From Ornithinimicrobium pekingense DSM 21552 (GTDB lineage: Bacteria > Actinomycetota > Actinomycetes > Actinomycetales > Dermatophilaceae): a stretch of 64,000 nucleotides of DNA. Every line of letters begins with the position of its first letter. The stretch's first letter is position 1. Positions 1 to 64,000 of the stretch are shown here, in pieces. The position numbers and the translations under genes are program-made. A model generated the notes under the pieces. That model worked only from the letters and a program-made list of their open reading frames with translations. It was not told where the DNA came from and ran no database searches. Where the stretch lies: positions 2,868-66,867 of the forward strand of contig NZ_ATWJ01000009.1 of the NCBI RefSeq assembly GCF_000421185.1, read 5' to 3'.

Positions 1-96
1 GCTACTGCCGCACTGAGCGTGGCCGCACGCTACTGCCGCACTGAGCGTGGCCGCACGCTACTGCCGCACTGAGCGTGGCCGCACGCTACTGCCGCC
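1..96. repeat. 28-bp tandem repeat, three full copies plus a partial one
   Basis: Three identical 28-bp units occupy 1-28, 29-56 and 57-84, followed by 11 matching bases of a fourth. The array may continue to the left of the window. The unit junction contains GCGTG-GCCG-CACGC, a small hairpin. A diverged copy with about two units lies at 9591-9642. The array sits ten bases beyond the stop codon of the minus-strand serine hydrolase. There are no spacers, so it is not a CRISPR array. Confidence 0.95.
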
Positions 97-105
97 TCCG
101 GCGAT

Positions 106-1242
106 TCAGGACGTCGGCATGAGGTCTTCAGCGAGGTCGGCGATATTGACGTACATGTCGTTGCTGAGGACGACGACCATGTCATTGGTCGGAGACGGCA
201 GGATCATGAGCGATCCGTACCCGCCGAGCCGCCCTTCGTGGTGGATCATTCCGCCCTCGTCCTGCATGAGTCCCAGCCCGACGCCCATCCCGTCTTCGGC
301 CAATGAGAAGTCGGTCATCTCAGCCAGGCTTTCGGCAGAGACCAGTTGACCATCGGCCAGCGCGGTGGCGAAGGTGACAAGGTCCGCGGCTGTGGAGACC
401 ATCCCGCCCGCAGCGCCTGTGGCGGTCTCCAACGCCCGGTAGGAAATACCCTCGGTGTTCCCCCCAGGCAGCGCGGGGGCGAAGCCGGTGACCGGTTCTG
501 GCCGGTCCGGCCCCAACCCCGTATGGCCCATGCCCAACGGCTCGGTAATGCGGGCACGCAAAACCTCTGACAAGGGCTGTCCGGTGACCTCTTCCACGAG
601 CATGCCAGCCACCAAGTAGTTCGTGTTGGAATAGCGGTGCTGGGCGCCCGGCGGTTCGAACTCGCGCTCCCCCTTGTCCAGCCGTGCCACGACCTCGGCC
701 GCGGTCCAACTGCGGGCGAAGTCCTCTCGCACGGCCTGCTCGAAGGAGGTGTCGAGGAACTCTGGCAGGCCGCTGGAATGGTTGAGCAGCTGTCGAACCG
801 TCACGCCCTTCGCCATCGTCAGATTGGGCAGCACGTCCGTCACCTGGTCCTCCAAACTCACGCGTCCCTCCTCGACCAGCTGCATCACCAATACCGCCGT
901 GAACGTCTTGGTGACGCTGGCGATACGAAACACGTCGCCGGTGCTCAGCGGGGTACCGGCAGAGTCCGCGCGTCCGGCAGCGCAAAGCAGCACACCCTCA
1001 GCGGTGCCGAGCGCGACCACCACACCCCCGGACATCGACTGGGTGGCCTTCTCAAGGTGGTCCTGCACAGACAACGGGTTTGCGGTTCCGGCCGTGCTCG
1101 CCCCGCCGACGGGGGCCTCGCAGTCCAGTGGCTGGATCTGCTGCGAGGCTGCGGCACCCCCGTCCGAGGTGACCGGCCCCTCGGATGAGCACCCAGTGAT
1201 CAACAGGCCCGAGGCCACCACTGCCATCCACGCCCGAATCAT
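106..1242 (-). CDS. Serine hydrolase lipoprotein, class C beta-lactamase/DD-peptidase fold
   Basis: The 378-aa product belongs to the beta-lactamase (class C)/penicillin-binding-protein-like serine hydrolases, an extracytoplasmic family whose substrates are usually unknown (esters, D-amino-acid peptides, rarely beta-lactams). The catalytic SxxK is SVTK at residues 109-112, the YxN motif is YSN at 204-206, and HHEGR at 334-338 sits where the third motif is expected. Residues 1-18 form a lipoprotein signal with lipobox LITGC, so Cys18 is the likely lipidated residue. The ATG at 1242 was preferred to a GTG 60 bases upstream because it puts the basic residue and hydrophobic core right at the N terminus. 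The gene stands alone. Family is clear; substrate cannot be assigned. Confidence 0.88.
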   Translation of the reverse strand: MIRAWMAVVASGLLITGCSSEGPVTSDGGAAASQQIQPLDCEAPVGGASTAGTANPLSVQDHLEKATQSMSGGVVVALGTAEGVLLCAAGRADSAGTPLSTGDVFRIASVTKTFTAVLVMQLVEEGRVSLEDQVTDVLPNLTMAKGVTVRQLLNHSSGLPEFLDTSFEQAVREDFARSWTAAEVVARLDKGEREFEPPGAQHRYSNTNYLVAGMLVEEVTGQPLSEVLRARITEPLGMGHTGLGPDRPEPVTGFAPALPGGNTEGISYRALETATGAAGGMVSTAADLVTFATALADGQLVSAESLAEMTDFSLAEDGMGVGLGLMQDEGGMIHHEGRLGGYGSLMILPSPTNDMVVVLSNDMYVNIADLAEDLMPTS

Positions 1243-1517
1243 CAGCCGCCCACCGCCCTGAACCGTCTTCCTCGATGGTGCACCCACCGCCACACCCTGC
1301 ACAACGCCTCACACGCCCGCAGCTCACGAAGGTGCCGTGCGTCCGCCTCCTCGTAGCAGCCGCCGAACCATCCGGAACTGCCGCGGGTCGGGCGCTAGGC
1401 CCAGGGATGAAGGAGTTGCGTCGCGTCCTCGGACCCGTTCCCGAAGATCACCAGTGCGGCGGCGGTAGGGTACCGGGCTACTGAGCGGTGAGACGGGTGC
1501 GCAGAGAGGGGATCGTC

Positions 1518-1976
1518 ATGTGGGCACGTCGGCAACCACAGTCCCCGGAGTTCGACTTTTTTCAGCAGCGGGTAGGCCGCCTATTGCTGCGAGGAGAGCA
1601 GGTCGGACACGTCGCTTCTGTGCTCCTCTGGGCAGGCACGGGATTCGCCTTTCTACGCCGTGTCCCGATGCCGACGTTCGTGATCACCTGGCTAGACGGC
1701 ACGCACGAGTTCTGCATCGAAGACACCGAGGCGTACGAGTTCTCCAAGGACGCGCGTGCGGGCCGAATGCGCTGGGAGGTGAAGCAGCTGCACGTCATGG
1801 CGGCTCTGGGTCTGCCGAGTGGAGCAGAGACGGACTTCACGATCTCTTGGTTGGACGAGGCGCAGTCCAAGGCGATCTGGGATGAGACCGGGATACCGGA
1901 GGACCCGCCATATTGGGAGCTCGGCCCGTGGGAAGAACCTGACTCCGACGAGCCGATGTCGGGCCCCCGACATTGA
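1518..1976 (+). CDS. Hypothetical protein, 152 aa
   Basis: I do not recognise this protein. The ATG at 1518 follows a purine-rich GAGAGGGGAT ribosome binding site and is preferred to the GTG at 1488. The N-terminal third is mixed and includes a short hydrophobic patch (VASVLLWAGTGFAFL). From about residue 45 the chain is acidic and rich in tryptophan: an ITWLDGTHEF strand-like segment is followed by a second ISWLDEAQ segment, which may be two related beta-alpha units. The C terminus is strongly acidic (EEPDSDEP). No signal peptide or convincing transmembrane helix is present, so it is probably cytosolic. No operon partner is evident. Confidence 0.6.
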   Translation: MWARRQPQSPEFDFFQQRVGRLLLRGEQVGHVASVLLWAGTGFAFLRRVPMPTFVITWLDGTHEFCIEDTEAYEFSKDARAGRMRWEVKQLHVMAALGLPSGAETDFTISWLDEAQSKAIWDETGIPEDPPYWELGPWEEPDSDEPMSGPRH

Positions 1977-2173
1977 GATCGACCGGCGGCCCCGGCGAAG
2001 GTTGGTGGGTTTCACGCTCATGCCGCTGTCGGCGCGCAGCGTCCGACCATGAGTCTGGTGAGGAGGCTCGGATCGCCGTCGAGATGCGGACGGGTCTGGT
2101 CGCAACGTCACGGTTCGGTCGCGTTCTACCCTCTGTCCTGGTGCGGTCAGACGAACTGGCGCTACGTTCAGTC

Positions 2174-2659
2174 ATGCGCAGCAGGGGAACCGCCGTCCTC
2201 GTCCTCACCGCCAGCTTCGGCCTAGCCTTCTGGCTCGGCACCGGACCACTGGCCCTGCTCTACACCCCCCACTGGGCCGCCGAGGCAATCCCCGTTCTAT
2301 TTGGGCCCTTGGCCCTGATCGCGGCCCTGCTCGCGCCCCGCTCAGTGCCTTGGAGCCTTGGTGGATACGGCGTGGGAGTCATCCTCGGTGAAGTGATCGG
2401 CGAGCATACTTACGCGGCACAGCAGGCGCACTTGAACGCGCAGTTGGGCGACCCCGCGTACTTGCAGGACTGGGAACCGAGCCACCCCGGATGGTGGATC
2501 GCAACCCTTGCTTTTCTGACCCTGACCGGAACCGGCTGCTGGCGAGGGCGACGAGCCGCCCGCCGCTCGGACACAGCATCGAACCGGACTGCCGCCCTCG
2601 TCGGTTCATCTCCGGTCACTGGTCCATCCATCGCTCGCGGTTCCCGAAGGCTGCACTGA
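2174..2659 (+). CDS. Small integral membrane protein of unknown function, 161 aa
   Basis: The open frame runs back to 1973, but the part before 2174 is arginine-rich and unlike a real protein, so the ATG at 2174 is taken as the start. From there the product begins with a short basic stretch and a transmembrane helix (about residues 6-25), then two further hydrophobic segments (about 35-55 and 58-75), a hydrophilic loop with HTYAAQQAHLNAQ and paired tryptophans, and a last helix near 105-122 followed by an arginine-rich tail. It would be a four-helix inner-membrane protein. No family is recognised. The 3' end faces the methyltransferase gene at 2696 across 36 bases. Confidence 0.6.
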   Translation: MRSRGTAVLVLTASFGLAFWLGTGPLALLYTPHWAAEAIPVLFGPLALIAALLAPRSVPWSLGGYGVGVILGEVIGEHTYAAQQAHLNAQLGDPAYLQDWEPSHPGWWIATLAFLTLTGTGCWRGRRAARRSDTASNRTAALVGSSPVTGPSIARGSRRLH

Positions 2660-2695
2660 GGCCGACGTCCCGGCATCCTCTTCTGCCGCGCTCCG

Positions 2696-3433
2696 TCATG
2701 CGGGCAGACGGTATGCGGAGATGTGGCTGGTGCTCTCGGAGGTGAAGTCCGATCGGGCCCAGTCGGCCCACCGTCCGGCCGGTTCGAGCCCGGCGAGCTG
2801 GGCCATGAGGTCACACTCGGCCGGCCAGACGTAGCGGAAGTTGCTCGTCGAGTACCGGTATGACCCGTCGGGCTCCCTCGAGTAGTGGTGCGACGTGCCT
2901 TGCTGGGTGGTCATGTCGTAGGTGTCGAAGCCGGTGTGGCGTTCAGTGACCTCGAAGGGCACGGCCGTCTGCCCGGGCGGGAAGCGACGGATGCCCGGGA
3001 CCCACAGCTCGATCACGAAGTGTCCACCAGGAGCGAGGTGGCGCGCTGCGTTACGGAAGCATGCGACGTGCTCCGCCTGCGTGCGCAGGTTCCCCAGTGT
3101 GTTGAACACGAGGTACACCAGGGAGAAGACGCCCTCTACCTGGGTGGTGGCCATGTCGCCGATAACTACGGGGATCTCGGTAGTGGATGCTTTCCGTCGC
3201 AGCTGCTCGACCATCGGTTCCGAGAGCTCGATTCCAGTCACTGGCACGCCGCGCTGGAGCAGGGGGACGGCTACCCGACCGGTCCCGATGGCGAACTCCA
3301 GCGCCTGCCCGTTTCCGGCCAGTTCGGCGAGAAAGTCCACCGTGGGGTCGAGGATCTCCGGGCTGAACATGGGCGACGAGGCGTCGTCATAGCGCCTGGC
3401 GGTACCGGCGTCCCACAAGTCACTGGAGGTCAT
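2696..3433 (-). CDS. Class I SAM-dependent methyltransferase
   Basis: The 245-aa protein is a Rossmann-fold methyltransferase. Motif I is EFAIGTGR at residues 46-53, the acidic residue that would hold the SAM ribose is Glu69 in TGIELSEPM, and the GDMA segment near residue 95 fits motif II. The stretch FSLVYLVFNTLGNL matches the post-II region of small-molecule methyltransferases. The C-terminal half (FEVTERHTGFDTYDMTTQQG, YRYVWPAECDLMAQLAG) resembles the lid of Methyltransf_25-type enzymes. The ATG at 3433 begins the conserved sequence. Substrate unknown. The esterase gene upstream on the same strand is 156 bases away, so cotranscription is uncertain. Confidence 0.85.
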   Translation of the reverse strand: MTSSDLWDAGTARRYDDASSPMFSPEILDPTVDFLAELAGNGQALEFAIGTGRVAVPLLQRGVPVTGIELSEPMVEQLRRKASTTEIPVVIGDMATTQVEGVFSLVYLVFNTLGNLRTQAEHVACFRNAARHLAPGGHFVIELWVPGIRRFPPGQTAVPFEVTERHTGFDTYDMTTQQGTSHHYSREPDGSYRYSTSNFRYVWPAECDLMAQLAGLEPAGRWADWARSDFTSESTSHISAYRLPA

Positions 3434-3530
3434 CGCCCGAGCCTGACGAAGCGGCTCAACCTGAGCAAGTAGATATGCAAAACGTGCGGACTGCCGCGAA
3501 TGGGGTCACGTCGGCCAGGCCACGCTTGCC

Positions 3531-3560
3531 GGAGGCCGGCATCTTGTACTGGTGGCCTCC
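3531..3560 (-). terminator. Hairpin downstream of the esterase gene
   Basis: GGAGGCC at 3531-3537 pairs with GGCCTCC at 3554-3560 around a 16-base loop. It lies about 30 bases after the stop of the minus-strand esterase (3590) and could end its transcript. There is no U-tract, as is common in high-GC actinobacteria. Confidence 0.45.
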
Positions 3561-3589
3561 CGTCAGACGGCAGCGTGAGTGAAGGACAT

Positions 3590-4222
3590 TCAGCGCGCTT
3601 CACGTGGGCGCCGAACTTTGGGCAGCCACCTCGTCACCGCGTCCTCATCCGCGGTCGTCAGTCCGTGGCCGACGGGTAGCACGACCAGCGACGGTTCTGC
3701 GCCCGCGGACTCGAACTGACGCGCGAGCTCGGGTCCATCAGATGGGTTACGCCGTGCGTCGCTCTCTCCACTCACGAGGAGGACCGGATAGCCGCTCAGA
3801 GGCGGGAAGACCCTGTCAGGAAACGGGGACAACGGCCGCAGCAGAACCGCACCCGCTGACAGATCCGGGGCGCGCACGACTGCCGCCGCCGCTGCGATGG
3901 CCCCGTTCGAGAAACCGAGCAAGATCGGCAACTCGGAGTACGCGTCTTGTAGACCTTCAAGCAGGTGTTGGATGGCCGCAGCTCCGTGCTCGAGATCCTT
4001 CTCATCGAGAGTGCGGTCGGGGTTGCGGCGGAAGAAGGCGAACCCCTCCCCCCACGCGATGCGCCCCCGCACAGAAATGATCGTGTGGCCCGGGCAGGCG
4101 GCCCGGGCGAAGCTCAGAAGCGTTTTCTCGTCCTGTCCGCTGCCGTGCAGCAGGACCACAGGCGCCAGGTTCTCAGGCGTCGGCCATATCCACGAGCGCA
4201 GTTCGGTGGATTCGAGCACCAC
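3590..4222 (-). CDS. Alpha/beta hydrolase, phospholipase/carboxylesterase type
   Basis: The 210-aa protein matches the small serine esterases of the dienelactone hydrolase/carboxylesterase group (YpfH/MhqD-like). It has an oxyanion-hole segment LLHGSGQDE at residues 24-32, the nucleophile elbow GFSNG at 103-107 (Ser105), a candidate acid Asp155 in SGESDARRNP, and the catalytic His186 in PVGHGLT. There is no signal peptide, so it is cytosolic. The start is GTG at 4222 (GTG again at 4219). Likely substrates are short acyl esters. The upstream side abuts the left flank of the IS110-type element, so the gene may have been separated from its original promoter. Confidence 0.85.
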   Translation of the reverse strand: MVLESTELRSWIWPTPENLAPVVLLHGSGQDEKTLLSFARAACPGHTIISVRGRIAWGEGFAFFRRNPDRTLDEKDLEHGAAAIQHLLEGLQDAYSELPILLGFSNGAIAAAAAVVRAPDLSAGAVLLRPLSPFPDRVFPPLSGYPVLLVSGESDARRNPSDGPELARQFESAGAEPSLVVLPVGHGLTTADEDAVTRWLPKVRRPREAR

Positions 4223-4539
4223 GCCATGGTGCCCCAGATGCTGAGGTTGGGGCGTCCGGACGACGACGTCAGGATCGGATGCAGTATCCGCTCCTAATGG
4301 GTTCTGCCGATGCCTCTGGCAGGCTCGGTCCTGGTAGCGGCCGGCGGGTCAGCACTCTCCGCTACTGACCCTCGAGGTCTCGCGGCAGACCGTGCGCCCG
4401 CCGGTCGTGAGGAGGCGTGACCGCTGCTGGGATGACGTGCCCCCGGATGGTGCGGGTGAGCACTTGACCATTAGGACGCCGGGAGTCTTCCGCCACGCTG
4501 CCGAGCAGAGGTCGCGACGAGGCGAGGGAGAACGGTGCG
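4223..4539. other. Gene-free stretch: left flank of the IS110-type element, possible bridge-RNA region
   Basis: No credible gene is present. IS110-family elements (non-IS1111 branch) carry a structured noncoding end of roughly 100-300 bases 5' of the transposase that encodes the bridge RNA guiding recombination. The 317 bases here have the right position and size. I see GC-rich imperfect repeats (such as GGTCGTGAGGAGGCGTGACC) but cannot fix the element end or a bridge-RNA fold by eye. Confidence 0.35.
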
Positions 4540-5776
4540 ATGTTGTTCGTGGGTGATGACTGGGCCGAGGACCACCACGACGTCGAGATCGTCGACGAGC
4601 ACGGGAAGGTGCTGGCGCGAAGACGACTACCCGAGGGGCTGGCCGGGGTGACGCGGTTGCACACGCTGCTCGGCGAGCACGCACCACCGGAGTGGGCCGA
4701 CCTTGACCCGGCCAGCGCGGCCGCCCAGGTGGTGGTCGGCATCGAGACCGACCGTGGCCCGTGGGTCGGGGCGCTGGTCGCGGCCGGGTACACCGTGTAC
4801 GGGTTGAACCCGATGTCGGTGGCCAGGTACCGGGAGCGGTACTCGACCTCCGGGGCGAAGTCGGACACCGCGGATGCTCACCTGCTGGCCGAGATCGTCC
4901 GCCTGGACCGGGCCCACCACCGCCCGGTCGCCGGCGACAGCGCCACCGGGGAGGCGGTCAAGGTGAGCGCACGCGCCCACCAGTCGCTGATCTGGGACCG
5001 GACCCGGCACGTGCTGCGCCTGCGCTCGGCGCTGCGGGAGTTCTTCCCGGCCGCGATGAGGGCGTTCGAGGGGCTGGACGCCCCGGAGGCACTGCAGCTG
5101 CTCGCCCTGGCACCGGACCCGGACACCGCCGCCAGGCTGTCCCGGGCAAAGATCGTCCGCGCGCTGACCGCCGCGAACCGTCGCGACGTGACCACCCGCG
5201 CCGAGACGATCCGGGAAGTGCTGACCGCACCCGAGCTGCGACGACCTGCCCCGGTGCAGGACGCCTACGCCGCGGTCGTGGCCTCCGAGGTAGCGCTCAT
5301 CACCGTGCTGAACACCCAGATCGAGCGGCTCGGGCAGGTGGTGGACGAGCATTTTGGCCGGCACCGGGACGCTGACATCTACACCAGCCTGCCCGGTCTC
5401 GGTGTGATCCTCAGCGCCCGGATCCTCGGTGAGTTCGGTGACGACCCCGACCGCTACGCCGACGCCACGTGCCGCAAGGCCTACGCCGGCACCGCGCCCA
5501 TCACCCGCGCCTCCGGCACCCGAAGTGGTCCTGGCCAGGTACGCCCGCAACCGGCGCCTCGGCGACGCCGTCCAGCAGTGGGCCTTCTGCTCCATGCGCG
5601 GATCGCCCGGTGCCCGCGCCTACTACCAGTCATTGCGTGCCCGCGGCATCGGTCTCCAAACCGCGCTCCGCCAGCTCGCCAACCGCTGGGTCGGCATCCT
5701 CCACGGCTGCCTCCGGCACCGCACCTTCTATGACGAGAACACCGCCTGGGCCCACCACCTCAGCACCGCGGCTTGA
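4540..5776 (+). pseudogene. IS110-family transposase, frameshifted near its C terminus
   Basis: The N-terminal part (4540 to about 5520) has the RuvC-like DEDD domain of IS110 transposases: Asp6 in FVGDDW, Glu69 in VVGIETDRGPW, and Asp109/Asp112 in KSDTADAH. It continues into the Transposase_20 domain with LPGLGVILSARILGEFGD and YAGTAPITRASGT, which carries the catalytic serine. At about 5520 the family sequence moves to the next frame and resumes as VVLARYARNRRLGDAVQQWAF, ending at the TGA at 5774-5776. The shift fits loss of about two bases in a CGC-AAA-type codon pair. The start has a GAGGGAGAA ribosome binding site. It probably no longer makes a normal full-length protein. Neither end of the element could be defined. 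Confidence 0.88.
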
Positions 5777-6104
5777 CACCGCCAGAACCTGTGATGTCTG
5801 CCGCTGTGAACGCGTAGCGTCCGACCATGCCGCTTGCGGCACGTTGCGTCCGGGGCAACCCAGTTGGTGTTCTAGCTCAATTTACGGGAGGGATCCGTCG
5901 CAGTTTCTTGCGCAAATGCGGACCTGAGAGAGGGGTCGGCGGGTGCGGCGAGGGGGAGAGCGACTGCTCCGACGAGTGCGGCGAGGGCAGACTCTTTGTG
6001 CGTTCGAGCCCCGTGGCCGCTGCCGGACCGTCGACAGGTCGCTCGGGCGGGAGTAGCCTGAAAACTACGCGGCGTTCGCCGTGCAGGGCGGAAGGAATGC
6101 ACTG
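5777..6104. other. Gene-free stretch downstream of the transposase
   Basis: No credible gene. The first part contains the motif GCGTCCGACCATG, also found at 2039-2051, followed by TGCCGCTTGCGGCA, a short palindrome. A GC-rich segment with repeated GCGAGGG follows. Just before the next gene lies GAGTAGCCTGAAAACT, a possible promoter region, and GGAAGGA at 6089-6095, the ribosome binding site of the small membrane protein. Confidence 0.4.
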
Positions 6105-6443
6105 ATGCTTGTCATCCTCGGCCTGGTTCTCCTGCTGATCGCCCTGATCGTTGGCATCGCAGGGGTACTCACTAACAGCGATCCACTGACCGACGCCTTC
6201 TCTGTGTTCGGTTTCGCCGTCGACGGTACGACGGGGACGCTCTTCCTCTATGGCATCGTGGTCGGGGCAGTGGCGATGCTGGGCCTGAGCCTGGTCCTCG
6301 CTGGCGCGAGCCGATCCTCGCGCCGCGGTCATGACGCTCGCCGTGGGCTCAAGGAGTCCCGCAGGGAAACTGCTTCGGCGGTCCACGAACGGGACAACAT
6401 GCGCGATCAGCGGAACGTCGCACGCGGGGGCAGTTCGACCTGA
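6105..6443 (+). CDS. Small two-helix membrane protein, 112 aa
   Basis: The ATG at 6105 is chosen over an in-frame GTG at 6081 because GGAAGGA lies about nine bases upstream and the protein then begins directly with a transmembrane helix (MLVILGLVLLLIALIVGIAG, residues 1-20). A loop with SDPLTDAFSVFGFAVDG follows, then a second helix (LYGIVVGAVAMLGLSLVLAG). The C-terminal 40 residues form a charged, probably helical cytosolic tail (SRRGHDARRGLKESRRETASAV). Proteins of this layout are common in actinobacteria and have no assigned function. It stands alone. Confidence 0.75.
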   Translation: MLVILGLVLLLIALIVGIAGVLTNSDPLTDAFSVFGFAVDGTTGTLFLYGIVVGAVAMLGLSLVLAGASRSSRRGHDARRGLKESRRETASAVHERDNMRDQRNVARGGSST

Positions 6444-7408
6444 CGCGTCGAGCGTGGGCCGCACGCGAGGGCCTCAGTCCGTGGGACGCGCCGGCTCGAA
6501 CACGCAGAGCTCGGGCGGTTGACACCTCCGTTCATCCAACGTGTCCGGACGGTGGATGAACGGTGTCAGTGTGTGCCTAGCGCGTCCCGCGCCGCCGGTG
6601 CCCCAGTTCATCACTGATGGGCGCCTGCACCGGCAGACTCTCGTTAGTCCCGACGCACGAAGCGCCTCCATCGGTCGGCGCCGACGGCGAGTGCGTGCTC
6701 GACCCGGTCGTAGAGGGCCCCTCTAGCCTGACGACGATTGACGCGGCAGCCAGCACGCGGCGCGTGTCAGTCCTTCGCCTCAGGCGCGTCGTCTTGGCTC
6801 ACCCACCAACGGTGACCGCCACGACCCCACCGCTCATCTCCGAGCGGCGGGCCAGGACGAAGGCGTGCCCAGAGATGAATCCGCGCAAGTGTCAGTACTT
6901 CTCAGGTGCATCCGCTCATGTAGCCGCACTGCGGACGCGGTAGCGTCCGCTCCTGCCGCTGACGGGATGGGCCGGACTCGTCGATGGACGCGCCGGCACC
7001 GGCGAAGCGGCATGTCCTGTCACACTGCTGTCGGGCGGTCACCGGAACGGCTTCGGGCGGCTTGCCGTGGCACGAGAACCAGCTGACACCGTTGAAGTCT
7101 CCTTCGAAGGTGCGCTAGCCGAAACGCGGGCCTCCCCATCGTTCGGCCCCTCGCCGACGCAGTTGTCTAAACATTTCACCCAGTGCGACTCCCGGACGTT
7201 GAGTTAGTGATTGTGCAGTGGAACCAGCTGGGCCGTTGCTCCTCGGAGGGTCGGCCACTGGCGTTGCAGCATCTGGGCCGGAGCGGGCCAGCCTGGTCCT
7301 CGGGGTGCTGGAGGCAGGGGCCGAGAAGATCGTGAGTGGAGGGAGGCTGACAAGCGCCGAGTTGCGGTCTGAGCGAAACAGCGCTGACTTGCCGCAGCAT
7401 GTACTGGT
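6444..7408. other. 965-base stretch without a convincing gene
   Basis: Several short open frames exist on both strands, but none has a good ribosome binding site together with protein-like composition. The stretch contains a strong hairpin (6521-6567) and one copy of the recurring GCGTCCG...TGCCGC motif (6943-6960). It may be a decayed gene region or the leader of the sigma factor gene. I see no RNA gene. Confidence 0.5.
6521..6567. repeat. Strong inverted repeat with nested palindrome
   Basis: CCGTTCATCCA at 6528-6538 pairs perfectly with TGGATGAACGG at 6553-6563. The outer GACAC (6521-6525) and GTGTC (6563-6567 region) extend the stem across a small bulge. The loop contains the palindrome GTCCGGAC (6543-6550). 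It lies about 80 bases after the small membrane protein gene and may be its terminator, or a protein-binding site. Confidence 0.7.
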
Positions 7409-7981
7409 GTGAGTCCTGATGCGGAGCACTTCGAGGGCGTCTTCCGAGCGACGTACGTGGACCTGACCCGGTTCGCGGCTCGTCGCGTGGAGTTGTCTGT
7501 CGCCGAGGATGTCGCGGCTGATGCCTTTACGGTCGCGTGGCGACGACGTGGCGACCTGCCGGACGACCCCGGTCAGGCACGGGCCTGGCTGTTCGGTATT
7601 GCGCGCAACCTCATCCTGGCCCGGCACCGACACGTCCGTCGTGACCAGGCGCTCACCGTCCGACTCATAAGCCACGATCGCGCCTGTTCGACAGTTCCCG
7701 GGCACGAAGCTGGCGTGATCGCGGGCGCGGACCTGGAAGCCGCATGGACCCGGTTGACCACGGCCCAGCAGGAAACCATCGCCCTGACCGTGCTCGACGG
7801 GCTCAGCAGCCAGCAGGCGGCCATGATTCTTGGCGTCTCACCCGTGGCGTATCGCCTGCGGTTGATGCGGGCGCGGCGTGTGCTCGGGGCCCACCTGCGG
7901 GTGTCCAAGGACCCGGCTCCCCCCACCACCGCCCGTCAGCAGCACACTCCACCGGACACCTACCAGAGCGAAGGGCGTTGA
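7409..7981 (+). CDS. ECF-type RNA polymerase sigma factor
   Basis: The 190-aa protein has the two-domain sigma-70 ECF layout. Region 2 is FRATYVDLTRFAARRV...AEDVAADAFTVAWRR (about residues 11-46) followed by ARAWLFGIARNLI. Region 4 is the helix-turn-helix near residues 108-158 with LTTAQQETIALTVLDGLSSQQAAMILGVSPVAYRLRLMRAR. It would direct RNA polymerase to a small regulon in response to an envelope or stress signal. The start is GTG at 7409. The stop is one base from the ATG of the membrane protein at 7983, so the two are cotranscribed. The C-terminal tail of about 25 residues is disordered and proline/threonine-rich. Confidence 0.92.
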   Translation: MSPDAEHFEGVFRATYVDLTRFAARRVELSVAEDVAADAFTVAWRRRGDLPDDPGQARAWLFGIARNLILARHRHVRRDQALTVRLISHDRACSTVPGHEAGVIAGADLEAAWTRLTTAQQETIALTVLDGLSSQQAAMILGVSPVAYRLRLMRARRVLGAHLRVSKDPAPPTTARQQHTPPDTYQSEGR

Positions 7982-7982
7982 C

Positions 7983-8831
7983 ATGACTCTCGAGGACCGC
8001 ATTCGTGAGCTGGACCCTGGGCGCCACGTCGACGCCGACCTCGCGGAGGGAGCCCGGGCCCGCAACCTCCTGCGCGAACTCATCCGCGAGAACCCCCACT
8101 GGGCCTCAAGCAGTTATACAGATTCTTCCACGACACCAGCGCCTCGAACCCTGGCCCGCACCCGCTGGCTGGTGGCCGCTGCGGCCGCCAGCCTGGGCGT
8201 GACCACCTTCGTCCTGCTCGACTCTGATGAGGGTGCCTACGCCTCGTGGACCGCCTACCCCAGTGGTGTTGCTGCCAGCACTGACAGCGCCGGGGCGCAG
8301 TGGTGTGCCACCTGGTGGCGAAGTGGTCCTGAGACCGTGGGCACCGACCTCCACCCGGTTCTGACCGAGCAGCGGGGCGACCTCACACTGGTCGTCGGTG
8401 AGGGCACACGGGGCCACGAGTCCACTTGCCTGGTGGAAACCAGCGCAGATGACCCGGAGGCCATTGGGGCCGTCGCCGCTCAGGCACATCCCGGACCAGC
8501 GCAGCCATCCCAGCGTTCCATCACCCTGACCCTCTACGACACCATATCCACCGGGTCGAGCAACCCCTCGCCCGACGACGTCGTCGAGGCGATCTCAGTC
8601 ACAACCGGACGCGTCGGTACCGACGTCGCCCGGGTCGTCGTGAACACGCCCTATCTGGGTCCAGTCCAAGCAAGCATCGTGCATGACAGGTTCGCCGCGT
8701 GGTGGCCGTGGGAGAAGGCCTGGTCCGACAGCGGATACCCAGCCCTGACGTTCGACCTCGAGCTGAAGGATGGAACAGTGCTGGAGAAAGTGCCACTGAG
8801 CCAGGTGGACGATCGACCGAACGTCCCGTAG
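7983..8831 (+). CDS. Membrane-anchored partner of the ECF sigma factor, probable regulator
   Basis: The 282-aa protein starts at ATG 7983, one base after the sigma factor stop. Residues 1-52 are cytosolic and helical (RIRELDPGRHVDADLAEGARARNLLREL). One transmembrane helix follows (about 53-75, WLVAAAAASLGVTTFVLL). The rest is an extracytoplasmic domain of about 200 residues with several tryptophans and two cysteines (AQWCATWW and HESTCLVE) that could form a disulfide. This topology and position suggest an anti-sigma or sensor role, but I see no zinc-binding HxxxCxxC anti-sigma motif and no known family. Function is therefore inference from context. Confidence 0.7.
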   Translation: MTLEDRIRELDPGRHVDADLAEGARARNLLRELIRENPHWASSSYTDSSTTPAPRTLARTRWLVAAAAASLGVTTFVLLDSDEGAYASWTAYPSGVAASTDSAGAQWCATWWRSGPETVGTDLHPVLTEQRGDLTLVVGEGTRGHESTCLVETSADDPEAIGAVAAQAHPGPAQPSQRSITLTLYDTISTGSSNPSPDDVVEAISVTTGRVGTDVARVVVNTPYLGPVQASIVHDRFAAWWPWEKAWSDSGYPALTFDLELKDGTVLEKVPLSQVDDRPNVP

Positions 8832-8886
8832 TCGCCTCACCGAACGCACTCATCTGCCGCGAACCGGTCGCTCCAAAACCGACTCT

Positions 8887-8906
8887 GGGTGTTCCGCGGA
8901 ACACCC
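8887..8906. terminator. Perfect 20-bp palindrome between convergent genes
   Basis: GGGTGTTCCG at 8887-8896 is followed directly by its complement CGGAACACCC at 8897-8906. It lies between the convergent stops at 8831 and 8939, so a bidirectional terminator is likely. A protein-binding site cannot be excluded, because a perfect palindrome with no loop is also typical of operators. Confidence 0.6.
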
Positions 8907-8938
8907 CTTGCCGCGTGGGGATGGTCGCAAACGGGGTG

Positions 8939-9586
8939 TCACTCGCCGTAAGCGGCGTCAAGGGCGCTTCGGAAGGCGGTGACCTCGTCGGGTTCACCAC
9001 TGAGGACCCAGAAGCTGATCGTGTCGGCGTCTTCGAGCTCCCAGGCGATTCGAAGCGAACCAACACTCAGGTCGCCCGCGTCATCGGTCAGTGCGCCTGA
9101 AGGCATGCTCACGAGCTGTTCGAAGAGGTCTCGGTCGACGGAAGCGGAGAACAGGTCAGCGGGCGCTGTTGGTGGCCCGCTCTCTGGCGCAGCGCTTGAC
9201 GTGAGCGGCGCGCGCTGCAACGTGAAAACCTCGTAGTCATCCATCATCGGCTCGTTGAGGACTGGCACGAGGGCGACGAGACCGTGTCGTTTAGCAGCAG
9301 ACTGCCAGCTCTTGTTGCCGGTGAGGCGAACGAGGACGCCGTTGGTTCCCGCGCCGGCCACGGATAAGGCACCTTCTTGACGTTGCTGCCGGCCTGGGAG
9401 CGGCTCGGCCAGTTCAAACTCGACGTCCAAGTCGGAGCGCAGTTGCTCTAGCAAAACCGGGGGCAGCGCATCGGGAGCGGTCCTGATTACAGCCACCCGT
9501 TGGTCGAGCACGTAGACGCACGAGGCGATCTCCTCCTGGCCCAAGCCCATGCGGGCGACACTAACGTTGATGGCTCGAACGCGCAC
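8939..9586 (-). CDS. Hypothetical protein, 215 aa
   Basis: I do not recognise this protein. The GTG at 9586 is the first usable start; an in-frame ATG at 9550 is possible. The chain has no signal peptide or transmembrane helix and is acidic. A central disordered Ala/Pro/Ser/Thr-rich linker (TSSAAPESGPPTAPAD) separates two globular halves: the first with strands such as VAVIRTAPDALPPVLLEQL and VLVRLTGNKSWQSA, the second with LRIAWELEDADTISFWVLSGEPDEV. Its upstream end abuts the second copy of the 28-bp repeat, which may have replaced or disturbed its promoter. Confidence 0.6.
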   Translation of the reverse strand: MRVRAINVSVARMGLGQEEIASCVYVLDQRVAVIRTAPDALPPVLLEQLRSDLDVEFELAEPLPGRQQRQEGALSVAGAGTNGVLVRLTGNKSWQSAAKRHGLVALVPVLNEPMMDDYEVFTLQRAPLTSSAAPESGPPTAPADLFSASVDRDLFEQLVSMPSGALTDDAGDLSVGSLRIAWELEDADTISFWVLSGEPDEVTAFRSALDAAYGE

Positions 9587-9590
9587 TCAT

Positions 9591-9642
9591 CTGCCGCACT
9601 GAGCGTGGCCGCACGCTACTGCCGCGTGGAGCGTGCGCGCAC
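9591..9642. repeat. Second locus of the 28-bp repeat, about two units
   Basis: Bases 9591-9614 match the last 24 bases of the 28-bp unit seen at 1-84. Bases 9615-9642 form a second unit whose first 11 bases match and whose remainder is diverged (GTGGAGCGTGCGCGCAC). It directly precedes the minus-strand gene at 8939-9586. Confidence 0.9.
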
Positions 9643-9710
9643 GCTGCCGTGTGCGGTGCTGTCATCGCCTGCTGGCTCAGCTCAGTCTGACGAGTCCGTA
9701 CCCTTGTGAG

Positions 9711-10085
9711 ATGCAGGTTGTGATCGTCGACGGGGCCAATGTCGTGGGCAGTCGCCCTGACGGCTGGTGGCGTGATCGAGCAGGCGCAGCCCGGCGGCTT
9801 CATGATGCTCTCTCAGCCACCGACCTGGCCGGCCAGGACGAGGTCGTCTTGGTCCTCGAGGGAGACGCCAGGCGTGGCCCCCGTGCCGGCCAGGAAAGAC
9901 GCCTACGCACGGTCCATGCCGCAAAGTCGGGCGACGACGCCATCGTTGAAGAGGTCAAGAGTGAGATCGCCATCGGCGACGGGCGCGGAGTCACTGTGGT
10001 GACCGCCGACCGGGCGCTGCGCGACCGGGTCGAGGCGGCCGGCGCCAGCAGCAGAAGCCCGCGGTGGCTTCTCGATCAGCTGTGA
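9711..10085 (+). CDS. NYN-domain (YacP-like) predicted ribonuclease
   Basis: The 124-aa protein opens with VVIVDGANVVGSRPDGWWRDR, the signature of NYN/YacP-type PIN-fold nucleases, with Asp7 in the catalytic position. A second acidic strand follows (VVLVLEGDARRG) and then VTVVTADRALRDRVEAAGA, which supplies the C-terminal aspartates of the PIN-like fold. The ATG at 9711 begins the conserved strand; the longer frame upstream is not protein-like. The family cuts RNA, often tRNA or mRNA. It is the first of a run of small nuclease and toxin genes up to 12.3 kb. Confidence 0.85.
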   Translation: MQVVIVDGANVVGSRPDGWWRDRAGAARRLHDALSATDLAGQDEVVLVLEGDARRGPRAGQERRLRTVHAAKSGDDAIVEEVKSEIAIGDGRGVTVVTADRALRDRVEAAGASSRSPRWLLDQL

Positions 10086-10130
10086 CCGAGCAGCCGCCAG
10101 GACGTCCCTAAATGCCGCCAACATTGACGA

Positions 10131-10154
10131 GACTGAGCGCCCTGGTGCTGAGTC
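10131..10154. repeat. 24-bp imperfect palindrome upstream of the 94-aa gene
   Basis: GACTGAGCGCC and GGTGCTGAGTC pair with one G-G mismatch and one G-T pair around a two-base centre. It lies 31 bases before the GTG at 10185. It could be an operator for that gene or the terminator of the NYN gene. Confidence 0.4.
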
Positions 10155-10184
10155 TGGGGGCGGGCGACGAGGTAGCCTCGGATC

Positions 10185-10469
10185 GTGTCGAGCAAGGCGG
10201 ATCGGCGAGCTGCGAGGGAGGCCGTCGCTGCCTATCACGAGGCCCAGTTAGCCCGATTGCTGCACCGGGTCGGTGAGGCCATCGATGCCTTCCGGTCGGA
10301 CCAGCTGGACGCCTTTGAGGTCGACCAGGTGCTCTTCCAGTACTCGCGGGCTGCCAAGGAGTTGTGGAAGTTCTGCAACATCGGGTCGGTCGAGTTGACT
10401 GCGTCCCTAGTCAACCGCAACGAGCCTTCGATCGATTGGTGGGATCGTGGCGCACCAAAGGGGCGATGA
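10185..10469 (+). CDS. Conserved small helical protein, 94 aa
   Basis: The start is GTG at 10185. The product is almost entirely helical and charged: SKADRRAAREAVAAYHEAQLARLLHRVGEAIDAFRSDQLDAFEVDQVLFQYSRAAKELWKFC. The AAxELWKFC core and a C-terminal Asp-Trp-Trp motif (IDWWDRGAP) look like those of a small actinobacterial family of unknown function that I recognise only by pattern. No transmembrane segment. Position between two nuclease-like genes raises the possibility of an antitoxin or nucleic-acid-binding role, but it is 110 bases from the PIN-like gene and nothing in the sequence proves it. Confidence 0.75.
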   Translation: MSSKADRRAAREAVAAYHEAQLARLLHRVGEAIDAFRSDQLDAFEVDQVLFQYSRAAKELWKFCNIGSVELTASLVNRNEPSIDWWDRGAPKGR

Positions 10470-10579
10470 TCCTCCAGTCAGAGGAGCCATCCCTGCGTCC
10501 GACTTTGCAGGGTTGAGGCAGTAGGCGTCCGACCGCGGACCTCGAGCCATACGCGACGGTCGCGTGGCAAGGTGGTTAC

Positions 10580-11083
10580 GTGGCGCAGGTGGAGAGGTTC
10601 CTTCTCGAGGGCTGTTCCTTCGATCCGTTGTTGGATGATGAGGAACAGCGGGAGCGGGTCCTAGAAGCTGATCGGCGCGGGCTCGTAATGCTCCTTGTCA
10701 CCGAACTGACGTACCAGGACCTGTGGGCGATCAAGGACGACGCCCGGCGTGAGAAGCTCCTCGCGATTGTGGAGCAGATGTCACCGCTCGTCGTGGGGCT
10801 GCCCGCTGTAGTAGTGGACCCAGGTACCAAGCGGGCGCGCCCGACCTACCCGGGTGCTGTCTACCCTGTGGGCGAGGAAGATGCTCTCCTTCTGAGGAGG
10901 CTAGGCCTCAGTCAACGAGCGGATGCCCGCCAAGCTGTTGCGGCCCACTGGGCTGGCGCTTGCCTGGTCACAGACGACCAGACCCTCGTTCGCCGAGCGC
11001 GGGCAGAGGCGATACACGCCATGTCGACGTCCGAATTCACCGCCGAGATCGCGCGGTTGCTTGGAGCGGCCGCCAAGAACTGA
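10580..11083 (+). CDS. PIN-domain-like protein, possible toxin nuclease
   Basis: The 167-aa product starts at GTG 10580. The C-terminal part has a PIN-like arrangement: DALLLRRLG, DARQAVAAHWAGACLVTDDQTLVRRAR (acidic residue on a helix, then the strand with paired Asp), as in VapC/PIN nucleases. The N-terminal strand normally carrying the first Asp is atypical (SFDPLLDDEEQRERV), and an ELTYQDLW segment could supply the Glu. It may be a divergent PIN protein with an RNase role. No overlapping antitoxin gene is present; the 94-aa gene 110 bases upstream is the only candidate partner. Family call is moderate. Confidence 0.6.
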   Translation: MAQVERFLLEGCSFDPLLDDEEQRERVLEADRRGLVMLLVTELTYQDLWAIKDDARREKLLAIVEQMSPLVVGLPAVVVDPGTKRARPTYPGAVYPVGEEDALLLRRLGLSQRADARQAVAAHWAGACLVTDDQTLVRRARAEAIHAMSTSEFTAEIARLLGAAAKN

Positions 11084-11176
11084 GCACCCTGTTTTGCCGC
11101 TGGTCGCTCGGCGGTTGCGCTGGGGACCCGAGTCTTCGGGCGTGGTTGGGGCCATGAACCCCTTCCGCCGCACCTT

Positions 11177-11190
11177 CGTTACATGTAACG
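11177..11190. promoter_or_regulatory. Perfect 14-bp palindrome, candidate MazEF operator
   Basis: CGTTACATGTAACG is a perfect 14-bp palindrome ending eight bases before the mazE ATG at 11199. TA modules usually repress themselves through the antitoxin binding a palindrome over the promoter. Being AT-rich in GC-rich surroundings, it is also a plausible part of the promoter. Confidence 0.65.
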
Positions 11191-11198
11191 TGGTGGGT

Positions 11199-11405
11199 AT
11201 GACGGTAAAGCATCGAGTCAGCGAGTACCGGCGCAGGATGCGCGCACGCGGCCTTCGACCTGTGCAGATCTGGGTGCCGGACGTTCGTAGCGAGCGCTTT
11301 GCACTGGAAGCGGAACGTCAGGCGGCCCTGGTCGCCAGGGCGGACGAGCAGTCCGATGACCAGGAGTTCGTCGAAGCCGTCACCGCCCCCTGGGACGAGG
11401 AGTGA
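11199..11405 (+). CDS. MazE-type antitoxin (DUF3018-like), 68 aa
   Basis: The product begins MTVKHRVSEYRRRMRARGLRPVQIWVPDVRSERFALEAERQ, the pattern of the MazE-like antitoxins of the DUF3018 group: a basic N-terminal ribbon-helix-helix-type DNA-binding segment with RRRMRARGLRPVQIWVPD, then a helix, then an acidic C-terminal tail (SDDQEFVEAVTAPWDEE) that would wrap the toxin. The ATG at 11199 is preferred to longer starts because it lies just after the palindrome. Its TGA overlaps the GTG of mazF by four bases, giving tight translational coupling. Confidence 0.88.
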   Translation: MTVKHRVSEYRRRMRARGLRPVQIWVPDVRSERFALEAERQAALVARADEQSDDQEFVEAVTAPWDEE

Positions 11406-11728
11406 GGCGCGGCGAGCTGTGGACCGTCGCCGGGGGTGTCTACGCCTCCAAGCCGAGGCCCGCGCTGATCGTGCAGGACGACCTCTTCGAGGGCACTGCC
11501 TCGGTGACCGTGGCGCCCCTGACGACGACCCTGGTCGACGCCCCTCTGCTTCGCGTACGCGTCGCCGCCGATGATCTCACCGGTCTTCAGCACGACAGCC
11601 AGGTCATGATCGACAAGGTCACCACAGTCCGCCGCGAGAACGTCGGTACGCGCGTTGGCCGCCTGGCGCCTGAGAGTCTCGTGGAGGTCGAGCGCGCCCT
11701 GATGGCTTTCCTCGGCCTGGCTAGGTAG
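11402..11728 (+). CDS. mazF: MazF-type endoribonuclease toxin
   Basis: The 108-aa protein has the PemK/MazF fold: N-terminal RRGELWTVAGGVYASKPRPALIVQDD with the conserved arginine in KPRPALIVQ, then ASVTVAPLTTTLVDAPLLRV, where the catalytic Thr of the APLTTT strand lies, and DSQVMIDKVTTVRRENVG ahead of the final helix LVEVERALMAFLGL. MazF toxins cut mRNA at short sequences and stop translation until neutralised by MazE. The GTG start overlaps the mazE stop (GTGA). Length is typical of the family and all core motifs are intact, so it is probably active. Confidence 0.93.
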   Translation: MRRGELWTVAGGVYASKPRPALIVQDDLFEGTASVTVAPLTTTLVDAPLLRVRVAADDLTGLQHDSQVMIDKVTTVRRENVGTRVGRLAPESLVEVERALMAFLGLAR

Positions 11729-11774
11729 CTGAGGAGCGAGACCACTGCGAACGTCCGCATTTGCCGCCGCGAGC

Positions 11775-12032
11775 TCATCCGTAGTGGTACCGACAGGCGG
11801 CGATCCGAACCTCATCCCCTGCGAGCTTGTACACCAGGCGGTGCTCATCGGTGATGCGACGCGACCAGTAGCCGGCGAAGTCGTGCTTGAGCGCTTCCGG
11901 CTTCCCTATTCCCTCGTTGCCGTTCCGCTGGATGTCCTTGAGCAGCAGGTTGATGCGCTTGAGGACCTTGCGGTCCTGCGACTGCCACCAGAGGTAGTCC
12001 TCCCAGCCGTTCTCGTCCCAGACCAGGAGCAC
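11775..12032 (-). CDS. yoeB: YoeB-type toxin, ribosome-dependent mRNA interferase
   Basis: The 85-aa product starts at GTG 12032 (VLLVWDENGWEDYLWWQSQD) and has the complete YoeB sequence: KVLKRINLLLKDIQRN, GIGKPEALKHDFAGYWSRRITDEHRLVYKL and the C-terminal RIAACRYHYG, with the Glu46-, Arg65-, His83- and Tyr84-equivalent catalytic residues present. YoeB is a RelE-superfamily RNase that cuts mRNA in the ribosomal A site. It lies four bases after the stop of yefM. Length equals that of the E. coli protein, and nothing suggests inactivation. Confidence 0.95.
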   Translation of the reverse strand: MLLVWDENGWEDYLWWQSQDRKVLKRINLLLKDIQRNGNEGIGKPEALKHDFAGYWSRRITDEHRLVYKLAGDEVRIAACRYHYG

Positions 12033-12036
12033 TCGG

Positions 12037-12294
12037 TCAGTCCGTCTCGAGCAGCTGGCGCGTCTGCCCCCGGCCCGCCTCGAGGCGCTCCATGGCATCA
12101 AGCAGCCGCCGGGCGTTGGCGGGTGAGCGCATGAGGTAGGCCGTCTCGCGCAGTGACTCGTAGTCCGCCAAGGAGACGATGACGACCGGTTCATGCCCCG
12201 CACGGGTGATCACGACCTCCTCGCGGTCATCCGTCACGCTGTCGAGGACCTCCGCATACCGGGCTCGCGACTCGGTGTAGCTCATCGTCTTCAT
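12037..12294 (-). CDS. yefM: YefM-type antitoxin of the Phd/YefM family
   Basis: The 85-aa protein starts at ATG 12294, five bases after an AGGAGG site. It has the Phd/YefM N-terminal domain MSYTESRARYAEVLDSVTDDREEVVITRAGHEPVVIVSLADYESLRETAYLM and a C-terminal helix (RRLLDAMERLEAGRGQ) that binds YoeB. It represses its own operon and neutralises the toxin. The upstream sequence has paired TGTACA-like motifs (12304-12322) that overlap the ribosome binding site region. Confidence 0.95.
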   Translation of the reverse strand: MKTMSYTESRARYAEVLDSVTDDREEVVITRAGHEPVVIVSLADYESLRETAYLMRSPANARRLLDAMERLEAGRGQTRQLLETD

Positions 12295-12303
12295 GTCGAC
12301 CTC

Positions 12304-12322
12304 CTGTACAGATAACCGTACG
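12304..12322 (-). promoter_or_regulatory. YefM-YoeB operator with two TGTACA-like cores
   Basis: CTGTACAG (12304-12311) and CGTACG (12317-12322) have centres 12 bases apart. The E. coli yefM-yoeB operator is known for adjacent palindromes with TGTACA cores. Between and over them on the minus strand is TTATCT, a possible -10 hexamer. The first palindrome touches the AGGAGG of yefM, so binding would block both transcription start and leader. Confidence 0.75.
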
Positions 12323-12458
12323 TCGTCGGGACGCGTGCGTCAACGCTTGGCCACAGGCCCCACGACCGTTGAGTCCGTCGCCTCGGGACGCCGCCGCTGA
12401 TCCCTTGGATGGGTCGCCGGTCATTGGGCCGGTAGAGACCCACCACGGACCGCGCCCA

Positions 12459-12478
12459 TCCGACACGTATCCGACACG
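12459..12478. repeat. TCCGACACG direct repeat, 11-nt period
   Basis: TCCGACACG occurs at 12459-12467 and 12470-12478. It lies on the far side of the tRNA-Val hairpin. A matching pair with the same 11-nt period (TCCGGCACG, TCTGGCACG) lies at 24089-24108, next to the hairpin of the other tRNA locus. Confidence 0.7.
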
Positions 12479-12491
12479 CGGGAGAAACAAC

Positions 12492-12530
12492 TCACGGCCT
12501 GCCCCAGCGTTTCCGCTGGTCAGGCCGTGA
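12492..12530 (-). terminator. Hairpin 3' of tRNA-Val(CAC)
   Basis: TCACGGCCTG at 12492-12501 pairs with CAGGCCGTGA at 12521-12530, with an inner CCAGCG/CGCTGG stem and a TTTC loop. It lies ten bases after the tRNA 3' end on the minus strand and is the likely terminator. The loop side shares CGTTTCCGCT with the hairpin at 24120-24163. Confidence 0.8.
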
Positions 12531-12539
12531 TCGGTGGTG

Positions 12540-12613
12540 TGGACGTGAAGGGACTCGAACCCCTGACCTCTCGCGTGTGAAGCGAACGCTCTAACCAACT
12601 GAGCTACACGTCC
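12540..12613 (-). tRNA. tRNA-Val(CAC)
   Basis: Cloverleaf: acceptor GGACGTG/CACGTCC with discriminator A, D-arm with GTTGGTTAGAGC, anticodon stem TTCGC/GCGAG with loop TTCACAC (anticodon CAC, valine), and T-arm AGGGG-TTCGAGT-CCCTT. No CCA is encoded. Its 3' end faces the accessory region 1-12.5 kb. Confidence 0.97.
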
Positions 12614-12679
12614 AGGCACGCCCTGCGGGCGCGAGGACACACTTTAGCGGCCATCACCCCCCGGGCGAAATCCGGGTCC

Positions 12680-13594
12680 TCACGGGTCCAGGTCCTCGGC
12701 GCTGCGGCGGGTGAAGACGTCCTGGGCCAGCCGGGCGACTGGCCCGGGACTCTCCCCCAGCACCCGGGCGGCCACCGGCGGGGCGGGCAGGGTCACACCG
12801 GCCGGCGTGCTGGCCGGACCCGTCACCTCCAGCCGGGTCACCGCGCACACGTCGCGCACGCTGGAGGTGATCCACACCTCGTCGGCGTCGTCCAGGATCG
12901 TCATCGGCAGGTGGTCCTCGACCACCTCCAGCCCCTCGTCGCGGAGCCACTCGATCGTCAGCTCCCGGGTGACCCCCGCCAGCGGACCGCTGCGCAAGGA
13001 GGGCGTCATCACCACCCCGTCCAGGACGACGAAGACGTTGGACCCGGTCCCCTCGCACAGCCAGCCGCCCGTGTTGGGCAGGAGCGCCTCGCTCGCCCCG
13101 ACCCGCGCTGCCGCCGCCAGGGCGACGACGTTGTCGGCGTAGGAGGTGGTCTTGAGGCCGGCCAGCGCCCCGACGTCGTTGCGGGCCCACGGGACGACGG
13201 CGACGGTCGCCACCCGCGGAGGGCGCGGGACCTCCGTGGCGGTCACGAGGTAGGTGGCACGGCCCGGCTCGCGGGCGCTGCCCAGCGGCCCGGGACCGGC
13301 TGTGACGGTGTAGCGCAGCCGCCCGAACGGCAACGGCCCCAGCGACAGGACGGCGTCGATGCCCTCTTGGAGCCGGTCCCGGTCCAACGGGGGCAGCCCG
13401 AGACCGGCGAGCGAGCGCTCCATACGCTCCCGGTGCCGGGTCGCGGCGAACAGGTGGCCGTCGACGAGCTTGCCCGTCTCGAAGACGCCGTCCCCGACCG
13501 TGATGCCGTGGTCGAGCGCGCTGAAGGACGGCTCGTCACCGACGACCCGCCGCCCGTCGACCCAGACCCGTACCTGTGGCACCGCGGAACCCAT
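12680..13594 (-). CDS. pabC: Class IV aminotransferase, probable aminodeoxychorismate lyase
   Basis: The 304-aa PLP enzyme has the fold-type IV signatures: FSALDHGITVGDGVFETGKLVDG near the N terminus, the Schiff-base lysine in AGLKTTSYADNVVAL, ASEALLPNTGGWLCEGTGSNVF with the Glu that binds the pyridine ring, and GPLAGVTRELTIEWL at the phosphate cup. Aminodeoxychorismate lyase makes p-aminobenzoate for folate. D-amino-acid or branched-chain aminotransferases share the fold, so the exact reaction is inferred from length and motif style. The ATG at 13594 is chosen over a GTG nine bases upstream. It is divergent from pta across 68 bases. Confidence 0.78.
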   Translation of the reverse strand: MGSAVPQVRVWVDGRRVVGDEPSFSALDHGITVGDGVFETGKLVDGHLFAATRHRERMERSLAGLGLPPLDRDRLQEGIDAVLSLGPLPFGRLRYTVTAGPGPLGSAREPGRATYLVTATEVPRPPRVATVAVVPWARNDVGALAGLKTTSYADNVVALAAAARVGASEALLPNTGGWLCEGTGSNVFVVLDGVVMTPSLRSGPLAGVTRELTIEWLRDEGLEVVEDHLPMTILDDADEVWITSSVRDVCAVTRLEVTGPASTPAGVTLPAPPVAARVLGESPGPVARLAQDVFTRRSAEDLDP

Positions 13595-13662
13595 GCGCCC
13601 CACTCTGCCACCTGGCAGGTCCGCCCCGGGGGCGGCCCGGCCGCACGGCTAGGGTGGCGCTC

Positions 13663-15783
13663 GTGGCGACAACGCTCTACCTGTCCTCGGCCGAGACCCA
13701 GTCCGGCAAGTCCGCCCTCGCCGTCGGCCTGCTGGCCGAGCTGTGCGCCAGAGGGGGCAGGGTGGGTGTCTTCCGCCCGGTGGTCGGCGACACGGCCCAC
13801 GACCCGCTGCTGGAGCTGCTGCACCCGATGTCCACCTCGCCCAGCAAGATCGGCGCCGCCGTCGGGGTCACCTACGACGACGTGCACCACCGGCACGACG
13901 CGGCGGTCGGCACGGCCGTCGAGCGCTTCCACGCCTACGCGGCCGACCACGACACGGTGCTGGTCGTCGGCTCCGACTTCACCGGGGTGCCGGCACCGAC
14001 CGAGTTCGCCGTCAACGCCGCCGTGGCCGCGCACCTCGCAGCACCCATGGTGCTGGTCGTCCCCTGCTTCGACCGGTCTGTGGAGGAGAGCGTCACCGCC
14101 GCGCAGGTCATCGTGCACGAGGCGCGCAGCCGGCACGCCGAGGTCGCGGCGGTCGTGGCCAACCGCGTCCCGGACGGCCAGGCCGAGGCCGTGCGCGCGG
14201 GCGTCGTCGAGCGCCTCGTGTCCGAGACCACGCCGACCGGCAAGCGCCGGGGACGGGTCTCCGGACCCGTGCCGGTCTTCACCCTGCCGGACGACCCGCT
14301 GCTGAGCGCCCCCACCGTGCGCGACCTCATGACCGTCGTGGACGGGCGGCTGCTGCTCGGGGAGGAGAAGCTGCTCGACCGCGAGGTCACCGGCATGGTC
14401 GTGGCCGGCATGACGATGCCGCACGTCCTGGACCGGCTCACCGAGGGGTGCGCGCTGATCTGCGCGGGCGACCGCGAGGAGGTGCTGCTGGCCAGCCTCC
14501 TCGCCCATCGCTCCTCCACCTTCCCCTCGCTGTCCGGAATCGTGCTCAACGGTGGGTTCCTGCCCAGCGAGCAGGTGCACCGGCTCGTCGAGGGTGTCGG
14601 TGTGGAGCTGCCGATCGTGCACTGCAGCACCGGCACGATGGACACGGCCACCGCCATCTCCCGGGTGCAGCCCCGCATCGGCCCCGGCTCGGCACGCAAG
14701 ATCGAGCGCGCCCGAGCCCTGGTGCACCAGCACCTGGACATCGACACGCTGCTGCCGGCCGACGGCCACCAGCCTCCTCCCCCGCCCGGCGGTCGGGTGG
14801 TCACCCCCTTGATGTTCGAGCACGAGCTCACCGCCCGCGCCCGCGCCGCGGACGCCCACATCGTGCTGCCCGAGGGCACGGAGGACCGGATCCTGCAGGC
14901 GGCCCACACCCTGCTGGCCCGCAGAGTCGCCCGGATCTCGCTGCTCGGTGACGAGAAGGCGGTCCGTGCCCGCGCCGCGGCGCTCGGCCTGCACCTGGAC
15001 GAGGCTGCGGTCGTCGACCCGCAGACCAGCCCCTGGCGCAAGGAGTTCGCCGAGGCGTATGCCGAGCTGCGGGCGCACAAGGGCGTCACCCTCGACCACG
15101 CCCACGACGTGGTCGCCGACCCCGCCTACTTCGGCACCATGATGGTCCGGGCGGGCCGCGCCGACGGGATGGTCTCAGGGTCGGTCACCACCACCGCCCA
15201 CACGATCCGGCCGGCCCTGGAGGTCATCCGGACCGCCCCGGGCGTCTCGGTCGTCTCCAGCGTCTTCTTCATGGCCCTGTCCGACCGCGTGCTGGTCTAC
15301 GGCGACTGCGCGGTCAACCCGGACCCGACGGCCGAGCAGCTCGCCGACATCGCCATCTCCTCGGCCGGAACGGCCGCGAAGTTCGGTGTCGAGCCGCGGG
15401 TGGCGATGCTGTCCTACTCCACCGGAGGCTCCGGCTCGGGCGCCGACGTGGACAAGGTGCGCCGGGCGACGGCCATCGTCCGCGAGCGTGAGCCCGACCT
15501 TCTGGTCGAGGGGCCGCTGCAGTACGACGCGGCCGTCGACCCCGGGGTCGCGGCGACGAAGATGAAGGGCTCCCCCGTCGCCGGCCACGCGACGGTGCTG
15601 ATCTTCCCCGACCTCAACACCGGCAACAACACCTACAAGGCCGTGCAGCGCAGCGCCGGCGCGGTCGCCATCGGACCCGTGCTCCAGGGTCTGAACGCCC
15701 CGGTCAACGACCTGTCCCGCGGTGCCACCGTGCGCGACATCATCAACACCGTGGCCATCACCGGCATCCAGGCGAAGGGCTGA
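13663..15783 (+). CDS. pta: Phosphate acetyltransferase, long form
   Basis: The 706-aa protein is the long, three-domain Pta that converts acetyl-CoA and phosphate to acetyl phosphate. The N-terminal domain is P-loop-like (YLSSAETQSGKSALAVGLLAEL), the middle DRTGG domain contains MTVVDGRLLLGEEKLLDREVTG and GDREEVLLASLL, and the C-terminal PTA_PTB domain carries HIVLPEGTEDRILQAA, AGRADGMVSGSVTTTAHTIRPALE, FGVEPRVAMLSYSTGGSG and LIFPDLNTGNNTYKAVQ. GTG at 13663 is favoured; GTG at 13654 is possible. It lies one base before ackA (TGAC-ATG), so they form the pta-ackA operon of acetate overflow. Confidence 0.96.
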   Translation: MATTLYLSSAETQSGKSALAVGLLAELCARGGRVGVFRPVVGDTAHDPLLELLHPMSTSPSKIGAAVGVTYDDVHHRHDAAVGTAVERFHAYAADHDTVLVVGSDFTGVPAPTEFAVNAAVAAHLAAPMVLVVPCFDRSVEESVTAAQVIVHEARSRHAEVAAVVANRVPDGQAEAVRAGVVERLVSETTPTGKRRGRVSGPVPVFTLPDDPLLSAPTVRDLMTVVDGRLLLGEEKLLDREVTGMVVAGMTMPHVLDRLTEGCALICAGDREEVLLASLLAHRSSTFPSLSGIVLNGGFLPSEQVHRLVEGVGVELPIVHCSTGTMDTATAISRVQPRIGPGSARKIERARALVHQHLDIDTLLPADGHQPPPPPGGRVVTPLMFEHELTARARAADAHIVLPEGTEDRILQAAHTLLARRVARISLLGDEKAVRARAAALGLHLDEAAVVDPQTSPWRKEFAEAYAELRAHKGVTLDHAHDVVADPAYFGTMMVRAGRADGMVSGSVTTTAHTIRPALEVIRTAPGVSVVSSVFFMALSDRVLVYGDCAVNPDPTAEQLADIAISSAGTAAKFGVEPRVAMLSYSTGGSGSGADVDKVRRATAIVREREPDLLVEGPLQYDAAVDPGVAATKMKGSPVAGHATVLIFPDLNTGNNTYKAVQRSAGAVAIGPVLQGLNAPVNDLSRGATVRDIINTVAITGIQAKG

Positions 15784-15784
15784 C

Positions 15785-16990
15785 ATGACCACTGCGCACA
15801 CCCGGCGCGTCCTCGTCGTCAACGCGGGCTCCTCCTCGTTGAAGTACCAGCTGGTCGACCCGGACACGGGACGCTCGGACGCCACCGGGCTGGTCGAGCG
15901 GATCGGCCTGCCCGCCGGGCGCGCACGCCATACCTGCTCCTCCGGCACGCACGTGCACGAGCTGACCGTCCCTGACCACGCCCGGGCCATGGAGCTGCTG
16001 CGCGACGCCTTCGCCGAGCACGGACCGGACCTGGCCGAGGTCGAGCTCGTCGCGGTCGGTCACCGCGTCGTGCACGGCGGTGCCGACTTCAGCGAGCCCA
16101 CGCTGATCACGCCGGCCGTGGTCGACGCCGTCCGCCGGCTCATCCCCCTGGCGCCCCTGCACAACCCCGGCAACCTCGAGGGCATCGAGGTGGCCCAGCG
16201 GACCTTCGCCGACGTGCCGCAGGTGGCCGTCTTCGACACCGCCTTCCACCAGACCATGCCGGCCGAGGCCTCCACCTACGCGGTGCCGCGCGCGTGGCGC
16301 CTGCAGCACCGGGTCCGCCGCTACGGCTTCCACGGCACCTCCCACGCCTACGTCTCCCGCCGCGTCGCCGAGCTGCTGGGGCGCCCGGTGGAGGAGGTCC
16401 GCTCGGTCGTCCTGCACCTGGGCAACGGTGCCAGCGCCACCGCCGTCGACGGTGGCCGCAGCGTCGACACCTCCATGGGGCTGACCCCGCTGGAGGGTCT
16501 GGTCATGGGCACCCGGCCCGGTGACCTCGACCCCGGCCTGCCGCGTCACCTCGCGGAGGTCGCCGGCATCAGCGTCGAGGACTACGACCGGGCGCTGTCC
16601 AAGGAGAGCGGCCTGCTCGGCCTGACGGGCTCGGCCGACATGCGCGAGGTCATGGAGCGCCGCGAGGCCGGTGACGCCGACGCGGCCCTGGCCTTCGACG
16701 TCGTCGTGCACCGGCTCCTGCACTACGTCGGAGGGTATGCGGCCGTGCTGGGCCGGCTGGACGCGCTCGCCTTCACCGCCGGCATCGGCGAGCACAGCCC
16801 CGAGATCCGGGCCGCGGTCCTCTCCCGGCTGGCGGGCTTCGGGGTCGAGCTGGACGAGGCCGCCAACGCCTCCGCCGACGGCGAGACCCTGATCACCACC
16901 CCCGGCAGCAGCGTGGCGGCGTTCGTGGTGCCGACCAACGAGGAGTGGGAGATCGCGAGCCAGGCCGCCGAGGTCGTCGGGGCGGGCTGA
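15785..16990 (+). CDS. ackA: Acetate kinase
   Basis: The 401-aa protein interconverts acetyl phosphate and acetate with ATP. It has the AckA signatures VLVVNAGSSSLKYQLV at the N terminus, VGHRVVHGG, APLHNPGNLEGIEV, AVFDTAFHQTMP, YGFHGTSHAYVSRR, HLGNGASATAVDGG with DTSMGLTPLEGL and MGTRPGDLDPGL, and FTAGIGEHSPEIR. The ATG at 15785 directly follows the pta stop. Length and motifs are complete. Confidence 0.97.
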   Translation: MTTAHTRRVLVVNAGSSSLKYQLVDPDTGRSDATGLVERIGLPAGRARHTCSSGTHVHELTVPDHARAMELLRDAFAEHGPDLAEVELVAVGHRVVHGGADFSEPTLITPAVVDAVRRLIPLAPLHNPGNLEGIEVAQRTFADVPQVAVFDTAFHQTMPAEASTYAVPRAWRLQHRVRRYGFHGTSHAYVSRRVAELLGRPVEEVRSVVLHLGNGASATAVDGGRSVDTSMGLTPLEGLVMGTRPGDLDPGLPRHLAEVAGISVEDYDRALSKESGLLGLTGSADMREVMERREAGDADAALAFDVVVHRLLHYVGGYAAVLGRLDALAFTAGIGEHSPEIRAAVLSRLAGFGVELDEAANASADGETLITTPGSSVAAFVVPTNEEWEIASQAAEVVGAG

Positions 16991-17024
16991 GGCGCTGCTG
17001 CCCGGCCGAACGCCCCCGGCGTCC

Positions 17025-17504
17025 TCAGGCGAGGTCGACGACCAGGGCGACCGCCCCCAGCAGGACGGCGAAGCGCAGGGTGCGCCCGACCGCGATGCAG
17101 GTCACCGTGGCCCACCGGCCCGCCCGCAGCTGGCCGGCGATCGTGGGGGCGACGGCCAGCGGAGGCAGCCCGGTCAGCGCCGAGGCCAGCACCATGACCA
17201 GCACCAGACGCGGCCTGCGCTCGAAGGCCGCCAGCCAGCGAGTGTAGGAGGCCTTCACCCGCGGACGTTCGAGCCAGTCGCGGAACCGCTGCGAGCGGTG
17301 GGCCGCGACGCCCACCTCGTACCAGGCCAGCTTGCCCACGGCGTGGCCCACGCCGGCGAGCGTCGCGACCAACCACAGCCCGACCCCGCCCCCGACCAGC
17401 CCGAGCCCGGCCAGATAGGCCTCGATCGGCACCACCTGCGTCACCGCCGAGACGACCGAGACGCCGAAGGCGCTCACGGCGGCGAGCACGGGGTCCACGG
17501 GCAC
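17025..17504 (-). CDS. Small VTT/YqaA-like membrane protein
   Basis: The 159-aa product has four to five hydrophobic segments (VLAAVSAFGVSVVSAVTQVVP, YLAGLGLVGGGVGLWLVATLAGVGHAVGKLAWY, LVLVMVLASALTGLPPLAVAPTIAGQL, FAVLLGAVALVVDLA). The pattern of a helix with LAGVGHAVG and a later SALTGLPPLAVAPTIAG resembles the VTT (DedA/YqaA) membrane proteins. Starts at GTG 17504 or 17498 are both possible. It faces ackA convergently and is divergent from the DUF418-like gene across about 60 bases. Transport or lipid-scrambling functions are known for distant relatives only. Confidence 0.7.
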   Translation of the reverse strand: MPVDPVLAAVSAFGVSVVSAVTQVVPIEAYLAGLGLVGGGVGLWLVATLAGVGHAVGKLAWYEVGVAAHRSQRFRDWLERPRVKASYTRWLAAFERRPRLVLVMVLASALTGLPPLAVAPTIAGQLRAGRWATVTCIAVGRTLRFAVLLGAVALVVDLA

Positions 17505-17564
17505 ACGGTGCCACACCTGCCTGGGCGCTCGCCGAGCCGCCGGGGGCCCTGCGTCGCTACAGTG

Positions 17565-18731
17565 GTGAGGTGCCTCCCCGGCACCACCGGCTCGATCCCG
17601 ACGGACGGAAGGCCTGCCACGGCGACGTCCTTGACCCCAGCGGCCCGAGCAGCCGTCCGACCGCGTGCGCGGCTGCTGGGGATCGACGCCGCCCGCGGGC
17701 TGGCCATCATCGGGATGATCGTCGTCAACGTCGGACCCACCAACGCCGAGTCGGTGCCGGAGCGGCTCTACCTGCTGCCCTTCGGTCGTGCCTCCGTGCT
17801 CTTCGTCGTCATCGCGGGCCTCGGGATGGGCCTGTTCCTGCGCAGCCGCAGCGGGACCGGGCTGTGGGGCCCCCTGCTGTGGCGCGTGCTCCTGCTGCTG
17901 TCGGTCGGCCTGGTGCTGCAGACGGTCACCGACAGCGTCAGCGTCATCCTCACCACCTACGCCCTGCTCTTCGTCGTGGCACCGCTGCTCCAGCGGCTGT
18001 CGCTGCAGGGACTGGGGGCTGTCGCGCTGGCGATACTGGTTGCCGGTCCGGTCTGGATCGTGGCGGACGACGTCACGAGCCCCGGTGAGCACGCCAAGGT
18101 GGGGGTCAGCCTGACGACCCCGCCGTCCGAGGCGCTGCACTCGCTGTTCCTCTCCGGGCCCTACCCCCTCGCCAGCTGGACCGTGCCCTTCGTCGTGGGG
18201 CTGGCCCTCGCCCGCGTGGACCTGGCCGACCGCGGGGTGCTGCGTCGGCTGGCCGTCGGCGGCGGCGTGGCCGCGGTCGTCGGCGCGCTCGTCGCCACCG
18301 TGTCCTACGACCTTCTCGGCCCGCGGGCCGACACCGGGTGGCTGCGGCTACTCACCGGGGCCGCGCACGGCCAGATGCCGCTGTGGCTCGTCAGCGCCAC
18401 CGGCAGCGCGATCTTCGTCGTGGCGGTGTGCGTGCGGGTGGGGCAGGCCGCTCCCCGGTTGCTGCGCTGGCTCGCGGTCCTGGGCACCTACGCCCTGACC
18501 GTCTACGTCGCCCACGTGCTCGTGCTGGCGGTGGTCAAGCCGCCGGACGGCCTGCCCTCCTTCCTGCTGGGAGGGTCCATCAGCGCCGGCCTGGTCGCCA
18601 CGTTCCTGCTCGCCTCGCTGCTGTGGGCGCGGACCGGCCGCTCGGGGCCCCTCGAGTGGGTCCTGCGCCACCCCTGGCTGCGTCACCCCGACGCGTGGGG
18701 CCGCACCGCCGGCGAACGGACCGCACGGTGA
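17565..18731 (+). CDS. DUF418/HGSNAT-like multi-pass membrane protein
   Basis: The product of about 388 aa starts with a basic disordered stretch and then RLLGIDAARGLAIIGMIVVNVGP, the hallmark first helix of heparan-alpha-glucosaminide N-acetyltransferase-like and DUF418 proteins. About ten transmembrane helices follow. The C-terminal part (GTYALTVYVAHVLVLAVV ... LEWVLRHPW) matches the DUF418 region. Such proteins are thought to transfer acyl groups across the membrane. The start is uncertain (GTG at 17562/17565, or a TTG near 17629). Its TGA overlaps the GTG of the gamma-glutamyltransferase gene by four bases. Confidence 0.8.
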   Translation: MRCLPGTTGSIPTDGRPATATSLTPAARAAVRPRARLLGIDAARGLAIIGMIVVNVGPTNAESVPERLYLLPFGRASVLFVVIAGLGMGLFLRSRSGTGLWGPLLWRVLLLLSVGLVLQTVTDSVSVILTTYALLFVVAPLLQRLSLQGLGAVALAILVAGPVWIVADDVTSPGEHAKVGVSLTTPPSEALHSLFLSGPYPLASWTVPFVVGLALARVDLADRGVLRRLAVGGGVAAVVGALVATVSYDLLGPRADTGWLRLLTGAAHGQMPLWLVSATGSAIFVVAVCVRVGQAAPRLLRWLAVLGTYALTVYVAHVLVLAVVKPPDGLPSFLLGGSISAGLVATFLLASLLWARTGRSGPLEWVLRHPWLRHPDAWGRTAGERTAR

Positions 18732-20461
18732 GGCCCGGACGCCCGGTGCGGGCCGGCCTCCTCGCGGCGCCCCTCGTCGTCATGCTGGTCGCCTGCACGG
18801 GCACGGGCACCGACGGCACCGTGCTCCCTCCCCCCGGGGCGACGTCGGCGCCGGCACCCTCGACCCCGGAGACGGTAGCCACGTCGACGCCGCCCGCGCC
18901 GACCCCCGACGACGCGTCGCGGACCAGCGAGGCCCCGGCGGCCGACCCCGAGCCGGCGCTGGGGGCGGCGGGGGTCTCCGCGGGCCACCCCCTTGCCGCG
19001 GACGCGGGTATGCAGATCCTCGAGCAGGGGGGCAGCGCCGTCGACGCGGTGATCGCCGCCGCGTTCGCCGACGCCGTGATCCAGCCCGTCACCTCCGGGA
19101 TCGGCGGAGGAGGCGCGGCCCTGGTGCTCGTCGACGGCGAGGTGACCAGCTACGACTACCGGGAGGTGGTCAACGCCGAGGGGGACATCCCGTCCACGGG
19201 CGTCGGCATCCCCGGGTTCGTCGCCGGCATGGCACGGCTGCACCGGACGCACGGGACCCTGCCCTGGCCCGCGCTGCTCGCACCGGCGGTCGAGCTCGCC
19301 GAGGAGGGTGGGCCGGTGTCAGGCTTCCTCGCCATGACCCTGTCCATCCCGACGGGTCAGCAGTACACCGCATCCCTGGAGCACTTCCGGCGCGCGGACG
19401 GCGCGCCCCTGCGCGAGGGCGACAGGCTCGTGCAGCAGGAGCTGGCACGGACGATGCAGGTGCTGGCGGACGAGGGTCCCGAGGCGTTCTACGAGGGAAG
19501 CCTCGCCGAGGCCCTGCTCGAGGAGCCAGGCATCGACGCCGGCTCGCTGGCCGCCTACGAGGTGCAGGTGGCCGAGCCGGCCTCCGGCCCGGTCGACGAC
19601 CACGTGCTGGTCTCGGCGGCCCCAGCCCTGCCCGGGGCCGCTCTGGTGCAGCTGGTGCAGCTCGCCGAGGCCGGCGGCATCGGTGAGGTGGCCCCCTACT
19701 CCCCCGACTTCGTGCGGCTGCAGTCCCAGGCATGGTCGGTCGCCGAGCGGTCGGTGCGCGAGCTCTTCGGCGACCCGGCCTTCGTCGACGTGCCGGTGGA
19801 CAGGCTGACCGACGCCGGGCGCAACGCCGCGATCGCGGCCGAGGCGGTCGGCGCGGGGCTGCCCCTGGGGGCCTCCGGCTCCGACCCGTTCCGTGGGGGC
19901 GGCAACACCACGCACATCTCGGTGGTCGACGAGGACGGCGACGCCGTCTCGATGACCAACACGATCACGCACTACTGGGGCAGCGGCCGCTACGTCGACG
20001 GCTACTTCCTCAACGACCACCTGACCCGCTTCACCGACCTGAGCAGCCCCGGCAACACCCCCGCGCCGGGGCGGCGCTCGGTGAGCTGGAGCGCACCGTC
20101 CATGCTTCTCGACGGAGAGGGGCGCCCGGTCCTGGTGATCGGCACGCCCGGCGGCCAGCAGATCCCCAACACGATCGCGGCCGTCGTCCTGCGCCGGCTG
20201 CTCCACGACGAGCCGCTCGAGGACCTGGTCGCCGCGCCGCGGTTCATCTACACCGGCGGGGAGCTGGTCCTCGAGACCGACGACAACGCCGCCGAGCTGC
20301 GGGAGATGGGGTATGCGGTGCGTGTGGTCGACCCTGCGCTGCGCAGCGACTTCGGCTCGGTCAACGCGCTCGAGGTCGACTGGGACGCGAGGACCGTCAG
20401 CTCGGTGGCGGACCCGCACCGTTCCGCGGGCTTCCGGGTCACCGGGCCGGCCGGCTCCTGA
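18728..20461 (+). CDS. ggt: Gamma-glutamyltransferase, predicted lipoprotein
   Basis: The 577-aa enzyme hydrolyses or transfers gamma-glutamyl groups, for example from glutathione-like thiols. It starts with a lipoprotein signal (LLAAPLVVMLVACTGTG, lipobox Cys) and an Ala/Pro/Thr-rich linker of about 75 residues. The large subunit has AGMQILEQGGSAVDAVIAAAFADAVIQPVTSGIGGGG. Autoprocessing occurs before the catalytic Thr in GNTTHISVVDEDGDAVSMTNTI, and the small subunit contains IGTPGGQQIPNTI. It would work at the outer membrane face. Translational coupling with the upstream membrane protein suggests joint function. The 3' end overlaps the convergent MFS gene by 23 bases. Confidence 0.9.
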   Translation: MRPGRPVRAGLLAAPLVVMLVACTGTGTDGTVLPPPGATSAPAPSTPETVATSTPPAPTPDDASRTSEAPAADPEPALGAAGVSAGHPLAADAGMQILEQGGSAVDAVIAAAFADAVIQPVTSGIGGGGAALVLVDGEVTSYDYREVVNAEGDIPSTGVGIPGFVAGMARLHRTHGTLPWPALLAPAVELAEEGGPVSGFLAMTLSIPTGQQYTASLEHFRRADGAPLREGDRLVQQELARTMQVLADEGPEAFYEGSLAEALLEEPGIDAGSLAAYEVQVAEPASGPVDDHVLVSAAPALPGAALVQLVQLAEAGGIGEVAPYSPDFVRLQSQAWSVAERSVRELFGDPAFVDVPVDRLTDAGRNAAIAAEAVGAGLPLGASGSDPFRGGGNTTHISVVDEDGDAVSMTNTITHYWGSGRYVDGYFLNDHLTRFTDLSSPGNTPAPGRRSVSWSAPSMLLDGEGRPVLVIGTPGGQQIPNTIAAVVLRRLLHDEPLEDLVAAPRFIYTGGELVLETDDNAAELREMGYAVRVVDPALRSDFGSVNALEVDWDARTVSSVADPHRSAGFRVTGPAGS

Positions 20462-21686
20462 GCCGGGGGCCTGCGGCTGCCAGGGCCGCGAGCGCGGTCG
20501 CCGCGACGGTGACGACGACGAGCAGGCGGTAGTCGACGACGACCAGCAGGGCCGCCGCCATGGCGGTGGTCGCGGTCTGGGGCAGGTTGACGGCGACGTT
20601 GGCCGCCGCGTTGGTGCGTCCCTGCAGGCGGGGCGGGGTGAGCCGCTGACGGATGACCATGAAGGCGACCACCGACCAGGTGACGCCGAGGCCGAGGACC
20701 ACCAGCCCGGTGACGACCAGGGCCACGCTGGAGCCCACCACGGGCGCGATGCCGAGCGCCATCAGCGCGGCACCGACCGCGAAGACGCGGCTCTCCCCCC
20801 AGCGCCCGATCACCCACGCGGCCGTCAGGCCACCGGTCACGGCCCCGATGCCCTGCATGCCCACCAGGGCGCCCAGCGCGGAGGCCGGCAGCCCCAGTCC
20901 CTGCTCCAGCGCCGGGAAGACCGCCGCGTTGACCAGCCCCGTGGCGGCGCACACCACCGCGAGCAGCAGCGTGAGGCGCCCGAGCAGCGGGGTGCGCGCC
21001 AGGTGCCGGAAGCCGGCGGAGACCTCGTGCAGGTAGGAACCGCGGTCGGCGGCGGCCTCCGGCGCCGACTCGACGACCCGCACGGTGACCAGCGCCAACG
21101 CGGTCAGCAGGAAGCACGCCGCGGTGACCAGGACCACCGCGCGCGGGCCCGCCAGGGCGTAGAGACCGGTGCCGAGGACCGGTGAGACCAGCCGCAGGGA
21201 CTGGTCCACGGAGGTCAGCAGACCGTTGCCGGAGGCGAGGTGCTCGTCGGGCAGGATGTCGCGCAGGAGGCCCGCCTGGGCCGCCGCGCTGAGGTAGCCC
21301 ATCGCCCCGTAGGCGACGACCACGGCATACAGCAGCCACAGCCAGGACGCGGAGTCCACCAGCAGCAGGGTTGCCACGACCACGGTCACCAGCACGTTGG
21401 AGCCGATGAGCAGCCGGCGCCGGGAGAGCCGGTCCGCGACCTGGCCCAGCACCGGGGCCGCCACCGCGGGCAGCCCCAGCATGACGAAGACCATCGCCGC
21501 CGCCCCGTCGGAGCCGGTCAGCTCCTTCACCCAGACGGCCACCATGAGGTAGAGGGCGCTGTCGGCGAGGTTGGTGAAGACCCACGCCAGCGTCAGCCGA
21601 CGGAACGCCGGGTGCACCCACGCGGCGGGGCGGCGGGAGTACCAACGCGTCGCACCGGCGACGGTGACGGGGGCCGGGGCGGCCAC
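20439..21686 (-). CDS. MFS transporter
   Basis: The 415-aa protein has about twelve transmembrane helices in two halves, with the MFS inter-helix motif GQVADRLSRRRLLIGSN after helix 2 and its counterpart near the second half (LVGMQGIGAVTGGLTAAWVIGRWGESR). It belongs to the MFS_3/enterobactin-exporter-like actinobacterial efflux group by general sequence style. Start is GTG at 21686, one base after the TGA of the ArsR-type regulator, so both share an operon and the regulator probably controls this pump. Substrate unknown. Confidence 0.88.
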   Translation of the reverse strand: MAAPAPVTVAGATRWYSRRPAAWVHPAFRRLTLAWVFTNLADSALYLMVAVWVKELTGSDGAAAMVFVMLGLPAVAAPVLGQVADRLSRRRLLIGSNVLVTVVVATLLLVDSASWLWLLYAVVVAYGAMGYLSAAAQAGLLRDILPDEHLASGNGLLTSVDQSLRLVSPVLGTGLYALAGPRAVVLVTAACFLLTALALVTVRVVESAPEAAADRGSYLHEVSAGFRHLARTPLLGRLTLLLAVVCAATGLVNAAVFPALEQGLGLPASALGALVGMQGIGAVTGGLTAAWVIGRWGESRVFAVGAALMALGIAPVVGSSVALVVTGLVVLGLGVTWSVVAFMVIRQRLTPPRLQGRTNAAANVAVNLPQTATTAMAAALLVVVDYRLLVVVTVAATALAALAAAGPRLRSRPAR

Positions 21687-21687
21687 C

Positions 21688-22269
21688 TCAGTCCTCCTGC
21701 CGAGGGGCGGGGTCGGGGTTGACGGTCGCGAACAGGCGGGCGTGCCGCGCGCCCTCCGGCCGCAGCGCAGGGTCGGCCGAGCGGCCCGAGAACCGCTGCA
21801 CCAGGTCGTGCACCTCCTGGCTGAGCTCGCGCAGCTCGGCGGCGGTGGCCCAGAAGCCGGCCGTGGAGACGGTCACGGCCTGCAGCCACTCGTCCGGCTC
21901 CTCCGACGCCTGCGCGAGGTAGCGGGCGACCCGGTCGGCCTCACGGGTGACCGTCAGCGCCGCCAGCTCCTGTACCGCGTGCAGCGACCCCGGCACCGCC
22001 CGGTCGGGCCGCGCGTCGAGCGAGGACCCGGGCCGGCGCACCCGCCAGGGCTTCTCGCGGCCCCGTTGCTGCGCCCGCTCGATGTAGCCGTACTTCTCCA
22101 GGATGCGCAGGTGGAAGGAGCAGCTGGCGACCGACTCCCCCACGCGCGCGGCGCACTCCGTCGCGGTCGCCTCGTCGACGTCCCGCAGGTGGTCGAGCAG
22201 CTCGAGACGGACGGGGTGGGCCAGGGCGCGGATCCGCTCGGGGTCGCTGATGGTCGAGGGCGTGTCCAT
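21688..22269 (-). CDS. ArsR-type winged-helix repressor with long C-terminal region
   Basis: The 193-aa protein has a winged helix typical of ArsR/HTH_20 regulators: RIRALAHPVRLELLDHLRDVDEATATECAARVGESVASCSFHLRILEKYGYIERA (about residues 9-65). The remaining 120 residues are helical (VARYLAQASEEPDEWLQAV, LRELSQEVHDLVQRFSG), as in actinobacterial regulators paired with MFS pumps. No cysteine metal site like that of ArsR/SmtB is visible, so it probably senses an organic ligand. ATG 22269 is preferred to GTG 22278. An AT-rich palindrome (22299-22318) lies 30 bases upstream. Confidence 0.88.
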   Translation of the reverse strand: MDTPSTISDPERIRALAHPVRLELLDHLRDVDEATATECAARVGESVASCSFHLRILEKYGYIERAQQRGREKPWRVRRPGSSLDARPDRAVPGSLHAVQELAALTVTREADRVARYLAQASEEPDEWLQAVTVSTAGFWATAAELRELSQEVHDLVQRFSGRSADPALRPEGARHARLFATVNPDPAPRQED

Positions 22270-22298
22270 GCCGGGCACGCTACATCCTCAAGACTCCT

Positions 22299-22318
22299 TG
22301 CACAAGATATCTTTAGCA
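22299..22318 (-). promoter_or_regulatory. Palindrome upstream of the ArsR-MFS operon
   Basis: The perfect core AAGATATCTT (22304-22313) is flanked symmetrically by TGC (22299-22301) and GCA (22316-22318). A hyphenated 20-bp palindrome of this size matches the usual operator of dimeric winged-helix repressors and lies between the start codon and upstream sequence, where it could overlap the promoter. Confidence 0.65.
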
Positions 22319-22332
22319 ATGAGTGTCGCGAG

Positions 22333-22842
22333 TCAGGACGGCGTGGTGACGTCTGGCCCGTCGGCCGCCGCAGCCTCCCCGCGCAGGCCGTCGAGGAGGA
22401 GCTCCAGGGCGTGCTCCGTGGCCCGCTCGACGACCTCGGCCGGGTCCCCGTCCAGCTCCACCCGGAAGGTGCGCGTGCCGCCGGGGACGGTGACGCCGAC
22501 GTAGAGCGTCCCGGGCTCCTCCCCCTCCTCCTGGTCCGGTCCGCCGACGCCGGTGGTGGACACTGTCGCATCGGCCTCCAGGACGCGCGCGGCGCCGCGG
22601 GCGAGCTCGTCGGCGCACCGGTCGGTGACCAGCGGCCCGGGGGTGACGCCGAGGAGGTCGAACTTGACCCGCGGCGAGTAGGCGACGACGCACCCGTGGT
22701 ACCAGGTGCTCGCCTCTGGCGCCGCAGCCAGGGCGGAGGAGACCGCGCCTCCGGTGAGGGACTCCGCGGCGGCCACCGACAGCCCGCGGTCGGTGGCCAG
22801 CCGGCCGATCTGCTCGGCCAGGTCTGCGCTCTTGGTCGTCAT
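22333..22842 (-). CDS. pncC: CinA C-terminal-domain protein, nicotinamide-nucleotide amidase
   Basis: The 169-aa protein consists of the CinA C-terminal domain alone, which deamidates NMN to NaMN and feeds NAD salvage. Signatures are SVAAAESLTGGAVSSALAAAPEAST near the N terminus (catalytic Ser in AESLTGG), GCVVAYSPRVKFDLLGV, and VSTTGVGGPDQEEGEEPGTLYVGV. The ATG at 22842 starts the domain; longer upstream frames are not protein-like. It is divergent from the FUSC-like gene across 94 bases. Confidence 0.92.
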   Translation of the reverse strand: MTTKSADLAEQIGRLATDRGLSVAAAESLTGGAVSSALAAAPEASTWYHGCVVAYSPRVKFDLLGVTPGPLVTDRCADELARGAARVLEADATVSTTGVGGPDQEEGEEPGTLYVGVTVPGGTRTFRVELDGDPAEVVERATEHALELLLDGLRGEAAAADGPDVTTPS

Positions 22843-22936
22843 CGCGTCATCGTAGGGCGGGCCCGGCCGGTGTGCCCGGCGACTCCCGCGGAGCGACGCG
22901 GCCCCCGCAGTGCCTGTGTCGTCGTACGGTGACGCC

Positions 22937-24061
22937 ATGCACAAGATCCTCTGGCAGATCCGCCGCTGGGGTGTCACGACCGCCGTCAAGGCCGCGCTCG
23001 CCTGCGGGCTGGCGTTCTACCTCGGCTCGCTGCTGCCCGCGCCGATCGACGAGTACAAGTACTACGCGGCCCTGGGCGCCTTCACCGTCGTCGGGCTGGT
23101 GCTGGCGGACTCGGTCAAGGAGTCGCTGCAGGTGTTCGGGGCGGTCACGGTCGGTGTGGCGGTCGCGGTGCTGGTCCAGGCGGTCGCGTGGACGAACTCC
23201 GTCACGGTGGCCCTCACGGTGGCGATCAGCTACATGCTGGGCATGACACGCTTCTTCGGCGTGCAGCGGTCCTGGGCGCCGCTGGCGGGGTTGTTCGTCC
23301 TGGCCGCAGGCGGTCCCGACCCCGAGCCGATGGCCCTGGGCTACCTGGTCCAGCTGCCCATGGGCGCCCTGGTCGGCGTCGTCGTCAACACCCTGCTCCT
23401 GGCCCCCCTCGGTGAGGAGGACCTGGAGCCGGCCGCCAACCAGACCCTCAAGCTCCTCGCCCACCAGATGGGCAGCTACGCCGACCTGCTGCAGGAGCAG
23501 CGATCGGCCGCCAAGCAGGTGGAGGACGGCGCCCGTGACGACGGGGCGGCGCACCGTGACGACATCGTCCACGCCAACGTCGTGCAGCTGGAGGACGCCC
23601 AGGCACGGCTGCGCACCGCCGTCGGGCGGGCCCGCCGGGCCGGGCGGGGCAACCCCCGGTCGCGGTTCAACGCCGCCCGCCAGTCCTCCGTGCTCAAGCG
23701 TGCCGAGGCCGTCAACCGGTGCTCGGCGACCCTGCTCGCGGCCGGCGTCGTGCTCGCCCAGTCCAGCGCACCGGCGGACGAGCAGGGGCTGGCCCTGCGC
23801 CGCCACGCCGAGGACGCCCTGCGCCGCGCCGGCACGGTCCTGGCCGACCCCCCGGCGGCGCGTGAGCAGCCGGACCTCGTCCGGGAGGCCGAGGAGTGCA
23901 TCGACCGCATGCTGCGCGCCTCCGCGGCACCCTCGTCCGCCTCCGACGGCAGCCTCGACCACGTCCTCTTCGGCGCGCTCGCCGTCACCCTGCGCGACTG
24001 CGTCGAGACCTTCGCCCGGCAGATCGCCGACGTGGACCTGTCGGACCCCCAGGAGCGGTAG
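22937..24061 (+). CDS. FUSC-like aromatic acid exporter family protein
   Basis: The 374-aa protein starts at ATG 22937 (GTG at 22910 is also in frame). Residues 1-165 hold about six transmembrane helices, including YYAALGAFTVVGLVLADSVKESLQVFGAVTVG, the typical FUSC/ArAE core. The second half is cytosolic and helical, with long heptad-like segments (KQVEDGARDDGA..VVQLEDAQARLRTAVGRARRA). The family exports aromatic acids or unknown amphiphiles. No operon partner is visible. The 3' end faces the tRNA cluster. Confidence 0.8.
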   Translation: MHKILWQIRRWGVTTAVKAALACGLAFYLGSLLPAPIDEYKYYAALGAFTVVGLVLADSVKESLQVFGAVTVGVAVAVLVQAVAWTNSVTVALTVAISYMLGMTRFFGVQRSWAPLAGLFVLAAGGPDPEPMALGYLVQLPMGALVGVVVNTLLLAPLGEEDLEPAANQTLKLLAHQMGSYADLLQEQRSAAKQVEDGARDDGAAHRDDIVHANVVQLEDAQARLRTAVGRARRAGRGNPRSRFNAARQSSVLKRAEAVNRCSATLLAAGVVLAQSSAPADEQGLALRRHAEDALRRAGTVLADPPAAREQPDLVREAEECIDRMLRASAAPSSASDGSLDHVLFGALAVTLRDCVETFARQIADVDLSDPQER

Positions 24062-24088
24062 CGCACTCCGGCCGTGACGTGGCCCCGC

Positions 24089-24108
24089 TCCGGCACGAAT
24101 CTGGCACG
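24089..24108. repeat. TCYGGCACG direct repeat, 11-nt period
   Basis: TCCGGCACG at 24089-24097 and TCTGGCACG at 24100-24108 repeat with an 11-nt period, like 12459-12478. It lies between the FUSC-like gene stop and the tRNA-cluster hairpin. Confidence 0.7.
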
Positions 24109-24119
24109 ACGGAGAGACC

Positions 24120-24163
24120 AGAAGGGCCTCTGAGCAACGTTTCCGCTGCTCAGAGGCCCTTCT
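24120..24163 (-). terminator. Long perfect hairpin 3' of the tRNA cluster
   Basis: AGAAGGGCCTCTGAGCA at 24120-24136 pairs with its complement at 24147-24163, a perfect 17-bp stem with a ten-base loop containing CGTTTCCGC. It ends the minus-strand tRNA transcript and could also stop the FUSC-like gene. Confidence 0.9.
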
Positions 24164-24170
24164 ACGATGG

Positions 24171-24242
24171 TGGGCGATACTGGGTTTGAACCAGTGACCT
24201 CTTCCGTGTCAAGGAAGCGCGCTACCACTGCGCCAATCGCCC
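24171..24242 (-). tRNA. tRNA-Val(GAC)
   Basis: Acceptor GGGCGAT/ATCGCCC with discriminator A, anticodon stem CTTCC/GGAAG with loop TTGACAC (anticodon GAC), T-arm ACTGG-TTCAAAC-CCAGT. No CCA encoded. Confidence 0.97.
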
Positions 24243-24270
24243 GTGGCCGGTGTTGCTGGCCGGTCCTGCG

Positions 24271-24341
24271 AGGTGGCGACGGGATTTGAACCCGTGTAGA
24301 CGGCTTTGCAGGCCGTTGCCTCGCCTCTCGGCCACGCCACC
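24271..24341 (-). tRNA. tRNA-Cys(GCA)
   Basis: Acceptor GGTGGCG/CGCCACC with discriminator U, anticodon stem ACGGC/GCCGT with loop CTGCAAA (anticodon GCA), T-arm with GGTTCAAAT. Confidence 0.97.
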
Positions 24342-24371
24342 AAATGAGGCATCGTGGTGGTGGTGCCTCCG

Positions 24372-24444
24372 AGCGGACGACCGGCCTCGAACCGGCGACC
24401 TCAACCTTGGCAAGGTTGCGCTCTACCAACTGAGCTACGTCCGC
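24372..24444 (-). tRNA. tRNA-Gly(GCC)
   Basis: Acceptor GCGGACG/CGTCCGC with discriminator U, anticodon stem CAACC/GGTTG with loop TTGCCAA (anticodon GCC), T-arm GCCGG-TTCGAGG-CCGGT. It is the first gene of the Gly-Cys-Val cluster, an order common in actinobacteria. Confidence 0.97.
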
Positions 24445-24636
24445 AGTGCTCCTCACCGGCTCCGGTGGGGTGCGAGAGAAGACATTAGCCGACGGACCGG
24501 TCAGGTCCAAATCCGCCACGGACCTGTGTCGCGGGCCGCGGCGTGATGCGGTCCGGGACCCAGGCGTCCCGCACAATGGGGCGAGCGACGACGGGTGGAC
24601 CCCACCCCTGTTCCCGACCTGGAGGCACCCCCACGC

Positions 24637-26766
24637 ATGGACGTCTGGCCCGGCAACGCCTATCCCCTCGGTGCGACCTTCGACGGCAGCGGCGTCAACT
24701 TCGCCCTGTTCTCCGAGCACGCCACAGCGGTCGACCTGTGCCTCGTCGGCCAGCGGGGCAAGGAGACCACGGTCCCCCTCACCGAGGTCGACGCCCACGT
24801 CTGGCACGCCTACCTGCCCAACGTGCAGCCCGGGCAGCGCTACGGCTACCGCGTGCACGGGCCCTACGCCCCCGAGCAGGGCCACCGGTTCAACCCGCAC
24901 AAGCTGCTCCTCGACCCCTACGCCAAGGCGGTCAGCGGCCAGATCCGCAACCATCAGGGCATCTTCGGCTACGACTTCGGTGACCCCGCGTCCTTCAACG
25001 AGGACGACTCGGCGCTGCACACGATGCTCTCCGTGGTCGTCAACCCCTTCTTCGACTGGGGTCACGACCGCCCGCCCCGGCACGCCTACGCCGACAGCGT
25101 CATCTACGAGGCCCACGTCAAAGGCCTGACGATGAACCACCCCGACGTCCCGCACGAGATCCGCGGCACCTACGCCGGGGTCGCCCACCCCGCCGTCGTG
25201 GAGCACCTGACCCGGCTTGGCGTCACCGCCATCGAGCTGCTGCCCGTCCACCAGTTCGTCGACGACCCCCACCTGCAGGACAAGGGCCTGTCCAACTACT
25301 GGGGCTACAACACGATCGGCTTCCTCGCCCCGCACAACGGCTACTCCGCCTACGGCCACCGCGGCCAGCAGGTGACCGAGTTCAAGTCGATGGTCAAGAC
25401 CCTGCACGAGGCGGGCATCGAGGTCATCCTCGACGTCGTCTACAACCACACCGCCGAGGGCAACCACCTGGGCCCGACGCTGTCCTTCCGCGGCATCGAC
25501 AACGCCAGCTACTACCGCCTGGTCGACTTCGACAAGGCGCACTACTACGACACCACCGGCACCGGGAACAGCCTGCTGATGCGTCACCCGCACGTGCTCC
25601 AGCTCATCATGGACTCGCTGCGCTACTGGGTCACCGAGATGCACGTCGACGGCTTCCGCTTCGACCTCGCCGCGACCCTGGCCCGGCAGTTCCACGAGGT
25701 GGACAAGCTGTCGGCGTTCTTCGACATCATCCAGCAGGACCCGATCATCTCCCAGGTCAAGCTCATCGCCGAGCCGTGGGACCTGGGTGACGGTGGCTAC
25801 CAGGTCGGCAACTTCCCGCCGCTGTGGACCGAGTGGAACGGCAAGTACCGCGACACCGTGCGTGACTTCTGGCGCGGCGCCCCCGCCACGATGGGCGAGT
25901 TCGCCTCCCGCCTCACGGGCTCCTCCGACCTCTACGAGAAGAGCGGCCGCCGGCCGATCGCCTCGATCAACTTCGTCACCGCCCACGACGGCTTCACGCT
26001 TCGGGACCTGGTGTCCTACAACGAGAAGCACAACGAGGCCAACGGCGAGGGCGGCCAGGACGGGGAGTCGCACAACCGGTCCTACAACCACGGCGCCGAG
26101 GGACCGACCGACGACGCGGAGATCAACGCGCTGCGCCTGCGCCAGCAGAAGAACTTCCTGACCACCCTGCTGCTGAGCCAGGGCGTGCCCATGCTGGCCC
26201 ACGGTGACGAGATGGGCCGCACCCAGCTGGGCAACAACAACGTCTACTGCCAGGACAACGAGCTGGCGTGGATGGACTGGGAGCTGGACCCCGACCAGAC
26301 CGCGCTGCTGGACTTCACCGCCCACCTCATCGCGCTGCGCAGCGAGCACCCGGCCTTCCGTCGCCGCCGTTTCTTCCTCGGTGACGCCGACCACGGCGGG
26401 CAGAGCGACCTCGGTGACATCGTCTGGTACTCCCCCGACGGCGCGGAGATGACCGAGGCGGGCTGGCACTCCACCGAGCAGGCGGTGACGGTCTTCCTCA
26501 ACGGCGAGGCCATCCCGGACACGGACGAGCGCGGCGGACCGATCCTCGACGACCACTTCCTGCTGCTCTTCAACGGCCACCACGAGCCGGTCGTCTTCAC
26601 CGTCCCCGACGGCATCGACACCACTACGTGGAACGTCGTGGTCGACACCACCGGGCAGCTCCCGCCCGAGACCACCTGGGAGACCGGCTCCGAGCACGAG
26701 CTCCCCGGCCGCGTGGTCATCGTCCTGCAGGCCACCCCGCAGCCCGAGCTGCAGCAGGGCGGCTGA
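24637..26766 (+). CDS. glgX: Glycogen debranching enzyme GlgX
   Basis: The 709-aa enzyme cleaves alpha-1,6 branches of limit glycogen. A CBM48 domain ([21 protein letters not shown]) opens the protein, followed by a GH13 barrel: [18 protein letters not shown], the nucleophile Asp in [13 protein letters not shown], the acid Glu in [31 protein letters not shown], and the third Asp in [28 protein letters not shown]. The ATG at 24637 follows GGAGG at 24620-24624; a GTG at 24595 is also in frame. Length and motifs are normal. No other glycogen gene is adjacent. Confidence 0.95.
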
Positions 26767-26772
26767 GGGGAG

Positions 26773-26805
26773 GGTATGGGGTGCGCCCGCGGCGCACCCC
26801 ATACC
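26773..26805. terminator. Bidirectional terminator between glgX and the PPK2 gene
   Basis: A perfect 15-bp stem (GGTATGGGGTGCGCC at 26773-26787 with its complement at 26791-26805) around a CGC loop lies between convergent stops at 26766 and 26815. Confidence 0.9.
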
Positions 26806-26814
26806 GGCGCCGGC

Positions 26815-27699
26815 TCAGAGCGTCGCGAGCCGCTTCTTCTCGCCCTCGACGTCGAAGTCCGCCGACGGCCACTGCAGGTCGAGCCCGCGCAGGTGCTCCA
26901 GCAGCAGCTGCTGGACGGCCAGGCGGGCATACCACTTGCGGTCCGCGGGCACGACGAACCAGGGAGCGTGCGCGGTGCTGCACCGGTCGAACACCGCCTG
27001 GTAGGCCTCCTGGTAGGCGTCCCAGTGGGCGCGCTCGTCGAGGTCGCCGGGGTTGTACTTCCAGTGCTTGTCCGGGCGGTCCAGCCGCTCCTGCAACCGC
27101 TCCTTCTGTTCCTCGGGCGAGATGTGCAGCATCACCTTGACGAGGGTGACGCCGTCCTCGACCAGGCCCTGCTCGAAGTCGTTGATGGTCGCGTAGCGCC
27201 GCTTCCACTGCGCCGGGGGGACGAGGTCGTGCACCCGCACGACCAGCACGTCCTCGTAGTGGGACCGGTCGAAGACGCCGATCATGCCCGGTCCCGGCAG
27301 CGCCTTGCGGATGCGCCAGAGGAAGGGGTGCGAACGCTCCTCCGCCGTCGGGGCCTTGAAGGCGGTCAGGTCCACGCCCTGGGGGTCGACGGAGCCGACG
27401 ACGTGGCGCATGATGCCGCCCTTGCCGGAGGTGTCCATGCCCTGGATGACCAGCAGGACCCGCCGGGTCCCACCCGCCCGGGACTCGGCGTAGAGGCGCT
27501 CCTGCAGGTCGTCCAGCTCGTCGTCGGCCGCCGCCAGCGCCTCCTTGCCCGCCGCCTTGTCGCCGTCGAACTGCGGCGTGGAGCGCTGGTCGACGTCGGC
27601 GAGGACGAACCCCTCACCCGCCCGGAGGGCGTCGGTGAACGGCGTGCTCGACACCCCCGTGCTCGTCGTCTCTGTCTTCGTCTTCCTCTTCTTGCCCAT
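26815..27699 (-). CDS. ppk2: Polyphosphate kinase 2 family protein
   Basis: The 294-aa protein is a single-domain PPK2, which phosphorylates nucleotides from polyphosphate. It has the Walker A-like VIQGMDTSGKGGIMRHVVGSVDP, the FKAPTAEERSHPFLWRIRKALP segment, the catalytic GVFDRSHYEDVLVVRVH, and the C-terminal WKYNPGDLDERAHWDAYQEAYQAVFDRCST and APWFVVPADRKWYARLAV. The ATG at 27699 starts a lysine-rich stretch (MGKKRKTKT). Whether it acts on NMP (class III or II) or NDP (class I) cannot be told by eye; the length suggests class III. Confidence 0.93.
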   Translation of the reverse strand: MGKKRKTKTETTSTGVSSTPFTDALRAGEGFVLADVDQRSTPQFDGDKAAGKEALAAADDELDDLQERLYAESRAGGTRRVLLVIQGMDTSGKGGIMRHVVGSVDPQGVDLTAFKAPTAEERSHPFLWRIRKALPGPGMIGVFDRSHYEDVLVVRVHDLVPPAQWKRRYATINDFEQGLVEDGVTLVKVMLHISPEEQKERLQERLDRPDKHWKYNPGDLDERAHWDAYQEAYQAVFDRCSTAHAPWFVVPADRKWYARLAVQQLLLEHLRGLDLQWPSADFDVEGEKKRLATL

Positions 27700-27748
27700 C
27701 CGGCCATCCTGGCACGCGTGCCCCCACGGCGTGCCCCAGAATGAGGTG

Positions 27749-28387
27749 ATGAGCACGCGCACCGCCTCCGGGCCGCTCGAGCCCGCCCAGCTCGCCGACT
27801 GGTATGCCGTACCGCCGGAGGCACAGGGCCGCACCTGGGTACGTGGCAGCTTCATCACCACCCTCGACGGGAGGGCCACCGGGCCCGACGGCCTCAGCGG
27901 TGGGCTCAACCGGGGGTCGGCGGGCGACCACGCCGTCTTCGCCCACCTGCGCGAGTGGGCCGACGTGGTGGTGGTCGGCGCGGGGACGATCCGCGCCGAG
28001 GGTTACGGCCCGCTCCCCCGGGTCAACCTGGTGGTCGTGACCCGCAGCGGCGAGGTGCCGGAGGCGGTCCGCGCCCGCACCGCCGGCGACGGCGAGGTCG
28101 TGGTGGTCGGCGGCGAGGGCCGGCCGGTCTCCCCGGAGCAGGTCCTGGACGAGGTCGGGCGGCGCGGGTGGCACCGCGTGGTGGTCGAGGGCGGTCCGCG
28201 CCTGTTCGCGCCGTGGGTCGAGGCAGGGCTCGTCGACGAGCTCTGCGTGACCGTCCGGCCGGTGCTCGCCGGCGGCGACGGCCCGCTGCTCGTGCCCCAG
28301 GACGCCGGCTTCGGGCAGCTCGTCGGCGCGGCGACCCACGTGCTGACCTGGGACGGCGACGTCCTGGTCCGCACGCGACTGAGGTGA
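27749..28387 (+). CDS. RibD C-terminal/DHFR-like pyrimidine reductase family protein
   Basis: The 212-aa protein has the RibD_C fold: WVRGSFITTLDGRATGPDGLSGGLN, the cofactor-binding ADVVVVGAGTIRAEGYG, a RVVVEGGPRLFAPWVEAGLVDELCVTVRPVLAGG signature, and a C-terminal strand. Homologues reduce a riboflavin precursor or unknown substrates. No riboflavin gene is near, so the reaction is open. The ATG at 27749 has GAGGTG just upstream (ATGAGGTGATG). It is divergent from the PPK2 gene across 49 bases. Confidence 0.85.
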   Translation: MSTRTASGPLEPAQLADWYAVPPEAQGRTWVRGSFITTLDGRATGPDGLSGGLNRGSAGDHAVFAHLREWADVVVVGAGTIRAEGYGPLPRVNLVVVTRSGEVPEAVRARTAGDGEVVVVGGEGRPVSPEQVLDEVGRRGWHRVVVEGGPRLFAPWVEAGLVDELCVTVRPVLAGGDGPLLVPQDAGFGQLVGAATHVLTWDGDVLVRTRLR

Positions 28388-28409
28388 GCGGCCTCGGACC
28401 GACCCCGAC

Positions 28410-29642
28410 TCAGCGCAGGAAGCTGGCGACGAGGTCCTCCCACAGGGAGGGGTTGGTGTTCCACTCCTGGCAGTGCCGGGCGCGCGGCCACACGAAGGTG
28501 TGGACGAGCCCGGGCCGGCGTCGCGCCAGGTCCTGCGAGGGCCGGTAGGGCACGGTCTCGTCGGTCGCCGAGTGGATGATGAAGATCCGGTGGGTCACCT
28601 CGTCGGCCCGGTCCACCCAGTTGGTGGCCGCGACGTCCACCGGCTCGGAGATGCGCAGCAGGTGCCGGGACATCCGGCTGCGCAGGAGGGACCTGGCCAG
28701 GTGGTCGATCGGCCGCGGGATGAAGTGCAGGTCGGCCTGGTGGGCCAGCACCGAGCCCCAGTCGATCACCGGTGCGTCGAGCACCACCCGGTGCACCTGC
28801 GAGGCCACCTCCGAACGGTTCAGCGCCTGCAGGACGATCGCGCCGCCCATCGACCACCCGAGGAGGACGAGACGACGTGCCCCGTGCTCGAGGGCGTAGC
28901 GCATGGCCGCGTCGACGTCGCGCCACTCCGAGAGTCCCAGGCTGTAGCGGCCGTCGGCGCTCGGCGGCGCCCCTGGGTCGTTGCGGTACATGGGCACCAG
29001 GCTGGTGAAGCCCTGGCGGTGCAGCACGGGCAGCGCGCGCAGGCACTCCTCGCGCTGGGCGCTGCGCCCGTGCACGAGGATGGCCCAGTCCCCGTCGTCC
29101 TTCCCGGCGGCGGGGGGCACCCGCCACGCCGGCAGGTCACCGATCTCGGAGGGCACCAGGACGTCCTCGTGCTCCAGCCCGACCGCTGATCGCGGTGTCC
29201 CGCAGTAGAAGTACTTGTTCCACCGGGCCGGCCCCGGCGCCAGCTCGCCCAGGTCCACCCCGAGCACGCGCCGGGTCACCGTGGCCCTGCGCCCGGGCCG
29301 TCCGTGCCGCGCGCCGTCCCTGGCCGGACCCCGTCCCCTGCCCTGCTCGGCGGCCGCCGTCTCGGCCGGCGGGTCCACGATCTCGCCCAGACGGGCATGA
29401 CCCTGGCCCTTGTCGAGCCACAGCCCGTAGCGTCCCGGCGAGGTGGTCTCCGGCGTGGCCCGCAGCGTCACCGTGCCCTCGCCGACCTCCACGACCGTGG
29501 TGTCGTCCTTCTTCTCGTGCTCCGGGGTGATGATCCGGTGGGCGAAGTAGGTCGCGGTGCCCATCGAGACCGCCCCGCCGACCGCTGCCCCGACCGCCAC
29601 GCCGGTGCCCACGGAGGCCGCGCGGCGCGCCGTCGTCGTCAC
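28410..29642 (-). CDS. Membrane-anchored alpha/beta hydrolase
   Basis: The 410-aa protein starts at GTG 29642 and overlaps the ligase stop by four bases. An N-terminal helix (VGTGVAVGAAVGGAVSMGTATYFAHRII) anchors it. A linker of about 90 residues, part of it acidic and arginine-rich, leads to the hydrolase domain: WAILVHGRSAQREECLRALPVLHRQGF, the nucleophile elbow LLGWSMGGAIVLQAL, acid VIDWG or IIHSATDETVPY, and the final WPRARHCQEWNTNP with His. It is a peptidase S9- or lysophospholipase-like hydrolase. Translational coupling with a DNA ligase gene is unusual for a membrane hydrolase. Confidence 0.82.
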   Translation of the reverse strand: MTTTARRAASVGTGVAVGAAVGGAVSMGTATYFAHRIITPEHEKKDDTTVVEVGEGTVTLRATPETTSPGRYGLWLDKGQGHARLGEIVDPPAETAAAEQGRGRGPARDGARHGRPGRRATVTRRVLGVDLGELAPGPARWNKYFYCGTPRSAVGLEHEDVLVPSEIGDLPAWRVPPAAGKDDGDWAILVHGRSAQREECLRALPVLHRQGFTSLVPMYRNDPGAPPSADGRYSLGLSEWRDVDAAMRYALEHGARRLVLLGWSMGGAIVLQALNRSEVASQVHRVVLDAPVIDWGSVLAHQADLHFIPRPIDHLARSLLRSRMSRHLLRISEPVDVAATNWVDRADEVTHRIFIIHSATDETVPYRPSQDLARRRPGLVHTFVWPRARHCQEWNTNPSLWEDLVASFLR

Positions 29643-30721
29643 CGTCCCACCCCCAGGACCTCGGACAGGTCGAAGTCGGCCGGCCGGTCCAGCTGGTCGT
29701 AGGTGCAGCTGAGCGGGTCTCGGTCCGGCCGCCACCGCACGAACTGGGTGGTGTGCCGGAAGCGCTCCCCCTCGAGGTAGTCGTAGCGCACCTCCACGAC
29801 CCGCTCGGGGCGCAGCGCGGTGAAGGACAGGTCCTTGCCGCCGGTCCACCGTGAGCCCGTGCTCCTGCTCGGCGTCCGCTCCCCCTCCAGGTGCCGGGCC
29901 CAGTCCCACGGGTGCCCGTCGAGGTCGGTGACCAGCTCCTGCAGCTCGACGAACAGCTCGCGCCGTCGAGCCATCGGGAAGGAGGAGCACACGCCCACGT
30001 GGGACAGGGTGCCGTCCTCGGCGTAGAGGCCCAGGAGCAGCGAGCCGATCGCCTCCTCGTCGGTCTTGTGGGTGCGGTAGCCGGCGACGACGCAGTCGGC
30101 GGTGCGCTCGTGCTTGAGCTTGGTCAGCACCCGCTTGCCCGGCTGGTAGGACGCGTCGGGGTCCTTGGCGATGAGCCCGTCGAGCCCGGCCCCCTCGAAG
30201 TCGCGGAACCACCGCATCGCGACCTCCTGCTCGCCGGTGACCGGGGAGAGGTGGACGCTGCCCCCGGTCGCGGGCAGCGAGGCGCCGAGCGCCTCCTCCA
30301 GACGCGCGCGACGCTGCCGGAACGGCATACCCGTCAGGTCCTCGTCCCCCAGCGCCAGCAGGTCGAAGGCGACGAACGCCGCCGGGGTCTGCTCGGCGAG
30401 CAGGCGGACCCGTGAGTCGGCGGGGTGGATGCGCTGCTGCAGCGCCTCGAAGTCCAGGCGCGACCCGTCGGCGGTCGCGACGACGATCTCGCCGTCGACG
30501 ACGCACCGCTCGGGCAGCTCGCGGCGGGCCGCCTCCACCAGCTCGGGGAAGTAGCGGGTCATCGGCCGCTCGTTGCGGCTGCCGAGCTCGACCTCGTCGC
30601 CGTCGCGGAACACGATCGAGCGGAAACCGTCCCACTTCGGGTCGTAGAGCCAGCCCTCGGGCAGGGTCTTCAGCGGCTTGGCCAGCATCGGCGAGACGGG
30701 CGGCATCAGCGGCAGGTCCAC
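29639..30721 (-). CDS. ligC: ATP-dependent DNA ligase, LigD/LigC type
   Basis: The 360-aa ligase has the nucleotidyltransferase motif I as LYDPKWDGFRSIVFRDG with the adenylated lysine, motif III VAFDLLALGDEDLTG, motif IV GAGLDGLIAKDPDASYQPGKR, motif V LTKLKHERTADCVV, and an OB-fold with GLYAEDGTLSHVGVCSSF and VVEVRYDYLEGERFRHTTQFVRWRPDR. The enzyme seals DNA ends in NHEJ-type repair or acts as a LigC backup. GTG at 30721 begins VDLPLMPPVSPMLAKPL. It follows the LigD-type polymerase gene by 32 bases on the same strand. No Ku gene is in the window. Symbol is provisional. Confidence 0.9.
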   Translation of the reverse strand: MDLPLMPPVSPMLAKPLKTLPEGWLYDPKWDGFRSIVFRDGDEVELGSRNERPMTRYFPELVEAARRELPERCVVDGEIVVATADGSRLDFEALQQRIHPADSRVRLLAEQTPAAFVAFDLLALGDEDLTGMPFRQRRARLEEALGASLPATGGSVHLSPVTGEQEVAMRWFRDFEGAGLDGLIAKDPDASYQPGKRVLTKLKHERTADCVVAGYRTHKTDEEAIGSLLLGLYAEDGTLSHVGVCSSFPMARRRELFVELQELVTDLDGHPWDWARHLEGERTPSRSTGSRWTGGKDLSFTALRPERVVEVRYDYLEGERFRHTTQFVRWRPDRDPLSCTYDQLDRPADFDLSEVLGVGR

Positions 30722-30753
30722 GGCGCCAGTCTGCCCCACGCCGGTGACGGACC

Positions 30754-31821
30754 CTAAGACTCCACCCGGTTGCCGTGCTCGTCCCAGTGCTCGGCGACCT
30801 TCTTGCTGGGCTGCACGCGCGGCGGCTCCCCCGGCATCTTGGGGTGGTCGGGCGGGAAGCTGAGCTCGCCCAGCCCCCGCTCGAGGTCGGCCTCCCAGAG
30901 GGCGTAGGCACCGTCGACCTCGTCCGGCTCGTCGTGCATCCGCTCCCACGGGTCGCCGTGCTGGGCGAGCCAGCCGGGCACGGTGTGCACGGTCAGCTCC
31001 GCGGGGGCGACCTCGCCGAGCTGGTCCCAGGTGAGCGGCACCGACACCGGCGCCCCGGGCAGGATCCGGGGGCTCCAGGCCGCCGCCAGGGTGCGGTCGC
31101 GCGTCGCCTGGTTGAAGTCGACGAAGATCCGCTCGCCCCGCTCCTCCTTCCACCACGCGGTCGTCACCAGGTCGGGCAGGCGCCGCTCCAGCTCGCGCGC
31201 CAGGCCGATGACGGCGTGCCGCACCTCGAGGAACTCCAGCCGCGTCCGGACCGGGGCGAAGACGTGCACGCCGCGGCTGCCCGTGGTCTTGACGTAGGGC
31301 GTCAGCCCCGCCTCGGTCATCACCTCGCGCAGGCCCCGGGCCGCCTCGACGACGTCGGCGAAGGCCCGCCCCGGCTGGGGGTCGAGGTCGATCCGCACCT
31401 CGTCGGGACGGTCGTTGTCGCCGCTGCGCACCGGCCACGGGTGCCAGGTCACGGTGCCCATCTGGGCCGTCCACAGCAACGTCGCCTCGTCGTCGATCAC
31501 CAGCTGCGGGTGACGCCGCCCCGACGGGTAGGTCACCATCGTCGTCCGCGACCACTGCGGGACCCCCTTCGGCGGGTTCTTGGAGTAGAACTCCTCCCCC
31601 TCGATCCCCCCGCGGACCCGCTGCAGGGTCACCGGGCGGTCCGCCAGCCCGCGCAGCATCGGGGCCGCGACCGCGCTCAGGTATGCCGTCAGGTCGGTCT
31701 TGGTCACGGCTGGACCGTGGTCCGTCGCGGGCCAGACGACCTTGTCGGGGCTGGTCAGGCGGACCTCGACGGTGGCGCCGTCAGGGCCGCTCGCGGTCAG
31801 GGTGACGGCAGCGTCTGGCAT
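30754..31821 (-). CDS. ligD: LigD-type DNA polymerase/primase domain protein
   Basis: The 355-aa protein is the archaeo-eukaryotic primase-like LigD polymerase as a separate protein. It has LTSPDKVVWPATDHGPAVTKTDL, RPVTLQRVRGGIEGEEFYSKNPPKGVP, the metal-binding EVRIDLDPQPGRAFADVV, the TTGSRGVHVFAPV motif with catalytic His, and IFVDFNQATRDRTLAAAWSPR. It fills in ends and adds ribonucleotides in NHEJ. The ATG at 31821 is preferred to a GTG nine bases upstream. The symbol covers only the polymerase; ligase is the next gene and a phosphoesterase domain is absent. Confidence 0.92.
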   Translation of the reverse strand: MPDAAVTLTASGPDGATVEVRLTSPDKVVWPATDHGPAVTKTDLTAYLSAVAAPMLRGLADRPVTLQRVRGGIEGEEFYSKNPPKGVPQWSRTTMVTYPSGRRHPQLVIDDEATLLWTAQMGTVTWHPWPVRSGDNDRPDEVRIDLDPQPGRAFADVVEAARGLREVMTEAGLTPYVKTTGSRGVHVFAPVRTRLEFLEVRHAVIGLARELERRLPDLVTTAWWKEERGERIFVDFNQATRDRTLAAAWSPRILPGAPVSVPLTWDQLGEVAPAELTVHTVPGWLAQHGDPWERMHDEPDEVDGAYALWEADLERGLGELSFPPDHPKMPGEPPRVQPSKKVAEHWDEHGNRVES

Positions 31822-31928
31822 GGCGCCCACGCTAGCGGGCGGTCGTCGACCGGCGCTGGCGGAGCAGACCGCCCGGGCTGCTCCCGCCGGTCGGGAACAT
31901 CACAGGCTCACCGTGGTTGACTCAAGGT

Positions 31929-32381
31929 ATGACCACCCACCACAGCACCCCCGCGACCGACGCCGCCCGCGGCAGCACGGCATACCCCACCGCGAGGTCG
32001 GAGGAGGAGTGGCGCGAGCAGCTCTCCCCCGCCGAGTACCACGTGCTGCGCGAGGCCGGCACCGAGCGCCCCTTCACCGGTGAGTACAACGACACGAAGA
32101 CCGAGGGCGTCTACGCCTGCCGCGCCTGCGGCGCCGAGCTCTTCCGCTCCGAGACCAAGTTCGAGAGCCACTGCGGCTGGCCGAGCTTCTACGCCCCGCT
32201 CGCCGAGGACCGCGTGCAGTACATCGAGGACAGCTCGCTGGGGCGCACCCGCACCGAGGTGCGCTGCGCGGCCTGCGGCTCCCACCTGGGTCACGTCTTC
32301 GAGGGCGAGGGCTACGAGACGCCGACCGACCTGCGCTACTGCATGAACAGCATCGCGATGACGCTGCAGCCCAAGGAGTAG
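31929..32381 (+). CDS. msrB: Peptide-methionine (R)-S-oxide reductase MsrB
   Basis: The 150-aa protein reduces methionine-R-sulfoxide in oxidised proteins. It has the core KTEGVYACRACGAELFRSETKFESHCGWPSFYAP, the second zinc pair CAACGSHLGHVFEGEGYETPTDLRYCMNS, and catalytic Cys in RYCMNS. The two CxxC pairs make the zinc-binding form. The ATG at 31929 follows CAAGG; a TTG 12 bases upstream is possible. Confidence 0.96.
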   Translation: MTTHHSTPATDAARGSTAYPTARSEEEWREQLSPAEYHVLREAGTERPFTGEYNDTKTEGVYACRACGAELFRSETKFESHCGWPSFYAPLAEDRVQYIEDSSLGRTRTEVRCAACGSHLGHVFEGEGYETPTDLRYCMNSIAMTLQPKE

Positions 32382-32398
32382 GTTCCTCGGCGACGACC

Positions 32399-32430
32399 GA
32401 GGCCCGGCGGGAGCTGTCCCGCCGGGCCTC
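32399..32430. terminator. Bidirectional terminator between msrB and hemQ
   Basis: GAGGCCCGGCGGGA at 32399-32412 pairs perfectly with TCCCGCCGGGCCTC at 32417-32430 around GCTG, a 14-bp stem between convergent genes. Confidence 0.9.
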
Positions 32431-32448
32431 GCTGCGTCTGTCCTCGTC

Positions 32449-33165
32449 TCAGGGCAGGCGGGTCACCAGGTCCTCGACCTCGACGCGGGGGCCGGTGAAG
32501 AAGGGGATCTCCTCGCGGACGTGGCGCCGGGCGTCGACCGCGCGCAGCTCGCGCATGAGGTCGACGATCCGGTGCAGCTCGTCGGCCTCGAAGCACAGCA
32601 GCCACTCGTAGTCGCCGAGGGCGAACGAGGAGATCGTGTTGGCCAGCACGTCCTTGTAGTCACGGGCGGCCTCCCCGTGCTCGCGCAGCATGCGGCCGCG
32701 CTCGGCGGCGTCCAGGACGTACCACTCGTAGGACCGCACGAACGGGTACACGCAGGCGTAGGCACGCGGCGCCTCGCCCGAGAGGAACGCCGGGACGTGC
32801 CCGCGGTTGAACTCCGCCGGCCGGTGCAGCCCCACGTTGGACCAGACCGGCTCCAGGTGGCGGCCCAGCTCGGTGCGACGGAACTGCTGGTAGGCCCCCT
32901 GCACGGTCTCCACCGTCTCCGCGTGCCACCAGATCATCAGGTCGGCGTCCGCGCGCAGGCCCGACAGGTCATACAGGCCGCGCACGACGAGTCCCTCTCC
33001 CTCGAGCCGGCCGAGCAGCTCACGCACCTCGGCGGCCAGCGCCGCCCGCCCCGTCGGCAGCGGCGTCACCGCGCGGAACACCGAGTAGGCGGCGTAGCGG
33101 ATGGAGGTGTTGATCTGCTCGACCTGGTCCTGGGTCGGGTGGGTGTACTCGCTCATACCGCCCAT
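32449..33165 (-). CDS. hemQ: Coproheme decarboxylase HemQ (ChdC)
   Basis: The 238-aa protein is the chlorite-dismutase-like enzyme that decarboxylates coproheme to heme b, last step of the coproporphyrin-dependent heme pathway of Gram-positives. It has [54 protein letters not shown], the AYVCVYPF-type motif [38 protein letters not shown] with the radical-forming Tyr, and [50 protein letters not shown] 33165 fits AGGAG ten bases upstream; ATG 33156 is the alternative. It follows cgoX by 78 bases. Confidence 0.95.
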
Positions 33166-33243
33166 TGTGGCCCGGCTCCTCCGGGCTGCCGCAGGGCGGG
33201 TGCGCGTGCCTCGCCCCGGCGGTGCGCGCGGGAGTGCGGGGCC

Positions 33244-34656
33244 TCAGCCCGTGAGCTCGGCGACGGCCCGGTGCGCCGACTGCACGCAGGCCGGGATGCC
33301 GACCCCGTCGAAGACCGCGCCGCAGGCGACCAGCCCCGGCACGCGCTCCAGGGCGTGCCGCACGGCGGCGACGCGTGCGTGGTGGCCGACGGCGTACTGC
33401 GGCAGCGCGCCGCCCCACCGCTGCACGTGGGTCGCCACCGGCGCCGGCAGCGGGCGACCGAGCGCCTCGGCGAGCTCGGCGCGCGCGGCGGAGACCAGCT
33501 CGGTGTCGGGGGCCTGGAGCGTGGCCTCCTCGCGGTGCCGCCCGGCGGAGAGCCGCAGGAAGGTCAGGTCGCCCCCGTCCGGTGCCGCGCCACGGCCGGC
33601 CTCGGCCACCCAGTCCCACTTGGCCGCGCTGAACGTGGAGGCCTTGACGACCCGCCCGTCGACCGGCGGCACCAGGAAGCCGGACGCGCCCAGCTCGCCG
33701 AGCTCCTCGGCCCGGTAGGCCAGGGTCAGCACGGCCATCGAGGCGGTCTCGACGTCCGCCAGCAGGCCCGCCGCGTCGGGGCTCACCTGCGCGATCAGAC
33801 GCGACGCGGGGGCTGGCGGCAGGGCCAGGACGACACGGTCGGCCCGGTATGCCGTGGGGCTGGGCCGCGGCCCGGTGACGACTGCATAGCCCCCGTCAGG
33901 CTCACGGTGCAGCTCGCGCGCCAGGGTTCCGGTGACGACGCGGGCGCCGCGGGCGACGAGCTGCTCGGCGAGGGCGGCCGGGAGGTGGTGCAGTCCCCCC
34001 TCGACGGTGGCGAACACCGGTGGGCGTGCCCCGGTGTCGGCCCCGGGCGGAGGGGGCGGGAGCATCTGGTCGACGGTGGACAGCAGCGACACGCCCTGCC
34101 TGGCCGCGTCGAGCAGACCCGGCAGGGACGCGGCGGCCGACAGCAGGGAGGCGTGGCCGGCGTAGACCCCGCCGAGGAGCGGCTCGACGAGGCGCTCGAC
34201 GACGGCCTGCCCGAGCCGGGAGCCGACGAGCTCGGCGACCGACACGTCCGGCTCGCGCGTCTCGTGGACCTCCTCGGCCCGGGCCCGCTCGACCTCCTCG
34301 GGGGTCAGCAGCCCGGCGAGGGCGTCCGGGTCCGCTGGCACCCCCATCACCGTGCGCGCCGGCACGGGGTGCAGCCCGCCACGGGACCAGATCTGCGCGC
34401 GGGCCTGCGTGGGGTGGACCACCCGGTCCGCCAGGCCCGCCCGGCCGATGAGCTCCACGGCCTCGGGGCGCCGGAAGAGCACCGCCTCGGCGCCCACGTC
34501 CACCTGACGACCGGCAACCTCCGCCCCGCGCAGCTTGCCACCCACCCGGTCGGACCCCTCCAGCACGGTCACCTCCGCGGAGGGGTCAGCGCGCAGGATG
34601 TCGTCCGCCGCCGTCAGTCCGCTGATCCCGGCGCCCAGCACGAGGTAGCTCGTCAT
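33244..34656 (-). CDS. cgoX: Coproporphyrinogen III oxidase (protoporphyrinogen oxidase type)
   Basis: The 470-aa flavoprotein oxidises coproporphyrinogen III to coproporphyrin III in the Gram-positive heme route. The FAD-binding Rossmann motif is YLVLGAGISGLTAADDIL, followed by VLEGSDRVGGKLRGAEVAGRQVDVGAEAVLFRRPE. The C-terminal FAD-binding part is ALERVPGLVACGAVFDGVGIPACVQSAHRAV. With hemQ downstream and hemE nearby, this is a coproporphyrin pathway set; ferrochelatase is not in the window. Confidence 0.93.
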   Translation of the reverse strand: MTSYLVLGAGISGLTAADDILRADPSAEVTVLEGSDRVGGKLRGAEVAGRQVDVGAEAVLFRRPEAVELIGRAGLADRVVHPTQARAQIWSRGGLHPVPARTVMGVPADPDALAGLLTPEEVERARAEEVHETREPDVSVAELVGSRLGQAVVERLVEPLLGGVYAGHASLLSAAASLPGLLDAARQGVSLLSTVDQMLPPPPPGADTGARPPVFATVEGGLHHLPAALAEQLVARGARVVTGTLARELHREPDGGYAVVTGPRPSPTAYRADRVVLALPPAPASRLIAQVSPDAAGLLADVETASMAVLTLAYRAEELGELGASGFLVPPVDGRVVKASTFSAAKWDWVAEAGRGAAPDGGDLTFLRLSAGRHREEATLQAPDTELVSAARAELAEALGRPLPAPVATHVQRWGGALPQYAVGHHARVAAVRHALERVPGLVACGAVFDGVGIPACVQSAHRAVAELTG

Positions 34657-34806
34657 GCCCTCAGCGTCTCACCGCGCGACGACGGTCCGGTCGGCGGGCA
34701 GTGCCTGCGGGCAGGGCGGATCGTGACCCGACCGTGACCCGACGTCGGGAGCGGGCCCTGCCCGCGGTCCGTCCCAGGGCCGTCGGTCACGTTCGAGGAG
34801 GAACCC

Positions 34807-35850
34807 ATGTCGACCACCGCGCACCGCTCCAGCCGTCCGGCACCCGTCCCGGACCATGCTCCGCCTCACCGCCGCCGGCGGTCGGCCGTGCTGGCCCTCG
34901 TGACGGCCCTCGCGCTGCTGGTGCTCGGTGCCTGCTCCTCGGCAGACCTCGCCGAGCCGGGCGCCGGCGGCTCGGACAGTGCCGGGCAGGCGGCCATGCC
35001 TGCGGACGGAGCCGAGGAGGCCGGGGCCGCGGATCTTGCCGAGGGCGACGACTCCGCGGTCCAGGACCCCGGTGCCGACGTCCTCGTGCCGGGGTCGGCG
35101 CCGGCCGGCGAGGGAGCGCTCATGGTCCGGACGGTCACGGTGGAGGTGCTGGTCGAGGACGTGCTGGCCGCGGTGAGCCGGGCCCGGGCTGCAGCGGTCA
35201 CCGTGGACGGGTGGGTCTCCACCGAGGAGGTCCGACCCGGCCGGGGCGAGGGCACGGGCCGGGAGGCGGGGTGGGCCACGGTCGTGCTCCGTGTCCCCTC
35301 CGAGGACCTCGACGCCGTGGTGAGCGGACTTGCCGACCTCGGCGAGGTCACCTCCAGCCGGAGCAGCTCGGAGGACGTGACGACGGAGTACCGGGACGTC
35401 GAGGCCCGGGTGGCGACCCTGGAGGCCGGCGCCCAGCGGCTGCGCGAGCTGGTCGAGGAGGCGGGCAGCGTGGAGTCCATCGCCGGGCTGGAGCGCGAGC
35501 TCTCCGCGCGCGAGGCCGACCTCGACGCGCTCAAGGCGCGGATGAAGGTGCTGGCCGAGGACGTCAGCATGTCGACCGTCACGCTGCACCTGGCCGAGGA
35601 CGCCGCCACCCTCGCCGAGACCGTTCCGGACGACGGCTTCCTGGCCGGTCTGCGCCAGGGCTGGGACGCCTTCGCGGGCTCGGTCACCCTTCTGCTGACC
35701 GCTCTCGGGGCCGTGCTGCCCTTCGTCATGGTCGCGGCGCTGCTGGCGCTGCCGGTCCTGGCCTGGCGCCGTCGGCGCCGCTCCCGCCCCGTCGCACCGG
35801 ATGCCACCGGCGGGACGGGTGGTGCGGCGGGGGCCGCGGCTTCCGACTGA
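34807..35850 (+). CDS. DUF4349 lipoprotein
   Basis: The 347-aa protein starts at ATG 34807 after GAGGAGGAACCC. After a basic N terminus it has a signal helix with lipobox (ALALLVLGACSSADL). A low-complexity Gly/Ala/Glu region follows, then the DUF4349 core: MVRTVTVEVLVEDVLAAVSRARAAAVTVDGWVSTEEV, SRSSSEDVTTEYRDVEARVATLEAGAQRLRELVEEAGSVESIAGLERELSAREADLDALKARMKVLAEDVSMSTVTLHL with a clear coiled coil, and a C-terminal transmembrane helix (LLLTALGAVLPFVMVAALLALPVLAWRRRRR). It is thought to be an envelope protein; no role is proven. Confidence 0.9.
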   Translation: MSTTAHRSSRPAPVPDHAPPHRRRRSAVLALVTALALLVLGACSSADLAEPGAGGSDSAGQAAMPADGAEEAGAADLAEGDDSAVQDPGADVLVPGSAPAGEGALMVRTVTVEVLVEDVLAAVSRARAAAVTVDGWVSTEEVRPGRGEGTGREAGWATVVLRVPSEDLDAVVSGLADLGEVTSSRSSSEDVTTEYRDVEARVATLEAGAQRLRELVEEAGSVESIAGLERELSAREADLDALKARMKVLAEDVSMSTVTLHLAEDAATLAETVPDDGFLAGLRQGWDAFAGSVTLLLTALGAVLPFVMVAALLALPVLAWRRRRRSRPVAPDATGGTGGAAGAAASD

Positions 35851-35882
35851 CGGGCCGTCGCGGCGCCGTTAGAGTCGGCTGC

Positions 35883-36728
35883 GTGACCGACACCCAGACG
35901 CAGAACGAGATCCGTGCCGCCCTCGAGGTCGTCGACCCGCTCACCTTCGACCCGGCTGCGGAGTCCGAGCGCCGGATCGGCTTCCTGGCCGACTACCTGC
36001 GGGACTCGAGCGTCAAGGGCTACGTGCTGGGCATCAGCGGAGGGGTCGACTCCACGATCGCCGGCCGGCTGGCACAGGTCGCCTGCGAGCGGGTCCGTGC
36101 GCAGGGCGGGGACGCGCGCTTCGTCGCGGTCCGCCTGCCCTACGGCGAGCAGCGCGACGAGGACGACGCGCGACGCGCCCTGGAGTTCATCCGCCCCGAC
36201 GAGGTGATGAGCGTCGACATCAAGCCGGGCGTCGACGCGCAGTGGGAGGCCCTCCTCGCCGCCGGTCTGGACGTGCACGACGACGTCGACGACTACCACA
36301 AGGGCAACGTCAAGGCCCGGCACCGGATGGTGGCGCAGTTCGCGATCGCCGGCGTCCGCAGCATGCTCGTGCTCGGCACCGACCAGGCGGCGGAGGCCGT
36401 CGTCGGCTTCTACACCAAGTACGGCGACGGCGCAGCGGACCTCACCCCGCTCTTCGGCCTGCCCAAGCGGCGGGTGCGCGACATCGGCCGGCACCTGGAC
36501 TGCCCCGAGGACCTGGTGACCAAGGTGCCGACGGCCGACCTCGAGAGCGACAAGCCGCTCCTGGCCGACGAGGCGGCGCTCGGCGTCACCTACGAGGCGA
36601 TCGACGACTACCTCGAGGGCAAGGACGTCTCCGACGAGGACGAGGCGACGATCCTCGGCTGGTACCGCCGCACCGCCCACAAGCGGGCCCTGCCCGTCAC
36701 GCCGGACGGCTACCTGCAGGACCGGTGA
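35883..36728 (+). CDS. nadE: NH3-dependent NAD+ synthetase
   Basis: The 281-aa protein makes NAD+ from deamido-NAD+, ATP and ammonia. The N-type ATP pyrophosphatase P-loop is GISGGVDSTIAGRL at residues 50-63. Further motifs are AVRLPYGEQRDEDDARRAL, KGNVKARHRMVAQFAIA, LVLGTDQAAEAVVGFYTKYGDGAADLTPLFGL and KVPTADLESDKPLLADEAALGVTYEAIDDYLEG. There is no glutaminase domain. The GTG at 35883 begins VTDTQTQNE. Confidence 0.96.
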   Translation: MTDTQTQNEIRAALEVVDPLTFDPAAESERRIGFLADYLRDSSVKGYVLGISGGVDSTIAGRLAQVACERVRAQGGDARFVAVRLPYGEQRDEDDARRALEFIRPDEVMSVDIKPGVDAQWEALLAAGLDVHDDVDDYHKGNVKARHRMVAQFAIAGVRSMLVLGTDQAAEAVVGFYTKYGDGAADLTPLFGLPKRRVRDIGRHLDCPEDLVTKVPTADLESDKPLLADEAALGVTYEAIDDYLEGKDVSDEDEATILGWYRRTAHKRALPVTPDGYLQDR

Positions 36729-36807
36729 GGGGCGGCCGGGCCCGGCGGCGTGCAGCGCTCACCGGCGATGAGTGGTACGTGCACGCCCATACCCCCGGCC
36801 GCGTGCA

Positions 36808-36827
36808 CCACCCACTCACCTGGGTGG
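36808..36827. terminator. Small hairpin between nadE and hemE
   Basis: CCACCCA (36808-36814) pairs with TGGGTGG (36821-36827) around six bases, and GTGCACGC (36779-36786) with GCGTGCAC (36801-36808) just before. Both lie between convergent stops 36728 and 36840. Confidence 0.5.
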
Positions 36828-36839
36828 CGCACGCACGGG

Positions 36840-37895
36840 TCAGCGGCGCGAGACCTCGTGCACCAGCTCGACGACGCGGGTGAGGACGTCGGGGTCGGTG
36901 CTCGGCAGCACCCCGTGGCCGAGGTTGAAGATGTGCCCGGGGGCCTGGCGGCCCTCCTCGACGATCTCGCGCACCCGCTGCTCGAGGGCGTCCCAGGGCG
37001 CGAAGAGCAGCGCGGGGTCCAGGTTGCCCTGCACCGCATACCGGCCGCCGGTGCGCTCCACGGCGTCGGCCAGGCTCACGCGGTAGTCGACGCCGATGAC
37101 GTCGGCGCCGGCCTCCGCCATCTGGGGCAGCAGCTCGCCGGTGCCGACACCGAAGTGGATGCGCGGCACCTCCGGGTGGGACTGCGCCATCCCCGACAGC
37201 ACGCTGCGGCTGTGCGGCTCGACGTGCCGCAGGTAGTCGGCGCGGGACAGGTGCCCGGCCCAGGAGTCGAACAGCTGCACGACGCTGGCGCCGGCGTCGG
37301 CCTGCACGCGCAGGAACGCCAGGGAGATCTGCGCCAGCCGTGCGCACAGGTCGGACCACAGCCCGGGGTCGCCGTGCATGAGCGCCTTGGTGCGCTCGTG
37401 GTTCTTCGACGGCCCGCCCTCGACCAGGTATGACGCGAGCGTGAACGGCGCACCCGCGAAGCCGATGAGCGGCGTCGCCCCGAGGTCGGCCACGAGGCGG
37501 CGCACCGACTCGCTGATGTCCGGGACGTGCTCGGGGGTCAGCTCCGGCAGCCGCTCCAGGTCGGCCCGCGTGCGCACCGGGTGGGCGACGACGGGCCCGG
37601 TGCCCGCGACGATGTCCAGGTCCACGCCGACCGCCATCAGCGGCACGACGATGTCGCTGAAGAAGATCGCCGCGTCGACGCCGTGGCGCCGCACCGGCTG
37701 CAGGGTGATCTCGGTGACCAGGTCGGGGGTCCGGCACGACTCGAGCATCGAGACGTCCTCGCGGATCGCGCGGTACTCCGGCAGCGACCGCCCGGCCTGG
37801 CGCATGAACCACACGGGGGTGAAGGGCACCTCCTCGCGGCGGGCGGCCCGCAGGAGGGCGCTGTCGCGGGGTGTCTGCACGTCAGGAGAGGTCAC
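36840..37895 (-). CDS. hemE: Uroporphyrinogen decarboxylase
   Basis: The 351-aa enzyme turns uroporphyrinogen III into coproporphyrinogen III, the branch precursor for cgoX/hemQ. Signatures are [21 protein letters not shown] with the substrate-binding [26 protein letters not shown] with the catalytic Asp, [37 protein letters not shown] and [31 protein letters not shown] 37895 has GAGGA upstream. Confidence 0.96.
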
Positions 37896-37934
37896 GCCCC
37901 GATCCTCGCACGGGTCGGTGGCACACTCGCCCCG

Positions 37935-38603
37935 GTGAGCCACCGACGCCCCCAGCCCCCTGCGGCCGCCCCCGGTGACCGGTCCGACGCCACCGCCCTG
38001 GCGGCCCGTGCAGCCGCGGACCGCGTGCGCGCCGCGCTCCCCCGGGACGCCGGTCGGTGCCGGCTGCGTCCCGCGCGGTCCGCCGACGTCGCGGACCTGC
38101 AGGCCTACCGTGGCCTGCCGGAGGTGACCCGCTTCCTGGGCCACCCGCCCGTGGACGCCGAGGGTATGGCGCAGCTGCTCGACGGGTGGGTGGCCGACCT
38201 CACGGCGGTGACCGTCGTGGCCGAGCTCGACGGGCGGGTGGTGGGTGACGTGCGGCTGACCGTCCTGCCGTGCCACGCCCTGGCGCCCGCGGCGACGGAC
38301 GAGGTGGAGGCACGCGTCGGCTACGCCTTCCACCCCGCGGTCGGTGGCCGCGGCCTCGCCACCGCGGCGGTGGGCACGGTGGTGGACCTCGCGCTGGCCG
38401 AGGGCGGTGTGCGGCGCGTCACCGCCCGCGTCTTCGCCGCGGCGCGCCCCTCGTCGCGCCTCCTGGCCCGGCTGGGCTTCCACCTCGACGGCGTCGACCG
38501 GGCCGCGGTCCTGGCGCCCGACGGGTCCGGCTGGTGGGACGACGAGTGCTGGTCGCTGCTGCGCGGCGACCGGGGTCCCGGCACCGTGCCGGGGCCTGGC
38601 TGA
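37935..38603 (+). CDS. GNAT-family N-acetyltransferase
   Basis: The 222-aa protein has an N-terminal disordered Ala/Pro/Arg-rich part of about 40 residues and then a GNAT domain of the RimJ/RimL (Acetyltransf_3) style: [45 protein letters not shown], the acetyl-CoA loop [27 protein letters not shown], and [22 protein letters not shown]. Substrate unknown. Start GTG at 37935; it is divergent from hemE across 39 bases. Confidence 0.85.
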
Positions 38604-38684
38604 GGGTGCGCCCCACCCGATGGGGTGAGCCCGTGGGCGTGGCGCTGCTGCGGGCGGGCCGCTCGCGGCTCTACTCTGGACGGT

Positions 38685-39332
38685 GTGGTGAGCAGAGTCC
38701 CGGGATCCCGCTCGCGGTCACGTGCCGCGAGCACCGCGGCGCTGCCCGCCGAGACGACCGTGTTCGGACGCGCTCTGGAGGGGTTGCGCGGCGTGGCCGC
38801 CCGCCCCGAGCTGGTCCTGGAGGAGGTGCCCGCGCCCACCCGGCTGGCGCCGCACGCCGTGGCTCTCTCTGGCGAGGTCGTCCCCTCCTACCTCGACGAG
38901 GACGACGACCCGGCGGCGACCGGGCGTTTCGTCCTCCTGCACGACCCCGACGCGCCCGAGCCGTGGGAGGGCGAGTGGCGGGTCGTCACCTACGCCAAGG
39001 CGCGGATGGAGCCCGAGGTCGGGCAGGACCCGCTCGCGGGGCAGGCCGGCTGGTCGTGGCTGACCGACGCGGTCGAGGCCGGGGGACTCGACTGGGCCGC
39101 CCCCGCCGGGACCGTGACCTGCGTCTCCTCGGAGAGCTTCGGCGCTCTCGACGGGCGCGAGCCCAGCGTGGAGCTGGAGATCCGGGCCTCCTGGACACCG
39201 GTCCTCACCCCGGGCGCCGAGGGCCGCGAGCTGGCGGGGCACCTGGGTGCGTGGGGAGACCTGCTGTGCACGCTGGCCGGACTGCCACCTTTGCCCGAGG
39301 GCGTCGTCGCGCTCTCCGGCCCGCGCCGGTGA
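38685..39332 (+). CDS. DUF3000 family protein
   Basis: The 215-aa protein matches the actinobacterial DUF3000 family: [91 protein letters not shown] and YVSSESFG-type [30 protein letters not shown]. No function is known. Start is GTG at 38685 or 38688. Its stop overlaps the GTG of rnd by four bases, the pairing usually seen for this family. Confidence 0.88.
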
Positions 39333-40651
39333 GCGGGGCTGACGCGGCGCGGGAGCCAGCGGACGACCCGGACCTGGCTGTGCCCGTCCCTGGAGACCCC
39401 GACCTCGACCCTGACCCCACCTCCGACTACGAGCGGGTCGACGTGCCTGCCGAGGGTGTGCCGCACGTCGTCGACACCGAGCAGGGTCTCGCCGAGGTCG
39501 TCGACGCCCTGAGCCGGGGCACGGGGCCCATCGCGGTGGACGCCGAGCGGGCCTCCGGCTTCCGTTACGGGCAGAAGGCCTATCTCGTGCAGCTGCGCCG
39601 CCGGGGGTCGGGCACGTGGCTGATCGACCCCGTCCCCTTCGAGGACCTGTCGGCCCTCGACGAGGTGCTCGCCCAGGACGAGTGGGTGCTGCACGCCGCG
39701 ACGCAGGACATCCCGTGCCTCGACGAGGCCGGCCTGCGACCCCGGGCCCTGTTCGACACCGAGCTCGGCGCCCGGCTGGCCGGTCTGCCGCGGGTGGGCC
39801 TGTCCGCCTCCCTGGAGTACTACCTCGGCGTCACCCTGGCCAAGGAGCACTCCGCCGTGGACTGGTCCACCCGGCCGCTGCCGGAACCCTGGCTGCGGTA
39901 TGCCGCGCTCGACGTCGAGCTCCTCGTCGAGCTGCGCGACCGGATGGAGCGCGACCTCGCCGAGCAGGGCAAGCTGGAGTGGGCACGCCAGGAGTTCGCG
40001 GCGCTCGTCGACTTCACCCCGCGCGACCACAACGCCAACGGCGACGCCTGGCGTCGCACCTCCGGCATCCACCGCCTGCGCAAGCCGCGCAACAACGCCG
40101 CGCTGCGCGAGCTGTGGCTGGCCCGCGACGAGATCGCCCGCGAGCGGGACGTCTCCCCCGGGCGTGTGGTGCCCGACAGCACCCTGGTCGACCTCGCCAC
40201 CCGCATGCCGCGGCAGGCCGCGGCCCTGGCCCCCGCCAAGCCCGATCGGTCGCGTTCACGCCAGCGCCGCGCGGAGCAGGGCCTGCTGCGCTACCAGCGC
40301 ACCTGGTTGGCCGCCCTCAGACGGGCCGCCGAGCTGCCCGACGACGAGCTGCCCGAGCCCACCCCGCGGGGCGACGGCCCGCCGCCTGCGAGGGCCTGGC
40401 CCGAGCGCGACCCCGCGGCCGCCGACCGGCTCGCGCTGGCCCGGACCGAGATCGCCGCCCTCTCGGAGCGGCTCGACATCCCGGCCGAGAACCTGATGAC
40501 CCCCGAGAGCGTGCGCCGGGTGCTGTGGCGACCGCCGCGGCCCGCCACCGAGGAGGCGGTCGACCAGGCCTTCGCCGACCTGGGCGCGCGGCCGTGGCAG
40601 CGCGAGCTCATCACCCCCGTCGTGGTGGCCGCCGTCGACGCACACCCCTGA
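39329..40651 (+). CDS. rnd: Ribonuclease D-type 3'-5' exonuclease
   Basis: The 440-aa protein trims tRNA 3' ends. After an acidic N terminus it has the DEDDy exonuclease: IAVDAERASGFRYGQKAYLVQLRRRG (Asp-Glu of motif I), AATQDIPCLDEAGL and FDTELGARLAGLPRVGLSASLEYYLGVTLAKEHSAVDWSTRPLPEPWLRYAALDVELLVELRDRM with the final Tyr and Asp. Two HRDC-like regions follow (LRELWLARDEIARERDVSPGRVVPDSTLVDLA; LSERLDIPAENLMTPESVRRVLW). GTG at 39329 overlaps the DUF3000 stop. Confidence 0.93.
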   Translation: MSGADAAREPADDPDLAVPVPGDPDLDPDPTSDYERVDVPAEGVPHVVDTEQGLAEVVDALSRGTGPIAVDAERASGFRYGQKAYLVQLRRRGSGTWLIDPVPFEDLSALDEVLAQDEWVLHAATQDIPCLDEAGLRPRALFDTELGARLAGLPRVGLSASLEYYLGVTLAKEHSAVDWSTRPLPEPWLRYAALDVELLVELRDRMERDLAEQGKLEWARQEFAALVDFTPRDHNANGDAWRRTSGIHRLRKPRNNAALRELWLARDEIARERDVSPGRVVPDSTLVDLATRMPRQAAALAPAKPDRSRSRQRRAEQGLLRYQRTWLAALRRAAELPDDELPEPTPRGDGPPPARAWPERDPAAADRLALARTEIAALSERLDIPAENLMTPESVRRVLWRPPRPATEEAVDQAFADLGARPWQRELITPVVVAAVDAHP

Positions 40652-40685
40652 CCTGCCAGGACGGCGCCGTCCGTTCGTCACCGTT

Positions 40686-40701
40686 ATCTCATATATGTGA
40701 T
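40686..40701 (+). promoter_or_regulatory. AT-rich palindrome before the XRE-MurA gene
   Basis: The 16-bp sequence from 40686 to 40701 (ATCTCATATATGTGAT) is palindromic at seven of eight positions and ends 15 bases before the ATG at 40717. Inner CATATATG is perfect. In this GC-rich region it stands out. XRE-type repressors usually bind such palindromes, so it is a candidate operator for the HTH domain encoded downstream. Confidence 0.65.
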
Positions 40702-40716
40702 CTAGAGTGGGGCAGC

Positions 40717-42246
40717 ATGACTGAGAGCTACCTGTCGCGCATCGGCGGCCTGATCCGTGACGCCCGGCGCCACAAGGACCTCACCCAGGCCGAGCTGGCC
40801 GAGCTGCTGGGCACCAGCCAGAGCGCGGTCGCCCGCATCGAGCAGGGCAAGCAGAACCTGTCCCTGGAGATGATCGCCCGCATCGGCGAGAAGCTCGACT
40901 CCGAGATCGTGCAGGTCTCCTCCGGCGTCCCGCAGAACCTGCGGATCGAGGGCGGCGTGAAGCTCTCGGGCGAGATCGACGTGCGCACCTCCAAGAACGC
41001 CGCGGTCGCGCTCCTGTGCGCCTCCCTGCTCAACAAGGGCCGGACGACCCTGCGCAACCTCGCCAGGATCGAGGAGGTCAACCGCATCACCGAGGTGCTG
41101 ACCTCGATCGGCTTCAAGATCCGCTGGCTGCCCGACTCCTCCGACCTGGAGATCGTCCCGCCCGAGCGCATCGACCTCGACGCGATGGACGAGACGGCCG
41201 CGCGCCGCACCCGCACGATCATCATGTTCCTCGGCCCGCTGCTGCACGAGTACGAGCGCTTCGAGCTGCCCTACGCCGGCGGGTGCGACCTCGGCACCCG
41301 CACGGTCGAGCCGCACATGATCGCGCTGCGCCACTTCGGCCTCGACGTGACCGCGACCACCGGCTCCTACCACGCCTCCGTCGACCGCACCAAGAGCCCG
41401 GCGCGCCCGATCGTGCTCACCGAGCGCGGTGACACCGTCACCGAGAACGTCCTGCTGGCCGCCGCCCGCCACCCGGGCACCACCGTCATCCGCAACGCCT
41501 CGTCCAACTACATGGTCCAGGACCTGTGCGTCTTCCTGCAGCAGCTGGGCGTGACGGTCGAGGGCCTGGGCACCACGACGCTGACCGTCACCGGTGTCCC
41601 GGAGATCGACAAGGACATCGAGTACTCCCCCTCCGAGGACCCCATCGAGGCGATGAGCCTGCTCGCCGCCGGCGTGGTCACCGGCAGCGAGATCACGATC
41701 CGCCGGGTGCCGATCGAGTTCATGGAGATCGAGCTGGCCGTGCTGGAGTCGATGGGCTTCGCCTGCGAGCTGTCCCCGGAGTACGTCTCGGCCAACGGCC
41801 ACACCCGGCTCGTGGACCTGCGCACCATCCCCGGTCCGCTCAAGGCGCCGCTGGACAAGATCCACCCGCTGCCCTTCCCGGGCCTGAACATCGACAACCT
41901 GCCGTTCTTCGCGATCATCGCCGCGTGCGCTCAGGGCTCGACGCTCATCCACGACTGGGTCTACGAGAACCGCGCCATCTACCTCACCGAGCTCACGACC
42001 CTCGGTGCCAAGGTGCACCTGATGGACCCGCACCGGGTGATGATCGAGGGTCCGACGCGCTGGCGTGCCGGCGAGATCATGTGCCCTCCGGCGCTGCGCC
42101 CCGGGGTCGTCATCCTGCTGGCCATGCTCGCCGCCCCGGGCACGTCGGTGCTGCGCAACGTCTACGTGATCAACCGCGGCTACGAGGACCTGGCCACCCG
42201 GCTCAACGCCCTCGGCGCCCGGATCCAGACCTTCCGCGACATCTGA
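40717..42246 (+). CDS. MurA-like enolpyruvyl transferase with N-terminal XRE helix-turn-helix
   Basis: The 509-aa protein begins with a Cro/CI-type XRE domain (residues 5-60, RHKDLTQAELAELLGTSQSAVARIEQGKQNLSLEMIARIGEKL) and continues as a MurA/EPSP synthase fold from about residue 75. MurA-type catalytic residues appear in order: Lys93 in TSKNAA (E. coli Lys22), Cys190 in YAGGCDLGTRTVEP (Cys115), Asp393 in FPGLNIDN (Asp305) and Arg487 in NRGYE (Arg397), with spacings close to those of MurA. The enzyme may thus transfer enolpyruvate to UDP-GlcNAc and bind DNA. ATG 40717 comes just after a palindrome. It lies 65 bases after rnd. A second, canonical MurA is not in the window. Confidence 0.85.
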   Translation: MTESYLSRIGGLIRDARRHKDLTQAELAELLGTSQSAVARIEQGKQNLSLEMIARIGEKLDSEIVQVSSGVPQNLRIEGGVKLSGEIDVRTSKNAAVALLCASLLNKGRTTLRNLARIEEVNRITEVLTSIGFKIRWLPDSSDLEIVPPERIDLDAMDETAARRTRTIIMFLGPLLHEYERFELPYAGGCDLGTRTVEPHMIALRHFGLDVTATTGSYHASVDRTKSPARPIVLTERGDTVTENVLLAAARHPGTTVIRNASSNYMVQDLCVFLQQLGVTVEGLGTTTLTVTGVPEIDKDIEYSPSEDPIEAMSLLAAGVVTGSEITIRRVPIEFMEIELAVLESMGFACELSPEYVSANGHTRLVDLRTIPGPLKAPLDKIHPLPFPGLNIDNLPFFAIIAACAQGSTLIHDWVYENRAIYLTELTTLGAKVHLMDPHRVMIEGPTRWRAGEIMCPPALRPGVVILLAMLAAPGTSVLRNVYVINRGYEDLATRLNALGARIQTFRDI

Positions 42247-42301
42247 GCCCGGCGACGAGCACGAGCACCCCGGTGCGTCGGGCGACGGCACGGCATACCC
42301 G

Positions 42302-43096
42302 ATGACCATCGTCTGGGACGAGCGCGGCGGCGCCACGGTCGAGCGGGACGGCCACCCGCAGTCCTACGTGAACCCGGATGACCCGTTGCTGCTGGTCTTC
42401 GAGTACGTCCAGCAGTTCGCGCTCGTCCTCGAGGCGCTGCGCCCCGACCCCGCCCCGCTGGCGGTGACGCACGTCGGCGGGGCGGGTATGACGCTCGCCC
42501 GCTGGGTGCACCGGGTGCACCCGAGGTCCCCCCAGATCGTCCTCGAGCCCGACACCGCGCTCACCGAGCTGGTCCGGCGGGAGCTGCCGCTGCCCCGCGG
42601 GCACCGCGTCCGGGTGCGCCCGGTGACGGGCCAGGAGGGCGTCGCCGGGCTGCGGGACGCCTCGGCCGACGTGGTGGTCGTCGACGCCTACGACCAGGGT
42701 CGCGTTCCCCCGGAGCTCGCCGGCTCGAGGTGGGTCCGCGAGCTGGACCGCGTCGTCGCCCCGGACGGGCTGGTGCTCGTCAACGCCGCCGACGAGCGCG
42801 GCCTGCGGTGGGTGGCACGGCTGTGCGCGACCCTGCGGGAACGTTTCGCCCACGTCGGCCAGCTCGTCCTGCGGGAGGTCGCCGCCGGCAAGCGCTACGG
42901 CAACGTCGTCGTCGTGGCCTCGCGCCGGCCGCTCGACGACGTCAGTCTCACGCGGGCCGCCGCCCGGGCCCCCTTCCCCTCCACCTGGCGCAGCAGCGAG
43001 CAGGTGGTCCGCCTCAGCGCAGGCGCGCCGCCGTTCGGCGAGATCGGCGAACCCTCGCCTCCCCCGCCGGACGGCGGCGTGCTGCGGCTGCGGTGA
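42302..43096 (+). CDS. Spermidine-synthase-like protein
   Basis: The 264-aa product has the Rossmann-type methyltransferase fold of spermidine synthases: AVTHVGGAGMTLARWVHRVHPRSPQIVLEPDTALTELVRRELPL (motif I region), then RVRPVTGQEGVAGLRDASADVVVVDAYDQGRVPPELAGSRWVRELDRVVAPDGLVLVNAAD. The second-domain Asp that holds polyamines is in VVVDAYDQG. Many actinobacterial proteins of this type are fused-MFS spermidine-synthase homologues of unproven activity. The N-terminal strand domain is short. ATG at 42302; the gene follows the XRE-MurA gene by 55 bases. Confidence 0.8.
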   Translation: MTIVWDERGGATVERDGHPQSYVNPDDPLLLVFEYVQQFALVLEALRPDPAPLAVTHVGGAGMTLARWVHRVHPRSPQIVLEPDTALTELVRRELPLPRGHRVRVRPVTGQEGVAGLRDASADVVVVDAYDQGRVPPELAGSRWVRELDRVVAPDGLVLVNAADERGLRWVARLCATLRERFAHVGQLVLREVAAGKRYGNVVVVASRRPLDDVSLTRAAARAPFPSTWRSSEQVVRLSAGAPPFGEIGEPSPPPPDGGVLRLR

Positions 43097-43191
43097 CGTT
43101 CGTCGAGGCGACCTCACCCCCAGGGGCGTGATCTGCGCCCGGTGGCGTGCTGATGGGTGATGTCCGGCCCCGTCCGCCGTAGGCTGGCGCC

Positions 43192-43971
43192 GTGCGCACG
43201 TCATACCTGGACCACCCCGGGCCCATCCCGATGGCCCACCGGGGGTTCGACGTCGGCGGGCTGGAGAACTCGATGCGCGCCTTCGAGGCGGCCGTTGCGC
43301 TGGGCTACCGCTACGTCGAGACCGACGTGCACGCGACGAACGACGGGCACGTGGTCGCCTTCCACGACGAGACCCTCGACCGCGTCACCGACCGCGTGGG
43401 CACGATCACCGAGATGTCCTGGCGCCAGGTCTCCCGCGCCCGGATCGGCGGCGTGGAGCCGGTCCCGCTGCTGGAGGACCTGCTCGGGTCCTGGCCCGAG
43501 CTGCGCCTCAACATCGACATCAAGTCCCCCGGGGCGATCCTGCCGCTGGTGCGCGCCATCGAGCGCACGCGGGCGCACGACCGCGTGTGCGTCACCTCCT
43601 TCTCCGACCAGCGGCGCCAGGCCGCGGTGATGCGGCTGACCCAGCCGGTGGCGACGTCCGCGGGGCAGAGCAGCACCGCGGCGTTCCGCGCCGCGGCCTC
43701 CCTGCCGCCGCTGGTGCGCTCCTCGGTCGTCTCCAAGGCCCTGCGGTCCGTGGACGGCGTCCAGGTCCCGCCGCACCGTTACGGCATCGAGGTCGTCAAC
43801 CCCACGACCGTGACGGCGGCGCACGAGGTGGGCCGGTTCGTGCACGTGTGGACCGTCAACGACGTGCCGGAGATGGTGCGCCTGCTCGACCTCGGTGTGG
43901 ACGGGATCATGACCGACCGCGCCGACCTGCTCAAGGACGTGCTGGTCGCCCGCGGCCAGTGGCCCGGGTGA
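43192..43971 (+). CDS. Glycerophosphodiester phosphodiesterase
   Basis: The 259-aa protein hydrolyses glycerophosphodiesters or related lipid head groups. GDPD signatures: MAHRGFDVGGLENSMRAFEAAVALGYRYVETDVHATNDGHVVAFHDETLDRVTDRVGTITEMSW, with His-Arg-Gly, Glu-Asn-Ser, Glu-Thr-Asp and His-Asp in order, then LNIDIKSPGAILPLV, RVCVTSFSD and VHVWTVNDVPEMVRLLDLGVDGIMTDRADLL. No signal peptide is visible. GTG at 43192; stop is three bases from the convergent DUF6541-like gene. Confidence 0.94.
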   Translation: MRTSYLDHPGPIPMAHRGFDVGGLENSMRAFEAAVALGYRYVETDVHATNDGHVVAFHDETLDRVTDRVGTITEMSWRQVSRARIGGVEPVPLLEDLLGSWPELRLNIDIKSPGAILPLVRAIERTRAHDRVCVTSFSDQRRQAAVMRLTQPVATSAGQSSTAAFRAAASLPPLVRSSVVSKALRSVDGVQVPPHRYGIEVVNPTTVTAAHEVGRFVHVWTVNDVPEMVRLLDLGVDGIMTDRADLLKDVLVARGQWPG

Positions 43972-43974
43972 GAC

Positions 43975-45948
43975 TCATCCGCAGCCGCTGAACTCCCACA
44001 GCGAGGCGGAACCGCCCTCGTCGACCTTGCGCCAGCCGGGGCCCATGGGGTCGAGGTTGCGCAGCCCCGGGGTGGTCTCCTCCCACTTGGCGTTGAGCTC
44101 GTCGTGGAAGGTGAGGCTGTCGGCGTAGACATGGGTGATCCCGAGCTCGCGCACCGCCTCGCAGACGTCGGGGCGCGTCTCCCACTCCTCGAAGCTCTCC
44201 TCGAGCAGGGTGCGCTCCGGGGAGTCGGGGATCGGGCTGAGCTGGGGGTGCACCACCTGCACGTCGGCCCGGTGCAGCAGGTAGGGCGACCCGGCCACGG
44301 GCTCCCCGAGCACCACCGCGTCGGGCGGCAGCGACTCGGCGGCCCGGTCGATCATCTCGATCTCCTCGGGCTCCAGGATCGTCCCCCACGCGATCGGGTA
44401 GGTGGTGTAGGTCGAGGCCATGACCTGGGTCTGGCTGGTCCAGCGCAGGCCCGAGGTCAGGACGGCGACGAGGACGAGCAGACCGGCCGCGGCCGCGGGG
44501 ACCGGCACGCGCAGCCGGGCCGCCGCCAGGCGTGCCAGCCACGCGCCCCCACCCGCCGCCAGCACCAGCGCCGGGACGACGACCAGCTGGTTGAGGCGGG
44601 ACGCCTGGGTGTACCAGAAACCGGCCAGGACCCGCCACGGGTTCTCGGGTGGCCCGGCGGCCAGGAGGGTCAGGACCACCGCGGCGAGCAGGGAGGCCAC
44701 GAGCCAGCGGGCGTGGGTCCGCCGCACCGTGAGGGCCGCGCCGAGGAGCACCAGGAGCGTGACGACGAGGTTGACCGAGGTGATCTTGTAGACGTAGATC
44801 AGCGGGTGGTCCAGGAGCATCGAGCCGATGCCGGGCAGGTAGGAGTCCTGCCCGCCGCGCTCGTAGTCCATGATCGAGCGCACCGGCGGGAAGGTGACGA
44901 GGAAGAGCAGGACTCCCGCCACCCCGACGACCCAGGCCCCCATGACGGACCAGGCCAGCACGGGCGAGCCCAGCCGGGCCTGCCGCCGCAACTGCCGGGC
45001 GAGCAGCACGGTCAGCAGCGGCAGCCCCAGCAGCATGAGCGAGAACAGCCCCGAGGGGTGGGCCAGCACGACCCCGGCGACGGCGACCACGAGGCCGGCG
45101 GCGAGGGCGAGGTGCATCCGCCAGGACAGGACGCCGCGCATGGTCGCGATGACGAGGGCCAGCGTGCCGGGCAGGCAGGCCACCGACAGCGCGAACGGCC
45201 AGACCGCGAGCATCGACACCGCGATCGCCGGGAAGGTGACGTAGGTCGCGGCCAGGACCGGCACGAGGACGGCGGGCAGCGCCCGGGCCGGGAACACCAC
45301 CCGCGCCAGGGCGACCAGACCCGCGATCCAGACCACCGAGCCGATCACGAGCGAGGAGGCGTTGGCCGCCTCGGTGACCCGGTCGAACCCCGGCGCCACG
45401 GCCACGAGCGCGTGCCAGACCGCGGGGTAGAACGGGCTGACGGTCTCGGCGTACATCGGCGACAGGCCCCCGAGCGAGCTGGCGTTGCCGGTGTCCCGCA
45501 CGAACCACAGCGCGTTGAGGTGGAAGACGGCGTCCCAGGCCTGCGGGGGCTGGTCGGCCCGACCCATCCCGTGCATCATCGCCCCCGCGAGGACCCCGCC
45601 GCCCAGCAGCCAGGTCAGGGCCAGCCACCCACGCTCGACCGGGCGCAGGCGCCGCTCCCCCGCCACGGTCACGCCGGCGGGATCGGTGGTGGTGCCGAGC
45701 AGCCGGCCCGCCGCCGCCGCGGTCCCCGCCGCCAGCAGCAGCCCCAGGAGCATGGTCGTCAGGGACCAGGGGACCCCCACCAGGTCGTAGACGATGCCGA
45801 GCACGCCGACCAGCCCGGACGTCACGCCCGCCCCCGCGCCCAGCGCGAGCAGCCCGCGGGCGCCGAGGAGCCGGAGCACGGCATACCCCGGGAGCACCCA
45901 GATCAGCGCGAGCCCGAGGATGCCCGGCGCGACCTCCGACCAGCTCAT
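43975..45948 (-). CDS. Large multi-pass membrane protein, DUF6541-like
   Basis: The 657-aa protein has roughly 14 transmembrane helices (starting APGILGLALIWVLPGYAVLRLLGARGLLALGAGAGVTSGLVGVLGIVY) and an extracytoplasmic C-terminal domain of about 130 residues (MASTYTTYPIAWGTILEPEEIEMIDRAAESLPPDAVVLGEPVAGSPYLLHRADVQVVHPQ). This layout is that of the actinobacterial DUF6541 proteins, which resemble GT-C glycosyltransferases. Its ATG overlaps the stop of the UDP-sugar dehydrogenase (ATGA), so both belong to the polysaccharide locus and it may transfer or handle a lipid-linked sugar. Confidence 0.8.
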   Translation of the reverse strand: MSWSEVAPGILGLALIWVLPGYAVLRLLGARGLLALGAGAGVTSGLVGVLGIVYDLVGVPWSLTTMLLGLLLAAGTAAAAGRLLGTTTDPAGVTVAGERRLRPVERGWLALTWLLGGGVLAGAMMHGMGRADQPPQAWDAVFHLNALWFVRDTGNASSLGGLSPMYAETVSPFYPAVWHALVAVAPGFDRVTEAANASSLVIGSVVWIAGLVALARVVFPARALPAVLVPVLAATYVTFPAIAVSMLAVWPFALSVACLPGTLALVIATMRGVLSWRMHLALAAGLVVAVAGVVLAHPSGLFSLMLLGLPLLTVLLARQLRRQARLGSPVLAWSVMGAWVVGVAGVLLFLVTFPPVRSIMDYERGGQDSYLPGIGSMLLDHPLIYVYKITSVNLVVTLLVLLGAALTVRRTHARWLVASLLAAVVLTLLAAGPPENPWRVLAGFWYTQASRLNQLVVVPALVLAAGGGAWLARLAAARLRVPVPAAAAGLLVLVAVLTSGLRWTSQTQVMASTYTTYPIAWGTILEPEEIEMIDRAAESLPPDAVVLGEPVAGSPYLLHRADVQVVHPQLSPIPDSPERTLLEESFEEWETRPDVCEAVRELGITHVYADSLTFHDELNAKWEETTPGLRNLDPMGPGWRKVDEGGSASLWEFSGCG

Positions 45949-47258
45949 GCGGGGAGGGGCTCACCCCCGCCGATGGTCAGGCGGGGCACGCCGGTGAAGC
46001 GGGCGGGGTCGGTGACGCGGCGGCCGTCGAGCAGCAGGCGCAGGCCGGGCAGGTCGGTGGCGGCCAGGGTGGCGTACTCGGGGTGGTCGGCCTGCACGAT
46101 CGCGACGTCGACCGGGTCGCCGAGGGTGTAGGGCTCCCAGCCGTAGCCGGCCAGCTCGGCGTCGGTGTACATCGGGTCGTGGACCAGGACCTGGGCACCG
46201 CGCTCGCGCAGGGCCGCGACGGTGGCGAAGACGCCGGAGAAGGCGGTCTCCTTGACCCTGCCGCGGTAGGAGGCGCCCAGCACGACCACGCGCAGCCCGT
46301 CCAGGGAGCCCAGGAGGGACTCGGCGCGGGCCACGGCGTACTCGGGCATGGCGGCGTTGGCCTCGCGGGCGGTGCGGACCACGGTGGCGTCGGCGTCGGT
46401 GGACAGGTACAGCCGCGGGTAGACCGGGATGCAGTGCCCGCCCACGGCGATGCCGGGGGTGTGGATGTGGGAGTAGGGCTGGGAGTTGCAGGCCTCGATG
46501 ACCTTGTGCACGTCGATCCCGGCGGTGTCGGCGAAGCGGGCGAACTGGTTGGCCAGGCCGATGTTGACGTCGCGGTAGGTCGTCTCGGCCAGCTTGGCCA
46601 TCTCGGCCGCCTCCGCAGAGCCCATGTCCCACACCCCGTTGGGGCGGGGCAGGTCGTCGCGGTCGTCGAAGGAGAGCACGGCCTCGTAGAACTCCACCGC
46701 CCGCCGGGTGCCCTCCTCGCTCAGCCCGCCGACGAGCTTGGGGTAACGGCGCAGGTCGGCGAAGACCCGCCCGGTCAGCACCCGCTCGGGGGAGAACACG
46801 AGATGAAAGTCGGCGCCCTCGGTCAGGCCGGAGATCTGCTCGAGCATCGGCTTCCACCGGGTGCGGGTGGTGCCCACCGGCAGCGTCGTCTCGTAGGAGA
46901 CCAGGGTGCCGGGGGTCAGGTGCGCCGCCAGGGAGCGGGTGGCCTCGTCCATCCAGCCGAAGTCGGGGGCGCCGGTGGCCTCGTCGACGAACAGCGGCAC
47001 GACGAGCACGACCGCGTCCGCGCCCGGGATCGCCTCGGCGTAGTCCGTGGTGGCCCGCAGCCGCCCGGCCGGCACCAGCTGCGCGAGCTTGTCTGCCAGG
47101 TGCGCCTCCCCCGGGAACGGCTCGGTCCCGGCGTTCACCAGCTCCACCACGCGCGGGTTGACGTCCACCCCCACCACCTCGTGCGAGGGATCGGCGTCGG
47201 CGAACTGCACCGCCAGCGGCAGACCGATCTTGCCCAGCGCGACGACCGCGATCTTCAT
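45945..47258 (-). CDS. UDP-N-acetyl-sugar 6-dehydrogenase (WecC/WbpA type)
   Basis: The 437-aa enzyme oxidises a UDP-HexNAc to the uronic acid with two NAD+. It has the NAD-binding MKIAVVALGKIGLPLAVQFADADPSHEVVGVDVNP, YETTLPVGTTRTRWKPMLE, FHLVFSPERVLTGRVFADLRRYPKLVGG, AEMAKLAETTYRDVNIGLANQFARFAD, the catalytic Cys in GIAVGGHCIPVYPRL, and the C-terminal domain VVVLGASYRGRVKETAFSG. UDP-GlcNAc (WbpA) or UDP-ManNAc (WecC) are candidate substrates. ATG at 47258 is divergent from the alpha/beta hydrolase gene by 74 bases. Confidence 0.92.
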   Translation of the reverse strand: MKIAVVALGKIGLPLAVQFADADPSHEVVGVDVNPRVVELVNAGTEPFPGEAHLADKLAQLVPAGRLRATTDYAEAIPGADAVVLVVPLFVDEATGAPDFGWMDEATRSLAAHLTPGTLVSYETTLPVGTTRTRWKPMLEQISGLTEGADFHLVFSPERVLTGRVFADLRRYPKLVGGLSEEGTRRAVEFYEAVLSFDDRDDLPRPNGVWDMGSAEAAEMAKLAETTYRDVNIGLANQFARFADTAGIDVHKVIEACNSQPYSHIHTPGIAVGGHCIPVYPRLYLSTDADATVVRTAREANAAMPEYAVARAESLLGSLDGLRVVVLGASYRGRVKETAFSGVFATVAALRERGAQVLVHDPMYTDAELAGYGWEPYTLGDPVDVAIVQADHPEYATLAATDLPGLRLLLDGRRVTDPARFTGVPRLTIGGGEPLPA

Positions 47259-47332
47259 GGTGTGTGATTCCGTCCTTCAGGGGGCCAGTGCACGGACAGG
47301 ATACGTGCCCGACCAGCACCTATCCTGTCGCC

Positions 47333-48253
47333 ATGCAGGGCACCACGCTGAGCCACACCGTTCCCGACGGCACCGTCCTCCACGTCCACCGCTGGCTGCC
47401 GGACGGGCGGCCGCGGGCCGTGGTCCAGGTCGTCCACGGGATGGTCGAGCACGCGGCCCGGTACGCGCACGTCGGGGAGCGGCTGGCCGCGCGGGGGTAT
47501 GCCGTGTACGCCTCCGACCATCGCGGCCACGGGCGGACCGCGCCGGGGGCCGAGCACCTGGGTCACCTGGGCGACGAGCACGGCTTCGCCGACGTCGTCG
47601 ACGACCTGGTCGCCCTGACCGACCACCTGCGCGGGGAGCACCCGGGCGTGCCGCTGGTGCTGCTGGGTCACAGCATGGGGTCCCTCCTGGCCCGCGCCTA
47701 CGCCGCGCGTCACGGCGAGCGGCTCGCCGGGCTGATCCTGTCGGGGACGGCGGGCGACCCGGGCCTCCTGGGTCTGGTCGGTCTGCGGCTGGCCGAGCTC
47801 GAGGCGCGTCTGCGGGGACCGCGTGCTCGCAGCCGGCTGATGGAGGCGCTGGTCCTGGGGCCCTACAACCGACCGTTCCGTCCCAACCGGACGCGGTTCG
47901 ACTGGCTCTCGCGCGACGAGGCCCAGGTCGACAGCTACGCCGCGGACGAGCTGTGCGGCGGGACCGCCACCGCGGGGTTCTACCGCGACCTGCTCACGGG
48001 CACACGCTGGGTCAGCGAGGAGTCGACCTACGCGATGACCCCGCAGGACCTCCCGGTGCACGTGGTCGCCGGCGAGGTCGACCCGGTCGGCGGTGCCGCC
48101 GCCGTGGCCGAGGTGTCCCAGCGGCTCCGGCGCGCCGGTGTGCGGGACGTGACGACGAAGGTCTGGCCCGACGCCCGCCACGAGGTCCTCAACGAGGTCA
48201 ACCGCGACGAGGTGGAGGACGACCTGCTCGCCTGGCTCGACGCGCGCTTCTGA
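47333..48253 (+). CDS. Alpha/beta hydrolase, monoacylglycerol lipase type
   Basis: The 306-aa protein has the Hydrolase_4 (lysophospholipase) arrangement: RAVVQVVHGMVEHAARYAHVGERLAARGYAVYASDHRGHGRT, the nucleophile elbow LVLLGHSMGSLLARAYAARHG, the acid in VHVVAGEVDPVGG and His in WPDARHEVLNEVNRDEVEDDLLAWLD. ATG at 47333. No signal peptide. It may act on glycerolipids; it is convergent with a glycosyltransferase. Confidence 0.9.
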   Translation: MQGTTLSHTVPDGTVLHVHRWLPDGRPRAVVQVVHGMVEHAARYAHVGERLAARGYAVYASDHRGHGRTAPGAEHLGHLGDEHGFADVVDDLVALTDHLRGEHPGVPLVLLGHSMGSLLARAYAARHGERLAGLILSGTAGDPGLLGLVGLRLAELEARLRGPRARSRLMEALVLGPYNRPFRPNRTRFDWLSRDEAQVDSYAADELCGGTATAGFYRDLLTGTRWVSEESTYAMTPQDLPVHVVAGEVDPVGGAAAVAEVSQRLRRAGVRDVTTKVWPDARHEVLNEVNRDEVEDDLLAWLDARF

Positions 48254-48311
48254 CCCGACCCACCGAGGACGCCGGCCGCACGCCTGATCGCTCGAGCGTC
48301 TCGACCGGCGT

Positions 48312-48360
48312 GCACAACCGGGGCCTTCCTGGGGTTTCCCGTCCGTCCGGGCCGTTGTGC
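48312..48360. terminator. Hairpin between convergent genes
   Basis: GCACAAC (48312-48318) pairs with GTTGTGC (48354-48360), with two more G-C pairs after a one-base bulge and a long loop. It lies between stops 48253 and 48396. Confidence 0.4.
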
Positions 48361-48395
48361 GCGCCCGTCGGTGCAGCCTGCCCGCGCACCCGGGG

Positions 48396-50708
48396 TCAGC
48401 GACGGGCAGCCAGCGAGGCCACGATGAGCCGCAGGGGGGCCTCCCGGTCGAGGGTCCGCCTCCAGTCCCGGACCAGGAGAGTGCGCGGGGTGCCGTGCCG
48501 CCGCCGGGCGTGCGCACGGCCGACGAGCGTCTCGGCCGGCACCGACGGGTCGAGGACCGCCTCCAGCAGGTCGTGGTCGGCCAGGCTCAGCGCGCCGGTG
48601 GCGCCGGGGCCCGCCTCGAGCAGACGGCGGGTGACCGAGGCGAGGTCGGCCCGCTCCTGCGGGGTCCACCACCCGGGGTCCGCGCGGGTGAGGATCGCCC
48701 CGAAGACGTGGATCCGCAGCAGCTTGGTCACGACGGCGGTGCGCTCCCGCACCGGCCGGACGGCGAGCCACGGGTCGTCCAGCAGGGCCGTCACCGCGAC
48801 GAGCTGCTCGCTCACGGGGCGCGGCACGTAGGTCGTCCGGTCGACGGCGTCGGTGCCCACCAGGTACGGAGCCTGATAGGCCAGGGCGACACGGGCGCCG
48901 GCGAAGAGCCGCGTGACGAAGGGCACGTCCTCACCCACCTGCGCACCGGGGAGCAGGCGGGCACCGGTCCTCTCCACGGCCGCCCGTGACAGCAGCCCGA
49001 GCGGTGCGGAGCGATAGCTGAGCCGGTCACGGACCAGGTCGAGGTCGGTCCGGCGGCGCAGGCCGACGCCGAGGTCGAGCTGCCCCGGACGGTGGCGCAG
49101 CGTGGCCCGCGGACGCACCCGGGTCGGCGGTGTCGCCACCGTCGCCCCCTCGAGGCGGACCTGCGCGAGCACCACCTCGGCACCAGTGTCCCGGGCCACC
49201 TCCAGCCAGTGCTCGATCGCGCCCGGCGACAGCCGGTCGTCGCTGCCCATAATGCTCACCCACGGCGCCGTCGCGGCGTCCAGCCCGGCGGTGAACGGGC
49301 CGGCCGGGCTGGGCACCCCGTCGCGGTGCTCCAGGATCCGCAGCCTGGGGTCGCCCAGCGTGGCGGGCGTCATCGACGCCTCGACGTCCGCCCGGGCCAG
49401 GTCGTGGGCCACGACGGTGACCCGGACGTCCGCACCCTCGGACCCGTCGAGCACCGAGCGGACGGCGCGCTCGGTCTGGCGGCGCGCGTCGTGGACCGCG
49501 ACCACGACGTCGACCGTCGGACCGGCCCCCGGGGCACCGCCCTCACGAGAACCCCGCTGCTCGCCCGTCCCGGCCACCACCGACCGGTAGACCGCGTCCA
49601 CGCGGTCGGCATAGCTCTCCGCGCCGTACCGCTCCCGGACGTCACGGCCGACCTCCTCCGCGGACATCCCGGCAGCCCCGTGCCACACCTTCTCGACCGC
49701 GTCCGCCCACGCAGCGGCCGGCGCGCCGGGCGGCACGAGCCCGCCCGCGGGAGAATGCACGAACTCCCGCGGTCCGGCGGTGTCCCCGACGACGGCCGGA
49801 CGCCCGGCCGCCAGCGCCTCCGCCGCGGCGACGCAGAAGGTCTCTGCCCGGGTCGGCAGGAGGAAGACGTCCGAGGCGCCGAGGGCCGCGGTCACCTCGG
49901 CAGGCGGTAGGGGCCCCGTGAGGCGCAGCGGCACACCGAGGGCGTCGGCCCTGCGCTGCACGGCGTCGCGCAACGGTCCCTCGCCCACCCAGGACAGCCG
50001 GGCGTCGACACCACGACGGCGCAGCTCAGCGGTCGTCTCGACCGCCGTGAGCGGGTCCTTGCGCGGGATGAGCCCACCCACCCCCACGAGCTCGAGCGGA
50101 CCCCGATCGCGCAGGTCCTCCTCCGGCCGACGCCGCGGGACCGGCTCCGCCGCCTCGACGATGTTCGGCACGACCACCACCGGGCCGTCACGCAGCCCGC
50201 GCACGCCGGCGGCCAGGCCCTCCCCCACGACGACCACCGCGTCCGGACGGCGCAGCAGGGGCCGCACGGCCACCCGGGCGGCCCGCAGCAGCGGCGTGAG
50301 GGTCTCCGGCGCCGTCAGCCCGGACCAGTGCTCGGTGTGGACCCAGGGCGCACCGGGACGCCGGCCCGCCATGGGCAGGAGCGCGGAGACGGCCATCGTG
50401 TGCACCAGGTCGGCCCCCGTGAGCAGCTGCCGGACCCTGCGCGCGGCACGCCGGACGTGGTCGGGACGCCGCGGGTCCATCACCAAACGCTCGACAGGGG
50501 TCTCCGTCGCGTCGGTCCCGCCCCGCTCCCCCGGAGCGACGTCATACCCCTGCGGGTCGTGCGACCCCGGGGCCAGGGCGGGTGCCACGAGGTGCAGCAC
50601 CTGCACCTCGTGGCGCGTGGCGACCGCGGCGACGTCGCGCGCCACGAAGATGCCGGTGCCGGGGGACGCCGGGGTCGGGTACCAGGTCGTCACCACCAAC
50701 ACGCGCAT
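48396..50708 (-). CDS. Glycosyltransferase fusion: GT4 then GT2
   Basis: The 770-aa protein joins two glycosyltransferases. Residues 1-380 are a GT4 (GT-B): VLVVTTWYPTPASPGTGIFVARDV, VGGLIPRKDPLTAVETTAELR, and the E-x7-E in PTRAETFCVAAAEAL (Glu289, Glu297). Residues 398-620 are a GT2 (GT-A): VDVVVAVHDARRQTERAVRSVL and the metal-binding SDD at 489-491. The rest is a helical region (RTAVVTKLLRIHVFGAILTRADPGWW). The GT2 module is a close relative of the first half of the 54123-56492 protein. Both likely assemble an exported glycan. It is divergent from the epimerase gene across 43 bases. Confidence 0.9.
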   Translation of the reverse strand: MRVLVVTTWYPTPASPGTGIFVARDVAAVATRHEVQVLHLVAPALAPGSHDPQGYDVAPGERGGTDATETPVERLVMDPRRPDHVRRAARRVRQLLTGADLVHTMAVSALLPMAGRRPGAPWVHTEHWSGLTAPETLTPLLRAARVAVRPLLRRPDAVVVVGEGLAAGVRGLRDGPVVVVPNIVEAAEPVPRRRPEEDLRDRGPLELVGVGGLIPRKDPLTAVETTAELRRRGVDARLSWVGEGPLRDAVQRRADALGVPLRLTGPLPPAEVTAALGASDVFLLPTRAETFCVAAAEALAAGRPAVVGDTAGPREFVHSPAGGLVPPGAPAAAWADAVEKVWHGAAGMSAEEVGRDVRERYGAESYADRVDAVYRSVVAGTGEQRGSREGGAPGAGPTVDVVVAVHDARRQTERAVRSVLDGSEGADVRVTVVAHDLARADVEASMTPATLGDPRLRILEHRDGVPSPAGPFTAGLDAATAPWVSIMGSDDRLSPGAIEHWLEVARDTGAEVVLAQVRLEGATVATPPTRVRPRATLRHRPGQLDLGVGLRRRTDLDLVRDRLSYRSAPLGLLSRAAVERTGARLLPGAQVGEDVPFVTRLFAGARVALAYQAPYLVGTDAVDRTTYVPRPVSEQLVAVTALLDDPWLAVRPVRERTAVVTKLLRIHVFGAILTRADPGWWTPQERADLASVTRRLLEAGPGATGALSLADHDLLEAVLDPSVPAETLVGRAHARRRHGTPRTLLVRDWRRTLDREAPLRLIVASLAARR

Positions 50709-50751
50709 GCCTCAAACGTATCCCGCCCGCCCCCACCTACCCTTGACCCTC

Positions 50752-51807
50752 GTGAGGATCCTGAGCGTCGTCGGTGCCCGTCCGCAGTTCGTCAAGCTCG
50801 CCCCGGTGGCGGCCGAGTGCGCCCGGCGGGGGGTGGAGCACGTGATCGTGCACACCGGGCAGCACTACGACCCGATGCTCTCGGACGTCTTCTTCCGCGA
50901 CCTGGGCATCCCGGACCCGGACGTGCACCTGGGCGTGGGCTCGGGCGGGCACGGTGCGCAGACCGGCTCGATCCTCGGCGCGATGGACCCGGTGCTGGAG
51001 GACCGGCGCCCGGACTGGGTGCTGGTCTACGGCGACACCAACTCGACGCTGGCCGGCGCGCTGTCGGCGGTCAAGCTGCACCTGCCGGTGGCGCACCTGG
51101 AGGCGGGGCTGCGCTCGTTCAACCGGCGCATGCCCGAGGAGCACAACCGGGTGCTGACCGACCACGCCGGCGACCTGCTGCTGGCGCCGACCGAGGTCGC
51201 CGTGGACCACCTGCGGGCCGAGGGTCTGGGCGAGCGTGCCGTGCTGGTCGGGGACGTCATGATCGACGTTCTGTACCGGGTCCGCGACGAGCTCGCCGAC
51301 ACCGACGCGGTCCTGGAACAGCTGGGTATGCAGCCCGGCGGGTTCTCGGTCGCGACCATCCACCGGGCGGAGAACACCGACGACCCCGCCCGCCTGGGCG
51401 CGATCGTGGCCGCGCTCCAGGAGGTCGACCACCCGGTGGTGCTGCTGGCCCACCCGCGGCTGCGGGCCCGCGCCGAGGAGCACGGGCTCGACCTCGACGG
51501 CGGCTCGCTGACCACCCGCGCGCCGCTGCCCTACCCCGCCCTCGTCGGGGCGGTCAGCCAGGCCCGTGGCGTCATCACCGACTCCGGGGGCCTGCAGAAG
51601 GAGGCGTTCGCGCTGCGCACGCCCTGCACCACCGTGCGCACCGAGACCGAGTGGGTCGAGACCGTCGAGCTCGGCTGGAACGTGCTGGTCGAGCCCGGTC
51701 CCGCCCTGCGCGACGCCCTCGCCCGGCCCGCGCCCGCACCGACCGCCGCGGCGCCGTACGGGGACGGCCACGCCGCGGCGGCGGTCCTCGACGCGCTGGG
51801 CGCCTGA
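50752..51807 (+). CDS. wecB: UDP-N-acetylglucosamine 2-epimerase
   Basis: The 351-aa enzyme interconverts UDP-GlcNAc and UDP-ManNAc, or in the WbpI case a 2,3-diacetamido uronic acid. It has the WecB/WbpI motifs LSVVGARPQFVKLAPVAAE, HTGQHYDPMLSDVFFRDLGIPDPD, GDTNSTLAGALSAVKLHLPVAHLEAGLRSFNRRMPEEHNRVLTDH, ATIHRAENTDD and SDSGGLQKEA-type VITDSGGLQKEAFALRTPCTTVRTETEWVET. GTG at 50752. Length is slightly below WecB (about 375) and near WbpI. With the dehydrogenase and the WbpB/WbpE-type genes the WbpI function is possible. Confidence 0.93.
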   Translation: MRILSVVGARPQFVKLAPVAAECARRGVEHVIVHTGQHYDPMLSDVFFRDLGIPDPDVHLGVGSGGHGAQTGSILGAMDPVLEDRRPDWVLVYGDTNSTLAGALSAVKLHLPVAHLEAGLRSFNRRMPEEHNRVLTDHAGDLLLAPTEVAVDHLRAEGLGERAVLVGDVMIDVLYRVRDELADTDAVLEQLGMQPGGFSVATIHRAENTDDPARLGAIVAALQEVDHPVVLLAHPRLRARAEEHGLDLDGGSLTTRAPLPYPALVGAVSQARGVITDSGGLQKEAFALRTPCTTVRTETEWVETVELGWNVLVEPGPALRDALARPAPAPTAAAPYGDGHAAAAVLDALGA

Positions 51808-51870
51808 CCCCGCCGCGCGGCGGCGCACAATTTCCTTGCCGCGCGGGCGACGGCTCGGGACACTCGACCC

Positions 51871-52941
51871 ATGAGCATCCGGGTCGTCGACGTCCCGCGT
51901 CTGCAGAAGGGTGCCGACCCCCCGCCGGTCGTCGCCGACATCGGCGAGCTCTCGCGGCGCAGCCGCCTGGCGCTCACGGGCGACGACGACCTGGCCGACC
52001 CCGCCCCGATGCTCGCCGTCGCCCTGGCCGAGCAGGGCTACCGCCGCAAGCTCGTCCTGGTCGCCTACGACGCCGCCCGGCCGGTCGGCGCCCTGTGGTT
52101 GGGCCTGCCGCTGAAGGACAACCTGACCTCCGCGCACGGCGAGGTCCTGGTCGACCCCGAGGCGGCACCGGGGGTGATCCTGCCCGCCCTGTGGGACCAC
52201 GCGCGCAGGCGTCTGTCCCAGGAGGGGCGCAGCGTGGTCCAGCTCGTCAGCCTGCACCGCTCCACCACCGACGGTGAGCACCGCGCCCCACGCACCGGTG
52301 TCGGGCGACTGCCGGTCGACCCGATGACCACCGCCTTGGAAGGCCTCGGGTTCGTGCTGGAGCAGGTGGAGCAGCACAGGGTCCTCGAGGTCGCACCGGC
52401 GCTCGGCGTGGCCGAGGTCGCGGGCCCGCGGGCGCGGGAGGTGGCGGGCACGGCATACCGGACGTTGAGCTGGGTCGGACGCACCCCGCCCGAGCACCTC
52501 GACGGACTGGCGGCGCTCCTGGCTCGGTTGAGCACCGACGCACCGCTCGGCGAGCTGCAGGTCGAGCTGGAGAGCTGGGACGCGCAGCGGGTCGCCGAGC
52601 ACGAGCGGATGGGCGCGGAGATGGGCCGCGAGCTGGTCACGACCGTGGCCCAGCACGTGGCGACCGGCGAGCTGGTCGCCTTCACGCAGCTCGACCGGCC
52701 GCTGGACAAGCCGGTCATGGCGTTCCAGGCGGGCACCCTCGTGGTGCGGGAGCACCGGGGCCACCGGCTGGGCATGCTCGTCAAGGCGGTGAACCTGCAC
52801 CAGCTGGCCGAGCTCGCGCCGTCCGTCCGGCGCGTGCACACCTGGAACGCCGGCGAGAACGCCCACATGCTCGCGATCAACGTCGCGCTGGGCTTCCAGG
52901 AACGCGGCGCGGGCGGCACCTGGCAGCTGACCGGGGTATGA
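51871..52941 (+). CDS. GNAT acetyltransferase, tandem-domain type
   Basis: The 356-aa protein looks like two GNAT domains, the first degenerate (KLVLVAYDAARPVGALWLGLPLKDNLTSAHGEVLVDPEAAPGVILPALW) and the second complete: LVAFTQLDRPLDKPVMAFQAGTLVVREHRGHRLGMLVKAVNLHQLAELAPSVRRVHTWNAGENAHMLAINVALGF, with the acetyl-CoA loop GHRLGMLVK. This layout is shared with mycothiol synthase and related actinobacterial enzymes. Substrate unknown. ATG at 51871; it lies 63 bases after the epimerase. Confidence 0.85.
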   Translation: MSIRVVDVPRLQKGADPPPVVADIGELSRRSRLALTGDDDLADPAPMLAVALAEQGYRRKLVLVAYDAARPVGALWLGLPLKDNLTSAHGEVLVDPEAAPGVILPALWDHARRRLSQEGRSVVQLVSLHRSTTDGEHRAPRTGVGRLPVDPMTTALEGLGFVLEQVEQHRVLEVAPALGVAEVAGPRAREVAGTAYRTLSWVGRTPPEHLDGLAALLARLSTDAPLGELQVELESWDAQRVAEHERMGAEMGRELVTTVAQHVATGELVAFTQLDRPLDKPVMAFQAGTLVVREHRGHRLGMLVKAVNLHQLAELAPSVRRVHTWNAGENAHMLAINVALGFQERGAGGTWQLTGV

Positions 52942-52980
52942 CGTGCCGGGGGTGCGCCGCAGCGCGTGCTCCCGCGACGC

Positions 52981-54126
52981 TCACCCGTTGACGCGCGCGG
53001 CCAGCGTGTCGACCGCGCGGGCCCAGCCGCGCACCTGCTCCTGCGCCGACAGCTCGCGCGCGGCACGGTGCGAGGCCGCCTTCCAGCCCCGGACCGACTC
53101 CGGGTCGAGCGCGTCGAGGGCCCGGGCCAGCGCCTCGGGGGTGAAGTCGTCGGTGACGACCCCCAGCCCGTGCCGCCGCACCAGCGCCGCCATCTCCGGG
53201 CTCGGCCCCACGACGAGGGCCAACCGCCCCTGGACGAAGTCGAAGACCTTGTTGGGCAGCGCCCACAGGTGGTTGAACGACACCGGCGGCAGCACGTAGA
53301 CCCCCACGTCGTGGGCGTTGAGGGTGGCCGGCAGCTCGTGCGGCGCGACCGGAGGGTGGATCCGCACCCGGTCCGAGGCCGCGTACCGGGCACGCAGCTC
53401 CTCCAGGTAGCCCGGGTCGTTGGACATCAGGTAGAGGTCGAGCGTCATCGGGGCGGTGACCAGGTCCATCGCCTCGAGGATGACGTCGAGCCGGTGGCGC
53501 TGGGCGTTGCCCGAGTGCACCAGGCGCAGCGGGGAGCTCACCGGGGTCGGCTCCAGCTCGACGAAGTGCGGCGCGTTGACGACGACCCCTGCGCGGATCC
53601 CGAAGCGGAGCCGGTACTCCCGGGCGATGCCCTCCCCCACGGTGGTCACCGAGTCGGCCCGCGTGCCGTAGGTCCGCACGAGCCAGCGGTAGTAGGGCGC
53701 GACGAACAGGCGCCAGCGGCGGTTCTCCTCGTTCTGGCGCGGGTGGTACTCGTGCAGGTCGGCGTGGACCCCCGCCGCCGCCTGCAGGTCGAGCGCCAGC
53801 GGCACCGTGTCGATGTCGTCGGCCAGCACGACGTCGAAGGTGCGGGCCCGGCCCGCGAGCAGCCGGGCGGCCGCGACGACCACCGGCGCGCTCCGGTATG
53901 CGGTCTCGAACCGGCGCCCGACCAGGAGCCGACGGTCCTTGTGCCAGCTGACCACGTCGTCGGGCAGGCGCAGGTGCTCCACCACCCCCTCGGGGGCCTC
54001 GCCGTAGCCGAGGGTGGTCACGGCATACCGGTCGCGGAAGAGCTGCACCTGGCGCAGCACCCGGGCGTCCGAGCGCAGCGGGCTGAAGGACATCACCAGC
54101 AGGCGCGGCCGGGGGTCCGGCCTCAC
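52981..54126 (-). CDS. Glycosyltransferase, GT4 family
   Basis: The 381-aa protein starts at GTG 54126, overlapping the stop of the GT2-GT4 fusion by four bases. It has LVMSFSPLRSDARVLRQVQLFRDRYAVTTLGYG, a nucleotide-sugar region PLRLVHSGNAQRHRLDVILEAMDLV, and VYVLPPVSFNHLWALPNKVFDFVQGRLALVVGPSPEMAALV. The sequence is closely similar along its length to the C-terminal module of the upstream fusion, so one is a duplicate of the other. Donor and acceptor unknown. Confidence 0.9.
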   Translation of the reverse strand: MRPDPRPRLLVMSFSPLRSDARVLRQVQLFRDRYAVTTLGYGEAPEGVVEHLRLPDDVVSWHKDRRLLVGRRFETAYRSAPVVVAAARLLAGRARTFDVVLADDIDTVPLALDLQAAAGVHADLHEYHPRQNEENRRWRLFVAPYYRWLVRTYGTRADSVTTVGEGIAREYRLRFGIRAGVVVNAPHFVELEPTPVSSPLRLVHSGNAQRHRLDVILEAMDLVTAPMTLDLYLMSNDPGYLEELRARYAASDRVRIHPPVAPHELPATLNAHDVGVYVLPPVSFNHLWALPNKVFDFVQGRLALVVGPSPEMAALVRRHGLGVVTDDFTPEALARALDALDPESVRGWKAASHRAARELSAQEQVRGWARAVDTLAARVNG

Positions 54127-56492
54127 AGCGGCACCTGCCCCCGGACGATGTCGCGCACCGACTCGACCCAGGCCCGGGACTGCTCGGCGTCGGACAGCTC
54201 GTGCGCCGCGGCGTGCGACGCGGCCTTCCACACGGCGACCGCCTCGGGGTCGAGGCGGGACACCGCGGTGGCCAGGGCGTGGGCGTCGAAGGACCCCGCG
54301 ACCGGGCCGAGACCGTGCCGGTGCACCACCGTGGCCATGTCGGGGCTGGGGCCCACGAGCACGGCGAGCCGGGCCTGGACGTAGTCGAAGATCTTGTTGG
54401 GCAGGGCGTTGGCGTAGTTGAAGTTGACCGGCGGCAGGACGAACACGCCGACGTCGTGCCGGTGCAGCGTGGCGAAGAGCTCGGTGTAGGGCACCGGGTC
54501 GTGGACGCGGACCCGCCCGTCCGAGGCCTGCGCCGCCGCGCGGAGCTCGGCCAGGTAGTCCGGGTCGTTGGGGGTCAGGTAGAGGTCGAAGGTGCAGTCG
54601 GCACCGTCCTGCAGCGCCTGGAGGACGCCCTCGACCATGACGTGGATGCCGCGGCTGCGCAGGCAGGCCCCGGAGTGCACGAGACGCAGCGGGCTCGACA
54701 CCGGCTGGGGCAGGAGGTCCTGGTAGGGACTGGCGTTGGTGACCACCCCGACGTCGACCCCGACCAGGGCGGAGTACTCCTCGGCGATGCGGTCGCTGAC
54801 GGTGGTGACGGCACCGCACCGCGGCAGGTGCCGCCGGCAGAGCCACTCCTGGTAGGGGCCGATGCGGGCCAGCCACTGCGGGTGCTCCTCACGCCAGCGC
54901 GGCCAGTACTCGTGCAGGTCGGCGTGCACGCCGGCGGAGGGGCGCAGGGCGAGCGCGAGCGGCAGGGTGTCGGTGTCGTTGGCGACGACGACGTCAGCGG
55001 TGCCCGGCGCGACGTGGCGGCGCACCCAGCGGACAGCCTCCTGCGCCCAGTAGGCGGCGCGGTAGGCGTGCAGGGTGATCAGCCGCCCGTCGAGCTCGTT
55101 GACGACGCCGTCGGGCACCCGCACGTGCGCGGTGACCCCGTCGGGGGCCTGCCCGTAGCCGACCGTGACCACGTCGGCGCCCGCGGCCAGCAGGTGCCGC
55201 ACCTGCTTGAGGACCCGGGCGTCGCCGCGGACCGGGCTGAAGGCCAGCACCAGGACGCGCGTGCCGGCGAGCACGCCGGCCGCCGCGGCGGGGTCGGCGT
55301 GCGGGCGCTGGGACCCGGGCGTGCCGTGCCGGCGCTGTCTGGCCGCGAGCCAGGCCGAGGACAGGGCCGTGTCCAGGTGGGACCGGACGGTCGACTCGCG
55401 GTCGAGGTTGGCCAGCGGCCCGCGCGTCAGCAGGATGTCGAACCGCCCCGCCGCCGCGCGTCGGGCCGAGGCCGCGGCCAGGTCGTCGGCGTCCTGCGCC
55501 GCCAGGACCTCCTGCACCAGGTCCTCGTCCGCCCGGTGCAGGGCCCGGCCAACACCCGGCGCGAGCGCGAGGTAGGCGGCGACGACCTCGCGGGCGGTCT
55601 CGGCGTCGCCCGGCTGCCACAGCCGGGCCTCGTCCCGGCGCCGCACCGCGGCCAGGACGTGGATCCGCAGCAGCTTGACCGCCAGCGCCCGGCGCTCGTC
55701 CTTGGGCAGCCTCCCCACCCACGGTCGCCGCACGAGCGCGGCGAAGGGCGCCAGCTCGCTCTCCAGCGGGCGCACCGCCTCGGTGATCCGGTCGCCACCG
55801 GTGGTGCCGATGACGTAGGGCGGCAGGTCGAGCCCGTAGTCGACCCGCACCGGGCCGCTGGCCAGGCGCAGACCCAGCTCGATGTCGCCGCCGGTGCGCA
55901 TCCCCGCGGTCAACGGGCCGGAGCCGTCCCCCGGCAGCAGCCCGAGCCCCTCGAGGGTCTCCCGCCGCAGCAGCCCCAGCGGCGCGGTGCGGTAGGCCAG
56001 CCGGTCGCGCACCAGGTCGAGGTCGGTCGTGCGGCCGGGACGGACCCGCGGCGTGGGGATGTGCTCACCGTCCTGCGTCTCCAGCCGTGGCAGCAGCCAG
56101 CCGGACCCGAGCTCGTCCGCGCGCGTGGCCCAGGCGCCCAGCGCCCCGGGGGCGAACCAGTCGTCCGAGCCGATGATCGACACGTAGCGGGCGTCGGAGG
56201 CCGCGATGCCGGCGTTGAACGGCCCCGACGGGCTGCCGAGCCCGTCACGCACCTCCAGGTAGCGCACGTGCGCCCCCAGGTGCCCGAGCCCGGCCTCCGC
56301 GAGCGCGGCCTCCACCCGACGGCGCACGGGGTCCGGCTCCAGCTCGTGGCAGGCGACGGTCACGCGCACACGGTGCCCGCCGGGGACGACGCCGTGCTCG
56401 TCCGCGTCGCGCAGCGCGGAGAGGACCGCCCGGTGGGCGGGGCGGCCCGGTGAGTGCGTGGCGACGACGACGTCGACGGCGGGTCCGTTCAC
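54123..56492 (-). CDS. Glycosyltransferase fusion: GT2 then GT4
   Basis: The 789-aa protein has a GT2 domain first (VDVVVATHSPGRPAHRAVLSALRDAD at the N terminus, metal-binding SDD at residues 109-111, then LDLVRDRLAYRTAPLGLLRRETLEGLGLLPG and a helical tail ALAVKLLRIHVLAAVRRRDEARLW) and a GT4 domain from about residue 405 (VLVLAFSPVRGDARVLKQVRHLLAAGADVVTVGYG ... VFVLPPVNFNYANALPNKIFDYVQARLAVLVGPSPDM). Domain order is the reverse of the 48396-50708 protein. GTG 56492 overlaps the ABC transporter stop by four bases; the stop overlaps the downstream GT4 gene. Confidence 0.92.
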   Translation of the reverse strand: MNGPAVDVVVATHSPGRPAHRAVLSALRDADEHGVVPGGHRVRVTVACHELEPDPVRRRVEAALAEAGLGHLGAHVRYLEVRDGLGSPSGPFNAGIAASDARYVSIIGSDDWFAPGALGAWATRADELGSGWLLPRLETQDGEHIPTPRVRPGRTTDLDLVRDRLAYRTAPLGLLRRETLEGLGLLPGDGSGPLTAGMRTGGDIELGLRLASGPVRVDYGLDLPPYVIGTTGGDRITEAVRPLESELAPFAALVRRPWVGRLPKDERRALAVKLLRIHVLAAVRRRDEARLWQPGDAETAREVVAAYLALAPGVGRALHRADEDLVQEVLAAQDADDLAAASARRAAAGRFDILLTRGPLANLDRESTVRSHLDTALSSAWLAARQRRHGTPGSQRPHADPAAAAGVLAGTRVLVLAFSPVRGDARVLKQVRHLLAAGADVVTVGYGQAPDGVTAHVRVPDGVVNELDGRLITLHAYRAAYWAQEAVRWVRRHVAPGTADVVVANDTDTLPLALALRPSAGVHADLHEYWPRWREEHPQWLARIGPYQEWLCRRHLPRCGAVTTVSDRIAEEYSALVGVDVGVVTNASPYQDLLPQPVSSPLRLVHSGACLRSRGIHVMVEGVLQALQDGADCTFDLYLTPNDPDYLAELRAAAQASDGRVRVHDPVPYTELFATLHRHDVGVFVLPPVNFNYANALPNKIFDYVQARLAVLVGPSPDMATVVHRHGLGPVAGSFDAHALATAVSRLDPEAVAVWKAASHAAAHELSDAEQSRAWVESVRDIVRGQVPL

Positions 56493-58264
56493 GCCAGCCC
56501 CGAGAGCCGGGCCTGTGTGGCGAACTCCGGCTCGGCGGCGACGACCTCGTCGAAGCTGCCCCGTGCGGCGATCGTGCCGTCGGTCATGAAGCACACCTGG
56601 TCGGAGTGGCGCACCGTGGAGAGGCGGTGGGCCACGGCGATGACGGTCACCTGGCCGTGCAGCTCGCGGATGGCGCGGGCCACGGCGTCCTCCGTGGTGG
56701 TGTCCAGCGCCGAGGTCGCCTCGTCGAGGACCAGCACGAGCGGGTCGGCGTAGAGGGCCCGGGCGATGCCCAGGCGCTGGCGCTGCCCCCCGGACAGCGC
56801 CAGCCCGCGCTCGGCGACCCGGGTATGGAGCCCGCCGCGCTCGCGGACCACCTCCAGCAGCTGCGCCCGGGCCAGGGCTCGCTCCACCGCGTCCTCGTCG
56901 AGGTCCTCCCCCCAGGTGAGCGCGACGTTCTGGGCGATGGTGCCGTCGAAGAGGTTGACGTCCTGCGGGACGTAGCCGACGCGCGAGCGCCACGCGGCGA
57001 GCACGTCGGCCAGCGGCTGGTCGTCGATGCGGATCTGGCCCTCCTGCGGCACGAGCAGGCCGAGGAGCACGTCGACCAGCGTCGACTTGCCGGCTCCTGA
57101 GGCACCCACGAGGGCCACGGACGACCCGAGCGGGATGTCCAGGTCCACCTCGCGCAGCGCCGGCTCCCGGGACCCGGGGTAGGTGAAGCCGACCCCGCGG
57201 AGCGCGAGCAGCGACGGGTCCTGCGGCAGCGGCTCCTGCCCGAGCCGCTCGGCGTCCTCCACGTAGCCGCGCGCCTCCAGGATGTCGCTGATGACCGCCT
57301 CGGCGTGCGGCAGCGTGCTCGAGGTCTGGGTCATCACCGACTGGAACCGGTTGACGCTGGGGATCATCCGCATCCCGGCCACCGCGAAGAGCGCGATCGC
57401 CTCGAAGGCCTGACCCGCCCCGCCGAGGAGGAACGCCATCCCCCCGACGAGGGCGAAGCCGAGCACCAGGCCGGTGTCGGTGACGAACTTGGGGACGGAG
57501 TTGAGGAACATCAGGTTGGTCCGCGCGCGGACGGCGTGCACCCGGTTGGCGTGCACCTCGTCGGCGACCTCCTGCGCCTTGCCACGCAGGGTCACCTCCT
57601 TGAGCGCCCCCATCATCTCGGTCATCAGCCCGGCGACCTTGAACGAGTAGTCGCGCCCGACCCGGCCCGCCACGACCGCGCGCGGGGAGATCACGACGTA
57701 CATCAGCACGGCCAGGCCCCCCAGGTAGGCGAAGGTCATCAGCGCGGTCAGCGGCTGGGCCACCAGGAGCACCACCAGCACCGCACCGAAGGTGGCCAGC
57801 TCGGCGGGCAGCGAGGCCGCCGGCAGCAGCAGGCCGGTCGTGGTGTTGGCGATGCCGACGTCGGCCAGGCGCACGAGCTGGGCGGTGTTGCGCTTGAGCC
57901 GCTCGGTCCACGGCGCCCGGATGTAGGCCCCGAAGAGCCGGTCGCCGATGACCAGGTCGTAGGCGCCGAGGCGCCGGGACACCGCCCACTGCAGCGCCAG
58001 GGTGGCCAGGCCCTTGAGCACCACGAGGAGGGTGATGCCGCCCAGCAGCCAGGGGTAGCCCTCCGGGGGCACCTCGCCGAGCAGGGGGATGGTGACCGGC
58101 CGGTCCTGGACCATCGGGGCCAGCGTGAGCGCCAGCAGCGAGAGCGCCAGGATGTCCACGACCGCGAGCAGGCTCGAGAGCACGGCATACCCGACGAGGA
58201 ACCAGCGCGTCGAGGGAGGCAGCAGCGGCAGCAGCCGGCGCAGCGCGCGCAGCAGCCTGATCAC
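56489..58264 (-). CDS. ABC transporter, fused membrane and ATPase domains
   Basis: The 591-aa half-transporter has six transmembrane helices (about residues 20-300) and an ATPase domain: Walker A GASGAGKST at 387-395, Q-loop YVPQDVNLFDGT, signature LSGGQRQR at 491-498, Walker B VLVLDEATSA at 512-520, and H-loop VIAVAHRLST. It works as a dimer and probably flips a lipid-linked saccharide or other lipid, MsbA/PglK-style. GTG 58264 has GAGG eight bases upstream; GTG 58270 is the alternative. It is the first gene of an operon with three overlapping glycosyltransferase genes, so it is the likely exporter of this locus. Confidence 0.9.
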   Translation of the reverse strand: MIRLLRALRRLLPLLPPSTRWFLVGYAVLSSLLAVVDILALSLLALTLAPMVQDRPVTIPLLGEVPPEGYPWLLGGITLLVVLKGLATLALQWAVSRRLGAYDLVIGDRLFGAYIRAPWTERLKRNTAQLVRLADVGIANTTTGLLLPAASLPAELATFGAVLVVLLVAQPLTALMTFAYLGGLAVLMYVVISPRAVVAGRVGRDYSFKVAGLMTEMMGALKEVTLRGKAQEVADEVHANRVHAVRARTNLMFLNSVPKFVTDTGLVLGFALVGGMAFLLGGAGQAFEAIALFAVAGMRMIPSVNRFQSVMTQTSSTLPHAEAVISDILEARGYVEDAERLGQEPLPQDPSLLALRGVGFTYPGSREPALREVDLDIPLGSSVALVGASGAGKSTLVDVLLGLLVPQEGQIRIDDQPLADVLAAWRSRVGYVPQDVNLFDGTIAQNVALTWGEDLDEDAVERALARAQLLEVVRERGGLHTRVAERGLALSGGQRQRLGIARALYADPLVLVLDEATSALDTTTEDAVARAIRELHGQVTVIAVAHRLSTVRHSDQVCFMTDGTIAARGSFDEVVAAEPEFATQARLSGLA

Positions 58265-58304
58265 GCGCACCGCCTCGTCATGCGGCCCATCGTAGGCTGC
58301 TGAC

Positions 58305-59537
58305 GTGGCCGAACCGCTGAACGACCTGCGCCGGCTGGCCTGGGCCGCCCTGGCCCGGATGCCCCGCCCCGTGCGTGACCTCGCCACGGCGCCGGTGCGC
58401 CGCCGGGCCGACGGGGAGCTGCGCGCGCTGGCTCCCATGCGGCCCGCGGAGCGGGCCCTCTACGTCGGTCCCTGGAACACCGCGGGCCAGGCCTGGGAGT
58501 GGGCCCGGGCCGCCGAGCAGCACCTGCCCGGCACGGCCGCGCAGAACCTCTGGGCGCAGCGGTCCCTGACCCAGGCCCACTACGGCTTCCGCGCCGACCA
58601 CCGGATCTCGGCCCTGGCCCAGCGCGGTCGGGTGCGCGAGATCCACGGCGAGCGGGTGCTGCGCGAGGCGACCCACGTGCTGCACGAGTCGGGCCGACCG
58701 GTCCTGGCCGACTTCCACGCCGCCTCGATGCTCGACGACCAGCCGGCCCTGCGCCGGGCCGGGGTCTCCTCCGCGGTGCTCTACCACGGTAGCGAGATCC
58801 GGGACCTGCGCGAGCACGCCGAGCGCTACCCGGACAGCCCGTTCCGTCGCCCCGAGCGGGCGTGGGGTGACTACCTGCGCACCCTGCAGCGCATCGTGGA
58901 GAAGAACCGCGCCGACCTGGCCCGCTGGCACGATGCGGGCGGCGGCCCGGTGCTGGTGTCGACACCGGACCTGCTCGACTTCGTCCCCGGCGCGCTCTGG
59001 CTTCCGCTCGTCGTGGACGTGGACCGTTTCGCCCGCGCGGCGCAGGAGGCGGCCGTCGAGCCGCTCGCGCGCGACCGGCCCGTGGTGCTGCACGCGCCCT
59101 CCAACCCGCTGCTCAAGGGCACGGACGCGGTGGAGGAGGTGCTGAGCGGTATGGAGCGCGACGGGCTGGTCGAGTACCGCCGCCTCAGCGGGGTCCCTCA
59201 CGCGCAGATGGCGGGCTTCGTCGCGGACGCCGACGTCGTCGTCGACCAGGTCGTGCTGGGCAACCCGGGGGTCCTGGTGGCGGAGGCCCTCGCCGCCGGC
59301 CGCCTGGTCGTGGCCCACCTCTCCGAGGAGGTGCGCGACCGCTTCGCCGCTGGCCTGCCGGTGGTGGAGGCGGGGCCGCAATCCCTGCGCGAGGTGCTCG
59401 GGCAGGTGCTGGCCGACCGTCCCGCGCACCAGGCGGTCGCCGCCCGGGGCCCCGGATGGGCACGCGAGCACCACGACGGCAGCAGGGCGGCGCGGGTCCT
59501 CGCCCCCTGGCTCGGCGCCGCGTCAGGGACCGGCTGA
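58305..59537 (+). CDS. Glycosyltransferase-like protein, GT4-type C-terminal half
   Basis: The 410-aa protein has a weakly conserved N-terminal half (ALYVGPWNTAGQAWEWARAAEQHLPGTAAQNLW, SSAVLYHGSEIRDL) and a GT-B-type C-terminal half (VVLHAPSNPLLKGTDAVEEVLSGMERDGLVEYRRLSGVPHAQMAGFVADADVVVDQVVLGNPGVLVAEALAAGRLVVAHLSEEV). The VxxxVxGxxGVxxxEAxxxG pattern is that of GT4 donors sites. GTG at 58305; it is divergent from the ABC transporter by 40 bases. Confidence 0.8.
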   Translation: MAEPLNDLRRLAWAALARMPRPVRDLATAPVRRRADGELRALAPMRPAERALYVGPWNTAGQAWEWARAAEQHLPGTAAQNLWAQRSLTQAHYGFRADHRISALAQRGRVREIHGERVLREATHVLHESGRPVLADFHAASMLDDQPALRRAGVSSAVLYHGSEIRDLREHAERYPDSPFRRPERAWGDYLRTLQRIVEKNRADLARWHDAGGGPVLVSTPDLLDFVPGALWLPLVVDVDRFARAAQEAAVEPLARDRPVVLHAPSNPLLKGTDAVEEVLSGMERDGLVEYRRLSGVPHAQMAGFVADADVVVDQVVLGNPGVLVAEALAAGRLVVAHLSEEVRDRFAAGLPVVEAGPQSLREVLGQVLADRPAHQAVAARGPGWAREHHDGSRAARVLAPWLGAASGTG

Positions 59538-59551
59538 CCCCCTCCCGGTCC

Positions 59552-60160
59552 TCAGCCGGACCGGCGCCGCCACCAGCGGCGCCGGGGACGGGGCTCGAGC
59601 GGCTCGACCACCGTGACCTGCGGCTCCGGCGCCGGCGCGGGGCGGGCGGCGCGCGCGGCACGCCAGGCCTCGAGCGTCTCCTCGACGTCGACCCGGCCGA
59701 CCACCGGTGGCGGGTGGGGGCCCACGTGGGGCCGCCGGCGGTCGGCGAGCACCCGGTCGTTGAAGTCCTCGAGCCGCTGCCGGACGGCGGCCTCGTCAGG
59801 CAGGTCCAGCAGGGAGTCCGGGAAGGCGGCCTTCTCCCGGCGCAGCTGCATCACGCCCGGCAGCGCCTCGGACAGGTCGAGGTTCTCCCGCTCGATCAGC
59901 CCCCGCACCCACCAGTCGGGATCGGTGCGCACGTCGACGTCCTGCAGCGGCCTGCCGGCCCCGGGCAGGTCGTCGAAGGCGCCCTGGCGCTGCGCCTGCT
60001 GGATCTGCTGGTCGACCCAGGTGGCGACGGCGTTGGCCGTCCGTGCCGCGGACGGGCGTGGCCGCACGCCCTGGTCGGCGAGCTGGTCCTCGGCCCGCGG
60101 GGCACCCGGACGCTGTCCCGGACGGCCCCACGTGGGGCCCTGCTGCTCGTCATCGGTCAT
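59552..60160 (-). CDS. DUF1992 (DnaJ-C28-like) protein
   Basis: The 202-aa protein contains the DUF1992 domain: VATWVDQQIQQAQRQGAFDDLPGAGRPLQDVDVRTDPDWWVRGLIERENLDLSEALPGVMQLRREKAAFPDSLLDL, with the conserved GxFDDLPGxGxPL. The ends are basic and disordered (RRRWWRRRSG tail). Function unknown. ATG 60160 starts after an AGGGAGGAGG region. The 3' end faces the glycosyltransferase gene at 59537. Confidence 0.9.
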   Translation of the reverse strand: MTDDEQQGPTWGRPGQRPGAPRAEDQLADQGVRPRPSAARTANAVATWVDQQIQQAQRQGAFDDLPGAGRPLQDVDVRTDPDWWVRGLIERENLDLSEALPGVMQLRREKAAFPDSLLDLPDEAAVRQRLEDFNDRVLADRRRPHVGPHPPPVVGRVDVEETLEAWRAARAARPAPAPEPQVTVVEPLEPRPRRRWWRRRSG

Positions 60161-60308
60161 ACCGGCCTCCTCCCTCTCCAGGGTAGGACCCGCGCCGAGG
60201 GCGCGCCCGTCCCGGCGGCGCGCCGCCGGTGCCCGGCTCCGCGCGGCCCGCGCGACCTTGTGGCCCGGCCCGCGGCGGCGCGATCATGAGAGCGGAGGAA
60301 GGACGCGC

Positions 60309-60953
60309 GTGGGCGACGGCAGGGTGTTCGCGGACCGCCGGGAGGCTGGCCGGCTGCTCGCCGCCCGGCTGGGGCACCTGCGTGGGCGCGACCCGGTCGT
60401 GCTGGGTCTGCCCCGCGGCGGGGTGCCCGTGGCCGCCGAGGTGGCGCGCGTCCTCGGGGCGCCGCTGGACGTGCTCGTCGTCCGCAAGCTCGGGGTGCCG
60501 ACCCAGCCCGAGCTGGCCATGGGAGCGGTCGGCGAGGACGGCACCGAGGTGCTCGACCGGATGCTCATGACCCGGGCGGGGGTTGACGAGGCCCAGCTGG
60601 CCGCGGTCGAGCGCCGGGAGCGGGCGGTGGTCCGCGAACGCGCGGAGCGGCTGCGGCGGGGCCGCCCCGCGATGGACCTCACCGACCGGCTGGCGCTGGT
60701 CGTCGACGACGGCGTCGCGACCGGTGCCACGGCGCGCGCCGCCTGCCAGGTCGCCCGGCACCGCGGTGCGGCCGAGGTCGTGCTGGCGGTGCCGGTGATG
60801 CCCGCCGGCGCCGAGGACGGCCTGCCGGAGGCGGACCAGGTCGTCTGCGTGGAGGCGCCGCGCAGCATGCGTGCGGTCGGCGCGTTCTACCGCGACTTCA
60901 CCCCGACCACGGACGAGGAGGTGACGGCCCTGCTCGCCGGGCACCCCGGCTGA
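60309..60953 (+). CDS. Phosphoribosyltransferase-domain protein
   Basis: The 214-aa protein has a type I PRTase fold: RDPVVLGLPRGGVPVAAEVARVLGAPLDVLVVRKLGVPTQPELAMGAVGEDG and the PRPP loop LALVVDDGVATGATARAAC. Such stand-alone proteins (about 210-220 aa) are common in actinobacteria and their base substrate is unknown. GTG at 60309 has GGAGGAAGGA eight bases upstream. It is convergent with the GT4 gene at 60958 (four bases). Confidence 0.9.
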   Translation: MGDGRVFADRREAGRLLAARLGHLRGRDPVVLGLPRGGVPVAAEVARVLGAPLDVLVVRKLGVPTQPELAMGAVGEDGTEVLDRMLMTRAGVDEAQLAAVERRERAVVRERAERLRRGRPAMDLTDRLALVVDDGVATGATARAACQVARHRGAAEVVLAVPVMPAGAEDGLPEADQVVCVEAPRSMRAVGAFYRDFTPTTDEEVTALLAGHPG

Positions 60954-60957
60954 GGCC

Positions 60958-62214
60958 TCAGGCCTCCTCCGCCCCCTCGGGCAGCACCACCGCCGCGGCC
61001 CGGCGGCCGGTGGCGGACAGGCTGCGGTGCTCGCGGACCCACGCGACGCGGCGTGCCGCATCGGCGGTGCTGTGCGGTTCCCGCCCGGCGCGCACGGCGC
61101 GGAGCATGGCCGCCGCGACCTGCATGACGTCATACCCCACCGCCTCGCCCAGGTCGTGCGCGGCGACGTCGGCAGCGGCGGGGCCCGGACCGGCGAAGAC
61201 GACCGGCGTGCCGCAGGCGAGGGCGGCGATCACCTTGGTGGGGTAGGCGAAGTCGTAGCCGACACCAGGCCGGACCGACACCAGCGCGGCGGCGGCCCCC
61301 CGCTGCCAGGCGGCAGCCTCCTCGACCGGGGCGAGCGGCCGCAGCTCGAGCGCGCCGCGCGGCAGCTCGTCCGCGACGCGCCGCAGCACGGGCCAGGACG
61401 ATCCCTGCCCGAGGAAGACCAGGCGGGCCCCGGGCTCCTCGCGGACCACCTCGCGCATGGCCTCGGCGAAGATCTCGGCGCCCTGCCACTCCGAGGCCGT
61501 CCCGGCATAGACCAGGTATGGCGTCGCCGGCGCCTCGGGGTGCCGCGGACCGTCCGGCGTGAAGACGTCGGTGTCGATGCCGTTGGGCACGACCGTCACG
61601 GGCGTGTCACCGCCGGCGATGGCCCGCACCCGCTCGGCGACCCCCTCCGAGACGGCGACGACGTCGCGCGCCCCCCGCAGGGCGAACCGCTCGACCCACC
61701 TCATCGCGGTGACGACGGGCGCCGGCGCCCCCATCGACGCGGTGGCGTCGGACCAGACGTCGGCGGCGTAGTAGACGTAGGGCACGCGGTCGTGTCCTCG
61801 CGTGCGGCCCGGCAGCGCGCGGACGCCCAGCGCGACCCGGGTGACGGCGCCGGTCGTGGGCGGAGGCTCGACGACCACGACGTCGGGGCGCCGCGCCCCC
61901 AGCAGCCGCAGCGCGAGCGGCAGGTCGAAGGACAGGTAGGGCAGGTAGCCGCGCACGTAGCCCGTCGCGTCCCGCAGCGCGGGCCACCGCGACACGGTGA
62001 CCCCGTCGGGGGCGGGCGCAGGCCGTCGGCCCGCGGCTCCACGCGCGCGCAGGGCCGGGGGCGGCGTCGTGGTGAGCACGCCGACCCGGGCCCGCCCGGA
62101 CAGCGCTCGGACCAGCGCCCCCAGGCGGAAGGTGGCCGCCGCCGACTCCGGCGCGTAGATCCGGCTCACGAGCAGCACCCGGGGGCGGGCACCGGGCCGA
62201 CGGGCGACCTGCAC
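60958..62214 (-). CDS. Glycosyltransferase, GT4 family
   Basis: The 418-aa protein is a GT-B enzyme: RVLLVSRIYAPESAAATFRLGALVRAL at the N terminus, VYYAADVWSDATASMGAPAP, VVAVSEGVAERVRAIAG, VTVVPNGIDTDVFTPDG, VYAGTASEWQGAEIFAEAMREV and a C-terminal domain with AALVSVRPGVGYDFAYPTKVIAALACGTPVVFAGPG. GTG 62214 is the likely start, eight bases after the oxidoreductase stop. It forms an operon with the WlbA-type oxidoreductase and the aminotransferase and may use their nucleotide sugar. Confidence 0.92.
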   Translation of the reverse strand: MQVARRPGARPRVLLVSRIYAPESAAATFRLGALVRALSGRARVGVLTTTPPPALRARGAAGRRPAPAPDGVTVSRWPALRDATGYVRGYLPYLSFDLPLALRLLGARRPDVVVVEPPPTTGAVTRVALGVRALPGRTRGHDRVPYVYYAADVWSDATASMGAPAPVVTAMRWVERFALRGARDVVAVSEGVAERVRAIAGGDTPVTVVPNGIDTDVFTPDGPRHPEAPATPYLVYAGTASEWQGAEIFAEAMREVVREEPGARLVFLGQGSSWPVLRRVADELPRGALELRPLAPVEEAAAWQRGAAAALVSVRPGVGYDFAYPTKVIAALACGTPVVFAGPGPAAADVAAHDLGEAVGYDVMQVAAAMLRAVRAGREPHSTADAARRVAWVREHRSLSATGRRAAAVVLPEGAEEA

Positions 62215-62222
62215 GTGGGCGG

Positions 62223-63251
62223 TCAGATCGTGACGGTCTGGCCGGTGGCGGCGGAGGCGAGGATGGCCTCGACGACCTCGAGGGTGTGCACGCCCTCGGC
62301 CATGGAGACCACGTCGGAGGGCCGGCCCCACAGGGCGTCGCGGAAGTTCTCCTGCTCGGCGCGCAGCGGCTCCCGGCGGGCGATGGCATAACGCACGGAG
62401 TCGCCCTCGGAGACGCCGCGGAACTGCCGGTCGGTCTCCCACTGGGACCGCACGTCCCCGTTGGCGATGAACGTCAGGTCACCGGTCAGGGTGTTGGCCA
62501 CGAACGCGCCCAGCTCGCCGGTGACCACGGTCTGGCGCACCTTCAACGGGCTGAGCCAGTTGACGGTGTGCGCCACGATCACGCCGTTGGCCAGCCGCCC
62601 GGTCGCGACCACCATGTCCTCGTGCTCACGCCCCGAACGATGCGTCACCTGTCCCGAGACCCGCTCGTACGGCGAGCCGGCCAGCCACGCGGTCAGGTCG
62701 ATGTCATGGGTGGCCAGGTCCTTGACCACGCCCACGTCGGCGATCCGCCCCGGGAACGGGCCCTGCCGGGAGGTCGTGATCTGGAACACCTCACCCAGCT
62801 CACCCTCGGCGATCCGACGCCGCAGCTCCAGCAGCGCCGGGTTGCACCGCTCCACATACCCCACCGCACCGACCAGGCCCGCACCCTCGAACGCCTCGGC
62901 GACCCGCCGGCCCTCGGCGACCGTGGCCGCGATCGGCTTCTCCACCATCGTGTGCACCCCGGCCTCGCACAGCGCCAGGGCCACCTCCTCGTGCAGATAG
63001 GTCGGCACCGCCACCATCGCCGCGTCCAGCCCCGCCCCGATCAACGCCGCCACGTCCGGGAGCACCTCCAGCCCGCCGGCGACCCCGTGCCGGTCACCGA
63101 CCGGGTCGGCCACCGCGACCAGCTCCATCCCCTCCACCTCACGGATCACCCGCGCGTGGTGGCGGCCCATCGAGCCCAGCCCGATCAGCCCCATCCGGAC
63201 CGTGCGACCCTCCTGGACCACCCCGGCCATGTCCATCGGCTCGCTCGCCAT
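62223..63251 (-). CDS. Gfo/Idh/MocA-type UDP-sugar 3-dehydrogenase (WlbA/WbpB-like)
   Basis: The 342-aa protein has the NAD-binding MGLIGLGSMGRHHARVIREVEGMELVAVADPV, AAMVAVPTYLHEEVALALCEAGVHTMVEKPIAAT with the catalytic EKP, GYVERCNPALLELRRRI and VVKDLATHDIDLTAWLAGSPYERV (the His of the HDID motif). These are typical of WlbA/WbpB, which oxidise the C3 of UDP-GlcNAcA ahead of transamination. ATG 63251 overlaps the aminotransferase stop by one base. The aminotransferase gene beside it supports the role. Confidence 0.85.
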   Translation of the reverse strand: MASEPMDMAGVVQEGRTVRMGLIGLGSMGRHHARVIREVEGMELVAVADPVGDRHGVAGGLEVLPDVAALIGAGLDAAMVAVPTYLHEEVALALCEAGVHTMVEKPIAATVAEGRRVAEAFEGAGLVGAVGYVERCNPALLELRRRIAEGELGEVFQITTSRQGPFPGRIADVGVVKDLATHDIDLTAWLAGSPYERVSGQVTHRSGREHEDMVVATGRLANGVIVAHTVNWLSPLKVRQTVVTGELGAFVANTLTGDLTFIANGDVRSQWETDRQFRGVSEGDSVRYAIARREPLRAEQENFRDALWGRPSDVVSMAEGVHTLEVVEAILASAATGQTVTI

Positions 63252-64000
63252 CAGGCGCCCGCCCCGACCACCGCGTGCACGGCCGCGGCGATCCGCTCCA
63301 GGTCACCCTCCGAGAGCGAGGGGTGCACCGGCAGGGAGATCACCTCCGCCGCCGCGCGCGCGGTCTGGGTCAGCTCACGCTCCGGGGCGAACCGCGCCAG
63401 GGAGACCAGCTCGTGGTTCGGCGTCGGGTAGTACACCCCGCACCCCACCTTGTGCTCCTCCCGCAGCGCGGAGACCACCCGGTCCCGCTCCGCACCCGAG
63501 GCACCCTCGACGCGGACCGTGTACTGGTGGTAGACGTGCGTGCAGCCCTCGCGCACCGGCGGGGTCACGACCACATCACCCAGCGCCGCATCCAGCCACG
63601 CCGCGTTCGCCTGCCGCTGCTGCGTCCAGCCCCACACCTTGCCCAGCTGCACCCGCCCGATCGCCGCGTGGATGTCGGTCATCCGGTTGTTCAGCCCGAC
63701 CACCTCGTTGGCGTACTGCTTCTCCATCCCCTGGTTGCGCAGCAGCCGCACCCCCCGCGCGATGTCCTCGTCCGCGCACGCGACCATCCCGCCCTCGCCG
63801 GAGGTCATGTTCTTCGTCGGGTAGAGGCTGAACATCGCGAACACCCCGAAGGAGCCCACCGGGGCCCCGCCGTAGGACGCCCCGTGCGCCTGCGCGGCGT
63901 CCTCGAACAGCTGCAGACCGTGCTCGGCCGCGACCGCGCCGAGGCCGTCCATGTCGGCCGGATGACCGTACAGGTGCACCGGCATCACCGCCGCCGTGCG
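63251..64000 (-). CDS. DegT/DnrJ/EryC1/StrS aminotransferase (WbpE-like), 5' part missing
   Basis: At least 250 C-terminal residues are visible; the gene runs off the window end at its 5' side (the frame is open to 64000). It has AVMPVHLYGHPADMDGLGAVAAEHGLQLFEDAAQAHGASYGG with the PLP-binding Asp/Gln, and the Schiff-base lysine in SLYPTKNMTSGEGGMV, then LRNQGMEKQYANEVVGLNNRMTDIHAAIGRVQLGKV and YYPTPNHELVSLARF. WbpE-type enzymes transaminate the 3-keto-uronic acid made by the next gene's product. Confidence 0.9.
   Translation of the reverse strand, partial: RTAAVMPVHLYGHPADMDGLGAVAAEHGLQLFEDAAQAHGASYGGAPVGSFGVFAMFSLYPTKNMTSGEGGMVACADEDIARGVRLLRNQGMEKQYANEVVGLNNRMTDIHAAIGRVQLGKVWGWTQQRQANAAWLDAALGDVVVTPPVREGCTHVYHQYTVRVEGASGAERDRVVSALREEHKVGCGVYYPTPNHELVSLARFAPERELTQTARAAAEVISLPVHPSLSEGDLERIAAAVHAVVGAGA

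Follow-up and report, generated by a model that had tools for sequence, protein, structure and literature searches.

A MurA lineage of actinomycetes with an N-terminal XRE domain and a putative operator in its own promoter

Described systems closest to HTH-MurA

Regulation of MurA has been described mainly for the protein itself, through CwlM in mycobacteria and PASTA-kinase control in Firmicutes, and trigger enzymes, i.e. active enzymes that also repress transcription, are exemplified by BirA and PutA. The gene described here encodes a MurA (UDP-GlcNAc enolpyruvyl transferase) preceded by a helix-turn-helix domain, hereafter HTH-MurA, and lies in a window of 64,000 nucleotides (the whole stretch of DNA that was analysed) from Ornithinimicrobium pekingense DSM 21552. 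BirA and PutA differ from it in fold, their ligands are known and their regulons are small. No example of a trigger-enzyme MurA was found among the matches listed in the open-access full-text literature, and neither HTH, fusion nor autoregulation of MurA was found among the best 2-20 matches listed there. The MurA proteins of Escherichia coli and Enterobacter cloacae share with HTH-MurA the fold and the positions of the catalytic Lys, Asn, Cys, Asp and Arg residues, with 26-30% of residues identical across the domain in the structure matches, whereas HTH-MurA has an extra N-terminal XRE domain, forms its own long-stem clade and scores under the TIGR01072 cut-off. Outside MurA, the closest HTH models are those of PezA/HipB/Y4mF-type antitoxins (TIGR03070, 51 bits; PezA, 29.7 bits), although HTH-MurA scores under the cut-offs of those models and has no toxin partner. 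According to the excerpted text of PMC3602430, BzdR is an XRE HTH fused to a shikimate-kinase-like domain, a benzoyl-CoA repressor that regulates promoters; like HTH-MurA, it joins an XRE DNA-binding domain to an enzyme fold, but it is a regulator that arose from an enzyme, whereas HTH-MurA seems to be active and essential, with its own gene as the putative target.

In Streptomyces coelicolor, SCO5998 is called MurA2, one of two UDP-GlcNAc transferases, and adjoins the aconitase gene SCO5999; a DmdR1 site is predicted between the two genes, and expression of SCO5998 is anti-correlated with that of dmdR1 (PMC12161575, in excerpt). Since a SigB-dependent promoter has also been reported for this gene (PMC8346170, in excerpt), other regulators may act there. 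Judged by gene neighbourhood and description, SCO5998 is likely an orthologue of HTH-MurA, which is supported by aconitase motifs found on the divergent strand about 0.6 kb and 3 kb from HTH-MurA in two Streptomyces genomes; no such motifs were detected near the gene in nine loci, two of them from Streptomycetaceae with long flanks and the others with short ones. As excerpted, SCO5998 has a canonical MurA partner, whereas the HTH-MurA of the window stands alone in its genome. The excerpts of the open-access full-text literature yielded no description of an HTH, an operator or autoregulation for SCO5998, and those of PMC3602430, PMC4255298 and PMC8780764 contained no MurA regulation.

Domains, identity and distribution of HTH-MurA

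The HTH-MurA coding sequence (40717..42246, forward strand) runs from an ATG at 40717 to a TGA ending at 42246 and encodes 509 amino acid residues, as read from the open reading frame and profile matches. The first-pass annotation had placed a Cro/CI-type HTH before an enolpyruvyl transferase, and Pfam profiles bear this out: HTH_3 matches residues 13-62 (47.7 bits versus a cut-off of 23) and EPSP_synthase residues 78-494 (146.7 bits versus 22.8), while HTH_31, with 41 bits versus a cut-off of 27, likewise identifies the HTH as being of the Cro/CI type. In the AlphaFold2 model (mean pLDDT 88.7, pTM 0.80, computed from an alignment of 38 orthologues), the helices associated with the XRE/Cro-CI type domain (residues 13-62; 40753..40902, forward strand) span residues 3-19, 24-31, 35-42 and 50-60. 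The second HTH helix and the loop after it (residues 33-47, TSQSAVARIEQGKQN; 40813..40857, forward strand) are the presumed DNA-reading part, where T33, S34, Q35, A37, R40, Q46 and N47 are each kept in 134-136 of 137 orthologues. A linker of low conservation and low pLDDT (residues 63-73; 40903..40935, forward strand) leads to the MurA domain (residues 74-506; 40936..42234, forward strand), which was delimited by profiles, active-site residues and structure matches. Among the best 50 PDB matches of the model, the 42 top-ranked were all MurA (TMt 0.87-0.93), with the first NikO in rank 43 and the first EPSP synthase in rank 46; the solved structures closest by sequence were MurA proteins too. 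Profiles and structure matches thus agree on an EPSP-synthase-superfamily fold closest to MurA. The best NCBI model, PRK09369 (NCBIfam MurA subfamily), gave 325.5 bits, over its cut-off of 297, and the MurA equivalog TIGR01072 gave 310 bits, under its cut-off of 392.7.

The four catalytic residues named in the first-pass annotation, Lys93, Cys190, Asp393 and Arg487, are present and aligned to MurA positions. Nine active-site positions (K93, N94, R166, C190, R195, D393, R419, R461 and R487), whose E. coli MurA counterparts we take to be Lys22, Asn23, Arg91, Cys115, Arg120, Asp305, Arg331, Arg371 and Arg397, respectively, are invariant in 38 aligned orthologues. Eight of them, the count leaving out Arg419, are invariant in 137/137 full-length orthologues, a set without locus L049, where the gene is in two pieces. 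Cys190 is among these eight, and canonical MurA copies of the family (L149-L171) carry Asp at the corresponding position in 19/23 cases and Cys in 4/23. Full-length family matches of the window protein show 71-94% identity. In the tree, the HTH-MurA lineage forms one clade (SH-aLRT 100) with a long stem, set apart from the canonical copies; the program warned of long branches, so that the root position is tentative. A recent fusion of an HTH onto canonical MurA was rejected on account of this separate clade. These comparisons suggest that HTH-MurA is a separate, ancient lineage of MurA with its own repressor domain, as part of the autorepression explanation weighed below.

The genome comprises 3.85 Mb (completeness 100, contamination 0.24) and contains two EPSP synthase matches, namely HTH-MurA and one reading as AroA; a search with the MurA model likewise returned HTH-MurA and then AroA, at 33.5 bits. 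Going beyond the first-pass annotation, HTH-MurA is therefore the sole MurA of the genome, a second one being absent from the EPSP synthase and MurA profile searches of this 100%-complete assembly. MurB is present, so that the MurA step is expected in this genome. Within the family, the HTH-MurA lineage occurs in 77/79 genomes; the match in G052 begins only at residue 59, and the gene is split in two in G030. Of the family genomes, 23/79 have a MurA that passes the TIGR01072 cut-off, including the only two without the HTH lineage (G028 and G065), which have two TIGR01072-level copies each; in 56/79 genomes no MurA besides the HTH lineage passes the family cut-off. One of these 56 (G054) has an intact HTH-MurA and, elsewhere in the genome (C1:2441054-2441990), two adjacent fragments matching both ends of canonical MurA, which look like a broken canonical copy and the loss in progress of the canonical enzyme. 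In G030, where no other MurA was found, and in G594, the two pieces of the HTH-MurA gene read in different frames, which may reflect a sequencing error or a true break. Class-wide, an HTH-MurA match at E <= 1e-100 was obtained in 128/394 genomes and 25/122 genera. A contig scan revealed at least 550 relatives, with 80 named loci kept among the matches listed, which include Ornithinimicrobium, Serinicoccus, Knoellia, Terrabacter, Nocardioides, Kitasatospora, Streptomyces, Actinopolymorpha and Haloactinopolyspora.

Upstream of HTH-murA, an RNase D-like 3'-5' exonuclease with an HRDC domain (39329-40651) ends 65 nt before the start of the gene, while a 264-aa frame and a GDPD phosphodiesterase (42302-43971) lie downstream; a GDPD gene adjoins HTH-murA in Nocardioides luteus (L136) too.

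A conserved palindrome in the HTH-murA promoter

The near-perfect 16-bp palindrome reported by the first-pass annotation 15 bases before the ATG was found again as ATCTCATATATGTGAT at 40686-40701, with 14/16 positions symmetric and an imperfect right arm. It belongs to an operator-like palindrome of 20 bp, TATCTCATATATGTGATCTA (40685..40704, forward strand), which is a variant of the class-wide 18-bp site TATCTCANATNTGAGATA; this longer form, with two extra bases, occurs in 8/134 sites, all in the nearest clade of the window. Shuffles of the window gave 0.00 expected matches to ATCTCATATATGTGAT at <=3 mismatches. A palindrome not conserved in orthologues would, according to the first-pass annotation, have spoken against its proposal, which survived this test: the site was identified upstream of 134 of 138 distinct orthologous genes from Intrasporangiaceae, Streptomyces, Nocardioides and others, a site being called where >=12/16 positions of an 18-nt stretch, lying no more than 120 nt upstream, match TATCTCANATNTGAGATA; this cut-off of 12, like the helix pattern used below, was set after looking at the data. 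The 138 loci were kept from 177 with a match, after 3 low or partial ones and 36 duplicates had been dropped.

The cut-off was reached by 0.18% of 2760 shuffled upstream regions, by 3/962,479 flanking 18-mers (none above 12), and by 2/2143 control windows, cut upstream of the other open frames of those 80 loci after masking of the operator region, both hits being the same stretch inside HTH-murA itself. An unmasked control, in which 62/2161 windows scored >=13, was not used, many of these windows containing the operator itself. Upstream of canonical or other-class murA genes, the site was found in 0/36 cases, with a best score of 9 (36/37 loci had enough upstream DNA). Information content reaches up to 2 bits within the site, compared with 0.02 to 0.47 in the 29 columns preceding it. 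Symmetry is seen at the outer positions (AT 126/126, CG 126/126, AT 123/126) and not at the variable position 8/11 (50/126). By these comparisons of aligned and shuffled sequences, the palindrome is not there by chance.

The -10 consensus of actinobacteria is TAnnnT. In another point beyond the first-pass annotation, the palindrome runs into a -10-like element of this form, TAGAGT (40703..40708, forward strand), which shares its first two bases with the end of the operator; in 133/134 sites a TAnnnT begins at the final TA. The ATG of HTH-murA in the window follows 8 nt after the hexamer; in 105/134 cases the distance from hexamer to first in-frame start codon is 6-8 nt, the other 29 having a mechanical candidate nearer (-4 to +5). 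No conserved -35 element was seen in the 134 aligned sites. Since the start codon comes directly after the -10 element, the HTH-murA transcript is probably leaderless, and a putative site covering the promoter of such a gene would occupy the classic position of a repressor. Leaderless mRNAs account for 22.2% in Streptomyces avermitilis (PMC8780764, in excerpt).

The site is almost private to the HTH-murA promoter. The 20-nt form occurs once in the whole genome at <=3 mismatches, and a search of the same genome allowing one mismatch returned five palindromic places, four of them away from HTH-murA. In 30 chosen genomes, the core CTCANATNTGAG was found in 24 copies distributed over 19 genomes, in each of which (19/19) one copy lies at the HTH-murA promoter, the remaining five copies lying elsewhere; the reversed control pattern occurred twice. 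The 11 genomes without a core match comprise nine with HTH-MurA, which have variant sites where these were read, and two without the gene. Ten extra-site regions were read (six sites from five other genomes and the four places in the own genome), and the full arrangement with TAnnnT after it was absent in all of them. A wider regulon is not supported by these comparisons, with a near-unique site and extra sites that lack the -10 arrangement. Three of the ten regions, in three genomes (L263, L264 and L266), have a different palindrome, TGTCTCANATNTGAGACA, away from HTH-murA and with no -10 after it. The short pattern TCTCANATNTGAG is present in 149/394 class genomes, compared with 128/394 for HTH-MurA, and was rejected as a class-wide marker of the gene as too loose, with many matches in small genomes lacking it; because the core pattern also occurs in class genomes without HTH-MurA, its presence by itself does not mark the gene cleanly.

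Joint loss of site and helix, and the control of HTH-murA

Site and recognition helix were scored in 170 loci, consisting of the 138 and 32 further distinct ones (8 of 40 further loci were dropped as duplicates; the 40 were hand-chosen, partly for looking divergent or lacking the short pattern). Both features are kept in 165 loci and both lost in four; the site alone is lost in one and the helix alone in none. The four both-lost loci fall in three lineages: in L141 and L049 (the latter from G030), both of Arsenicicoccus type, T33-S-Q-S and the residues after it are changed, as they are likewise in L096, an Intrasporangiaceae MAG, and in L221 (G052) no HTH was found in any of six frames of the 2.2 kb read. 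A genus mate of G052, G009 (L035), has both site and helix. In the single discordant locus, L122, the helix is kept and the site lost (9/16); the related MAG locus L105 has an intact HTH and an eroded site (13/16), and the operator is possibly changing in this pair. On the tree of the enzyme part, three HTH changes and four site changes are needed, giving three independent loss pairs, all in the same direction; three losses are too few for the phylogenetic sign test to reach significance (p 0.25). Three genomes (G052, G066 and G030) retain the enzyme part as their only MurA though the HTH, whose function seems to be gone, is lost or decayed, which indicates that catalysis and regulation are separable and that catalysis is the more strongly kept.

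Because site and recognition helix are lost together, HTH-MurA very probably controls its own production by binding and repressing its own promoter. To the explanation as a whole, an autorepressing MurA lineage with a dimeric XRE domain on one promoter palindrome and negative autoregulation, we assign a probability of roughly 0.8. The N-terminal XRE domain would bind, as a dimer, a single palindrome in the promoter spacer that reaches into the -10 element of the leaderless gene, and the bound protein would block RNA polymerase; abundant enzyme would then lower murA transcription, keeping the committed step in homeostasis. In this scheme the binding to DNA, the dimeric state, a repressing as opposed to an activating effect and the leaderless transcript are inferred from comparative data. 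The first-pass annotation had proposed repression of HTH-MurA's own or other genes; the comparative evidence (134/138 sites; joint pattern 165/1/0/4) speaks strongly for the former part, and the latter is not supported, the site being close to unique in the genome.

The palindrome could instead be the site of another regulator, the HTH of MurA being a relic or otherwise used, as might be thought from L122, where the site goes while the helix stays, and from the prediction of a DmdR1 site close to S. coelicolor SCO5998 (PMC12161575, in excerpt). We consider this improbable, given that the helix is decayed or lost only where the site is gone (4/4, in three lineages, against 0/165 with the site), that the site is nearly private to HTH-murA and that G028 and G065, which lack HTH-MurA, also lack the core site. 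Lower still is the chance of an ordinary promoter or leader element, the block serving as a sigma-factor motif or folding as RNA: it does abut the -10 element in 133/134 cases, but it has dyad symmetry with conserved outer arms around a variable position 8/11, lies upstream of the presumed transcription start, occurs upstream of none of the 36 canonical murA genes and in hardly any of the 2143 other windows, and goes when the HTH goes. The long stem branch away from canonical MurA and the score under the TIGR01072 cut-off would fit an enolpyruvyl transferase acting on some other substrate, or a regulator that has no catalytic activity. This is very unlikely for a protein in which the MurA catalytic positions are all invariant, which is the only MurA homologue in 56/79 family genomes, with MurB present in the genome of the window, and whose enzyme part stays the only MurA despite HTH loss or decay in G052, G030 and G066.

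A further proposal, made by the first-pass annotation for UDP-GlcNAc or PEP, concerns how autorepression might be gated. MurA closes on UDP-GlcNAc, changing shape with it, and holds UDP-MurNAc, which also appears in PDB titles among the structure matches of the model; these properties make ligand gating attractive. HTH-MurA might accordingly act as a trigger enzyme, in which occupancy of the active site by UDP-GlcNAc/PEP or UDP-MurNAc would switch DNA binding and transcription would follow precursor supply. This version we regard as tentative and less likely than not. Enzyme and HTH share one chain wherever the operator is kept, and a full active site stands beside the HTH in 137/137 orthologues; against it, plain concentration-dependent autorepression accounts for all the sequence data, and the linker is variable and modelled with low confidence. 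On average, 49% of rows share the window residue at positions 63-77, versus 80% for the HTH and 78% for the catalytic part, and pLDDT falls under 50 at residues 65-71 of the AlphaFold2 model, so that a rigid allosteric link is not favoured and the linker is probably flexible. Ligand sensing is the weakest step of the reading, and the data do not require it.

If the autorepression reading is true, the committed step of wall synthesis would be under direct transcriptional control by a MurA acting at its own promoter, and this in a group to which Streptomyces and Nocardioides belong; the target being as small as one site, every step would be testable in one strain. It is conceivable, at the lower confidence given to gating, that a large part of the actinomycetes has a one-protein, one-operator loop built on an often essential MurA whose DNA binding is gated by UDP-GlcNAc, PEP or UDP-MurNAc, in which case cell-wall precursor supply would directly set murA transcription. 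For 56 of the 79 family genomes, the Cys-type HTH enzyme is the only MurA, in place of the canonical actinobacterial form, in which 19/23 family copies carry Asp.
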